Below, piece by piece: positions 1-41,899 of a stretch of DNA of 41,899 bases. Made by a program: the position numbers and the translations under genes. Numbering within the stretch: the stretch's first letter is position 1; each line of letters starts with the position of its first letter. Source of the stretch: an uncultured Flavobacteriaceae bacterium (lineage in GTDB: Bacteria; Bacteroidota; Bacteroidia; Flavobacteriales; Flavobacteriaceae); assembly GCA_938088195.1 (NCBI GenBank), contig CALKEO010000054.1:1-41899 (forward strand), in the 5' to 3' direction. The notes under the pieces were generated by a model. It made no database searches. It was not told the DNA's origin and saw nothing but the letters and a program-made list of their open reading frames with translations.

Positions 1-386
1 GGATTCAGGAACAAAACACGATTGGTTTTGTCATATTCTATTTTTAAAATGTGTGAGTGGCCACAAATAAAAATTTTAGGCCGTTCTTTTAAAATTAGTG
101 TCTTGCTTATTTTATTGTAAAAGGGAGGTTTTCCACCAATATGAATCATAGAAACTTTTACTTTTTCACACATGAAAGTATTGATTTCTTTTAGAGAAGA
201 TCTAACTACATGGTTGTCAATATTTCCGAAAACAGATTTAACTTTTGTTATTTTTTCTAATTCATCAAGAACTTCAATTTTTCCAATATCACCAGCATGC
301 CATATTTCATCAGCTTGTTTCGCATATTTAATTATTGCCTTATCAATGTAACTGTGAGTATCTGATAATAATAGAATTTTTTTCAA
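1..386 (-). CDS. YfcE/MJ0936-type metallophosphoesterase, C-terminus cut by window edge
   Basis: The reverse strand reads from a TTG at 386 into MKKILLLSDTHS and stays open to base 1, ending in LFLNP, so only the last few dozen residues are missing. Motifs of small calcineurin-type phosphodiesterases are in order: SDTH (metal Asp and His), HAGDIG, GNIDNH, a central HIGG and GHSH near the end. These residues normally hold two metal ions that hydrolyse a phosphodiester; the physiological substrate is unknown. It is divergent from truA and a -7-like TACTTTTG lies upstream on this strand. The TTG start is inferred because no ATG or GTG precedes the conserved first strand. Family is confident; function is not. 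Confidence 0.85.
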   Translation of the reverse strand, partial: MKKILLLSDTHSYIDKAIIKYAKQADEIWHAGDIGKIEVLDELEKITKVKSVFGNIDNHVVRSSLKEINTFMCEKVKVSMIHIGGKPPFYNKISKTLILKERPKIFICGHSHILKIEYDKTNRVLFLN

Positions 387-416
387 ATAATTATTTTTTT
401 GATTTTCTTAATAAGG

Positions 417-424
417 TATATTTG
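417..424 (+). promoter_or_regulatory. Putative -7 promoter element for truA (TATATTTG)
   Basis: Exact match to the Bacteroidota TA-N2-TTTG element, placed so that transcription would begin about 20 bases before the truA TTG. A TTTG at 398-401 is a poor-spacing candidate for the -33 element. Confidence 0.5.
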
Positions 425-433
425 ACCTATTAA

Positions 434-441
434 CAAAAGTA
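434..441 (-). promoter_or_regulatory. Putative -7 promoter element for the metallophosphoesterase (TACTTTTG)
   Basis: The plus strand reads CAAAAGTA, giving TACTTTTG on the minus strand, an exact TA-N2-TTTG match upstream of the TTG at 386. It faces the truA promoter, so both transcripts would start close to base 430. No clear -33 element is visible. Confidence 0.45.
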
Positions 442-450
442 GTATTTCTC

Positions 451-1203
451 TTGCGATATTTATTAGAATTGTCTTTTAATGGTGCTAATTATCACGGTTG
501 GCAAATACAACCTAATTCCATTTCTGTACAAGAAATAATTGAGAAGTGTGTTTCTACTATTTTAAATAAAAAAATAAGTGTTGTAGGTGCGGGGAGAACC
601 GATACTGGGGTCCACGCTTCATATTTTTGTGCTCATTTTGATTTGGATACAGTAATCGTTGATAAATCAGATTTTATTTATAAACTTAATTCTTTTTTAC
701 CTAGTGATATTGCAATAAAAAACATATACCTAGTAAAGCAAGATTTCCATGCTAGATTTGATGCTGTGAGTAGAACTTATCAATATAAATTAAATACGTC
801 TAAAAATCCTTTTCTATCAAATGATTCGTATTTTCTAAAAAAGGAAATTGATTTTTGTAAAATGAATTTAGCTGCTCTAAAGCTTTTTGATTACACCGAT
901 TTCAAATGTTTTTCCAAGTCTAATACTGATGTTCATACTTTTGATTGTGATATTAGAAGTGCTAGTTGGACATTTAAAGAAAACTACTGGGTTTTTGAAA
1001 TATCTGCCAATCGTTTTCTAAGGAACATGGTTAGAGCTATAGTTGGGACTTTGATTGAAATTGGTGAAGGTAAGTATGAAACAAATCATATGGATAAGGT
1101 CATAAAAAGTAAAAATAGAGAGGTCGCTGGCTATTCTGTTCCAGCGCAAGGCTTATATTTGACTAATATTATTTACCCAGCAAATTTTCTATTGGATGAG
1201 TAA
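451..1203 (+). CDS. truA: tRNA pseudouridine synthase A
   Basis: TruA converts uridines 38-40 in the anticodon stem-loop of many tRNAs to pseudouridine. The 250-residue protein has the usual family length. The catalytic motif GAGRTDTGVHA lies at about residues 46-56, with the nucleophilic Asp at 51, and ARFDAVSRTYQY and NRFLRNMVRAIVG are the conserved substrate-binding and C-terminal segments. The start is a TTG: no in-frame ATG or GTG lies upstream, and the protein starts at the expected RYLLELSF strand. The 3' end overlaps the following ABC transporter gene by 8 bases, so the two are probably cotranscribed. Confidence 0.96.
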   Translation: MRYLLELSFNGANYHGWQIQPNSISVQEIIEKCVSTILNKKISVVGAGRTDTGVHASYFCAHFDLDTVIVDKSDFIYKLNSFLPSDIAIKNIYLVKQDFHARFDAVSRTYQYKLNTSKNPFLSNDSYFLKKEIDFCKMNLAALKLFDYTDFKCFSKSNTDVHTFDCDIRSASWTFKENYWVFEISANRFLRNMVRAIVGTLIEIGEGKYETNHMDKVIKSKNREVAGYSVPAQGLYLTNIIYPANFLLDE

Positions 1204-2980
1204 AGATTCTAATTTATTTGATATAAAACTTTTTAAAAGGTTAATAGGCTATGTGCTTATTTATAAATCTACTTTTATTTTTGTTGCGATTTCAGCTGTT
1301 TTAATATCTATTTTTTCAACTCTAACACCTTATTTAATTAAAATAGCAGTTGATGATTATTTAGCATTGGGAAAATATGATGAATTTATTTATTTGATCT
1401 GTTTTATGCTTTTAAATCTTTTACTAACCGTAATTTTTATGTTTCTATTTAGTTACTATGCTAACCTTTTAGGTCAAAATGTTGTTTTCGATTTAAGAGT
1501 CAAACTTTTTAAACATATTCTTAATTTCAAGATGGGTTATTTTGACAAATCTTCTGTAGGAAGATTGGTTACAAGAGCAGTAAATGATATGGAAACAATT
1601 GCCAGTATTTTTAGTCAGGGTCTTTTTATGATAGTTGCCGATCTTTTACAAATGTTTTTAGTTATAATTATAATGTTAGTTATCAGTTGGAAATTAAGTC
1701 TGTCAGTTTTTTTTGTGCTTCCTTTTATACTATTTGCAACAAGAAAATTTCAAAAATCGATGAAGGTAGCTTTCAATGAAGTTAGAGCTGAAGTTGCTAA
1801 TTTAAATTCTTTTGTACAGGAAAGGATAACTGGAATGAAAATTGTTCAAATTTTTAATAGAGAGAAAATAGAGTATGATAATTTTATAGAAATCAACAAA
1901 AAACATAAGAAAGCATGGCTTAAAACAGTTTGGTATAATTCTATTTTCTTTCCTATAGCAGAACTATCTACATCTGTCACTGTTGGTTTAATTGTTTGGT
2001 ATGGCGGATTAAATTCAATTTTAGAAGATTCCGATATAACACTTGGAATCATATTCTTGTTTATTCAATTATCACAAATGTTATTTCGTCCGTTGAGACA
2101 AATAGCTGATAAGTTTAATACACTTCAAATGGGAATGGTCGCAGCCAACAGGGTTTTCAAAATATTGGATACTGAGAGTAAGATTTTAAATTCAGGGAAT
2201 TTATCTTATGATTCATTTTTTGGAAATATTAAATTTAATAATATTACTTTCTCATACAATGAGGGTGCGGATGTTTTAAAAGACATTTCTTTTAATGTTA
2301 ATAAAGGTGAAAAGATTGCTATAGTTGGTGCAACTGGTTCTGGAAAAACAACTATAATAAACCTTTTGACTAGATTTTACCAAACAACACAAGGCTCTAT
2401 CGAGATTGACGATATTAATATCAATAATATGGATCTTAATTCTTTGAGGTCTAATATAGCATTGGTCTTGCAAGATGATTTTTTATTTGCGGATTCCTTA
2501 TTAAATAATATTACTATTTGGGATAAAACGATATCATTTGACAATGTTGTAAAAGCAGCAAAAAAAATTGGAATACACGATTTTATAATGTCTTTACCAA
2601 ACGGATATAATTATAATGTAAAGGAAAGAGGGGTTATGATTTCCCAAGGTCAGAGGCAACTTATATCTTTTTTAAGGGCATATTTAAAAAACCCTTCAAT
2701 TTTAATTTTGGACGAGGCTACATCATCTATTGATTCTAATTCTGAAGAATTAATACAGAGTGCGATTTTAAAAATTACTGAAAACAAAACTTCTATAATA
2801 ATAGCACACAGGCTTTCAACTATATTAAATTCAGATAGAATTTTGGTTATGGATTCTGGAAAATTAGTTGAGCATGGTTCTCATTTGGAATTAATAAATA
2901 AAAAGGAGGGTTATTATAAAAACCTTTATGAAATTCAATTTAAAAGCTCTGAAATCAAACCAGTTCAGCTTCAATCATAG
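1196..2980 (+). CDS. ABC exporter, MsbA/multidrug type, fused membrane and ATPase domains
   Basis: A half-transporter of 594 residues that should work as a homodimer in the inner membrane, exporting lipids or hydrophobic compounds; the cargo cannot be read from sequence. Residues 15-310 hold six hydrophobic helices. The ATPase domain follows with Walker A GATGSGKTT (378-386), signature MISQGQRQ (481-488), Walker B ILILDEA (502-508) and the switch His at 538. The signature has SQGQ where the textbook motif is SGGQ; an altered third residue is common in this branch of exporters and is not evidence of inactivity. The ATG lies inside the truA end. Its 3' end overlaps the convergent diadenylate cyclase gene by 26 bases. 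Confidence 0.92.
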   Translation: MSKDSNLFDIKLFKRLIGYVLIYKSTFIFVAISAVLISIFSTLTPYLIKIAVDDYLALGKYDEFIYLICFMLLNLLLTVIFMFLFSYYANLLGQNVVFDLRVKLFKHILNFKMGYFDKSSVGRLVTRAVNDMETIASIFSQGLFMIVADLLQMFLVIIIMLVISWKLSLSVFFVLPFILFATRKFQKSMKVAFNEVRAEVANLNSFVQERITGMKIVQIFNREKIEYDNFIEINKKHKKAWLKTVWYNSIFFPIAELSTSVTVGLIVWYGGLNSILEDSDITLGIIFLFIQLSQMLFRPLRQIADKFNTLQMGMVAANRVFKILDTESKILNSGNLSYDSFFGNIKFNNITFSYNEGADVLKDISFNVNKGEKIAIVGATGSGKTTIINLLTRFYQTTQGSIEIDDININNMDLNSLRSNIALVLQDDFLFADSLLNNITIWDKTISFDNVVKAAKKIGIHDFIMSLPNGYNYNVKERGVMISQGQRQLISFLRAYLKNPSILILDEATSSIDSNSEELIQSAILKITENKTSIIIAHRLSTILNSDRILVMDSGKLVEHGSHLELINKKEGYYKNLYEIQFKSSEIKPVQLQS

Positions 2981-3740
2981 CTATTAGATTCTCATCGTTA
3001 CTATATTTAAAAATCTCTCCATTTTTGATAAAACTGATTTTTCCGTTTTCTTCTGAAACAACTATAGCTATTGCATCAGTTTTTTCAGTGATACCAAAGG
3101 CGGCTCTATGTCTAAGTCCTAATCGAGAATTTATTTTCTTATTTTCAGAAACAGGAAGAACAACCCTAGCCGCAGTGATAAAATTACCATCGATAATAAC
3201 TGCTCCATCATGAAGAGGACTATTTTTGTAAAAAATACTTTCTATTATCGGCGATGAAATTTCTAAATAAAGGTTATCTCCTGAATTTTTAATGAAATCA
3301 AGACTATTATTTCTTTCTATAATAAATAATGCTCCGGTTTTAGTTGAAACTAATTTTTTACAACTTTTCATAAATTCATCAATATTCATTTGACTAATTT
3401 CCATCGAAGGTTTAAAAATATTGACGTATTTATAATAAAGCTTATTGTTGGTTAGATTATTTGAACCTAGCATTAAAAGAAACTTTCTTATTTCTTGTTG
3501 AAATACAACTATTAATGCAAAAACTCCAACACTAATAAACTGACCTAGCAGATTACTTAGAACATTCATGTTAAGTACATCCGTTAATTTCCATATTAAA
3601 TAAATAATAATAATGCCAATTAATATATTAATGGCAGCTGTTCCTTTCACGAGTTTATAGACATAGTAAAGTAAGATTACAACAAGAATAATGTCTATAA
3701 CATCAATTATATCAGGTATTAAAAAATTAAATTTATCCAA
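2955..3740 (-). CDS. cdaA: Membrane-bound diadenylate cyclase (c-di-AMP synthase, CdaA type)
   Basis: Makes the second messenger c-di-AMP from two ATP. The 261-residue protein has about three hydrophobic helices in residues 10-85 and then the DAC (DisA_N) domain. Both diagnostic motifs are present: DGA at 178-180 (SPLHDGAVII) and RHR at 210-212 (GLRHRAAFG). The start is TTG at 3740; the resulting N-terminus (MDKFNFLIPDIIDVIDI) matches the usual CdaA beginning and no ATG is available nearby. No CdaR/YbbR partner is adjacent. Its last codons overlap the end of the ABC exporter on the opposite strand. folP lies 38 bases upstream on the same strand, suggesting cotranscription. Confidence 0.93.
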   Translation of the reverse strand: MDKFNFLIPDIIDVIDIILVVILLYYVYKLVKGTAAINILIGIIIIYLIWKLTDVLNMNVLSNLLGQFISVGVFALIVVFQQEIRKFLLMLGSNNLTNNKLYYKYVNIFKPSMEISQMNIDEFMKSCKKLVSTKTGALFIIERNNSLDFIKNSGDNLYLEISSPIIESIFYKNSPLHDGAVIIDGNFITAARVVLPVSENKKINSRLGLRHRAAFGITEKTDAIAIVVSEENGKISFIKNGEIFKYSNDENLIAMIEAELV

Positions 3741-3778
3741 TTTGAAAAATAATTTATATAAAAGTAATTAAAAATGAA

Positions 3779-4609
3779 TTAAGAGGAACTAATAAGAAAA
3801 TTAGTTAATTTAATTATTTCTTTTGCTTCTTTTACATCATGTACTCTGAGTATATTAGCCCCTTTGGATAAGGCTACAGTATTTAAACATGAAGTTCCGT
3901 TTAATGCATTTTTTGGATCATTATTTAGAAGTTTATAAATCATGGATTTTCTGGAAATACCTACAAGAATGGGACAATCAAGTTCCTTGAAAAAAGATAA
4001 ATCATTTAAAATTTGATAATTGTGTTCAAGGGTTTTACCAAATCCAAATCCAGGGTCAATAACTATATCAATAATTCCTAACTCTCTAGCTCTAAATATT
4101 TTTTTAGATAAATTAGTGATGATATCATTCACCACACTATTGTAAATGGGTTTATTTTGCATGGTCTGGGGACTTCCCTGCATATGCATCATAATGTAGG
4201 GAATGCCAAGCTCTGCAATGCAATTAAACATATTTGGATCTAATTCCCCCGCCGAAATGTCATTAACAATTGAGGCACCACTGTTAACCGCTTTTTTTGC
4301 TACTTCACTTCTAAACGTATCAACAGAAACTATTGCTTCATTAAATTTACTTTTTATTAATTCAATTGTTGGTATGACTCTTTTAATCTCATCATCTTTT
4401 GTAACCTTTTTTGAACCAGGTCTAGAACTACATCCACCTACATCAATGATGTCTGCACCATCTTCTAACATTTTTTCAACTTGTTTTAAGATTTTTTTAT
4501 TGGAGTCAAACATTCCACCATCATAAAATGAATCAGGTGTTATATTTAAAATGCCCATAATCTTTGGTGATAAAAAATCCATTAATTTACCCTTAATGTT
4601 TATTGTCAT
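3779..4609 (-). CDS. folP: Dihydropteroate synthase
   Basis: Condenses pterin pyrophosphate with p-aminobenzoate in folate synthesis; the enzyme targeted by sulfonamides. Family motifs are complete: MGILNITPDSFYDGG (18-32), DVGGCSSRPG (56-65) with the pABA-loop Ser-Arg-Pro-Gly, SVDTFR (95-100), NDISAG (116-121), DPGFGFGKT (185-193) and VGISRKS (216-222). Length (276) is normal. The ATG at 4609 is preferred over Met10 because related proteins begin with a similar MTIN segment. A good promoter (TACTTTTG at 4647-4640) gives a leader of roughly 27 bases. Confidence 0.96.
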   Translation of the reverse strand: MTINIKGKLMDFLSPKIMGILNITPDSFYDGGMFDSNKKILKQVEKMLEDGADIIDVGGCSSRPGSKKVTKDDEIKRVIPTIELIKSKFNEAIVSVDTFRSEVAKKAVNSGASIVNDISAGELDPNMFNCIAELGIPYIMMHMQGSPQTMQNKPIYNSVVNDIITNLSKKIFRARELGIIDIVIDPGFGFGKTLEHNYQILNDLSFFKELDCPILVGISRKSMIYKLLNNDPKNALNGTSCLNTVALSKGANILRVHDVKEAKEIIKLTNFLISSS

Positions 4610-4639
4610 TTTGATTTTGAATTTTTTAATAACTTTTTA

Positions 4640-4647
4640 CAAAAGTA
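4640..4647 (-). promoter_or_regulatory. Putative -7 promoter element for folP (TACTTTTG)
   Basis: Exact TA-N2-TTTG match on the minus strand, 31 bases before the folP ATG. A TTG about 21 bases upstream (minus-strand GTTGAAAAAA near 4670) could be the -33 element, making this the best-formed promoter in the window. Confidence 0.55.
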
Positions 4648-4698
4648 ATCTACCTATTTAAATTTTTTCAACGAAATTTACATAAAAAACTATTAGTC

Positions 4699-5235
4699 AT
4701 CAATACTTCTAAACAATACGATATAGTCACTGCAGGTTGCAGAAATCTTTTTTTAAATAAGATGAAAGATTATGGTAGTGCTTGGAGGATCCTTAGATTA
4801 TCTTCTTTAACAGATCAAATTTTTATTAAAGCACAAAGAATAAGAAGTTTGCAAACTAATAAAATTAGAAAAGTTGATGAGGGTCAAAACTCAGAGTTTG
4901 TAGGAATTATTAATTATTCTTTGATGTCACTCATACAAATTCAAAATGGAATTGCAGAAACCCCTGATATGGATTTGGAAACTGCCTTAGAACTTTATGA
5001 CAGTCATTTAGCTGAAACCAAAATTTTAATGGAAAATAAAAATCATGACTATGGCGAAGCTTGGAGAGATATGCGAGTTAGCTCTTTGACTGATTTAATT
5101 ATTCAGAAAATTTTAAGAATTAAACAAATTGAGGATAATCAGGGTAAAACTTTAGTGAGTGAAGGAATAGCCGCTAATTACCAAGACATGATTAATTATT
5201 CAGTATTTGCATTGATTCATCTTCAAAAAAAATAA
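4699..5235 (+). CDS. DUF1599 (nucleotide-modification-associated domain 1) protein, non-standard start
   Basis: Two copies of the DUF1599 unit: KDYGSAWRILRLSSLTDQI and HDYGEAWRDMRVSSLTDLI, each followed by an R-I-x2-L/I tail. The biochemical role is unproven; the domain name comes from association with nucleotide modification genes. The first ATG (4762) falls inside repeat 1, at M-KDYG. The frame is open upstream and reads NTSKQYDIVTAGCRNLF; its QYD lies 14 residues before KDYG, just as LYD lies 14 residues before HDYG in repeat 2. The upstream codons are therefore probably coding, yet no ATG, GTG or TTG occurs between the stop at 4630 and 4762. ATC at 4699 is my best guess. Conservative coordinates are 4762-5235. 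Confidence 0.85.
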   Translation: MNTSKQYDIVTAGCRNLFLNKMKDYGSAWRILRLSSLTDQIFIKAQRIRSLQTNKIRKVDEGQNSEFVGIINYSLMSLIQIQNGIAETPDMDLETALELYDSHLAETKILMENKNHDYGEAWRDMRVSSLTDLIIQKILRIKQIEDNQGKTLVSEGIAANYQDMINYSVFALIHLQKK

Positions 5236-5241
5236 CTTTTT

Positions 5242-6315
5242 ATGTATTGGATATTAAAAAAATTATCTAATATGTTTTTAACTCTATTTGGGGTAGTTAC
5301 AATTATATTTTTTCTTTTTAATGTTTTGCCAGGTGATCCAGCTCAAATGATGTTAGGTCAAAATGAAGATTCTGAACAACTTATTCAAATAAAAAAAAAA
5401 TATGGTTTTGATAAACCTGCAATTATTCAATACTTATATTATTTAAATGATTTGTCTCCAATTTCTATTCATTTCAACGAATCTCAAAATTTATCTTTTT
5501 TAAAAAAAGATAAATATAATTACGTTGGGCTTTTATCTTTCGAAAAATATAAAGTTGTATTAAAAACACCCTATCTTAGGGAATCTTACCAAAAAAATGG
5601 TGTAACTGTTGTAGAAATAATAAAAAATACTTTTCCAAATACTGCTGTTTTAGCATTATCCTCTATTACTATTGCAATTATTTTGGGTATGTTTCTTGGA
5701 ATTTTCTCAGCACTGAATAAAAATAATTGGATAGACTATTCCATTCAACTAATAAGTACATTAGGAATGAGTGTTCCTTCTTTTTTTAGTGCTATTTTAT
5801 TTGCTTGGTTGTTTGGATATCTTTTGAGAGACATTACTGGATTAAATATGACAGGAAGTTTATATGAGTTGGATGATTACGGTGAAAATTTAAATATTAA
5901 TCTCAAAAACCTAATCTTACCATCCTTAGTTTTAGGAATAAGGCCCGTTGCAGTTATTTCACAAATGATGAGGAATTCTCTTTTGAAAGTTTTATCTCAG
6001 AATTATATTAGAACAGCATACGCCAAAGGTTTAAGTAAGTTTCAAGTGATTAAAAATCATGCTATTAAAAATTCACTTAACCCAGTTATCACTGCCCTTT
6101 CAGGTTGGTTTGCAAGTATGTTAGCTGGTTCTGTATTTGTCGAGTACATTTTTGGATGGAATGGTCTTGGAAAAGAAATAGTAGATTCATTAAATACTTT
6201 GGATGTTCCTGTGTTGATTGGAGCTGTTTTAACTATAGCTTTTATTTTCATTTTGATTAATATATTTGTGGATGTAATATATACATGGTTGGATCCAAAA
6301 GTTAAGTTAGAATAA
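5242..6315 (+). CDS. DppB/OppB-type ABC transporter permease, no partner genes nearby
   Basis: Inner-membrane permease of the oligopeptide/nickel ABC family, 357 residues. TM1 (about 10-28) is followed by the family phrase FNVLPGDPAQMMLGQ, a periplasmic segment up to about residue 130, and five more helices. The cytoplasmic coupling (EAA) loop is RTAYAKGLSKFQVIKNHAIK, around residues 254-273, with GSVFVEYIFGWNGLG after it. A complete importer needs a second permease, ATPases and a binding protein; none is in this window. It sits 6 bases after the DUF1599 gene and 13 before tpiA, so it is likely operonic. A run of ten A residues at 5391-5400 lies in frame within it. Confidence 0.9.
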   Translation: MYWILKKLSNMFLTLFGVVTIIFFLFNVLPGDPAQMMLGQNEDSEQLIQIKKKYGFDKPAIIQYLYYLNDLSPISIHFNESQNLSFLKKDKYNYVGLLSFEKYKVVLKTPYLRESYQKNGVTVVEIIKNTFPNTAVLALSSITIAIILGMFLGIFSALNKNNWIDYSIQLISTLGMSVPSFFSAILFAWLFGYLLRDITGLNMTGSLYELDDYGENLNINLKNLILPSLVLGIRPVAVISQMMRNSLLKVLSQNYIRTAYAKGLSKFQVIKNHAIKNSLNPVITALSGWFASMLAGSVFVEYIFGWNGLGKEIVDSLNTLDVPVLIGAVLTIAFIFILINIFVDVIYTWLDPKVKLE

Positions 6316-6328
6316 AATTTATAAAATA

Positions 6329-7087
6329 ATGAGAAAAAAAATTGTTGCAGGAAATTGGAAAATGAATAACGATTTAAATCAGACAATAGATTTAATAAAT
6401 GAGTTAAAAGAATTAAAAAATATTAAAGATGTAAGTGTTATGATTGCACCTGCATATCCTTTTTTAAAAACTTCACATGATCTTTTAGAGGACTCACCAA
6501 TTGAGGTTGTTTCGCAAAATGTTCATCAAAAGAGTAATGGTGCTTACACAGGGGAAGTTTCTATTGAAATGTTACAAAGTATTGGCGTATCAACAACTCT
6601 AATTGGTCACTCTGAAAGAAGAGCTTATTTTAATGAAAGTGATGATGTTTTATTAGCAAAGACTGAGTTTGCACTGGATAATAATTTTAATATTATTTTT
6701 TGTTTTGGTGAAGAGCTCTCTGATAGGAAATCCAAAAAGCATTTTGAAATTGTTAAGATTCAACTTGACAATACCGTCATGAAAATAAAAAAAGAATCTT
6801 GGAAAAATATAATTCTTGCTTATGAACCAGTTTGGGCTATTGGCACAGGTGAAACTGCCTCTCCAGAACAAGCACAAGAGATGCATGAGTTTATAAGAAA
6901 TTGTGTTGAAAATACTTTTGATAAATCTATTTCCGAAGAGGTTTCCATCCTCTATGGAGGTAGTGTGAAACCTTCAAATGCAAATGAGATTTTCAATAAG
7001 AAAGATGTTGATGGAGGCCTTATTGGAGGTGCTTCATTATCGGCAAAAGATTTCAAACTTATTATTGAAGCAAATAGTTCCCTTTAA
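6329..7087 (+). CDS. tpiA: Triosephosphate isomerase
   Basis: Interconverts dihydroxyacetone phosphate and glyceraldehyde 3-phosphate in glycolysis and gluconeogenesis. 252 residues, the standard length. Active-site residues are all visible: Asn9 and Lys11 in GNWKMN, His94 in IGHSERR, and catalytic Glu166 in AYEPVWAIGTG, whose tail is the phosphate-gripping loop 6; LYGGSVKPSN closes the barrel. The ATG 13 bases after the permease stop is the only sensible start. clpS follows 23 bases downstream. The prmA gene I would expect between tpiA and clpS in many Flavobacteriia is absent. Confidence 0.98.
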   Translation: MRKKIVAGNWKMNNDLNQTIDLINELKELKNIKDVSVMIAPAYPFLKTSHDLLEDSPIEVVSQNVHQKSNGAYTGEVSIEMLQSIGVSTTLIGHSERRAYFNESDDVLLAKTEFALDNNFNIIFCFGEELSDRKSKKHFEIVKIQLDNTVMKIKKESWKNIILAYEPVWAIGTGETASPEQAQEMHEFIRNCVENTFDKSISEEVSILYGGSVKPSNANEIFNKKDVDGGLIGGASLSAKDFKLIIEANSSL

Positions 7088-7110
7088 AAATTTTGTAAAT
7101 TAGTGTAGTC

Positions 7111-7386
7111 ATGAGCACTAAAGAAAAAGTATCTGAGAAAGAAATAGTAGAAACCGATTCAGTTCACGAAAATGAAATTATTCTTTATAATGATGATGTA
7201 AATACTTTTGATCATGTCATTAGAACTTTAATTCAAGTTTGCGAACACACTTCAGAGCAAGCTGAACAATGTTCATTGATTGTTCACTATAAAGGAAAGT
7301 GTAGTGTTAAGTCAGGTACTTTTTCAGACTTAAAACCCAGATGCACTAAACTTCTTCAAGCAGGTCTTAGTGCTGAAATCATTTAA
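7111..7386 (+). CDS. clpS: ClpS adaptor for the ClpAP/ClpCP protease
   Basis: Recognises proteins with N-degron residues and delivers them to the Clp protease. The 91-residue protein has the Bacteroidota form: a hydrophilic tail of about 20 residues, then the core with LYNDDVNTFDHVI (25-37), an amphipathic helix, and VHYKGK (58-63), in which the His and Gly belong to the substrate-contacting region. Family members vary mainly in tail length. It follows tpiA with a short gap and is probably read from the same transcript. The first ATG was used. Confidence 0.92.
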   Translation: MSTKEKVSEKEIVETDSVHENEIILYNDDVNTFDHVIRTLIQVCEHTSEQAEQCSLIVHYKGKCSVKSGTFSDLKPRCTKLLQAGLSAEII

Positions 7387-7391
7387 CTTAT

Positions 7392-7399
7392 TATATTTG
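7392..7399 (+). promoter_or_regulatory. Putative -7 promoter element for the peroxidase gene (TATATTTG)
   Basis: Exact TA-N2-TTTG match starting 14 bases before the ATG at 7406, just after the clpS stop. Transcription would start almost at the ATG, implying a leaderless or nearly leaderless message and a separate unit from clpS. No -33 element is obvious. Confidence 0.4.
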
Positions 7400-7405
7400 C
7401 CAAAT

Positions 7406-7957
7406 ATGAAAAATATATTTTTTTTAATTGCCATATTATTTAGCCATTCAACACTATCTCAAAACTTTAAACAAATGAAAGAAACAATTCATCAATTTGA
7501 ACTAACAAATTTAGCTGGTGAAAAATTTAATATGTCTAGTTTAAAGGGAAAAAAAATAATGATTGTAAATACCGCTTCCAAATGTGGACTTACTTATCAA
7601 TATGAAATTTTGGAAAAACTTTACAATGATTTCAAATCTGAAAATTTTGTAATTGTTGGATTTCCATCAAATAATTTTTTATGGCAAGAACCAGGTTCAA
7701 ATGAAGAAATTGCAAAATTTTGCTTAGAAAATTATGGGGTTTCATTTCCAATGATGGAAAAGGTTTCTGTAAGAGGCTCTAAGATGCATCCTTTGTATAA
7801 ATTTTTAACTGATAAGAATAAAAATGGTTATAAAGATTCCTCTGTTAAGTGGAATTTTCAAAAATATTTAATTGACGAAAATGGTTATTTAGTTAAAATT
7901 ATTTCCTCTAGAGTTAAACCTGATGATCCCTCTGTTTTAGACTGGATTAAGAGTTAA
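7406..7957 (+). CDS. Secreted glutathione peroxidase-family thiol peroxidase
   Basis: Reduces hydroperoxides using a reactive Cys; most bacterial members use thioredoxin, not glutathione. From ATG 7406 the protein has 183 residues with a signal peptide (about 1-19, cleaved near LSQ), so it should act in the periplasm. Active-site residues: Cys60 in NTASKCGLT, Gln95 in WQEPGSNEEI, Trp149-Asn150 in VKWNFQKYL; Cys106 is a possible resolving Cys. I reject a GTG at 7370 because it precedes the natural signal peptide. It starts a run with the PLP enzyme (6-base gap) and bshB1, suggesting a common thiol theme. Confidence 0.9.
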   Translation: MKNIFFLIAILFSHSTLSQNFKQMKETIHQFELTNLAGEKFNMSSLKGKKIMIVNTASKCGLTYQYEILEKLYNDFKSENFVIVGFPSNNFLWQEPGSNEEIAKFCLENYGVSFPMMEKVSVRGSKMHPLYKFLTDKNKNGYKDSSVKWNFQKYLIDENGYLVKIISSRVKPDDPSVLDWIKS

Positions 7958-7963
7958 TTTGTA

Positions 7964-9112
7964 ATGAAAAAAAATATCAAAGGATTTACCACAAGATGTA
8001 TTCATGATGGAGAATTAATTGATTATAAATATAAAGGTGCAGTTTCGCCACTATATATAAGTACTGCCTATGATTATTTAGAGGTTGAAGATCATAAATA
8101 TCCAAGATATTTTAATACTCCAAATCAGTTAGCCCTTTCAAAAAAAATCTCTTCATTAGAAAATTGTGAAAAATCGTTAATTTTTGGATCTGGTATCGCA
8201 GCTATTTTTGCATCAATGTTTTCGTTTTTGAAATCTGGTGACCATGTTGTTTTTCAATCTTCTCTGTACGGTGGAACAATAAATTTAATTCTTAAAGAAT
8301 TTAAAAAATTCAATATTGAACATTCGTTAGTTGAATCATTAGAAATTGATGATTATAAAAAAGAAATTAAAAGCAACACTAAATTAATTTATATCGAAAC
8401 ACCAAGTAATCCGCTTTTACAAATAATTGATTTAGAGTTAGTTGCTGATTTGGCTAAAAAAAACGATTTAATTTCAATAATTGATAACACTTTTGCTAGT
8501 CCGATAAACCAAAATCCAGCAAATTATGGAATAGACATTATTATTCATAGTGCCACAAAATACCTAGGGGGGCACAGTGATATTTTGGCTGGAACAATTT
8601 CATCCTCTAAAATTTTAATTGATAAAATATTAGAATCATCTATAAATTATGGTGGTAATTTAAGCGAACATACTGTTTGGCTTTTGGAGAGAAGCATAAA
8701 AACATTGTCCTTAAGAGTCAAAGCTCAAAATACTAATGCACTTAAAATTGCAGAGTTTTTAAACGGAAATGAAAATATAAAGTCTGTTTATTATCCAGGA
8801 TTAAAATCTCACCCTCAACATGAGTTAGCCAAAAAACAAATGTATGGCTTTGGAGGTATGTTATCCTTTTTGTTAAAAGACGAAAAGAAATCTGATACGT
8901 TCACTAGATATCTGAAAATTATAAAACCAGCGATGAGTTTGGGTGGAGTAGAATCTACGATAACTTCTCCTTCTCTAACTTCGCATTCAAAAATTTCTAA
9001 GGAAAAAAGAGAAAAATTTGGAATTTCAGATGGTTTATTAAGATTTTCAGTGGGAATTGAAGATTATGATGATTTAGAAAATGATTTGACTAAAGCTTTT
9101 CAAAAAATATGA
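7964..9112 (+). CDS. PLP-dependent trans-sulfuration enzyme (cystathionine/methionine gamma-lyase family)
   Basis: Cys/Met metabolism PLP-enzyme family, 382 residues. The PLP-binding Lys is Lys199 in HSATKYLGGHSD; Asp174 (SIIDNTFASP) contacts the pyridine nitrogen; Tyr102 (SLYGGT) stacks on the ring; ETPSNPLL and a C-terminal SLGGVES segment are family landmarks. Members include cystathionine gamma-synthase, gamma- and beta-lyases, methionine gamma-lyase and O-acetylhomoserine sulfhydrylase, which cannot be separated by eye. The stop overlaps the bshB1 ATG (ATGA), so translation is likely coupled. A gamma-lyase releasing cysteine would fit that neighbour. Confidence 0.9.
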   Translation: MKKNIKGFTTRCIHDGELIDYKYKGAVSPLYISTAYDYLEVEDHKYPRYFNTPNQLALSKKISSLENCEKSLIFGSGIAAIFASMFSFLKSGDHVVFQSSLYGGTINLILKEFKKFNIEHSLVESLEIDDYKKEIKSNTKLIYIETPSNPLLQIIDLELVADLAKKNDLISIIDNTFASPINQNPANYGIDIIIHSATKYLGGHSDILAGTISSSKILIDKILESSINYGGNLSEHTVWLLERSIKTLSLRVKAQNTNALKIAEFLNGNENIKSVYYPGLKSHPQHELAKKQMYGFGGMLSFLLKDEKKSDTFTRYLKIIKPAMSLGGVESTITSPSLTSHSKISKEKREKFGISDGLLRFSVGIEDYDDLENDLTKAFQKI

Positions 9113-9834
9113 AAAATATTAAATTAGATATATTAGCCTTTGGCGCACATCCAGATGATGTAGAATTAGGTTGTGGGGGAACGATTGCAAAAGAAATTTC
9201 AAATGGAAAAAAAGTTGGTATTATCGATTTAACAAGAGGAGAGTTGGGTACTAGAGGAAGTGCAGAAATTAGAGATTCGGAATCCAATAATTCTTCAAAA
9301 ATATTAGGAATCTCGATAAGAGAAAATTTAAATTTTAAAGATGGGTTCTTTTTAAATGATCAAGTTCATCAGTTAAAAGTTATAGAATGTATAAGGAAAT
9401 ATAAACCAGAAATAGTCCTTTGTAATGCACAAGATGACAGACATATTGATCACCCAAAAGGGGCTAGTTTGGTTAGTGATTCATGTTTTTTAAGCGGTTT
9501 AGTAAAAGTTAAAACAAAATTCAATAATCATGACCAGACATCTTGGAGACCAAAGTCTGTATACCATTACATTCAATGGAAAAATTCTTCTCCAGATTTC
9601 TTAGTAGACATTTCAGGTTTTGTCGATGTTAAATTGAAAGCCATTAGAGCTTATAAATCCCAATTTTTTGATTCAAACAATAATGAACCAGAAACATTAA
9701 TTAGTAAAAAGAATTTTTTAAATGATGTAATAAATCGTTCAGCAGATTTAGGAAGGTTAATTGGAGTTGATAATGCTGAAGGTTTTACAACTAATAGAGT
9801 GATAGGAATAAATTACTTGAACGATATCAAATAA
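9109..9834 (+). CDS. bshB1: Bacillithiol biosynthesis deacetylase BshB1
   Basis: Removes the acetyl group from GlcNAc-malate, the second step of bacillithiol synthesis. LmbE/PIG-L fold, 241 residues. The zinc motif is AHPDDVELG at 13-21 (His14, Asp16, Asp17), and the second metal motif DDRHIDHPKG (109-118) supplies His112 and His115. The phrases GELGTRGS and YIQWKNSSPDF are typical of BshB1 as opposed to other LmbE enzymes. It overlaps the preceding PLP enzyme by 4 bases. bshA and bshC are not in the window. Confidence 0.93.
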   Translation: MKNIKLDILAFGAHPDDVELGCGGTIAKEISNGKKVGIIDLTRGELGTRGSAEIRDSESNNSSKILGISIRENLNFKDGFFLNDQVHQLKVIECIRKYKPEIVLCNAQDDRHIDHPKGASLVSDSCFLSGLVKVKTKFNNHDQTSWRPKSVYHYIQWKNSSPDFLVDISGFVDVKLKAIRAYKSQFFDSNNNEPETLISKKNFLNDVINRSADLGRLIGVDNAEGFTTNRVIGINYLNDIK

Positions 9835-9860
9835 AAGTTTTTTATATCTAACTAATCTAT

Positions 9861-9868
9861 TAAATTTG
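9861..9868 (+). promoter_or_regulatory. Putative -7 promoter element for tRNA-His (TAAATTTG)
   Basis: Exact TA-N2-TTTG match beginning 19 bases before the mature tRNA, the expected spacing for a short 5' leader. No good -33 element is visible. Confidence 0.5.
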
Positions 9869-9879
9869 CGCCTTGTTAT

Positions 9880-9954
9880 GGTGGTTGTAGCTCAGTTGGT
9901 TAGAGCGCCTGATTGTGGTTCAGGAGGTCGTCGGTTCGAGACCGATCTTCCACC
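9880..9954 (+). tRNA. tRNA-His (anticodon GTG)
   Basis: Cloverleaf read by eye: acceptor 9881-9887 with 9947-9953, D stem GCTC/GAGC, anticodon stem CCTGA/TCAGG enclosing TTGTGGT (anticodon 9915-9917, GTG), T stem GTCGG/CCGAT enclosing TTCGAGA. G at 9880 is the extra G-1 of histidine tRNAs and faces C73 at 9954. CCA is not encoded. In the acceptor stem, U5 and U6 face U68 and U67, two adjacent non-pairs. It stands alone, with its own promoter-like element and terminator. Confidence 0.96.
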
Positions 9955-9959
9955 CAAAG

Positions 9960-9988
9960 GGGATTCAAGAAATTGAGTCCCTTTTTTT
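9960..9988 (+). terminator. Rho-independent terminator after tRNA-His
   Basis: GGGATTCAA (9960-9968), loop GAAA, then TTGAGTCCC (9973-9981), paired throughout with one G-U, followed by seven T residues (9982-9988). Confidence 0.85.
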
Positions 9989-10013
9989 ATTAATAAATCA
10001 TTAATTTAGGTTT

Positions 10014-10670
10014 ATGAAAAAATACACATTACTATTTATAGCCCTATTTATTATTTCTTGTTCTGATAACGATGATACTGAACTAAAACCCTTTTATGTT
10101 GCTGATAATGGAGTAACAATAAAAGCAAAGGATTGGGTTACTGTAGGAACAACTGCAGACCTTAATGGGGTAACTTATACTGCTGTTGATTTAGCTTCAT
10201 TAAAGGAATGGATAAAAGATAGTAAGGATTTGAGTAAAGTAGTTACAACTTTTGTTAGCGATACAACACATTCACAGTTTGCTATGCTTTTTCATAGAAA
10301 AGTAGTTGGTTTTTTTCCTATTAAAGGAATTGAAAGTTGGGATATTAGCAACTTTAACGATATACAAGGAATATTTTATTCAAGTCAGCCAGTTGAGTCG
10401 GACTTAAGTGGGTGGGATGTTTCTAAAGTAACTATTATGGGATTGTCTATGGGGGTAGGAGATGTAAATCCTAATATTAATAATTGGGATGTTAGCAATG
10501 TAACAGATATGAGGGGTTTTTTCAGCGGCAATTCTGTATCACATATTGAAGGAATGGATTTAAGTGGTTGGGATGTTTCAAAAGTTACCAATTGTAACAA
10601 TTTTTATAATAATATTACTGATTGGCCAGAATCTAAAAGACCAAACTTCACAAATTGTAATCCAGATTAA
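10014..10670 (+). CDS. Lipoprotein with DUF285 (BspA-like) repeats
   Basis: A 218-residue predicted outer-surface or periplasmic lipoprotein. The signal ends in IISCSDND, with Cys16 as the lipidated residue. The C-terminal half contains four copies of a short repeat with core W-D-[IV]-S-x-[FV], including DLSGWDVSKVT twice and NNWDVSNVTDM, which is the DUF285 pattern found in surface proteins of Bacteroidota and mycoplasmas. Such repeats form a solenoid and may bind other molecules; no specific partner can be named. The protein has far fewer repeats than large BspA proteins. It converges on the next gene with 34 bases between them and no clear hairpin. Confidence 0.8.
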   Translation: MKKYTLLFIALFIISCSDNDDTELKPFYVADNGVTIKAKDWVTVGTTADLNGVTYTAVDLASLKEWIKDSKDLSKVVTTFVSDTTHSQFAMLFHRKVVGFFPIKGIESWDISNFNDIQGIFYSSQPVESDLSGWDVSKVTIMGLSMGVGDVNPNINNWDVSNVTDMRGFFSGNSVSHIEGMDLSGWDVSKVTNCNNFYNNITDWPESKRPNFTNCNPD

Positions 10671-10704
10671 CTGTCTCTTATATATTTTGTTCAAATACAA
10701 AAAG

Positions 10705-11580
10705 CTAATTAAAAATACTTTCCAACTTTAGAGATTCAGAGGGTAAAACAGTTTCAATACTATTAGTGTATCCTTTTAGAGTTGAATAAAATTGATCGAC
10801 GCTAATGTCGAAAACTTCAAGAAATATGGTTTTCCAATTACTGTTTGTTGGGTCTCTTAACCAAAAATCTTTTAAAACCAATTGAAAAGCTTCTGATTCT
10901 GTTGAACCCTTTTTCTGCAATTCTTTAACAAGAGCCAAAAACATAAATACAGAGGATGAATAATTAGAATCTACCATATTTGATGTGGAAAATTTTTCAA
11001 AAATTTCTGGATTATTAATCACAGAAATGTCTACTCTATTTTGATCGACTTTAAAATAATTATATGAATAATATTGTTGTATGTAAAGAGATTCAAATGA
11101 AGCAGCACCTCCTTCGGACATCCATTTTAGTTCTATATTTCCATCAAAGAAATTTTTTGAAAGAGACATTTGGTAGACGTGAAAATATTCATGGTCAATT
11201 ACCGAATATCGATGCATATAGTTATATATAAATTCATCATTTGGAATTTCTAAAACCATGTACTTATCGTTAACCGCTCCTCCGTTTCCACTAATTGAAG
11301 CACCAGATGCATCCCCAATTTTACTTCTGTAAGGTTTATCCACATTACTATTCCAAGCATAAATTGGTAATTCATAGAAGTAATTTGTCGCTTTAATTGG
11401 AATTAAATCATCAAGATTTTTCATGATAACGTAAAACTCACTTATCCAATCTGAGGGGAGACTTTCATGAATATTATATTCAAATGTAAACTCAGTTGGG
11501 TTGTTCAAAGGCAATTCTTCTTCACTGTCACTACAAGAAAGAATTAAAATGGCAGATATTAGGTATATTATTTTTTTCAT
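10705..11580 (-). CDS. Lipoprotein with gluzincin-type HExxH motif, probable zinc metallopeptidase
   Basis: Family not recognised by name. The 291-residue protein has a lipoprotein signal (ILILSCSDSEEE, lipidated Cys16), and therefore sits in the envelope. The central sequence VIDHEYFHVYQ carries HExxH with His130, Glu131 and His134; WMSEGGAASFESLY places a Glu at 156, 22 residues on, matching the HExxH...E zinc-ligand arrangement of gluzincins. The flanking pattern (aromatic after HE, then SEG-A) argues for a real active site and not a chance match. Peptidase activity is inference. It is transcribed alone and faces away from amt across a 206-base gap. Confidence 0.7.
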   Translation of the reverse strand: MKKIIYLISAILILSCSDSEEELPLNNPTEFTFEYNIHESLPSDWISEFYVIMKNLDDLIPIKATNYFYELPIYAWNSNVDKPYRSKIGDASGASISGNGGAVNDKYMVLEIPNDEFIYNYMHRYSVIDHEYFHVYQMSLSKNFFDGNIELKWMSEGGAASFESLYIQQYYSYNYFKVDQNRVDISVINNPEIFEKFSTSNMVDSNYSSSVFMFLALVKELQKKGSTESEAFQLVLKDFWLRDPTNSNWKTIFLEVFDISVDQFYSTLKGYTNSIETVLPSESLKLESIFN

Positions 11581-11786
11581 TTAAAAGTCTATGATTTATT
11601 ATTAAAATTACTGAAATTTCTTTTAAAAAATTGGTTTATGTTAATATGGTATTTTAGGGCATTAAAAATTATCAAATTAAAAATTTTAGATACTTAAAAT
11701 TATCTAATTAATAAAAAATTCGACTTATTTGTTTTTAAATACTTAGTAATTATATAATTAAATTAGATTAACAAAAAATTTATTTT
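11581..11786. other. Intergenic region between the gluzincin lipoprotein and amt
   Basis: The longest non-coding stretch in the window: 206 extremely AT-rich bases shared by two divergent genes. It contains an inverted repeat TTAGATA/TATCTAA (11686-11707, see separate entry) and a weak direct repetition (TTAAAAATTATCAAATTA near 11662 and TTAAAATTATCTAATTA near 11694). I see no exact TA-N2-TTTG element and no sigma-54 promoter. No small gene is evident. Confidence 0.6.
11686..11707. promoter_or_regulatory. Inverted repeat upstream of amt, candidate operator
   Basis: TTAGATA (11686-11692), an 8-base spacer, then TATCTAA (11701-11707), a perfect 7-base inverted repeat about 80 bases before the amt ATG. 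The regulator is unknown. Confidence 0.3.
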
Positions 11787-13043
11787 ATGGGAACTTTAGA
11801 ATCTACAATTATTGAGTATCAACCCGATTTAACTAATGCTATTGATACAGTGTGGGTTGCTCTTTGTGCAGCTTTAATATTTTTTATGGAGGGTGGTTTT
11901 GCATTATTAGAATCAGGTTTTGTGAGATCTAAAAATGCAATGAGTATTATAGCAAAAGTATTTATTGATATTGTATTTGGAGGACTAATATTTTATGTAG
12001 TTGGTTTTGGAATAGCTTACGGAGCTTCCAATGGTTGGTTTGCGTTCGATTTTGGAGTTTCTGAAAATGATTTAGGTCTTGGTCTGACTGTGTCTAATCA
12101 ACTTTTTTGGTTTATCCAGTTAGGTTTTGCTATTGCTGCTATTTCAATAGTTTCAGGTGCTTTAGCTGAGCGAATGAAACTTTGGTCATATACAATTTTA
12201 GTTTTGGTTTTTTGTGGTATTATGTATCCTATGGTTGCTAATTGGGTATGGAACCCTCAAGGTTGGTTATCATCTGCCGGATTTAACGATTTTGCTGGTT
12301 CTGCTGCTGTGCATGCCATGGGAGGATTTGCTGCTCTTGCAGCGGCAATGGTACTGGGTCCAAGATTAGGAAAATATAAAGCCGATGGTAAGCCAAATAC
12401 AATTCCTGGACATAATATTCCACTAGCTGCTATAGGATGTTTTATTTTATGGTTCGGTTGGTTTGGATTTAATCCGGGATCAACTTTGGGAGCGGTCGGA
12501 AATTGGGATTTAATAGGAAAAGTAATTACTAATACTTTTTTAGCATCAGCTGCTGGAGGAATTTCAACTATGATATACACCCAATTTAGATATGGATTAA
12601 TTGACATTACAATGGTAATAAATGGAATTTTAGCGGGCTTAGTTTCTATTACAGCAGGATGTAATATTGTAGATGCATCTTCTGCTATAATAATTGGTTT
12701 GGTTGCAGGTATTTTAGTGGATGTGGCAGTTCAAGTTATTGATAAGATGAAAATTGATGACCCAGTAGGTGCTATTGCAGTTCACGGAGTTAATGGTTTT
12801 TTTGGTGCTATTGCAGTTGGTTTATTTGCTTCCGAAGAAGGATTATTATTTAGCGGAGATTCTGCTTTATTTTTGGTTCAATTAAAGGGTGTTTTAGTAA
12901 TTGCACTTTTTTCTTTTATTTTTACGTACTTGGTTATGTATTTAATGAAAAAGACTATTGGAGTAAGAATACCGGTTGAAGAAGAAAGGGTAGGGATAGA
13001 CGCTGCTTCTTTTGGGTTAGAATCGTATTCTAATTTTGAATAA
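11787..13043 (+). CDS. amt: Ammonium transporter (Amt/MEP/Rh family)
   Basis: Imports ammonium across the inner membrane as a trimer. 418 residues with about eleven hydrophobic helices. Family phrases include FFMEGGFALLESGFVRSKNA (32-51), FAGSAAVHAMGG, carrying the first pore His of the twin-His pair, and DPVGAIAVHGVNGFFGA, carrying the second. It is followed after 18 bases by a PII gene, the usual amt-glnK arrangement in which PII blocks the pore when nitrogen is plentiful. The upstream region is long and contains an inverted repeat that could be a nitrogen-responsive operator. Confidence 0.95.
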   Translation: MGTLESTIIEYQPDLTNAIDTVWVALCAALIFFMEGGFALLESGFVRSKNAMSIIAKVFIDIVFGGLIFYVVGFGIAYGASNGWFAFDFGVSENDLGLGLTVSNQLFWFIQLGFAIAAISIVSGALAERMKLWSYTILVLVFCGIMYPMVANWVWNPQGWLSSAGFNDFAGSAAVHAMGGFAALAAAMVLGPRLGKYKADGKPNTIPGHNIPLAAIGCFILWFGWFGFNPGSTLGAVGNWDLIGKVITNTFLASAAGGISTMIYTQFRYGLIDITMVINGILAGLVSITAGCNIVDASSAIIIGLVAGILVDVAVQVIDKMKIDDPVGAIAVHGVNGFFGAIAVGLFASEEGLLFSGDSALFLVQLKGVLVIALFSFIFTYLVMYLMKKTIGVRIPVEEERVGIDAASFGLESYSNFE

Positions 13044-13061
13044 TTATAAAAATTAAAATTT

Positions 13062-13403
13062 ATGAAAAAAGTAGAAGCCATAATTAGACCTTCAAAGCTG
13101 AAGGCTATACAAAAAGCATTAAAGGCAGTTGATATTCCTTGTATTACAGTTATTCCAGTTTCAGGATCTGGTTTGCAAAAAAGTTACACTAAAATTTATC
13201 GTGGAACAGAGCAATCGCTGGCCCTTCAAAATCGAACCATGATTATTTGTGTGGTGAGCGATAAAAATTTAGAGAAATGTGTCGACTCTATTTTAGAGTA
13301 CGGTTCTGATGGACAAGTTGGAGATGGTAAAATATTTATTTATGATGTTCAAGATGCGATCCGTTTAAGCACTAAAGTAAGAGGAGATAAAGCTATTATT
13401 TAA
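13062..13403 (+). CDS. PII nitrogen-regulatory protein (GlnK/GlnB), T-loop lacks Tyr51
   Basis: Trimeric sensor of ATP/ADP and 2-oxoglutarate, here expected to gate the adjacent Amt. 113 residues, aligning with E. coli GlnB without gaps up to the T-loop. Conserved: Gln39-Lys40, YRG (46-48), GDGKIF (88-93, ligand-binding Lys90) and Arg101. Differences: residue 51, the uridylylated Tyr in proteobacteria, is Gln (RGTEQSLALQNR); the T-loop is one residue shorter overall; position 103 is Ser, not Arg. Covalent modification at position 51 is therefore unlikely, and regulation should rest on ligand binding alone. Paired with amt, it is functionally GlnK-like. Confidence 0.93.
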   Translation: MKKVEAIIRPSKLKAIQKALKAVDIPCITVIPVSGSGLQKSYTKIYRGTEQSLALQNRTMIICVVSDKNLEKCVDSILEYGSDGQVGDGKIFIYDVQDAIRLSTKVRGDKAII

Positions 13404-13422
13404 ATTATAATAATTTTTAGGC

Positions 13423-13875
13423 TTATTTTTCTTGGACAGATGTGTCTTCTGGAGGAAGCATTGTAAATGCTATTTCATTTCCACTTATTTTAAAAATCAT
13501 CTTTCTTAAAATTGTTTTTTGAATTTTAATGTTTGTTCCTTTGCTTGAAACTGTTTTAGTTTCAAATCTAGTTTCATCCACCCGAAAATCAAGTTCTAAA
13601 CCAGCCATAGGCATACTGAATTTATTTTTTTCATCCTCATCTAAAACCATAGCTTCTTCTTCGGATCTACCAACCCAAGACATAACAAGCTTATTATCTT
13701 TTTGGTATAGTTTAAACTTTAGTGGAAATTCATCACTGCCGTAAATTCCCTCAAAAGATTTTAGTTCCTCAATTGAATGAAAGCTTAAGCCAGTTCCATC
13801 AGATTCGGAATCCTGGGAAAAAATAAAATTTGTAGTTAGTAATAAAACGATAAAAAAAGAGAAGATTTTTTTCAT
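13423..13875 (-). CDS. Small secreted protein of unknown function
   Basis: Not recognised. It has 150 residues with a clear signal peptide (about 1-20, cleavage near IFSQ), so the mature protein of about 130 residues is periplasmic or secreted. The body alternates charged and hydrophobic residues (FPLKFKLYQKDNKLVMSW and a later MIFKISGNEIAFTM), a pattern suggesting a small beta barrel or beta sandwich similar to C-terminal domains appended to some beta-lactamase-like proteins; this is a guess. No cysteines occur in the mature part. It converges on the PII gene with 19 bases between stops. Confidence 0.75.
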   Translation of the reverse strand: MKKIFSFFIVLLLTTNFIFSQDSESDGTGLSFHSIEELKSFEGIYGSDEFPLKFKLYQKDNKLVMSWVGRSEEEAMVLDEDEKNKFSMPMAGLELDFRVDETRFETKTVSSKGTNIKIQKTILRKMIFKISGNEIAFTMLPPEDTSVQEK

Positions 13876-13919
13876 AATAGCTACAATATATAAAATAAAC
13901 TCGTTATATATTATAATTA

Positions 13920-14684
13920 TTAGACAACTTCGTTAAGAACGTAATCCCATAATTTAATTCTCATTTTTAATGCCTTTTCTGATGCTATTGTCGCCTCTTC
14001 CCATTTTATTGGATCTGAACCACAAAGATTATTAATCATTTTTAAAGCCATAGGTCCATGCTCATCTGCATCCAATTCAATATGTCTTTCTAAATAATAA
14101 ATTAAAAGATCTGTTTTAATATTCTTTTCTGAGGATAATTTTTTCACAATTTCTATAAACATATCGGGAATTAAATCTTCTCTACCAAAAGTAAAAACGC
14201 TTGCTATGACATGGTTTTTATTAGTCTTTATAATATCAAAAGTAAAATCCATAAATTCTTTAACGACAGAGGGAATGTTGAATTTTTTTACACTTTCATA
14301 ATAAGATTGGCTGCTATTTATTTCTTTTATAAATTTTTTTATCAAATTAGTATTAGCGCCGAGATTTTCCATAGATTCTAAATACAATTCAAAATGACTT
14401 TTTGGGTTGTTATTCATATCTATGTCACTTTCTTCAGCTAAAACTATTTCGTTTACAAGTTTTCCAGAAAAATTATTTTGATTTGGAGTCCATGGGACAC
14501 TAGTACATGTTAAGTTTTTTTGTAAAGCTTTTATTAATGACATGAAATCCCAAACAGCAAACACGTGATTTTCCATAAAAAGAGTGATTTTTTCTTTTGT
14601 ATCAAGTGCGTGGTATAGTGGATGAGAAATTAGTTTGTTTCGAGTTGGATTTAAACTGTCCTGAAGAGCATCTATTTGAGTCAT
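13920..14684 (-). CDS. DUF3050 family protein, heme-oxygenase-like all-helical fold
   Basis: DUF3050 proteins are uncharacterised, all-helical and related to the heme-oxygenase-like superfamily. The 254 residues include the family phrase FMENHVFAVWDFMSLIKALQ (36-55), with Glu38 and His40; AEESD (83-87) and His97; FGRED (166-170); and LERHIELDADEHGPMA (198-213), with Glu199, His201, Asp205 and His209. This distribution of Glu, Asp and His over several helices is what a di-iron site in a heme-oxygenase-like oxidase would need; that role is inference. A promoter element lies just upstream, giving a single-gene unit divergent from the LysE-type gene. Confidence 0.8.
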   Translation of the reverse strand: MTQIDALQDSLNPTRNKLISHPLYHALDTKEKITLFMENHVFAVWDFMSLIKALQKNLTCTSVPWTPNQNNFSGKLVNEIVLAEESDIDMNNNPKSHFELYLESMENLGANTNLIKKFIKEINSSQSYYESVKKFNIPSVVKEFMDFTFDIIKTNKNHVIASVFTFGREDLIPDMFIEIVKKLSSEKNIKTDLLIYYLERHIELDADEHGPMALKMINNLCGSDPIKWEEATIASEKALKMRIKLWDYVLNEVV

Positions 14685-14701
14685 TATTATATTTTAAAGT
14701 G

Positions 14702-14709
14702 CAAAAATA
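14702..14709 (-). promoter_or_regulatory. Putative -7 promoter element for the DUF3050 gene (TATTTTTG)
   Basis: The plus strand reads CAAAAATA; the minus strand gives TATTTTTG, an exact TA-N2-TTTG match 18 bases before the ATG. No -33 element is evident. Confidence 0.4.
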
Positions 14710-14769
14710 TATGATTTATTTAATTTTTAATTAAGAATAAGAAGACTTTATTATTCATTATATTTATTT

Positions 14770-15381
14770 ATGGATTTTGGAATTGTAATTACGTTTATTG
14801 TTTCTTCAGTAATATTAACTTTAAGCCCAGGTCCTGATATTTTATATGTAATTTCTCAAAGTTTTTATAAGGGCAAAAAAACAGGTATTTTAATATCGTT
14901 AGGATTGACTACTGGATTATTGCTCCATACTCTTTTGGTGGTACTTGGGCTATCATTTTTAATTAGAGAAAATGAATTCATTTTTTTTGTATTAAAGTTA
15001 ATTGGCGCTTTATATTTTATATACTTAGCAATAGTAGTCTATGGAAAAAGAAAAAATATAACAGATAATGATGTTTATGAATCTGAAAATAATAATTATT
15101 TTAAAAAAGGTTTGATCATGAATCTAGTAAATCCTAAAGTGAGTTTATTTTTTATTGCACTTTTCCCAAATTTCATATTTCATGATACGTTAAATTCTGA
15201 GATTCAATTTTTTATTTTAGGTTTAATATTTTGGTTTCAGGCTAATTTTATTTTCATAGGGTTTTCACTTTTTTCAAGTAAAATAAAAGATTTTTTATCT
15301 CCTAATAATTCCCTAACTAATAAAAGGTATTTAATTGAAATTAGCGTGTATGTTTTTTTCTCAATTTGGATATTAAAATAA
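14770..15381 (+). CDS. LysE/RhtB-family amino-acid exporter
   Basis: Exports amino acids or related metabolites across the inner membrane. 203 residues, the standard size, with about six hydrophobic helices. The N-terminal family phrase is LSPGPDILYVISQSFYKGKKTG (about 19-40) and the mid-protein phrase is FKKGLIMNLVNPKVSLFF (about 116-133), in which N-P-K is highly conserved in RhtB proteins. The substrate cannot be predicted. The HMG-CoA lyase-like gene follows 21 bases downstream on the same strand, so the two may be cotranscribed. Confidence 0.9.
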   Translation: MDFGIVITFIVSSVILTLSPGPDILYVISQSFYKGKKTGILISLGLTTGLLLHTLLVVLGLSFLIRENEFIFFVLKLIGALYFIYLAIVVYGKRKNITDNDVYESENNNYFKKGLIMNLVNPKVSLFFIALFPNFIFHDTLNSEIQFFILGLIFWFQANFIFIGFSLFSSKIKDFLSPNNSLTNKRYLIEISVYVFFSIWILK

Positions 15382-15402
15382 TTAATAAACTAACTTTATA
15401 AG

Positions 15403-16263
15403 ATGTCAATTGTAAAAGTTATAGAGTGTCCAAGAGATGCAATGCAGGGAATTAAAGATTGGATTCCGTCAAAAAACAAAATCGATTATATTCAATCTTT
15501 ACTTTCAGTGGGATTCGATGTAATAGATTTTGGAAGCTTTGTGTCGCCAAGAGCAGTCCCACAAATGAAAGACACACATTATGTATTAGACAATTTAGAT
15601 TTAACTAACTCAAAATCTAAATTATTATCAATTGTGGCAAATTTTAGAGGAGCCAAAGAAGCTTGTAGCTTTTCAAAAATTGATTATTTAGGTTATCCAT
15701 TTTCAATTTCTGAAAATTTTCAAATGAGAAATACTAATAAAACTATAAACGAATCCATTACTGAGCTCAAGAAAATAATATCAATTTGTGATAAACACGA
15801 TAAAGAGATAGTTATATATCTCTCAATGGGTTTCGGCAATCCTTACGGAGATCCATGGAATTATGAAATAGTCGATAAGTGGATATCAGTTCTCAAATTA
15901 TTAGGAATAAAAATTATTTCAATTTCAGATACAATCGGAGCTGCTAAAAAGGATGATGTTTTTGAGGTCTTTTCTAAAGCTATTGTGGATTATCCTAATA
16001 TTGAATTTGGAGCACATTTTCATACAAATCCTGGTAAATGGTATGATAAAATTGATTCAGCTTACAGGGCTGGATGTTTAAGGTTTGATTGTGCAATTCA
16101 AGGTTTTGGAGGTTGTCCAATGGCTAAGGACGAACTTACTGGAAATTTTCCAACCGAAAAGTTAATTTCTTATTTTAATTCAAAAAAAGTCGAGTTAAAT
16201 ATAAATTCCTTAAACTTTGAATCGGCTTATAATTTTGCAAGTAAAATTTTTATAAAATCATAA
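15403..16263 (+). CDS. mvaB: Hydroxymethylglutaryl-CoA lyase
   Basis: Splits HMG-CoA into acetyl-CoA and acetoacetate at the end of leucine breakdown. 286-residue TIM barrel. Catalytic features match the lyase and not the isopropylmalate or citramalate synthases: Arg11-Asp12 in ECPRDAMQG, the metal His pair at 205 and 207 (GAHFHTNPG), and Cys238 in the signature GFGGCPMAKDELTGN. VIDFGSFVSPRAVPQMKDT is also typical. Its product acetoacetate is the substrate of the synthetase at 35.2 kb. The rest of the leucine pathway is not adjacent, so the exact substrate is slightly less certain than the family. Confidence 0.88.
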   Translation: MSIVKVIECPRDAMQGIKDWIPSKNKIDYIQSLLSVGFDVIDFGSFVSPRAVPQMKDTHYVLDNLDLTNSKSKLLSIVANFRGAKEACSFSKIDYLGYPFSISENFQMRNTNKTINESITELKKIISICDKHDKEIVIYLSMGFGNPYGDPWNYEIVDKWISVLKLLGIKIISISDTIGAAKKDDVFEVFSKAIVDYPNIEFGAHFHTNPGKWYDKIDSAYRAGCLRFDCAIQGFGGCPMAKDELTGNFPTEKLISYFNSKKVELNINSLNFESAYNFASKIFIKS

Positions 16264-16298
16264 GTAATTGATTATAAATTAGTTCAAAAAAACTCCTT

Positions 16299-16322
16299 TA
16301 TCTTTATTTAGAATAATTAAAA
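16299..16322 (+). promoter_or_regulatory. Promoter-like element plus partial iron-box before the FecA-like receptor
   Basis: TATCTTTA (16299-16306) differs from TA-N2-TTTG in the last base only. It is followed at 16308-16322 by TTAGAAT-A-ATTAAAA, one perfect and one partial arm of the 7-1-7 repeat also found at 16372 and 18629. The same order (-7 element, then repeat) recurs before the iron-binding protein gene. Confidence 0.35.
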
Positions 16323-16371
16323 ATAAGCTTGTTTTATAAGTTTCTATGTCTTATTTTCACACCAAATTAAA

Positions 16372-16386
16372 TTAGAATGATTCTAA
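16372..16386. promoter_or_regulatory. Perfect 7-1-7 inverted repeat over the receptor start codon, candidate Fur-like operator
   Basis: TTAGAAT-G-ATTCTAA, a perfect palindrome with a one-base centre; the ATG of the receptor (16377) lies inside it. Each arm agrees with the Fur-box arm TGATAAT at five of seven positions. Confidence 0.45.
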
Positions 16387-18599
16387 ATAAAACAAATCAA
16401 TTTTCAAAATATTTATTTTTATTATTAACTTTTAATATTTTCTCTCAGAGCTCTGAGAAAGTGACTCTAAATGATTCAATAACCGCATTGGATGAAGTAA
16501 TCATCAAAGCCAATACTATTTTAGGTAACAAATTTGTAGCAAAAAACAGAACTGGAGCAGCATATTACCTTTCTTCCAAGGAATTGGCAAAATTTAATTA
16601 TACAGATATTAATAGAGTGTTAAATAAAATTTCTGGAATTAATTTTTATGAAGAGGATGGTTTTGGATTACGACCTAACATAAGTATTAGGGGGACATCG
16701 CCAGAAAGAAGTTCAAAAATAGCTATTATGGAAGACGGAATCCTAATTTCTCCAGCACCTTATAGTGCTTCATCTGCATATTATTTTCCATCTATTGCTA
16801 GAATGCAAGCCGTCGAAGTGTTAAAGGGTAGTAGCCAAATACAATATGGACCGTATACAACAGGTGGTGCAATAAATTTTGTTTCTACGGAAATTCCAGA
16901 ATCATTCAAAGGAAAAGTTTCTTCAAGTTACGGTAGTTTTAAAACTGGACAAACACATTTAACTCTTGGTAATAACTCTAATGATTTTGGGTATATGTTT
17001 GAATATTTAAATTATAATTCTGATGGTTTTAAAACTCTCGGAAATAATTTAAACACGGGATTTGATATAAATGAAATAACTTCAAAAATTAGATTTCAAC
17101 TATTTAAAAAAAGAAAAACTAAACAAAATTTAGAATTTAAATTTCATCATTATGATGAGATATCGAATGAAACTTATTTAGGACTTTCTGAAAATGATTT
17201 TAAAAAAAATCCTTTTCGTAGGTATCCAGGATCTGAAAAAGATAAAATGGATGCTGAACACATACAATTTCTAGTGACTCATGATTTAAATTTCAATGAG
17301 AGATTTAAAATTACAACTAATGCATATCACAATGGGTTTAAAAGAAATTGGTATAAATTGGATGACGTTGTTTTTGAAGGAAGTTCACAAAAAATTTCAA
17401 AAGTAATTTCTAATTCTCAAAATTATACTGGTCACATTTCAATCTTAAAAGGACTATCAGATTCAGAAAATGCTTTAAAAGTTAAAGCAAATAACAGAGA
17501 ATATGTTTCAAAAGGAGTTCAAACTAAAATCGATTATCATTGGTATGGAGATAACAACTCGTTTAATGATCTAGAAATTGGTTTGAGAGTTCATTACGAC
17601 GAGGAAGACAGGTTTCAATGGGAGGATGAATATTCAATAACTAACGGATCTATGTCATTAGATAGCTATGGAGAAAAAGGATCTCAAGGAAATAGAATAA
17701 GCTCGGCAAATTCTTTTGCCTCATATATTATGTACAAATATAAAATCAAAGGATTTACAGTTTCACCTGGTTTAAGATATGAATCAATAACATTAGCAAG
17801 AGATGATTTTGGAAAAAATAATCCTTCAAGAAATATAAATGATCTTTCTTCTAGAGAAAATAAAGTATCTGTATTTATCCCTGGAATTGGAGTTAATTAT
17901 ACCATAAATAATAAATTTTCAATATTTGGAGGAATACATAAAGGATATTCACCTCCAGGCAGTTCTATTGGTCAAAAATCCGAGGAGAGTTTGAATTTAG
18001 AATTAGGAGGGCGATTTTCGATAAATAGGGTAAATGCTGAAATTATCGCATATCAAAACGATTATAGCAACTTACTAGGAAATGATCTTGCAGCAACAGG
18101 TGGTTTTGGAGAGCTTGATCCATTTAATGCTGGAAAAGCTTTGGTTAATGGATTAGAAATATTACTGACATCTGATTTTGTTGAGAATAAAAATATTTCT
18201 GTTCCCTTTTCATTAACATATACTCTTACTAATTCTAAATTCTTGACTGATTTTGGAAGTACTCAAGACATTTGGGGAGAAGTAAGTTATGGCGATAGAA
18301 TTCCATATATTCCACAACATCAATTGAATTCAAATATTGGTATCAAAACAAATAAATTTGAAATTAATTTTAATGGAAATTATAATGGAAAATTCTCAAC
18401 TATAGCTGATGGTTCAGTTGAAATTCCATCATATTTTATTTTTGATATTTCTTTTAAATATAAAGTTCGATCAGGAATAACTTACACATCTAAAATAATT
18501 AATTTATTTGATGAAAAATATGCTGTTTCGAGAGCTCCTGCTGGATTAAGACCAGGACATCCATTTGGAATTTATACTGGTTTAGAATACAAATTTTAA
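16377..18599 (+). CDS. TonB-dependent outer-membrane receptor, FecA-like (ferric siderophore or citrate)
   Basis: Imports ferric chelates through the outer membrane using TonB energy. 740 residues: signal peptide (about 1-24), a stretch resembling a TonB box (LDEVIIKAN), a plug domain with RGTSPERSSKIAIMEDGI and VEVLKGSSQIQYGPYTTGGAINFVST, then a 22-strand-type barrel ending in aromatic Phe (GLEYKF). The plug phrase QYGPYTTGGAINFVS is close to FecA-type receptors. Unlike the receptor at 38.8 kb, it lacks the carboxypeptidase-like N-terminal domain. Directly downstream is a complete ferric ABC transporter. A palindromic candidate iron operator covers its start codon. Confidence 0.92.
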   Translation: MILNKTNQFSKYLFLLLTFNIFSQSSEKVTLNDSITALDEVIIKANTILGNKFVAKNRTGAAYYLSSKELAKFNYTDINRVLNKISGINFYEEDGFGLRPNISIRGTSPERSSKIAIMEDGILISPAPYSASSAYYFPSIARMQAVEVLKGSSQIQYGPYTTGGAINFVSTEIPESFKGKVSSSYGSFKTGQTHLTLGNNSNDFGYMFEYLNYNSDGFKTLGNNLNTGFDINEITSKIRFQLFKKRKTKQNLEFKFHHYDEISNETYLGLSENDFKKNPFRRYPGSEKDKMDAEHIQFLVTHDLNFNERFKITTNAYHNGFKRNWYKLDDVVFEGSSQKISKVISNSQNYTGHISILKGLSDSENALKVKANNREYVSKGVQTKIDYHWYGDNNSFNDLEIGLRVHYDEEDRFQWEDEYSITNGSMSLDSYGEKGSQGNRISSANSFASYIMYKYKIKGFTVSPGLRYESITLARDDFGKNNPSRNINDLSSRENKVSVFIPGIGVNYTINNKFSIFGGIHKGYSPPGSSIGQKSEESLNLELGGRFSINRVNAEIIAYQNDYSNLLGNDLAATGGFGELDPFNAGKALVNGLEILLTSDFVENKNISVPFSLTYTLTNSKFLTDFGSTQDIWGEVSYGDRIPYIPQHQLNSNIGIKTNKFEINFNGNYNGKFSTIADGSVEIPSYFIFDISFKYKVRSGITYTSKIINLFDEKYAVSRAPAGLRPGHPFGIYTGLEYKF

Positions 18600-18617
18600 A
18601 AAATTAATTGTTTTATC

Positions 18618-18643
18618 TATCTTGCAGTTTAGAATTAATCTAA
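18618..18643 (+). promoter_or_regulatory. Promoter-like element plus 7-1-7 inverted repeat before the iron-binding protein gene
   Basis: TATCTTG (18618-18624, one T short of TA-N2-TTTG) is followed by TTAGAAT-T-AATCTAA (18629-18643). This differs from the site at 16372 at the centre and one arm position. It would sit across the transcription start, a natural place for a repressor. Confidence 0.4.
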
Positions 18644-18655
18644 ATAACAAATAAA

Positions 18656-19684
18656 ATGAAAAATATATTTTATACACTTATAATCTGCTCTTTATTTTTT
18701 AGCTGTGATAAAAAAGAAAAAAAATCAAATGAAGTTAATTTGTACAGTCAAAGACATTACTCTGTGGATGAATTGCAGTACGAAAATTTTACTAAATTAA
18801 CTGGAATAAAAGTCAATGTAATCAAAGCTAATGCGGATGAATTAATTGAAAGGTTGAAAAATGAAGGCGATAAAAGTCCTGCAGATTTATTTATATCAGT
18901 TGATGCTGGAAAATTACAAAGAGCTGCTGATCTTAACCTACTTCAAAAAGTTTCTAATTCAACAATTAACACCAATGTTTCAAAAGATCTCATTGATATA
19001 AATGGGTATTGGACTCCAATTACATATAGAGCCAGAATAATAGTTTACAGTAATGATAGAGTTAATAAAAGTGATCTCTCTACTTATGAAGATTTAGCAA
19101 ATGAAAAATGGAAGGGAAGAATACTCGTAAGATCATCTTCAAATGCATATAATCAAGCGCTAATGTCATCAATAGTAGCTAATTTAGGAAGTGATGTAGC
19201 CAATGATTGGTCTGAAGGGGTGGTTAAAAATTTTGCGCGTGATCCTAAGGGAAGTGATAGAGATCAGGTTAAGGCAATTGCAGCTGGTCAAGGAGATATA
19301 GCAATTGTGAATTCTTATTATATTGGACTCCTTTTATCATCCCAAAAAGAGGAAGAACTTGATGCTGGAAGATCAGTGTCGGTATTTTTTCCAAATCAAG
19401 GAGATAACGAAAGAGGAAGTCATATAAATGTCTCTGGGATTGGGCTGGCAAAATATTCTCCAAATAAGGAGAATGCGATTAAATTAATGGAATACTTAAC
19501 TAGTGAAGAAGCACAAAATACATATGTTAATAATAGTTATGAATATGCAGCTAATCCTAATGTAAAGCCTTCAAAAATTGTACAAGACTGGGGTACATTT
19601 AAAACAGATAAATTAGATCTTAATATGCTTGGAAAATTTAGAGAAGAAGCAATACGTATTTTTGATAAAACAGGTTGGAAATAA
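18656..19684 (+). CDS. Ferric-iron ABC transporter, substrate-binding lipoprotein (FbpA/FutA type)
   Basis: Captures Fe3+ and hands it to the permease. 342 residues with a lipoprotein signal (LFFSCDKK, lipidated Cys about 17), appropriate for anchoring in the inner membrane. The mature part follows the iron-binding class of periplasmic proteins: VNLYSQRHYSVDELQYENF at the start, PADLFISVDAGKLQRAADLNLLQ, GYWTPITYRARIIVY, NSYYIGLLLS with the paired Tyr that usually contact iron, and GSHINVSGIGLAKYSPN. The gene overlaps the permease gene by 10 bases and is the first gene of fbpABC. Confidence 0.93.
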   Translation: MKNIFYTLIICSLFFSCDKKEKKSNEVNLYSQRHYSVDELQYENFTKLTGIKVNVIKANADELIERLKNEGDKSPADLFISVDAGKLQRAADLNLLQKVSNSTINTNVSKDLIDINGYWTPITYRARIIVYSNDRVNKSDLSTYEDLANEKWKGRILVRSSSNAYNQALMSSIVANLGSDVANDWSEGVVKNFARDPKGSDRDQVKAIAAGQGDIAIVNSYYIGLLLSSQKEEELDAGRSVSVFFPNQGDNERGSHINVSGIGLAKYSPNKENAIKLMEYLTSEEAQNTYVNNSYEYAANPNVKPSKIVQDWGTFKTDKLDLNMLGKFREEAIRIFDKTGWK

Positions 19685-21288
19685 TAAACAAAAATTTTTA
19701 TTTAGAAAATAAAAGATGGGTAATTGGAAGTGTAATTTTTGCAATATTATTGTTACTTCCAATTTTTACTCTTTTTTACAAACTTATATATATAAAGGGT
19801 AATTCTTTCAATTATTTATGGGAAAACATTTTATTTGAATATACTTTTAATACATTTTATTTAATAATAATTACTTCTTTTTTTTCTCTTTTATTTGGAG
19901 TTATTCCGGCCTGGTTTATTAGTAACTATAGATTTAAAGGACGTAATTTTCTGGATATTGCTTTGTATCTACCCTTAGCAATTCCCTCATATATTATGGC
20001 CTTTACTTACAGCGATATATTAAGTTATACTGGACCTTTTCAAAGTTTTTTAAGAAAAAACTTTAATGATTTGTCTGTTATCTTTAATCAGGACTATTTA
20101 CAGATTGAGGTTTTAGGAATCATTCTAGCTTTAGCTTTATATCCATATATATATACTGCTTGTAGAGTTTCATTTAGTTTGCTAGGAACAAATTATATAG
20201 ATATTTCTAAAAATTTAGGTTTATCAACCTTTAAGACATTTTATAAAATCATCTTACCTCTGTCTAGACCAGCAATTTTTTCTGGTTTATTTTTAGTTTT
20301 AATGGAAGTTTTAAATGAATATGGTGCGGTTAAATACTTTGGAGTCAACACCTATACAACCGGTATTTTTAGAGCATGGTTATCTATGGGTGATGTTGGT
20401 ACTGCTATTCAACTTTCTGTTATATTATTATTGGTTGTTTTTATGTTTTTTTACATCGAAAAATATTATCATTCTACAATAAAATTCTATTATGGAACCA
20501 ATTCAAAAATTCAAACTTTACAAGGATTGGATGGCTTTAAAAAAATTACAGCCATTTTAGTTTGTTTTTTTCCTTTTTTAATTGGTTTTTTAATTCCAGT
20601 TGTTTTTATTTTAAACAATGTTTTCTTGACTTTTTCTCAGGTTGATTTTAATGATTTATTAGAACTAACTTATAATACTATTAAAGTGTCTAGTGTTTCG
20701 GCTTTTTTAATAGTTGTAATTGCATTATTTTTTCTCTTTGTAGAAAAGATTTCAAAAACTCGAATAAATTATTATATAAGTCAATCGATTTCAATGGGAT
20801 ATGCTATTCCAGGAGCAGTTATTGGATTAGGCTTAATTATGCTATTCACTTATATTGACAAGACATTTTCTTCTGCCTTTCTAGGTTCTTTTTTTCTTCT
20901 AATATACGCATATATAGTTAGATTTTTAGCAGTTGGAAAATCTCCAATAAAATCCAGTCTAGAAAAACATCCTGACTCATATGATGATACTGCTAAAAGT
21001 TTAGGTTTAGGTCCTTTTAAACTTTTAAGAAAAATCCATTTACCAATAAATAAGTTGGCATTGACAACAGCTTTTATTGTTACTTTTATTGACCTTATGA
21101 AAGAGCTGCCCATTACACTGATTCTGAGACCTTTTAATTTTGATACCTTAGCTACGCAAACTTACGAGTTTGCAATTGAAGAAATGATACCATTATCCAG
21201 TATTTATTCTCTCATGATTATTTTAATTGGTAGTTTGTTATTATTAATTTTAAAAAATGTTATTAATAAGCAGTTAAATGTATCTTGA
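19675..21288 (+). CDS. Ferric-iron ABC transporter permease (FbpB type, duplicated permease domain)
   Basis: Inner-membrane permease of 537 residues with about twelve helices made of two homologous halves, typical of iron FbpB proteins. Each half has its own ATPase-coupling loop: DISKNLGLSTFKTFYKIILP in the first and DTAKSLGLGPFKLLRKIHLP in the second. Start is TTG at 19675, inside the end of the binding-protein gene; the first residues are MEIINKNFYLENKRW and no ATG lies between there and the first helix. It overlaps the ATPase gene by 11 bases, so all three should be translated from one message. Confidence 0.93.
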   Translation: MEIINKNFYLENKRWVIGSVIFAILLLLPIFTLFYKLIYIKGNSFNYLWENILFEYTFNTFYLIIITSFFSLLFGVIPAWFISNYRFKGRNFLDIALYLPLAIPSYIMAFTYSDILSYTGPFQSFLRKNFNDLSVIFNQDYLQIEVLGIILALALYPYIYTACRVSFSLLGTNYIDISKNLGLSTFKTFYKIILPLSRPAIFSGLFLVLMEVLNEYGAVKYFGVNTYTTGIFRAWLSMGDVGTAIQLSVILLLVVFMFFYIEKYYHSTIKFYYGTNSKIQTLQGLDGFKKITAILVCFFPFLIGFLIPVVFILNNVFLTFSQVDFNDLLELTYNTIKVSSVSAFLIVVIALFFLFVEKISKTRINYYISQSISMGYAIPGAVIGLGLIMLFTYIDKTFSSAFLGSFFLLIYAYIVRFLAVGKSPIKSSLEKHPDSYDDTAKSLGLGPFKLLRKIHLPINKLALTTAFIVTFIDLMKELPITLILRPFNFDTLATQTYEFAIEEMIPLSSIYSLMIILIGSLLLLILKNVINKQLNVS

Positions 21289-22240
21289 AGTAAAAAACTT
21301 AGTAAAATATTACAGTGAAAATAATCCTGTAATTAAGAAATTAAACTTTTCAGTAAAAAAAGGCGAGATTATATCTTTTCTTGGTGAGAGTGGTTCTGGA
21401 AAAACAACCTTTTTAAAATGTATTTCTGGACTAGAAAAAATTAATTCAGGATCAATTTCATTAAACAATAATATACTTAACGATAATAATACTTTTATAA
21501 AACCACAAAACAGAAAAATTGGTTTTGTATTTCAAGATTATCCGCTTTTTCCTCATTTAAATTTAATTGATAATATTACCTTCAATTTAAAACCCAAGTA
21601 CTTTAAAAAACTAGATTACATGATATCTTTAACAGGCTTAGAAAGTTTGTTGATGAGATATCCTCACGAACTCTCAGGAGGTGAACAACAAAGAGCGTGC
21701 ATAGCAAGAGCTCTAATCAGGGAGCCAGATCTACTTTTGTTAGATGAACCATTTAGTAATCTAGATTCTAATATCAAACTCTCCATGAGAGATGAAATCT
21801 ATAAAATCATTAAAGAGACCAAAACAACTACTATTCTAGTAACTCATGACATTAACGATTCTTTAAATATCGCTGATAGAATATTAATTTTCAAAGCTGG
21901 TGTATTACAACAATATGGAGACCCTGTTAACATGTATTGTGAACCAGCTAATTGTTATTGCGCAAAGGTTTTGGGTGATTTAAACCAACTAGAAATTGAG
22001 GATAAAACTTATTACATTAGACCTGAAAAAATTAAAATTGTTGAAGATTCAAATTTTAAAATTCTTGTTGAAAAGTGCTTTTTTCAGGGTAAAGAATATA
22101 AAATTTTCGGAACTTTAAATGGTTATAAGTGGCAATTCTTCTCCAAAAAACCTTTGAATAAAAATGAGCAGATTTCAATAGATTACAGTTCGGAGGATTT
22201 AATATTTTTTGATTCATTTTGTAATAATTTTTTCGTGTAA
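21278..22240 (+). CDS. Ferric-iron ABC transporter ATPase (FbpC type)
   Basis: Powers iron import with the preceding permease. 320 residues. Walker A GESGSGKTT (36-44), Q-loop VFQDYPLFPHL (84-94), signature LSGGEQQR (132-139), Walker B LLLLDEP (152-158), D-loop SNLDS and switch His in VTHD. After residue 225 comes a C-terminal regulatory domain (IRPEKIKIV and later) typical of the importer subfamily that includes PotA, CysA and FbpC. ATG 21278 overlaps the permease end. It is the last gene of the iron transporter unit. Confidence 0.94.
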   Translation: MYLEVKNLVKYYSENNPVIKKLNFSVKKGEIISFLGESGSGKTTFLKCISGLEKINSGSISLNNNILNDNNTFIKPQNRKIGFVFQDYPLFPHLNLIDNITFNLKPKYFKKLDYMISLTGLESLLMRYPHELSGGEQQRACIARALIREPDLLLLDEPFSNLDSNIKLSMRDEIYKIIKETKTTTILVTHDINDSLNIADRILIFKAGVLQQYGDPVNMYCEPANCYCAKVLGDLNQLEIEDKTYYIRPEKIKIVEDSNFKILVEKCFFQGKEYKIFGTLNGYKWQFFSKKPLNKNEQISIDYSSEDLIFFDSFCNNFFV

Positions 22241-22258
22241 TAATTGTTTGCGTAAAAT

Positions 22259-22273
22259 TTAAATTCATTCTAA
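22259..22273. promoter_or_regulatory. Imperfect 7-1-7 repeat upstream of the Cys-rich gene
   Basis: TTAAATT-C-ATTCTAA: the right arm is identical to the site at 16372 and the left arm matches at five of seven positions. It lies 14 bases upstream of the -7 element at 22287. Weak alone; notable because it recurs beside the iron genes. Confidence 0.3.
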
Positions 22274-22286
22274 ACTAACTTTCATA

Positions 22287-22294
22287 TACTTTTG
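22287..22294 (+). promoter_or_regulatory. Putative -7 promoter element for the Cys-rich protein gene (TACTTTTG)
   Basis: Exact TA-N2-TTTG match 31 bases before the ATG at 22318. It implies the Cys-rich gene has its own transcript separate from the iron ABC genes. Confidence 0.5.
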
Positions 22295-22317
22295 GTTAAT
22301 AATTAAAATATTTAATC

Positions 22318-22560
22318 ATGAGTTTAAGAACTAATAATACCTGTTTAAATTGCGAAAATTTAATTAATAATCTGACCTGTTCAAAACACCAGACAGAAGT
22401 GGATATTTTAAATGTGTGTGACAGTCATTCATACAAAGATGTTTTTTCTAAGCAATCTAATTGTACGAATTGTAGTTCATTTAATTTAAGTTCTTGTAGT
22501 CATCCTAATTCTGCGTCCAAAGGAATGCTATGTTTTGATTGGCAACCGTCTATCGTTTAA
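22318..22560 (+). CDS. Small duplicated 8-Cys protein, probable metal-binding
   Basis: No characterised family recognised. 80 residues with no signal peptide or membrane helix, so cytoplasmic. Eight Cys fall into two matching halves: CLNC-x8-CSKH...VCD (Cys9, 12, 21, 34) and CTNC-x7-CSHP...LCFDW (Cys49, 52, 60, 72). Each half has CxxC, a third Cys followed within three residues by His, and a terminal Cys before Asp. That could bind one zinc or iron per half in a rubredoxin or zinc-ribbon manner (inference). It lies 77 bases after the ferric ABC operon, with its own promoter and a partial copy of the putative iron operator upstream. Confidence 0.8.
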   Translation: MSLRTNNTCLNCENLINNLTCSKHQTEVDILNVCDSHSYKDVFSKQSNCTNCSSFNLSSCSHPNSASKGMLCFDWQPSIV

Positions 22561-22600
22561 TATTGTTTTGCACTCTACTATTCAATACCTCAAATTTTAG

Positions 22601-22608
22601 TATATTTG
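22601..22608 (+). promoter_or_regulatory. Putative -7 promoter element for guaB (TATATTTG)
   Basis: Exact TA-N2-TTTG match. It ends two bases before an ATG at 22610, which would then lie at or before the transcription start, so the true start of guaB is taken as the ATG at 22637. Confidence 0.55.
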
Positions 22609-22636
22609 CATGCAATTAATTGATAAGTTAATTGCT

Positions 22637-24109
22637 ATGAAAAATCTCCAAAATAAATTTACTGGCATTGGTCTAACATATGACGACGTTTTATTAGTCC
22701 CTGCATATTCAGAAATTTTACCTAATCAAGTAAATTTAAAAACTAAATTTTCAAAAAATATTAATTTAAATATTCCGATTGTTTCTGCTGCAATGGATAC
22801 TGTAACAGAAAGCAAAATGGCCATTGGCATGGCTCAAGAGGGAGGGTTAGGAGTAATACACAAGAGTATGCCAATTGATATACAAGCTGATAAAGTAAAA
22901 AAAGTTAAAAGATCAGAATCTGGAATGATTTTAGATCCTGTTACACTATATCAAACTGCGTTAGTTTCAAAGGCTAAAAGTTTTATGAAAGAATATAGTA
23001 TTGGAGGAATACCAATAGTAGATAAAGAAAAAAAACTAATTGGGATAGTTACGAATAGGGATTTGAGATTTGAAAATGAAAATAAAAAGCCTTTATCTCA
23101 AATAATGTCAAAGAAAAGTTTAGTTACCGGGCGTGAAGGAATTTCAATGAAAGAAGCTGAAATGATTCTTCAAAAACATAAAATTGAAAAATTACCTATT
23201 GTTAATAAACAAAATAAACTTGTTGGACTAATTACATTTAGAGACATACAAAAGATTTCGTTAAAACCGATTTCTAATAAAGATAAATTTGGAAGACTTA
23301 AAGTTGCGGCAGCCATCGGGGTTTCAAAGGATTCTATTGACAGATGCTCTGCACTTTATAACGCTGGTGTAGATTCTGTAGTCATTGACACCGCACATGG
23401 TCATTCAAAAGGTGTTTTAGAAATATTAAGAAATATTAAAAAAAACTTTTCAAGTATTGATGTTATTGTTGGTAATATAGCAACAAAGGAAGCGGCTTCT
23501 TTTTTAGTTAAGGCTGGAGCAGATGGTGTAAAGGTAGGAATTGGACCTGGCTCAATTTGTACAACAAGAGTTATTGCAGGTGTTGGTTATCCACAACTTT
23601 CGGCTATAAATGAAGTTTCTAAAGCCTTGGAAGGGACATCGGTTTCTCTTATTGCCGATGGAGGAATTAAATATACTGGTGATATTACAAAAGCAATTGC
23701 AGCAGGAGCGGATTGCGTAATGCTTGGATCACTACTTGCTGGAACTAAAGAATCACCTGGTGGAACCATTATTTATGAGGGTAGAAAATATAAAACATAT
23801 AGGGGGATGGGTTCAATTGAAGCCATGCAAAAAGGAAGTAAAGATCGTTATTTCCAAGACTCGATAAATGACTCTAATAAATTAGTCCCTGAAGGTGTTG
23901 TAGGACGAGTTCCATACAAAGGAGATTTATTTGAAAGTGTTCATCAATTTTTAGGAGGAATAAGATCTGGGATGGGATACTGTGGAGCTAAGGACATTGA
24001 AGATTTAAAAAATAATGCACGTTTTGTGCAAATTACTGGAGCTGGATTGCAAGAAAGCCATCCTCACAACGTAATGATAACTAAAGAATCTCCCAATTAT
24101 TCTAGATAG
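22637..24109 (+). CDS. guaB: Inosine-5'-monophosphate dehydrogenase
   Basis: Oxidises IMP to XMP with NAD, the committed step to guanine nucleotides. From ATG 22637 it has 490 residues, the usual length, starting [20 protein letters not shown]. The TIM barrel is interrupted by two CBS domains (about 95-210). Catalytic Cys308 lies in [35 protein letters not shown], the flap [11 protein letters not shown] and [12 protein letters not shown] are all present. The upstream ATG at 22610 would add nine non-conserved residues and collides with the promoter. The next lipoprotein gene follows after 6 bases. Confidence 0.97.
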
Positions 24110-24115
24110 CAAACT

Positions 24116-24976
24116 TTGAAAAATAAATATTCATTCTACATATTCATATCTTTATTGTTCTTAGTCAATTGTGAATATTTTTCAACTAAGCCAAACCTTT
24201 CAATAGCTAGAGTTAATGATAAATACTTGTTTTTTAATGAAATACAAGATAAAATACCAGCTAATTTGAGTAAAGAAGACAGTATTGTTTTTGTTCGAAA
24301 TCAGATCAATAGCTGGGCAAAAAAACATATTTTAAACCAGAAAGCTTTAATTAATTTAAGCCAGGATGAACAAAAACGACTTGATGATTTAGTTGATGCA
24401 TATAAAAGTGATCTTTATTCACATTCTTACCAGGAAAAAATGGTAATGACGACAATGGATACTTTAATTTCTGATTTAAATATTACAAGTTATTATGATT
24501 TAAGTAAGTCAAACTTTAAATTAAATCAAGATTTAGTTAAAGCTAGATTTTTAAAATTAAAAAATGACAATTATAATTTAAAAGATATAAGATCTAGATT
24601 TAAAAGATTTAATAAAGATGATGTTGAATTTTTGGATTCAATTTCTTTACAGTTTTCCTCTTTTTCATTTCAAGATTCTATATGGATTAGTAAAGAATTA
24701 TTTTTTTCAAAACTTCCAGTTTTGAAAACCTACATAAAAAATAATATTGTAAAAAAATCTCTATTTTATCAAATAGAAGACTCATTAGAATTATATTTGT
24801 TAAAAGTTAACGAGTCGGTTTACAGAAATGACATCGCACCTTTAGATTACATTAAACCAACATTAAAACAAATTCTTTTAAATAAGGAAAAATTAAACTT
24901 TGTTAGTAAATTTGAACAAGATTTAATTAAGGATGCGATAGAAAATAAAGAGTTAGAAATTTATGAAATTAAATAG
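24116..24976 (+). CDS. Lipoprotein of SurA-N-like type without isomerase domain
   Basis: Not firmly assigned. 286 residues with TTG start and lipobox (FLVNCEYF, Cys about 19), so envelope-anchored. The early segment LSIARVNDKYLFFNEIQDKIP resembles the first strand and helix of SurA/PpiC chaperone domains (as in VDGVAAVVGDYVILESDVDK of the next gene), followed by long charged helices. I see no parvulin domain, so it may be a chaperone lipoprotein without isomerase activity or a diverged relative. It overlaps the parvulin gene by 14 bases, which supports a shared job in outer-membrane protein folding. Confidence 0.7.
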   Translation: MKNKYSFYIFISLLFLVNCEYFSTKPNLSIARVNDKYLFFNEIQDKIPANLSKEDSIVFVRNQINSWAKKHILNQKALINLSQDEQKRLDDLVDAYKSDLYSHSYQEKMVMTTMDTLISDLNITSYYDLSKSNFKLNQDLVKARFLKLKNDNYNLKDIRSRFKRFNKDDVEFLDSISLQFSSFSFQDSIWISKELFFSKLPVLKTYIKNNIVKKSLFYQIEDSLELYLLKVNESVYRNDIAPLDYIKPTLKQILLNKEKLNFVSKFEQDLIKDAIENKELEIYEIK

Positions 24977-26339
24977 CCTATTATTATTAAACTTTTTTTT
25001 AATTCAATTCACTTTTGCTCAAAATGATTTGAATAATTCATTTGAACGAAACAAGATTAAAATTGATGGAGTAGCTGCAGTCGTTGGGGATTATGTTATT
25101 TTAGAGTCTGATGTAGACAAAACATTAATCGATCTTCAATCTCAAGGGGTTTCTACTCAAAATATTGGAAGATGTAGCTTGTTGGGTAAATTAATGGAGG
25201 ACAAACTTTATGCTCATCATGCCGAACAGGATAGTTTAGAGATAGATAATAATCAAATATATTCATATGTCGACAGAACCATTGATTATTTTGTAAATCA
25301 ACTAGGAAGTTTAGAAAAAGTACTAGATTTTTACAAAAAGAAAGATGAACAAACTTTTAGAAATGAACTTTTTGAAATAAATAAGATAAATCAATTGTCT
25401 GAAAAAATGCAAACTAAGATAGTTGACGAAATTGAAATCACACCAGAAGAAGTCAGACAGTTTTTTAGTTCTATCCCAAAGTACGAGAGACCAGTCTTTG
25501 GAGCTGAATTAGAAATTGCACAAATAGTGGTTAAACCTAAAGTTTCTGAAGATGATAATAGAAAAGTGGTTGAAAGATTAGAAAGTATTAGAAACGATAT
25601 CGTAGTTAATGGTTCTTCTTTTGCAACTAAAGCTATTTTATACTCTCAAGATCCAGGTTCCAGAGCAACTGGAGGAAAATATACTTTAAATAGAAATCGT
25701 CCCCAAATGGATAAGGATTTCAGGGACGCCGCTTACAGATTAAGAGAAGGTGAAATTTCTGATCCATTTAAAACTCAATTTGGTTGGCATATTGTAAAAG
25801 TAGAGAGAATAAGAGGACAGGAGGTTGATGTTAGACATATTTTACTTATTCCTGAAATAACTAATGATGCTTTAAGTGAAGCAAAAAAGAAAATTGATAT
25901 TATTAGAAAAAGAATTGTTGACCAAGATTTAACTTTTGAAGAAGCTGCAAAATCTTCCTCTGACGAAGAAGAGACTAGAAATAATGGTGGGGTCTTAATC
26001 AATCCAACTACGGGAGATACACGATTTGAATTAACAAAAATGGATCCGGTTTTATATGGTCAAGCTCAAAAATTAAAAGATAACGAAATATCATTTCCAT
26101 TACTTGAGGAAGATGAAAGGGGAATTAAAAAATACAAAATAATTAAAATAAGTAATAGGTTTGATGAACACATAGCTGATTATTCACAAGATTACATTAA
26201 AATAAAGGATTTAGCTTTGAAAGAAAAACAGTTAAAACAAATACAAAACTGGATGGTTGAAAAAATTGATGAAACCTACATCAATATAAATAAAGATAAT
26301 ATAGATTGTAATTTCATTAATAAATGGGTAAAAAAATAA
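24963..26339 (+). CDS. SurA-like periplasmic peptidyl-prolyl isomerase and chaperone
   Basis: Helps fold outer-membrane proteins in the periplasm. 458 residues: signal peptide (about 1-19, LIQFTFAQN), N-terminal chaperone domain from IDGVAAVVGDYVILESDVD, then two parvulin domains. The first, about 180-287, ends DPFKTQFGWHIVKVERIRG; the second, about 289-395, starts VDVRHILLIPEIT. The order is that of SurA. Its ATG overlaps the lipoprotein gene by 14 bases and its end overlaps ccsBA by 16, so guaB, the lipoprotein, this gene and ccsBA form a tight run. Confidence 0.9.
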   Translation: MKLNSLLLLNFFLIQFTFAQNDLNNSFERNKIKIDGVAAVVGDYVILESDVDKTLIDLQSQGVSTQNIGRCSLLGKLMEDKLYAHHAEQDSLEIDNNQIYSYVDRTIDYFVNQLGSLEKVLDFYKKKDEQTFRNELFEINKINQLSEKMQTKIVDEIEITPEEVRQFFSSIPKYERPVFGAELEIAQIVVKPKVSEDDNRKVVERLESIRNDIVVNGSSFATKAILYSQDPGSRATGGKYTLNRNRPQMDKDFRDAAYRLREGEISDPFKTQFGWHIVKVERIRGQEVDVRHILLIPEITNDALSEAKKKIDIIRKRIVDQDLTFEEAAKSSSDEEETRNNGGVLINPTTGDTRFELTKMDPVLYGQAQKLKDNEISFPLLEEDERGIKKYKIIKISNRFDEHIADYSQDYIKIKDLALKEKQLKQIQNWMVEKIDETYININKDNIDCNFINKWVKK

Positions 26340-29300
26340 TTTCCTTTTTAATTTCCACTAGATTTACCGCTGTTTTATTTATTCTATTTCCACTTTCAAT
26401 GGGTATAGGAACTTTTATTGAGAGTTACTATAATACTACAACAGCTAAAATTCTTATTTATAATGCTTGGTGGTTTGAATTAATGATGGTTTTTTTCGTT
26501 ATTAATTTTACATTTAATATTAAAAGATATAATTTATTAAGTTTTAAGAAATGGCCTGTTTTATTATTACATATTTCTTGGATTCTAATCATACTTGGTG
26601 CAGGTATTACTCGTTATATTGGTTTTGAAGGAGTTATGCCTATTAGAGAAAATGCAAGTTCTAATACTTTTCTCTCAGAAAAAACTTATTTAACAATTAA
26701 TGTTGATGGAGAAGATAATGGTCAACCTTTAAGGAAATATTTAGAAGGGGATTTATTACTTTCTGAAAGTACTAACAATTATTTTAAATGGAATTATGAC
26801 TTTAAGGGACAAGACTTTTTAGTAGAATATGTGAATTTTATTGAAAATGTAAAAGAGGGTTTAGTTGAAGATATTAATGGAACAGAATATTTAAAAATTG
26901 TTGAAGCGAGCGATGGTAATAGACATGATCATTATTTAGAATCAGGGAAAGTAACAAGTATTCATAATATATTATTTGCCTTAAACAATGATACTAAAGG
27001 GGCAATAAATATTAACTATAATGATGACGGGTCATTATCAATTAATAGTCCATTTGAAGGAAATTATATGAGAATGGCCGATCAGTTAAAAGGTAACTTA
27101 TTAACTAATACTAATCAGCCACTTATTCTAAGATCTCTGTATAACACAGCTGGATTACAGTTTGTCTTTCCTGAAAATATAATTAAAGGTAAATTTGAAA
27201 TTATAAAATCAGAGGATGATCCTACTCAACAGGATGGTTTATTTATTAAAATTTCTTCAAATGGAGATTCTAAAGTTGTTGGTTTGCTTGGTGCTAAGGG
27301 AATAGTAAATACACCAAAAAAAATTAGAGTTGACAATCTTGATTTCTCATTAAATTATGGTTCTTTAGAAAAAACTTTACCTTTTGAAATTAAACTTAAT
27401 GATTTTATTGCTGAAAAATATCCTGGGACAGAAAAGAGCTATAGTAGTTTTGAGAGCAAAGTTACAGTTATTGATGATACTAACTTTGAGTATGATATTT
27501 ATATGAACCATATATTAAATCACAAAGGATACCGTTTTTTTCAAGCCTCTTTTGACCCAGATGAAAAAGGAACAGTTTTGTCTGTTAATCATGATTTTTA
27601 CGGAACTTTAATAACCTACATTGGCTATTTTTTACTTTACATAGGATTATTGGGTATAATGTTTTTTGGAAAAACTCGATTTAAAGATTTAGCTAATAAA
27701 TTGGAAAAACTTAAACTAAAAAAACAGTCATTAATAATTTTAATGTTTTTTTTCTCAAGTTTTTCTTATGCCCAAGATGAGCATAAACATGATCAAACAA
27801 ATTTAAATCAATCAGATTCATCTATAATTGATAACCCAGTTAGTTTGGAACATGCACAAGAATTTGGAAGTTTAGTTATCCAAGATAGTGGTGGGCGTAT
27901 GAAGCCTTTAAATACTTTTGCGTCAGAACTTTTAAGAAAAGTAAGTAAATCTGATACATTTAATGGTTTAAATGCTGATCAAGTTCTAATATCAATTATT
28001 AAAAACCCAATTTCTTGGTATAATGTTCCTTTTATTTATCTTAAAAGAGGGAATGATAGTATAAGAAAGATTGCTGGCCGTAATGAAAAAGAAAAATATG
28101 CTTCTTTTGTTGATTTTTTTGATGATAGAGGATCTTACAAAATATCATCACAGTTAGAGAACGCATACAAAGCTTCTTTACCTAATCAATTTCAAAAAGA
28201 TTTTATTGAGTTAGACAGAAGAGTTAACTTACTTTTTTCTGCTTTTGAGGGTAAAATCTTAAGAATTTTTCCAATACCTAACGATATTAACAACAAATGG
28301 ATTGCTTTTCCTGATGTTCAACCTCAAGATTTTAATGGAATTGACTCTCTGTATGTTAAGAATGTGCTTCCTTTATATTTGGGTGCATTAGAAAATGATA
28401 TAAAAACTGGAGATTATGAGAATTCAAAAAAACTTTTAGAAAGCATTAGAGGGTTTCAAACTAAATATGGCTCAGAAATCCTACCCTCTGAGGACAAAAT
28501 AAAGGCAGAAATTTTATATAATAAATACGATATTTTCAAAAATCTTTTTAGTTGGTATATGTACGTAGGGACGCTAATGTTTGCATTTCTAATTTTTCAA
28601 ATATTTTATGAGAATAAGTTTATGAAAATTCTTGTATCCCTGTCAAAATACGCAATAGTAGGTTTATTCATTTTACATACACTTGGATTGATCGCTAGAT
28701 CTTATGTCTCTGGACATGCTCCATGGAGTGATGCATATGAGTCAATGATATATGTTGCTTGGGCTACAGTTGCGATGGGGCTTGCTTTTGGAAGAAAATC
28801 TAATTTAACAATAGCCTCAACTTCATTTGTAGCTGCAATGATTTTAATGATTGCTCATTGGAACTGGATGGATCCCCAAATTGCAAATTTAGTTCCAGTA
28901 TTAGATAGTTACTGGTTAATGATTCATGTTTCAGTAATAGTAGGTAGCTATGGTCCCTTTGCATTAAGTATGATATTGGGAATTGTCTCTCTCTTTTTAA
29001 TTTTAATCACAAACAAAAAAAATAAAAAAAGAGTTAATTTAAACTTACAAGAGTTAACAATTATTAATGAGCTATCTGTTACTGTAGGTTTGATAATGTT
29101 AACTATTGGAAATTTTTTGGGTGGCCAATGGGCTAATGAAAGTTGGGGAAGATATTGGGGATGGGATCCAAAGGAAACATGGGCTTTGATAAGTATTATG
29201 GTATATGCTTTTGTATTACACATGAGATTAATACCAGGACTTAAAGGTAAATGGATTTTTAATTTGATGTCAATATTAGCTTTTGCTTCGATTATGATGA

Positions 29301-29449
29301 CATATTTTGGAGTTAATTTTTATTTAACTGGATTACATTCATATGCAAGTGGAGATAAGGTCATAACACCTGATTTTGTTTATTATTCATTATTTTTTGT
29401 ACTATTATTGGGCTTTCTTTCATATTTTAAACATAAAAAGTATTATTAA
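26324..29449 (+). CDS. ccsBA: Fused cytochrome c synthetase CcsBA (ResB-ResC type)
   Basis: Exports heme and attaches it to apocytochromes c (System II). At 1041 residues it is a single polypeptide joining a ResB-like N-terminal half (four helices and a large periplasmic domain, about 1-460) to a CcsA-like C-terminal half (about 750-1041). The CcsA part carries the heme-binding WWD-type motif WGRYWGWDPKETW near residue 945, with conserved His in SGHAPWSDAYESM and LMIHVSVIVGSYG flanking it. The middle segment (about 490-750) is periplasmic and includes SGGRMKPLNTFASELLRK, common in the Bacteroidota version. The TAA stop shares a base with the next ATG. Confidence 0.93.
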   Translation: MGKKIISFLISTRFTAVLFILFPLSMGIGTFIESYYNTTTAKILIYNAWWFELMMVFFVINFTFNIKRYNLLSFKKWPVLLLHISWILIILGAGITRYIGFEGVMPIRENASSNTFLSEKTYLTINVDGEDNGQPLRKYLEGDLLLSESTNNYFKWNYDFKGQDFLVEYVNFIENVKEGLVEDINGTEYLKIVEASDGNRHDHYLESGKVTSIHNILFALNNDTKGAININYNDDGSLSINSPFEGNYMRMADQLKGNLLTNTNQPLILRSLYNTAGLQFVFPENIIKGKFEIIKSEDDPTQQDGLFIKISSNGDSKVVGLLGAKGIVNTPKKIRVDNLDFSLNYGSLEKTLPFEIKLNDFIAEKYPGTEKSYSSFESKVTVIDDTNFEYDIYMNHILNHKGYRFFQASFDPDEKGTVLSVNHDFYGTLITYIGYFLLYIGLLGIMFFGKTRFKDLANKLEKLKLKKQSLIILMFFFSSFSYAQDEHKHDQTNLNQSDSSIIDNPVSLEHAQEFGSLVIQDSGGRMKPLNTFASELLRKVSKSDTFNGLNADQVLISIIKNPISWYNVPFIYLKRGNDSIRKIAGRNEKEKYASFVDFFDDRGSYKISSQLENAYKASLPNQFQKDFIELDRRVNLLFSAFEGKILRIFPIPNDINNKWIAFPDVQPQDFNGIDSLYVKNVLPLYLGALENDIKTGDYENSKKLLESIRGFQTKYGSEILPSEDKIKAEILYNKYDIFKNLFSWYMYVGTLMFAFLIFQIFYENKFMKILVSLSKYAIVGLFILHTLGLIARSYVSGHAPWSDAYESMIYVAWATVAMGLAFGRKSNLTIASTSFVAAMILMIAHWNWMDPQIANLVPVLDSYWLMIHVSVIVGSYGPFALSMILGIVSLFLILITNKKNKKRVNLNLQELTIINELSVTVGLIMLTIGNFLGGQWANESWGRYWGWDPKETWALISIMVYAFVLHMRLIPGLKGKWIFNLMSILAFASIMMTYFGVNFYLTGLHSYASGDKVITPDFVYYSLFFVLLLGFLSYFKHKKYY

Positions 29450-29652
29450 TGTTAAAATTTTATAATAAAAATAGATGGTTAATTCTATCATTTGTTGGTA
29501 TTTTAACTTTAAGCTCTGGGTTATGTTTTTTTGGAGAAGCTTTAACACTTAAAAATAACGGCAAGGCATGGTTTTTGTTTGGTACTATTTCATTAATATT
29601 AATCAACGCTGGGGTTAGTCTTATGATTGGTGCTAATATTTATAATAAATGA
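29449..29652 (+). CDS. Small two-helix membrane protein of unknown function
   Basis: Not recognised. 67 residues with two hydrophobic helices (about 10-30 and 40-62) joined by a short charged loop (KNNGKA). The last base of the ccsBA stop is the first base of its ATG, and it overlaps the next gene by 4 bases (ATGA), so it is very probably translated as part of that operon. An accessory role in cytochrome c maturation is possible from position alone. Confidence 0.75.
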   Translation: MLKFYNKNRWLILSFVGILTLSSGLCFFGEALTLKNNGKAWFLFGTISLILINAGVSLMIGANIYNK

Positions 29653-30305
29653 ATAATAATTTTTCATCGCTGATATTGAAAATTAGATATAAATTAACTT
29701 GTGTCTTATTCTTATTTATTTATTTAAACTCTTTTGCTCAAATAGAAAGTTCTAGTAGGAAAATTGAACTTTTACCTCCAATGTCATCAACATTAAAAAA
29801 TTTAAATATCAATCCTAAAAACCCAAACTATTTTTCAATTTCCTCTGAATCAAAATCCGAAAAAAAACGAGGTAAATCCATTTTTGAATCTGAAACTTTT
29901 TTAGATCCTGGTGATATTTATATGAAGAATCTGCAAAAAGAAAAACAAAAAAAGAATTTTAATAATTATAGTAAAGGAGATTATTTGGGAGATGTTAAAA
30001 CTGGCTCTGAGTTTGTCAATGTTATTTGTCGAGACTTTGAGTATGTCGATGGGGATATGGTACGTATTTTAGTTAATGATTCCATTATAATAAACAATCT
30101 CATGCTAGAGGCAACTTTTTCAGGCTTTAAACTTCCTTTAGTTAGTGGGTTTAATAAAATAGATTTCACCGCCTTAAATCAAGGTTCATCAGGTCCAAAT
30201 ACTGCTGAGTTAAGGGTTTATGATGATAACAACAACATGATTTCATCCAATCAGTGGAATCTTTCTACTGGAGCCACCGCTACTTTTATCGTAGTTAAAC
30301 AGTAA
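29649..30305 (+). CDS. Secreted protein of unknown function at the end of the ccsBA operon
   Basis: Not recognised. 218 residues with a signal peptide (hydrophobic about 14-29, cleavage near NSFAQ), so periplasmic or secreted. Residues 30-110 are Lys/Ser-rich and probably disordered. Residues 110-218 look like a small beta-sandwich, with alternating strands (VNVICRDFEYVDGDMVRILV, FKLPLVSGFNKIDFTAL, NTAELRVYDDNNNMI) and GATATFIVVKQ as the last strand. It has an ATGA overlap with the two-helix protein. No catalytic motif is visible. Confidence 0.75.
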   Translation: MNNNFSSLILKIRYKLTCVLFLFIYLNSFAQIESSSRKIELLPPMSSTLKNLNINPKNPNYFSISSESKSEKKRGKSIFESETFLDPGDIYMKNLQKEKQKKNFNNYSKGDYLGDVKTGSEFVNVICRDFEYVDGDMVRILVNDSIIINNLMLEATFSGFKLPLVSGFNKIDFTALNQGSSGPNTAELRVYDDNNNMISSNQWNLSTGATATFIVVKQ

Positions 30306-30376
30306 TTTTTTACATTCTATAAAGTATGTTTTGTTCATATTTATTATCTTTATTTCAAATAATTTAAAAATATATT

Positions 30377-31300
30377 ATGAAAAAAATAACATTTGTTTTA
30401 ATTGCACTTATTACATTTTCTGTTAGTGCACAGAAAAAAAAGAAAAATGGAACAATTTACATAGACCACCCTGGTATTGACTTAGTTGATTCATTCACTC
30501 AAGCTTGGATTGCTGGTGATGTTGAAAAAGCTGGCTCAATGCTTTCCGATAACTTTAGAATATCAAATGGTAATAATCTAAATAAAGACGCAAAAGGATC
30601 TACAAAAGATCAGATGATGGGTAATATGAACTGGTGGGTTAATAATATGGATTATCTAAAACTAACAAGAGAGGAAGGTGCATATCCAGATGCTATTGAA
30701 TATAAAGATTCTGGCGTATGGATTCAAACTTGGGATCATCTTTATGGTGTAAATAAAGAAACAGGCGCTAAAGTAGACATGCCTGTTCACAGGTTATATA
30801 GATTAAACAAAGATGCTTCAAAAATCATTGGAATAGTTGAGTATAATAATCAAAATTCATTTAGAAATGTTCGTGATTCTTATGATGAGAGAAAAAATGG
30901 TTCTATTTACATAAATCATGAAAATATTAATAATGTAAGAAAAGCTATGTATTCATTTGCTAATGGTGATGCTGAAAAAGCATATAGTTTTTTCCATGAT
31001 AATGCTGTTTTTGTAGATATAAATGAGTCAAAAAACATGAGTAAAGATGAAATAATAGCAAGAGATACTAAAATATTTTCTAACTGGACACTAACTGGAC
31101 TTGATGAGTCTGGTTATCCTGATTACTTAGAATATGATTGGAGAAATAGTAAAGTAGTTCAATCATGGTGGAATTTTAGAATGACTAGAAATTCAGATGG
31201 TAAAAAAGTTGTTTTACCAGTTTTCTTTTTAGATGACTTTGACGATGATGGTAAAATAGTTAAAAGAAATGCTTATTGGAACGGTCAATTACTGAAATAA
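30377..31300 (+). CDS. Secreted protein with two tandem NTF2/SnoaL-like domains
   Basis: 307 residues with a signal peptide (about 1-18, cleavage near VSA-Q). Two homologous halves each begin NG[TS]IYI[DN]H (about 25 and 175), then a helix ending AGDVEKAGSMLSDN or NGDAEKAYSFFHDN, a turn and curved beta strands, the outline of NTF2-like domains. Each half has a conserved Trp near the end (SGVWIQTWDHLYG and SKVVQSWWNFRMT). NTF2-like proteins are enzymes or ligand binders; here neither role nor ligand is clear. It is a single-gene unit closed by the hairpin at 31321. Confidence 0.75.
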   Translation: MKKITFVLIALITFSVSAQKKKKNGTIYIDHPGIDLVDSFTQAWIAGDVEKAGSMLSDNFRISNGNNLNKDAKGSTKDQMMGNMNWWVNNMDYLKLTREEGAYPDAIEYKDSGVWIQTWDHLYGVNKETGAKVDMPVHRLYRLNKDASKIIGIVEYNNQNSFRNVRDSYDERKNGSIYINHENINNVRKAMYSFANGDAEKAYSFFHDNAVFVDINESKNMSKDEIIARDTKIFSNWTLTGLDESGYPDYLEYDWRNSKVVQSWWNFRMTRNSDGKKVVLPVFFLDDFDDDGKIVKRNAYWNGQLLK

Positions 31301-31320
31301 ATATTTAAATCGATTAATTG

Positions 31321-31352
31321 AAAAAACCTCATATTTTGTGAGGTTTTTTTTT
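31321..31352. terminator. Bidirectional rho-independent terminator
   Basis: CCTCA (31327-31331) and TGAGG (31339-31343), extended by A-run/T-run pairing on either side. T-rich tails on both strands can stop transcription of the NTF2-like gene and of the minus-strand phosphatase operon. Confidence 0.8.
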
Positions 31353-31356
31353 AGAA

Positions 31357-32070
31357 TTAAACAAAAGTTATCATGTCTTTTTCAAGATGAGGAAGTTCAT
31401 TAAATGACAATAGATTGAATGTTTCTTTTGAATATAAAAAAGTAGTAAAAGAAGTGTTTCTAATAGAAAAATTCAAATCTGCAATTTTCAATTCATCATT
31501 TATGTTTAATGATTCAGCTGTTATAGAGCTAATTGTTCCGCCTGATGTAAAGACTCCTGTTTTTTGATTGCTTTTTGTGTTTTTTAAAATAATAGTTAAA
31601 CCTTTTTTTACATTGTTCCTAAAGTCTTTCCATGGAATAACTCCATTAACAAATATTTTATCTTTTGCCCATAAATTCAAAAAATATTTAAATCCTAACA
31701 TTAAGTTTACTTTTTTCTTTTCAGGGTTTAGTTCTATTTCTTTCCATAATTTTTTTATTAACGGATCAGAAACAATCATTTTTGGCATTTCAATTTTCAT
31801 TGCCTCAGTTGCTTGATGCTCGTTTAGTCCTTTTAAGATAATTGGATTAGGAATTACTAATTTATTTTTTTTAAAAACTTCTGAAACTATCTCATAAGTG
31901 TGTTGCTGTCTTTGAAGTGAGCCCACATATATTTTATCAAAAAAATATTTTTTCTTTACTAAATATTTTCCAAGCTCTAGCGCCTGTAATTCTCCTTTTT
32001 TTGAAAGAACATCATAATTATCAGCCCCTAGAGATGCCTGTGCGTGTCTAAAAAAAAATATTTTACTCAT
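31357..32070 (-). CDS. Histidine-phosphatase-superfamily protein with altered second catalytic residue
   Basis: 237 residues from ATG 32070. Residues: Arg8-His9-Ala10 (FFFRHAQAS; the phospho-accepting His), Arg54 (SLQRQQHT) and a probable acid Glu84 (GLNEHQ). The place where most members have the second His (HGG) reads TSGG (Ser176-Gly-Gly), so activity may be altered; I recall similar SGG forms among relatives but cannot check. A start at 32118 is rejected because it adds 16 residues that overlap the kinase gene. One base separates it from the APH-type kinase gene, so both are probably translated from one mRNA. It may remove phosphate from a product or intermediate of that pathway (inference). 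Confidence 0.85.
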   Translation of the reverse strand: MSKIFFFRHAQASLGADNYDVLSKKGELQALELGKYLVKKKYFFDKIYVGSLQRQQHTYEIVSEVFKKNKLVIPNPIILKGLNEHQATEAMKIEMPKMIVSDPLIKKLWKEIELNPEKKKVNLMLGFKYFLNLWAKDKIFVNGVIPWKDFRNNVKKGLTIILKNTKSNQKTGVFTSGGTISSITAESLNINDELKIADLNFSIRNTSFTTFLYSKETFNLLSFNELPHLEKDMITFV

Positions 32071-32071
32071 T

Positions 32072-33136
32072 TTAAAAAAGATTTTCAATTCTATTTTTTT
32101 GAATTGACTGCCACCCAATAGTACACATTAATTGTGTCATTTTGTTCAAATTCTTGAACTTTTCGTTCGATGTTAATCCTTTGTTATAACGGTAATAAAT
32201 TTGTTGAACAATGACTGCAATTTTAAATAAACCATAGACATAGTAAAAGACTAAATCATTGATTTTTTTTTTACTTCTTTCTTCATACAGGTTAACCAAT
32301 TCCATTCTTCCTGGATTTCCTGGTTTTGCCGTTGGATAGTTAAGTGTTTGTAATATCATTTGATGGTCAGATTCCATTGTCCAATAGGCAAGAGAAGTGC
32401 CCAAATCCATAAGTGGGTCACCTAGAGTACACATTTCCCAATCTAATATAGATACTATCTTATTCCATGATTCGTCTCTAAAAACAACATTATCATACTT
32501 ATAATCATTATGTATCAAACTGGTACTATAATTTGTTGGCATATTTTTTTTTAACCAATCCATTATTTTGTCAGATTTAGGATTTTCATCTGTTGCAGCA
32601 TTTAAATATTGTTTACTCCAATTTTTAATTTGCCTCTCCACATAACCATTTGGCTTACCTAAATCACCCAGACCAATTTTGTTAAAATCCAGTTTGTGAA
32701 GCTCTACAAATGAATCTAGCCAGTTGCTAGCTATTTTTTTATATTCTATTGCAGATATATTTCTTTTATTTGCTTCGTTTTTAGAAAGTATGACTCCTTC
32801 AATTTTTTCCATTATGTAAAATGGGGCACCAATTATAGATTTATCATCAGAATAAATGAATGCTTTTGGAGCTTTTGAAAACCCTTTGTTTAAACCTTTA
32901 AGCACTTTAAATTCACGACCCATATCATGTCCGTACTTAATTGCCCCTTTTGGTGGGCAACGTAATACTAATTCTTTATTTTCTATTTGAATTAGGTATG
33001 TTAAGTTTGAAAAGCCATTAGAAAACTGTTCAATGTAGAGTTTACTTTTTCTATTAGAAATAAAATCTTTTTTAACTAAAAAATCCTTTAAAGTTACTTT
33101 GTTCAATTCCTCACCACTTCTAACTTTTTGAATCAT
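32072..33136 (-). CDS. APH-family phosphotransferase (ACAD10/11 kinase-domain / LvaA type)
   Basis: A small-molecule kinase with the aminoglycoside-phosphotransferase fold, 354 residues. Nucleotide loop [12 protein letters not shown] (38-49), catalytic loop [13 protein letters not shown] (208-220) with Asp211 and Asn216, and metal-binding [17 protein letters not shown] (230-246), Asp232 being the DFG-equivalent. The last phrase and the length fit the group that forms the N-terminal half of mammalian ACAD10/11 and stands alone as LvaA in Pseudomonas, which phosphorylates 4-hydroxyacyl-CoA. It is not predicted to confer antibiotic resistance. It overlaps the acyl-CoA dehydrogenase gene by 4 bases (ATGA). 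Confidence 0.88.
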
Positions 33137-34344
33137 TTAGTTAATTGTTCTTTAACCAAATTCCTACCCAACTGATACATATGAACTTCATCTGGACCAT
33201 CAGCTAGTCTAATAGCTCTAGCGTAGACATAAAACGAAGCTAGTGGTGTGTCTTGGGATACTCCCATACCACCAAAAGCTTGTATTGCTCTGTCTACAAC
33301 GTTACATGCCATTTGAGGAATTGCTATTTTTATCATTGCAATAAGGTTTGCACCGACTTTCGCTCCAAATCTATCAATTTTATCAGCAGCTGCGAGGGTT
33401 ATAAGCCTGCCTTGTTCAATTTCACAGGCAGATTTGGCAATATCTTGTCTTATGCTACTGTAATCTTTAAGTTTTTTTCCAAAAGTTTCTCTTTCGTTAA
33501 CTCTTTTACACATCAAATCCAAAGATCGTTGAGCAGCACCAATTAATCTCATACAATGATGTATTCTTCCTGGTCCTAACCTTCCTTGTGCTATTTCAAA
33601 ACCTCTTCCTTCACCAAGAATCATATTTTCTTTTGGTACTCTTACGTTTTTTAATTCAATTTCTGCATGTCCCTCTGGTGAATCTAAATAACCAAATACG
33701 CTTAATGGCCTAACGATGGTGATTCCTGGCGAGTCGGCTGGAATTAAAATCATACTCTGTTGAACATGACGAGATGCAGTTGGATCAGTTTTACCCATAA
33801 GTATATAAATTTTAGTACTTGGGTTCATTCCTCCGGATGACCACCATTTACGACCATTTATAACATATTCATCATTCTCTTTTACAATAGAAGTCTTAAT
33901 ATTGGTGGCGTCAGACGAAGCAACTTCAGGCTCTGTCATCAAAAAAGCTGATCTAATTTCTCCATTCATAAGAGGTTTTAACCATTTATTTTTTTGTTCA
34001 TCAGTCCCATATTTCGCAAGTACCTCCATGTTACCTGTGTCTGGAGCAGAACAATTAAATATTTCTGATGAAAAAGAACATCTACCCATTAATTCAGCTA
34101 ATGGAGCATATTCAAGATTTGTCAAGCCTGGACTTAATTCACCATATCCTCTGGGAAGAAATAAATTCCATAACCCTTCTTTTTTAGCTAGATTTTTTAA
34201 TTCTTCTAATTTTGGAGAATGTTTCCATGGGTTATCGAGCCTAAATTTAAGAATTTCTTTTTCATTGTTAAAAATATGTTTTTGCATAAAGTCATTTAAC
34301 TTATTTTGAAGTTCTAATGATTGTTTGCTGTATTCAAAATTCAT
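33133..34344 (-). CDS. Acyl-CoA dehydrogenase of the ACAD10/11 type
   Basis: FAD-dependent acyl-CoA dehydrogenase of 403 residues. Helical N-domain to about 130, beta domain with [16 protein letters not shown] (134-149) and [10 protein letters not shown], then the C-domain with [21 protein letters not shown] and [19 protein letters not shown]. Near the C-terminus, where MCAD has its catalytic Glu in YEGTSQ, this protein reads LADGPDEVH (380-388) with Asp382 aligned. That signature is what I recall for ACAD10/11, which work on 4-phospho-acyl-CoA. Immediate coupling to an APH-type kinase strengthens the assignment. Substrate chain length is unknown. Confidence 0.88.
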
Positions 34345-34365
34345 AATTTAATTTTAGTAATTATT

Positions 34366-35151
34366 TTACATGTTATCAATCAATGGAGCTAGTAATAACC
34401 CCCCATCATTAACGATTGAAGAGCCAGTCATATAAGAACTTGCATCAGATGCTAAAAAAACAGCTAAACCAGCCATTTCATCTGGTGTCGAAACTCTTCC
34501 TAATGGAACATTTTTTAAAAAACTCTTGTAAGAATTTTCATGCTCTAGAAGACCTGCACTGAGTTTAGTTTTAACATATCCTGGACAAATCATGTTAACT
34601 CTGATATTATCTTTTCCCCATTCAATAGCTTGATTTTTTCCAAGCATGATTAGAGAGGCTTTACTTATGTTGTAAGCTGTCATCATTTTAGAGGGGTGTA
34701 TTCCTTCAATTGAACTAATATGAATGATGCTTCCACCACCATGTTTTTTCATTATTGGATATACTAAATTACTCAATGAAATGGCAGAATTTAAATTAAT
34801 ATCCATTGTTTTTTGGTACAGATTCAATGGCATTTTATTAACTGGTCCAAAATAAGGATTAGTACCCGCATTATTAATAAGAATATCAATACGACCAAAT
34901 TTATCCATAACTTTTCTTATTAATTCTTTTTGATGATCTTCTTTAGCTACGTGACATTCAATTCCAATAGCTGAAAGTCCCTTAGAACTAAACTTAGAAG
35001 CCACTTTATCAACAGCTTCTTGTTTTCGACTACTAATGACAACATTTGCACCAAATTCTGCAAGTCCTCTTGCTATAGATTCACCAATTCCTTTAGACGC
35101 TCCCGTTATTACAGCTACTTTATTATTTAAATTGAATTTTTCTTTAATCAT
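34366..35151 (-). CDS. Short-chain dehydrogenase/reductase in the kinase-ACAD operon
   Basis: NAD(P)-dependent oxidoreductase of 261 residues. Cofactor motif TGASKGIG (16-23), NNAG (93-96), and catalytic Ser147 (HISSIEG), Tyr160 and Lys164 (YNISK); PG motif in CPGYVKT. SRK after the second strand (VVISSRKQ) suggests NADP(H). The best guess is oxidation or reduction of a hydroxyacyl or ketoacyl-CoA intermediate of the neighbouring pathway; LvaD in the levulinate operon has the same fold. It is 21 bases upstream of the ACAD gene on the same strand and probably the first gene of that operon. Divergent from the acetoacetyl-CoA synthetase. Confidence 0.88.
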   Translation of the reverse strand: MIKEKFNLNNKVAVITGASKGIGESIARGLAEFGANVVISSRKQEAVDKVASKFSSKGLSAIGIECHVAKEDHQKELIRKVMDKFGRIDILINNAGTNPYFGPVNKMPLNLYQKTMDINLNSAISLSNLVYPIMKKHGGGSIIHISSIEGIHPSKMMTAYNISKASLIMLGKNQAIEWGKDNIRVNMICPGYVKTKLSAGLLEHENSYKSFLKNVPLGRVSTPDEMAGLAVFLASDASSYMTGSSIVNDGGLLLAPLIDNM

Positions 35152-35209
35152 GATAGGTTGAGTATATTAGCTTTCACTAAAATACCATTTTTAATATAAT
35201 TATTAGGGT

Positions 35210-37084
35210 GTGAAATCTATCTTGTCTAGTTATAAAGAGTTCCTGTATTCAAAAAATAAATTAAAATTTGAATCTTATAATGAGTTACATAGTTGGAGTA
35301 TTAATGAACCTTCTTTTTTTTGGGATTCTATTGTTAGATTTTTTAAAATTGAATTTGACAAATATTCAAATCATATTTATAAACCAAACAAAAACTTTAT
35401 CAAAACACAATGGTTCAATGGTTCAAAAATCAGCTATTCAAAAAATGTTTTTAAAAATGACAGTCTTAAAACCCCAGCTATTAAGTATCAAGACGAGACT
35501 GGAGAATATTCGGAAATTTCATGGAATTCATTGAAAATTAAGACATTAGAATTTCAAGAAATTTTAATTAAAAACAACATAAGTGTAGGTGATAGGGTAG
35601 TGGGTTATTGTTCCAACTCACCTGATGTGATAGCAGCATTTTTAGCAGTTAATTCATTAGGAGCAATATGGTCTTCATGTTCTCCAGATTTCGGATATGA
35701 TTCTGTTTTGGATCGTTTTAATCAAATTCAACCTAAATTTTTATTTTATCACTCAACTTATAAATATAATGGTAAGAAATTTTCCTTAGATTCAAAGATT
35801 TTAAGTTTAAAAAAATCAATAAAATCCATTTCTTCTGTTTTAGATTTAAATTCTAAATCAAAATTTGAAGTTGAATACAGAAAAGTTGATTTAAATTTTA
35901 CTCCCGTGGATTTTGATCATCCAATTTGGATTTTATTTTCTTCTGGAACTACAGGAAAACCTAAGGCAATTACTCACAGAACTGGAGGAATGATTTTAGA
36001 ACATTATAAAGCTTTGTCAATTCATCAAAATGTTTCTAACAGAGATACTTATTTCTGGTTTTCAACAACAGGTTGGATGATGTGGAATTACTCTTTAAGT
36101 TGTCTTTTGATTGGTTCGTCTTTATGTATTTACAATGGGTCTCCTATTTATCCTGATAATGGTGTGCTTTGGAGATTAGCTAAAAAAGCGAAAATTAATC
36201 ACTTTGGACATGGAGCTGTTTTTTTTAAAAATTTTTTATCAAAATTACCAGATCATATTAATTTCTCGCATTATTCATTTTTGAAAACTATTGGTTCTAC
36301 AGGCTCACCATTATTTAAAGAAACAAATATTGGTCTTAGTAAAATTTTTCCAAATACTCATATTATATCTTTGAGTGGCGGAACAGATGTTTGTACTGCT
36401 TTTATCGGGGGGAATATTAATTCAAAAGTCTTTCCTGGTGAAATACAATGTAAAATGTTGGGAGCTGCAGTTGAAGTATGGGATAATAATGGTAAAAAGG
36501 TAAAAAGCAAGATGGGTGAACTGGTTCTAACTAAACCTTTTATTTCGATGCCAATTTTTTTATGGAATGATAAAGGTGATATTAGATACATGGACAGTTA
36601 TTATTCTAAATTTAAAAATATTTGGAACCATGGAGATTGGGTAACTGAAACTAATAATGGAGGGTTTATTGTTCATGGACGATCCGACTCTACTTTAAAT
36701 AGATCTGGTGTTAGGATTGGAAGTTCTGAAATTTACAGTGTATTAAATAATTTAAAGGATGTTGAGGATGCTTTAATAATTCATATTAATAAAAATAATA
36801 GTGATAAGTTAATTCTTTTTATTAAATCTTCTTCACCTATCAATAGTGAACAACTAAAAATTTTGATTCGATCAAAATGTTCACCGAGACATGTCCCTGA
36901 TTTATTTTTTAAAGTACCCGATATCCCTTACACTCTAAGCGGAAAAAAAGTTGAAGTACCAATAAAAAAAATATTAATGGGTAAAAACCCTGAAAATGTA
37001 GTTAGTAAAGATTCATTAAGAAATCCAGAATCCTTAAACTGGTTTATAGATTTTTATGAATACTTGTCTAAAAGCTTAGTTTGA
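35210..37084 (+). CDS. Acetoacetyl-CoA synthetase
   Basis: Activates acetoacetate to acetoacetyl-CoA using ATP. 624-residue ANL-superfamily ligase starting at GTG 35210. The N-terminal ACS-type segment SYNELHSWSINEPSFFWDSI, AMP-binding loop LFSSGTTGKPKAITHRTGG (about 243-261), FSTTGWMMWNY, SLSGGTDVCTAF and the C-terminal lysine region YTLSGKKVEVPIKK are present. SGGTDVC is typical of acetoacetyl-CoA synthetases in place of the acetyl-CoA synthetase YWQTE. It could be fed by the HMG-CoA lyase at 15.4 kb or the adjacent pathway. Its last 31 bases overlap the convergent nitronate monooxygenase gene. Confidence 0.9.
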   Translation: MKSILSSYKEFLYSKNKLKFESYNELHSWSINEPSFFWDSIVRFFKIEFDKYSNHIYKPNKNFIKTQWFNGSKISYSKNVFKNDSLKTPAIKYQDETGEYSEISWNSLKIKTLEFQEILIKNNISVGDRVVGYCSNSPDVIAAFLAVNSLGAIWSSCSPDFGYDSVLDRFNQIQPKFLFYHSTYKYNGKKFSLDSKILSLKKSIKSISSVLDLNSKSKFEVEYRKVDLNFTPVDFDHPIWILFSSGTTGKPKAITHRTGGMILEHYKALSIHQNVSNRDTYFWFSTTGWMMWNYSLSCLLIGSSLCIYNGSPIYPDNGVLWRLAKKAKINHFGHGAVFFKNFLSKLPDHINFSHYSFLKTIGSTGSPLFKETNIGLSKIFPNTHIISLSGGTDVCTAFIGGNINSKVFPGEIQCKMLGAAVEVWDNNGKKVKSKMGELVLTKPFISMPIFLWNDKGDIRYMDSYYSKFKNIWNHGDWVTETNNGGFIVHGRSDSTLNRSGVRIGSSEIYSVLNNLKDVEDALIIHINKNNSDKLILFIKSSSPINSEQLKILIRSKCSPRHVPDLFFKVPDIPYTLSGKKVEVPIKKILMGKNPENVVSKDSLRNPESLNWFIDFYEYLSKSLV

Positions 37085-38010
37085 TTTTCAATAGAATCAA
37101 AAAATTCCTTTTTTGTTGTTTCTATTAATTCTTTTACTGTTGGGCAGTCTTTAATAGTCGTAACGCCTTGACCTGCTGACCAAATTGTACTCCAAGCTTT
37201 CGCTTCATTCTCAACATCCATCTTTGCCTTATCCCCCCACATTTCTTCTGTTATGCCCATTGATTCTAAACTGGGTTTTAAAAAATTTGCATTAACTCCA
37301 GAAACTGCAGCTGTATAAATGATATCACTTGCAGAGGATTCAATTATCATTTGTTGATATTTTTCATCTGCTTGACTCTCCTTAGTATTTATAAATCTTG
37401 TTCCCATATATGCCAAATCTGCTCCCATTTGCATTGCAGAAGCAACATCATTTCCATTGGAAATGCAACCTGACAGTAAAATTGTTTTATCGAAGAAGCT
37501 TCTCACTTCAGAAATAAAGGGCATGGGGTTAAGTGTCCCACCGTGTCCGCCAGCACCCGCTGCAACTAAAATCAATCCATCAACACCAGCCTCAGCAGCT
37601 TTTTCAGCATGTCTTTTTTTAATTACATCATGAAACACAAGTCCACCGTATGAGTGAACAGCACTTACGAGTTGACTTACAGCTCCTAGTGAGGTTATAA
37701 TTAATGGCACTTTATGCTTGATGCAAATAGCTAAATCCTTTTTAACTCTTGGATTGGAGTGATGAACAATTAAATTAACTCCAAAAGGTGCAGCTTTTTT
37801 TCCAGTTTCTTTTTCAAAATCTTCTAATCCTTTTTTAATTTCAATTACCCACTCCTCAAATCCCTCTGTTGTTCTTTGGTTTAATGCAGGAAAAGTTCCT
37901 ACAATTCCATTTTTACAACACTCAAGAACTAATTTTGGTCCAGATATTAAAAACATTGGTGCTGCAACAGCAGGAATACTTAGTTCATTAATAAATTTAG
38001 GTTTTTTCAT
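37054..38010 (-). CDS. Nitronate monooxygenase family flavoprotein
   Basis: FMN-dependent TIM barrel, 318 residues, of the 2-nitropropane dioxygenase family. Motifs: PAVAAPMFLISGPKLVLECC near the N-terminus, a catalytic His in AAGAGGHGGTLNP (about 150-162), and the FMN phosphate-binding segments LLSGCISNGNDVASAMQMGAD and AYMGTRFI. True nitronate oxidation is proven for few members; others are quinone reductases or enoyl reductases. Here it is the gene after an SDR (14-base gap) and lies in an acyl-CoA neighbourhood, where a role in reducing an enoyl or keto intermediate is as likely as nitronate removal. Confidence 0.88.
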   Translation of the reverse strand: MKKPKFINELSIPAVAAPMFLISGPKLVLECCKNGIVGTFPALNQRTTEGFEEWVIEIKKGLEDFEKETGKKAAPFGVNLIVHHSNPRVKKDLAICIKHKVPLIITSLGAVSQLVSAVHSYGGLVFHDVIKKRHAEKAAEAGVDGLILVAAGAGGHGGTLNPMPFISEVRSFFDKTILLSGCISNGNDVASAMQMGADLAYMGTRFINTKESQADEKYQQMIIESSASDIIYTAAVSGVNANFLKPSLESMGITEEMWGDKAKMDVENEAKAWSTIWSAGQGVTTIKDCPTVKELIETTKKEFFDSIENQTKLLDKYS

Positions 38011-38024
38011 TTTATAATATTTTT

Positions 38025-38774
38025 TTAAACATTTCCATATCCTCCATCAATATTCATTGATGATCCATTAACAAAAGACGATTCTTCACTTAGTAGCCAT
38101 ACAATGCTGTCAGCAACTTCTTTACTATTACCAACTCTTTTCATGGGATTAACCAGGGTATTAAATTCTAAAATCTTTTTTGGCACTTGCTTTATCATTT
38201 CAGTTTCAATAAAGCCAGGACAAACAGCATTCACCCTAATATTATGGGAACCATATTCAATAGCAGCAGATTTAGTTAGACCCAAAACTCCATGTTTTGA
38301 TGCACAATATGCTGAACCACCTCCAACACCTTTAATTCCTGCCATAGAAGCTACGTTTACAATTCTTCCAGCTCCTTGTTTTAGCATATATTTAATTTCA
38401 TTTTGCATACAACAAAACACTCCAGTTAAATTTATATTGATTGTATTATTCCAATCCTTTAGATTTAGTTTATGAATTCCATCAAAATTTCCTCCAATTC
38501 CAGCGTTATTAACAGCTAAATCAATACTACCTTCAATATCAAATATTTTTTTAATAACAGTTTCAATTTCGCTGCTGTTAGAAACATCTAGTTTATGAAA
38601 AACGGCTTTACCACCATTTGAAATTATCTTTTTAGCAGTATTATTACCTGAATCTTCATTGCGATCTGTCACAATAACTTTTGCACCTTTAACAGAAAGA
38701 GCAACTGACGTTGCTCTTCCTATTCCCGAGCCCGCGCCTGTAACGAGGGCTATTTTATTTTTAAGATCTGTCAC
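38025..38774 (-). CDS. Short-chain dehydrogenase/reductase (3-oxoacyl reductase-like)
   Basis: 249 residues, GTG start at 38774. TGAGSGIG cofactor loop (12-19), Asp37 after strand 2 (VIVTDRNE) pointing to NAD(H), NNAG (89-92), catalytic Ser143, Tyr156 and Lys160 (SAYCASK), and CPGFIETEM. It is a classical SDR resembling FabG/HSD10-type enzymes; the probable reaction is on a hydroxyacyl- or ketoacyl-CoA, but the substrate cannot be fixed. The nitronate monooxygenase gene follows after 14 bases and a TonB receptor lies 19 bases upstream, so the three may share a transcript. Confidence 0.88.
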   Translation of the reverse strand: MTDLKNKIALVTGAGSGIGRATSVALSVKGAKVIVTDRNEDSGNNTAKKIISNGGKAVFHKLDVSNSSEIETVIKKIFDIEGSIDLAVNNAGIGGNFDGIHKLNLKDWNNTININLTGVFCCMQNEIKYMLKQGAGRIVNVASMAGIKGVGGGSAYCASKHGVLGLTKSAAIEYGSHNIRVNAVCPGFIETEMIKQVPKKILEFNTLVNPMKRVGNSKEVADSIVWLLSEESSFVNGSSMNIDGGYGNV

Positions 38775-38793
38775 TAATTTTGTTTATCTTTTA

Positions 38794-41577
38794 TTAAAGA
38801 TCTAGTCTTAATGTTAGTAATCCACTCATACCTATTAGAGGCATTCCAGGAAATACAGAGTATTTTTCACCACCTAAATTGTATACTGCAAGGTCTATGT
38901 ATGTTTTAGGCGAAACTTTAAGTCCAATGTTAGTATCATAAATATTCCTTTGTCCTACAAGTCCTGAATAAAATTGTCCCATATCAGCATTGAAACCACT
39001 GTCGTATTTGTGAGATAGTCCAAATACCCATTTACCAGCAGCATAATTGAATCCAGATTTAACTCTAGTTTTTGAGTGGTTCATGAAGTAGGTGTTAGTT
39101 TCATTAATATCACCAATATCGTCTCTGGCAAATTCAGTTTCACTAACTCCGGAATAATTAACAAACATACTAAGGTTATCAGACGGTCTCCACTTTAAGC
39201 CTGTATCAATTCCCCAATATTTGATTTTACCAAAGTTTCTGTAACCCATCATGATGTTATTTTTACCATTATTAGGGGCTTGGTCTGACTCAATTACTCC
39301 AACGGCACCATTAAGACCAGCTTGTAAAGCACCACCAACAAGAAGATTTGTCATTCCTGTTGCAAGTTGATCTGCAAATGGCTGAGTCCCATTAACACCT
39401 CCAAAAATTGTATTAAATGCATAATCATATGCAAGTGGAAAATATGTAGCAGCAGCATCATTTACAAGAGTTGGAAATGCAACCAAAGGAGATAAAATTG
39501 TTTGAGCAAAAAAGTTTTCCTTTTGTGTGTTGTACACATCAACACTCCATGATAAATTATCAGCAAGCATACCATTGAAACCAATTTCATAGGTTTGATC
39601 AATCTGAAGTTTTCCTTTATCTCCACCTTGCAAAGGGCCAAAAGGATTACCATCAGTGTCAAGTAATACACCGCTAGTAAATCCAGCAGTACCAGCAACA
39701 GTAGCTAAAGTATTTTGACTACTCAGCCAAGGGACAAATGAAGCTAAAGCTGCAAAAGGAGAATTGGGAGCTTGAATTGCTCCTATAGTTCCTGGAGCTA
39801 AAACTGCAAATAATGTCGCGTGAGGCATTCCGATTCCAGGATTTGAAGGCACCATTCCACCACCAAATAAGTATTTGGTTTTAATGTTGTCAAATGTTTG
39901 TGCTTGACTGTTTCCAAGAAGAGTTACGTTTATATCACCAGGCATGAAAGCAACAGGAAGGTCTAGAAACATAGTTAAAGCAGATGGTGGTATATGTGCT
40001 TTGTTGTATGTTAATCTAAAACTGTGTCTTGGTGTAGCTTTCCAAACTAATCCAATTCTAGGAGAAAATGATTTTGCTTCAAGTGCAGAAAAAATATCAT
40101 AACGCCCTGAAAGAGATAAAATTAAATCTTTTGTTACATCTGTTTTTGTAGATAAGTATGCTCCGTAAACTCTGTAATCATCATTACTTTCATTTCTTCC
40201 GAACGTTCTGCCGTAAGATTCAAATTCAGCAAATTTATGTTCGTATCCTATTGATACGTCAGTTCCTATGTTGTCAAAACTAAGGTCTTGTTGGACCTGA
40301 AGTTGCGATTGATTACTATCTATGTAACTAACTAAACCTGTTCTATAATTAAATCCTACTTCATTATCATATTGTCCAGGGATATTTTTTGTGTAATTGT
40401 AGTTTACAAATAAATCATTTGATTTTAATCGAAGCTGTACAAAATACGTTTTCTGGTCAGCAAAAACTTCTCCTGTTCCAGATGTCCAAGCGTTCCCTAT
40501 TGTTCTTCCCATTCCAGCAACTGCTGTTAAAGAAAAATTTTGAGAGGGTCTGTAATATACAGTAGCATCAACTCCTTTCCCTTGACCATCTCTAATTTGA
40601 TTGATGGTTTGACCAGTTGCTTGCATGGTTTTAGAGTCTGTGATAGCATTACTACCGCTTGCACCAAAAATTGCTGTATTTTGAGAATCACTTAAGTTCC
40701 ATTCTCCATTTTCAGCATATCTGAAGTTAAATTTATAACCTAAAGTTTTTTCATCATTACTTACAGCATGTCTGAAATAAACTGATTTCATATTAAGATT
40801 TCCCTTATTTAGAATTGATCCCCCATTGGCAATAGCTCCTCCCTGAAGTTGAAGTGTAGATCCAGGGTATTTAAATGCATCTTTACTTTGGTAATGAACA
40901 ACTCCTCCACCAACACCAGCACCGTATAGTGCTGCTTGGGGTCCTCTGACAACCTCGACTCTTTCTAAGTCAATCATACTTAAATTACTATTACCTGAGT
41001 CGAAAATATTAAGACCTACTTGTGATAAATCTCTATAATCTAACATTACAAGAGTAGATGTTGAAAATATATCTACATTATCTCTAATTGTAACATTTGT
41101 TCTACTAGCACCCTGTCTATCCACTTGTACACCGACAACATTATCAAGCATTACAGCAGCATTGTATGTTGGTCTGTTTTCAATTTCTTTTAGTAAAATG
41201 GTAGAAATTGAAGTCGCTGATTCAGAAAGCTTTTCAGGTTTTCTAGATCCAGCTATTACAACTTCGTCTAGTGTTTCACCAGAAATCAATGATAATGAAA
41301 TAATTTGTGATGTCGAATTAACCATTAAAGATTGACTGGTATAGCCCATTGAACTTATCTCTAAAGTCCATGGTAAATCTTTGTCTGAAGATATTGAAAA
41401 TTCGCCATTATTATCAGTGACAACTCCAGTATTAGTACCTTGAATGATAACATTAACTCCAAATAGTGTGTTAATTCCATCCGTAACTTTTCCAGTTACG
41501 GTGTTAGTTTGAGCATTAACCATAAAAAAGGTGGCTAAAATAAAGGTCAAACTAGATAAATAAAATTTAAATTTCAT
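38794..41577 (-). CDS. TonB-dependent receptor with N-terminal carboxypeptidase-like domain
   Basis: Outer-membrane importer of 927 residues: signal peptide (about 1-22, MVNAQ), a CarboxypepD_reg-like domain (about 26-100: VTGKVTDGINTLFGVNVIIQGTNTGVVTDNNGEF), TonB-box-like LDEVVIAGSR, plug with VEVVRGPQAALYGAGVGGGVVHY, and a barrel ending SGLLTLRLDL. No SusD-type partner is next to it, so it is not a classical glycan-utilisation pair. Its small-residue-rich Ala/Gly/Pro segments around 560-650 are probably long extracellular loops. Location between acyl-CoA enzymes and an alpha/beta hydrolase suggests a lipid or ester-like cargo, which is inference. Confidence 0.9.
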   Translation of the reverse strand: MKFKFYLSSLTFILATFFMVNAQTNTVTGKVTDGINTLFGVNVIIQGTNTGVVTDNNGEFSISSDKDLPWTLEISSMGYTSQSLMVNSTSQIISLSLISGETLDEVVIAGSRKPEKLSESATSISTILLKEIENRPTYNAAVMLDNVVGVQVDRQGASRTNVTIRDNVDIFSTSTLVMLDYRDLSQVGLNIFDSGNSNLSMIDLERVEVVRGPQAALYGAGVGGGVVHYQSKDAFKYPGSTLQLQGGAIANGGSILNKGNLNMKSVYFRHAVSNDEKTLGYKFNFRYAENGEWNLSDSQNTAIFGASGSNAITDSKTMQATGQTINQIRDGQGKGVDATVYYRPSQNFSLTAVAGMGRTIGNAWTSGTGEVFADQKTYFVQLRLKSNDLFVNYNYTKNIPGQYDNEVGFNYRTGLVSYIDSNQSQLQVQQDLSFDNIGTDVSIGYEHKFAEFESYGRTFGRNESNDDYRVYGAYLSTKTDVTKDLILSLSGRYDIFSALEAKSFSPRIGLVWKATPRHSFRLTYNKAHIPPSALTMFLDLPVAFMPGDINVTLLGNSQAQTFDNIKTKYLFGGGMVPSNPGIGMPHATLFAVLAPGTIGAIQAPNSPFAALASFVPWLSSQNTLATVAGTAGFTSGVLLDTDGNPFGPLQGGDKGKLQIDQTYEIGFNGMLADNLSWSVDVYNTQKENFFAQTILSPLVAFPTLVNDAAATYFPLAYDYAFNTIFGGVNGTQPFADQLATGMTNLLVGGALQAGLNGAVGVIESDQAPNNGKNNIMMGYRNFGKIKYWGIDTGLKWRPSDNLSMFVNYSGVSETEFARDDIGDINETNTYFMNHSKTRVKSGFNYAAGKWVFGLSHKYDSGFNADMGQFYSGLVGQRNIYDTNIGLKVSPKTYIDLAVYNLGGEKYSVFPGMPLIGMSGLLTLRLDL

Positions 41578-41647
41578 AATTGTTGTTTAGGTTAAATTGT
41601 AAAAAATTCTTCTGTTTTTAAATAATTAATAATTTTAAATTCAAAAT

Positions 41648-41899
41648 TTATGAATTCATCATAATATGTGGCAAAATAATACTATTTATCCGGTTTTTAA
41701 AATTTTTATTAAAATCATGACCCATTCCCCTTATGATAACTAGCTTTGATCCGTGTATTAAAGAGGCCATTTTTTTTGAATGACTTGGAGGTATAAGAGG
41801 GTCGTCTGAACCATGAATAATTAAGGTTGGTGTTAGAATTTTTTTTAATTTGCTATATCTGGAACCAGAATTCTTAATCGCTTTTTTATGTTGAAAGAA
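41648..41899 (-). CDS. Alpha/beta hydrolase, C-terminal end only (gene runs off the window)
   Basis: The minus strand reads in frame from the window edge for 83 residues to a TAA at 41650-41648. It carries the last two residues of a hydrolase triad: Asp in LIIHGSDDPLIPPSH and His in IIRGMGHDFNKN. The 'nucleophile' Ser lies outside the window. The combination fits serine esterases and lipases of the small alpha/beta hydrolase group. It is upstream of the TonB receptor on the same strand with 70 bases between, possibly in the same unit. Confidence 0.85.
   Translation of the reverse strand, partial: FFQHKKAIKNSGSRYSKLKKILTPTLIIHGSDDPLIPPSHSKKMASLIHGSKLVIIRGMGHDFNKNFKNRINSIILPHIMMNS

Follow-up and report, generated by a model that had tools for sequence, protein, structure and literature searches.

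The Fur box of the duck pathogen Riemerella anatipestifer, also a flavobacterium, was predicted as ATTTAGAATTATTCTAAAT, and in electrophoretic mobility shift assays its purified Fur retarded promoter fragments carrying predicted boxes (PMC5609570). Fur-dependent repression and Mn-dependent binding of Fur at an iron-uptake promoter are also known from R. anatipestifer, from a study that quotes as its box a sequence of the classical E. coli type (PMC7976709). That classical box, TGATAAT-N-ATTATCA, described in E. coli and B. subtilis, has an odd dyad geometry that is shared by the PerR box, TTATAAT-N-ATTATAA. The operators of the DtxR/MntR/IdeR type, TTTAGG-N4-CCTAAA, are instead evenly spaced around a GG/CC core. 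The palindromes described here lie in a stretch of 41,899 nucleotides (hereafter the window), which is contig 54 of an uncultured Flavobacteriaceae assembly of 1.53 Mb in 70 contigs, 80% complete; its closest named relatives are marine Flavobacteriaceae/Cryomorphaceae metagenome assemblies. Their consensus is identical to that of the Riemerella box, with the same 7-1-7 core and the same outer bases, and, like the receptor operator in the window, the Riemerella box occurs near the start codon of TonB-receptor genes (PMC5609570). The two differ in host lineage and in target range, since the box predicted here additionally precedes a ferric ABC operon and a Cys-rich gene. Compared with the classical Fur box, the geometry and, as the original prediction held, five of seven arm positions are retained, while T replaces G at arm position 2 and G replaces T at position 4. 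The TTAGAAT arm thus lowers membership of the classical box and not of the flavobacterial one, with which the known Riemerella form makes it compatible. An E. coli-type Fur box as the better description was rejected, as its pattern did not rise above the reversed control at fbpA promoters.

The window sites are accordingly best described as predicted Fur operators of the flavobacterial type already known from Riemerella, and it is very probable, judging by sequence and conservation, that they serve as such in this lineage of marine Flavobacteriia. The Fur-family assignment made originally draws support from the identity with the Riemerella box, from conservation before orthologous genes and from the iron-gene targets of the strong sites; the accompanying description of the sequence as lineage-specific was too narrow, given that Riemerella shares the box. 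What is added here is the full operator length, a fourth site with its Cys-rich gene, evidence against an MntR-type regulator, a residue-level account of the box and a candidate wider regulon. Over much of the ocean it is iron that limits growth, and most of the abundant marine Bacteroidota have yet to be cultured; with a reliable Fur box, their iron regulon could be read from genomes and metagenomes. The operator also connects iron starvation with a conserved but uncharacterised Cys-rich protein, and the analysis raises two testable ideas, that two recognition-helix residues set the Fur box and that Fur controls iron-rich respiration.

The iron gene cluster begins with a TonB-dependent receptor, a 740-codon ORF on the + strand (16377-18599) that a family search finds siderophore-receptor-like, yet with a score under the curated cut-off. 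It is followed on the same strand by a ferric-iron binding lipoprotein of the FutA/FbpA type (18656-19684), by a ferric transporter permease (19675-21288) and by the transporter ATPase (21278-22240), the latter two assigned by family search. The binding protein, assigned by family and structure-database matches, hits solved iron-binding proteins at E=1.6e-96 (6g7n) and E=2.1e-90 (2pt1). These matches justify the term "iron-uptake unit", which the original prediction applied to both loci, for the binding-protein gene; for the receptor the score stays below the cut-off. Near these genes, a DUF3050 protein (13920-14684) gives a weak match to haem-oxygenase-like iron enzymes.

Two operators belong to the receptor, both placed by sequence, alignment and window scan. 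Operator A (16304-16326; core TTAGAAT-A-ATTAAAA, 16308-16322) is the half-conserved copy noted before; in the source genome its left arm alone is intact, and relatives carry a fuller form (TTTATTTAGACTAATTATAAATAA). Operator B (16368-16390; core TTAGAAT-G-ATTCTAA, 16372-16386) is a perfect 7-1-7 palindrome, present over the start codon exactly as predicted: it spans the ATG at 16377-16379, and its central G16379 is the G of that ATG. The operator of the ferric transporter operon (18625-18647; core TTAGAAT-T-AATCTAA, 18629-18643) is backed by conservation and has one broken pair; it too was correctly placed, after the -7-like element TATCTTGC (18618-18625, + strand) of the iron-binding protein gene, an element recognised by sequence and alignment and kept in near relatives. 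The fourth operator (22255-22277; core 22259-22273, TTAGAATGAATTTAA on the - strand), found by window scan and conservation, had been missed and is an addition of the present analysis. It occupies the interval from the transporter operon to guaB and precedes an 80-aa Cys-rich ORF (22318-22560, + strand) whose -7 element TACTTTTG (22287-22294, + strand, from sequence) lies just 3' of the operator.

Could such sites arise by chance in AT-rich DNA, or reflect RNA hairpins rather than protein-binding sites? The genome is indeed AT-rich and weak matches are common: the 15-mer at ≤3 mismatches is no more frequent in the window than in shuffles (64 vs 59), so such weak matches are noise. The strong matches, however, exceed shuffles. 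The core at ≤1 mismatch occurs twice in the window against 0.13 expected, a number reached in 0 of 100 shuffles, and a 19-bp form at ≤3 mismatches yields five sites against 0.60 expected and a shuffle maximum of 3. Four of the five fall within the iron gene cluster; the fifth, a weak match at 13033-13051 at the amtB/glnB junction, was considered as an operator and is probably chance. The operators are, moreover, conserved amid drifting intergenic flanks, and the sites at nqrA and actA discussed below, 55-67 bp upstream of their -7 elements, would lie outside their transcripts. Chance similarity or an RNA hairpin is therefore hardly credible as an account of these sites.

Conservation was followed in two sets, a genus set of 22 genomes including the source, in which fbpA orthologues occur in 14 and the receptor in 6, and a public fbpA/futA set of 77 usable loci from 80 relatives, scanned within 250 bp of fbpA. 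In the public set, TTTAGAATNATTCTAAA is found at ≤2 mismatches upstream of 49 of 77 fbpA loci, five times perfectly, while the reversed pattern is found at 0/77; 13 of the 77 have no operator at ≤3 mismatches. Upstream of the receptor the operator recurs at ≤2 mismatches in 20 of 24 loci (reversed control 0). Genus alignments show GTTTAGAATTAATCTAAATAA retained at fbpA, and TTTATTTAGAATAATTAAAAATAA and TTAGAATGATTCTAAAT at the receptor, amid drifting flanks, and in G008 and G019, where receptor and fbpA are divergent instead of tandem, both operators are still there. As the loci are related, the counts are not independent trials, and flank divergence is the stronger argument. An exact 15-mer search across the genus returned two sites only, which shows that a search for this operator must tolerate mismatches.

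A de novo search for 6-bp dyads in 58 non-redundant fbpA upstream regions placed TTTAGA-N5-TCTAAA at the top (28/58; shuffle maximum 4), which bears out the odd-centred inverted repeat of the predicted 7-1-7 form. The conserved palindrome is nevertheless longer. The next-ranked dyads are outer frames of the top one, out to TTATTT-N11-AAATAA (25/58), and information across relatives reaches 11-1-11. From these alignments and dyads, the full operator reads as an 11-1-11 palindrome of about 23 bp, TTATTTAGAAT-N-ATTCTAAATAA, around the core TTTAGAATNATTCTAAA.

The placement of these operators relative to promoters suggests how they might work. The original prediction took TATCTTTA (16299-16306), 5' of the receptor, as the receptor's -7-like element with operator A just after it. 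The TTTA in TATCTTTA is part of the outer arm of the operator, and TATCTTTA is on that ground demoted: the -7 element is probably TATTTTCA (16352-16359, + strand), proposed from sequence and alignment, lying between operators A and B and conserved in relatives as TAnnTTYG, with a possible -33 candidate, TTG, at 16329-16331. The receptor would then have one operator 5' and one 3' of its likely promoter. At fbpA and at mrp, the operator centre lies 18-19 bp past the first base of the -7 element, a position that argues for repression, as Fur bound there would overlie the start of transcription. Under iron sufficiency, a Fur dimer loaded with metal would occupy DNA overlapping or flanking the -7 element, so that the receptor, the ferric transporter operon and the small Cys-rich gene would stay silent; under iron shortage, Fur would come off and these genes would be transcribed.

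The identity of the regulator comes from relatives. A Fur-family gene is present in all 21 genus relatives, with the order relA-fur-purA in the nine canonical loci read. In the source assembly (80% complete) no fur was found, and by family search purA is missing too; the absence of both points to an assembly gap. The relA-fur-purA DNA used as query gave no match in the source genome, although a nucleotide search may miss diverged DNA. We infer from the relatives that the source organism's own Fur binds these predicted sites, with iron as the signal. One relative, G007, has a second Fur-family gene (L029, G007:C74), whose helix is the canonical ATVYRT; the contig is short and may be a contaminant of that assembly.

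A different repressor deserves consideration at this point, for the source genome does contain a DtxR/MntR-type gene (G000:C41:8795-9448), whereas it lacks fur, and the half-site TTAG/CTAA is alike. The promoter of this gene contains TTTTTAGATTAATCTAAAAA, which shares its outer bases with the window operators, and DtxR/MntR/IdeR operators in general share the outer TTTAG/CTAAA. Spacing separates the two. The gene's own operator is evenly spaced, TTTAGN-N4-NCTAAA, becoming TTTAGGTAAGCCTAAA in relatives, and is found here solely before the MntR-type gene; an even-spaced box occurs at ≤2 mismatches in 0/77 fbpA promoters. The gene itself is present in only 12 of the 22 genomes, and fbpA-bearing G004, G007, G014, G015 and G019 have no match, though these genomes are incomplete. 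A DtxR/MntR operator, TTTAGG-N4-CCTAAA, is thus rejected for the window sites on its even spacing, and the repressor is a poor rival with little prospect of being the regulator. The differing spacing assigns the gap-5 sites to Fur and, presumably, the gap-4 site to the MntR-type protein. In relatives, the MntR/DtxR-type gene stands beside a ZIP-like transporter, with an even-spaced TTTAGGTAAGCCTAAA-like operator (L028:1700-1745; upstream of dtxR, L177-L188).

A closer question is whether a Fur-family protein acts here on another signal, as a PerR-like peroxide or Zur-like zinc sensor. The recognition helix of the genus Fur reads SRATLYN, compared with SIATVYR in solved Fur, that is, Asn for Arg57 and Arg for Ile52 in solved-Fur numbering. 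The same Asn/Arg pair distinguishes PerR (Asn) from Fur (Arg) in box choice in B. subtilis, so that the genus protein has at this residue the Asn typical of PerR (PMC8638851). The operator arm matches the PerR box, of the same geometry, at six of seven positions, against five of seven for the Fur box. It departs from the PerR box in its G at arm position 4 and is known here from iron genes, whereas a PerR operator is expected at peroxide-defence genes. The PerR pattern TTATAATNATTATAA is slightly above control at fbpA promoters, an excess due to its overlap with the present motif. By alignment, the genus protein has a Fur-type Glu in its VIEF motif, at what we take to be the Fur/PerR sensing position. 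PerR has Asp there (PMC8638851). HMM scores of the genus protein are higher for Fur than for PerR, the sites lie at iron-uptake, flavodoxin and Fe-S genes, and in Riemerella a Fur with this box takes part in iron regulation (PMC5609570). Another signal is thus improbable, and iron-sensing Fur is the preferred reading.

The helix may also explain the altered box. In the solved complex of Magnetospirillum Fur with DNA, a conserved guanine is read by Arg57, and no binding is left after the substitution R57A (PMC4506495). Asn in place of this guanine-reading Arg may explain why arm position 2 no longer has G, and we infer that the replacement accounts for the second-base change from TGATAAT to TTAGAAT. 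More speculatively, the new Arg of the helix might read the new G at arm position 4.

Beyond the window, the 19-bp pattern at ≤3 mismatches occurs 607 times across the 22 genomes and its reversed control 398 times (hand-summed), so that most weak genome-wide matches are noise. Better matches behave differently: of the source genome's nine sites at ≤2 mismatches, eight fall between genes or on a start codon, whereas at 3 mismatches 6 of 25 do so, and the best site per relative recurs before orthologous genes. The strongest genus sites precede Fe-S, haem, flavodoxin and iron-rich respiratory genes, and the equal frequency before unrelated genes that the original prediction had named as counting against it is not seen for strong sites. 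A multihaem cytochrome c gene, probably encoding ActA of alternative complex III as read from its sequence rather than from a family match, has the site in five relatives and the source genome (L083, G000:C37:70276-70294; L062, L067, L071, L073, L077), and its conservation runs past the operator (AAAATTAGAT), which suggests a second factor. A site between the divergent nqrA and T9SS plug genes is found in four relatives and the source (L082, G000:C4:44287-44305; L064, L068, L072, L075); some T9SS components are among the Fur-regulated processes of Riemerella (PMC5609570). An Mrp/NBP35-type Fe-S carrier gene has the operator directly 3' of its -7 element TATATTTG in five relatives (L061, L066, L069, L070, L081). 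A variant ATTTAGAACNNTTCTAAAT-like palindrome lies between hemA and a divergent AraC-family regulator in two relatives and the source (L086, G000:C31:4280-4298; L065, L076), and in one relative the best site precedes a flavodoxin gene.

Strong sites before iron-using enzymes, such as nqrA and the multihaem cytochrome, count against simple iron-dependent repression, which would not predict them. Their position differs as well: the nqrA operator lies 55-56 or 66-67 bp, two spacings about one helical turn apart, upstream of an exact TAnnTTTG -7 element, and the actA operator 55-56 bp upstream of another. Such positions would fit activation, though upstream sites can equally serve the divergent gene. 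A literature search for Fur-regulated nqr in Bacteroidota found nothing useful. A wider scheme, which we put forward tentatively and consider rather unlikely in full, gives a single Fur with an altered helix two roles in streamlined marine flavobacteria. Reading a shifted guanine, it would act as repressor of iron uptake, flavodoxin and Mrp where its site coincides with or closely follows the -7 element, and as activator of the nqr and alternative complex III operons where its site is 55-67 bp upstream of that element.

The gene behind the fourth operator was absent from the list of ORFs of 100 aa because it is too short. It is found in 30 loci (the window and relatives), in five of them as a short form of about 40 aa, and a Fur-type operator lies upstream in each, at ≤3 mismatches in 30/30 and at ≤2 in 24/30 (reversed control 0). 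Residues C9, C12, C21, H24, C34, H37, C49, C52, C60 and C72 are invariant. The protein matched no Pfam or NCBIfam family, and with a mean pLDDT of 42 for its predicted structure no fold is claimed.

Two further sequences were observed along the way. ATTCAGAATCATTCCAAAT lies at an ORF end 96 bp before an sdhC-like start (L088, G000:C37:33582-33600), and the same sequence in G002 and G003 may reflect coding conservation. Some 55 bp ahead of fbpA, the verrucomicrobial relatives L169 and L172 have TTATTGAGAT(T)G(C/T)TTCTCAATAA, which combines the gap-5 geometry with another half-site and is perhaps their Fur box.
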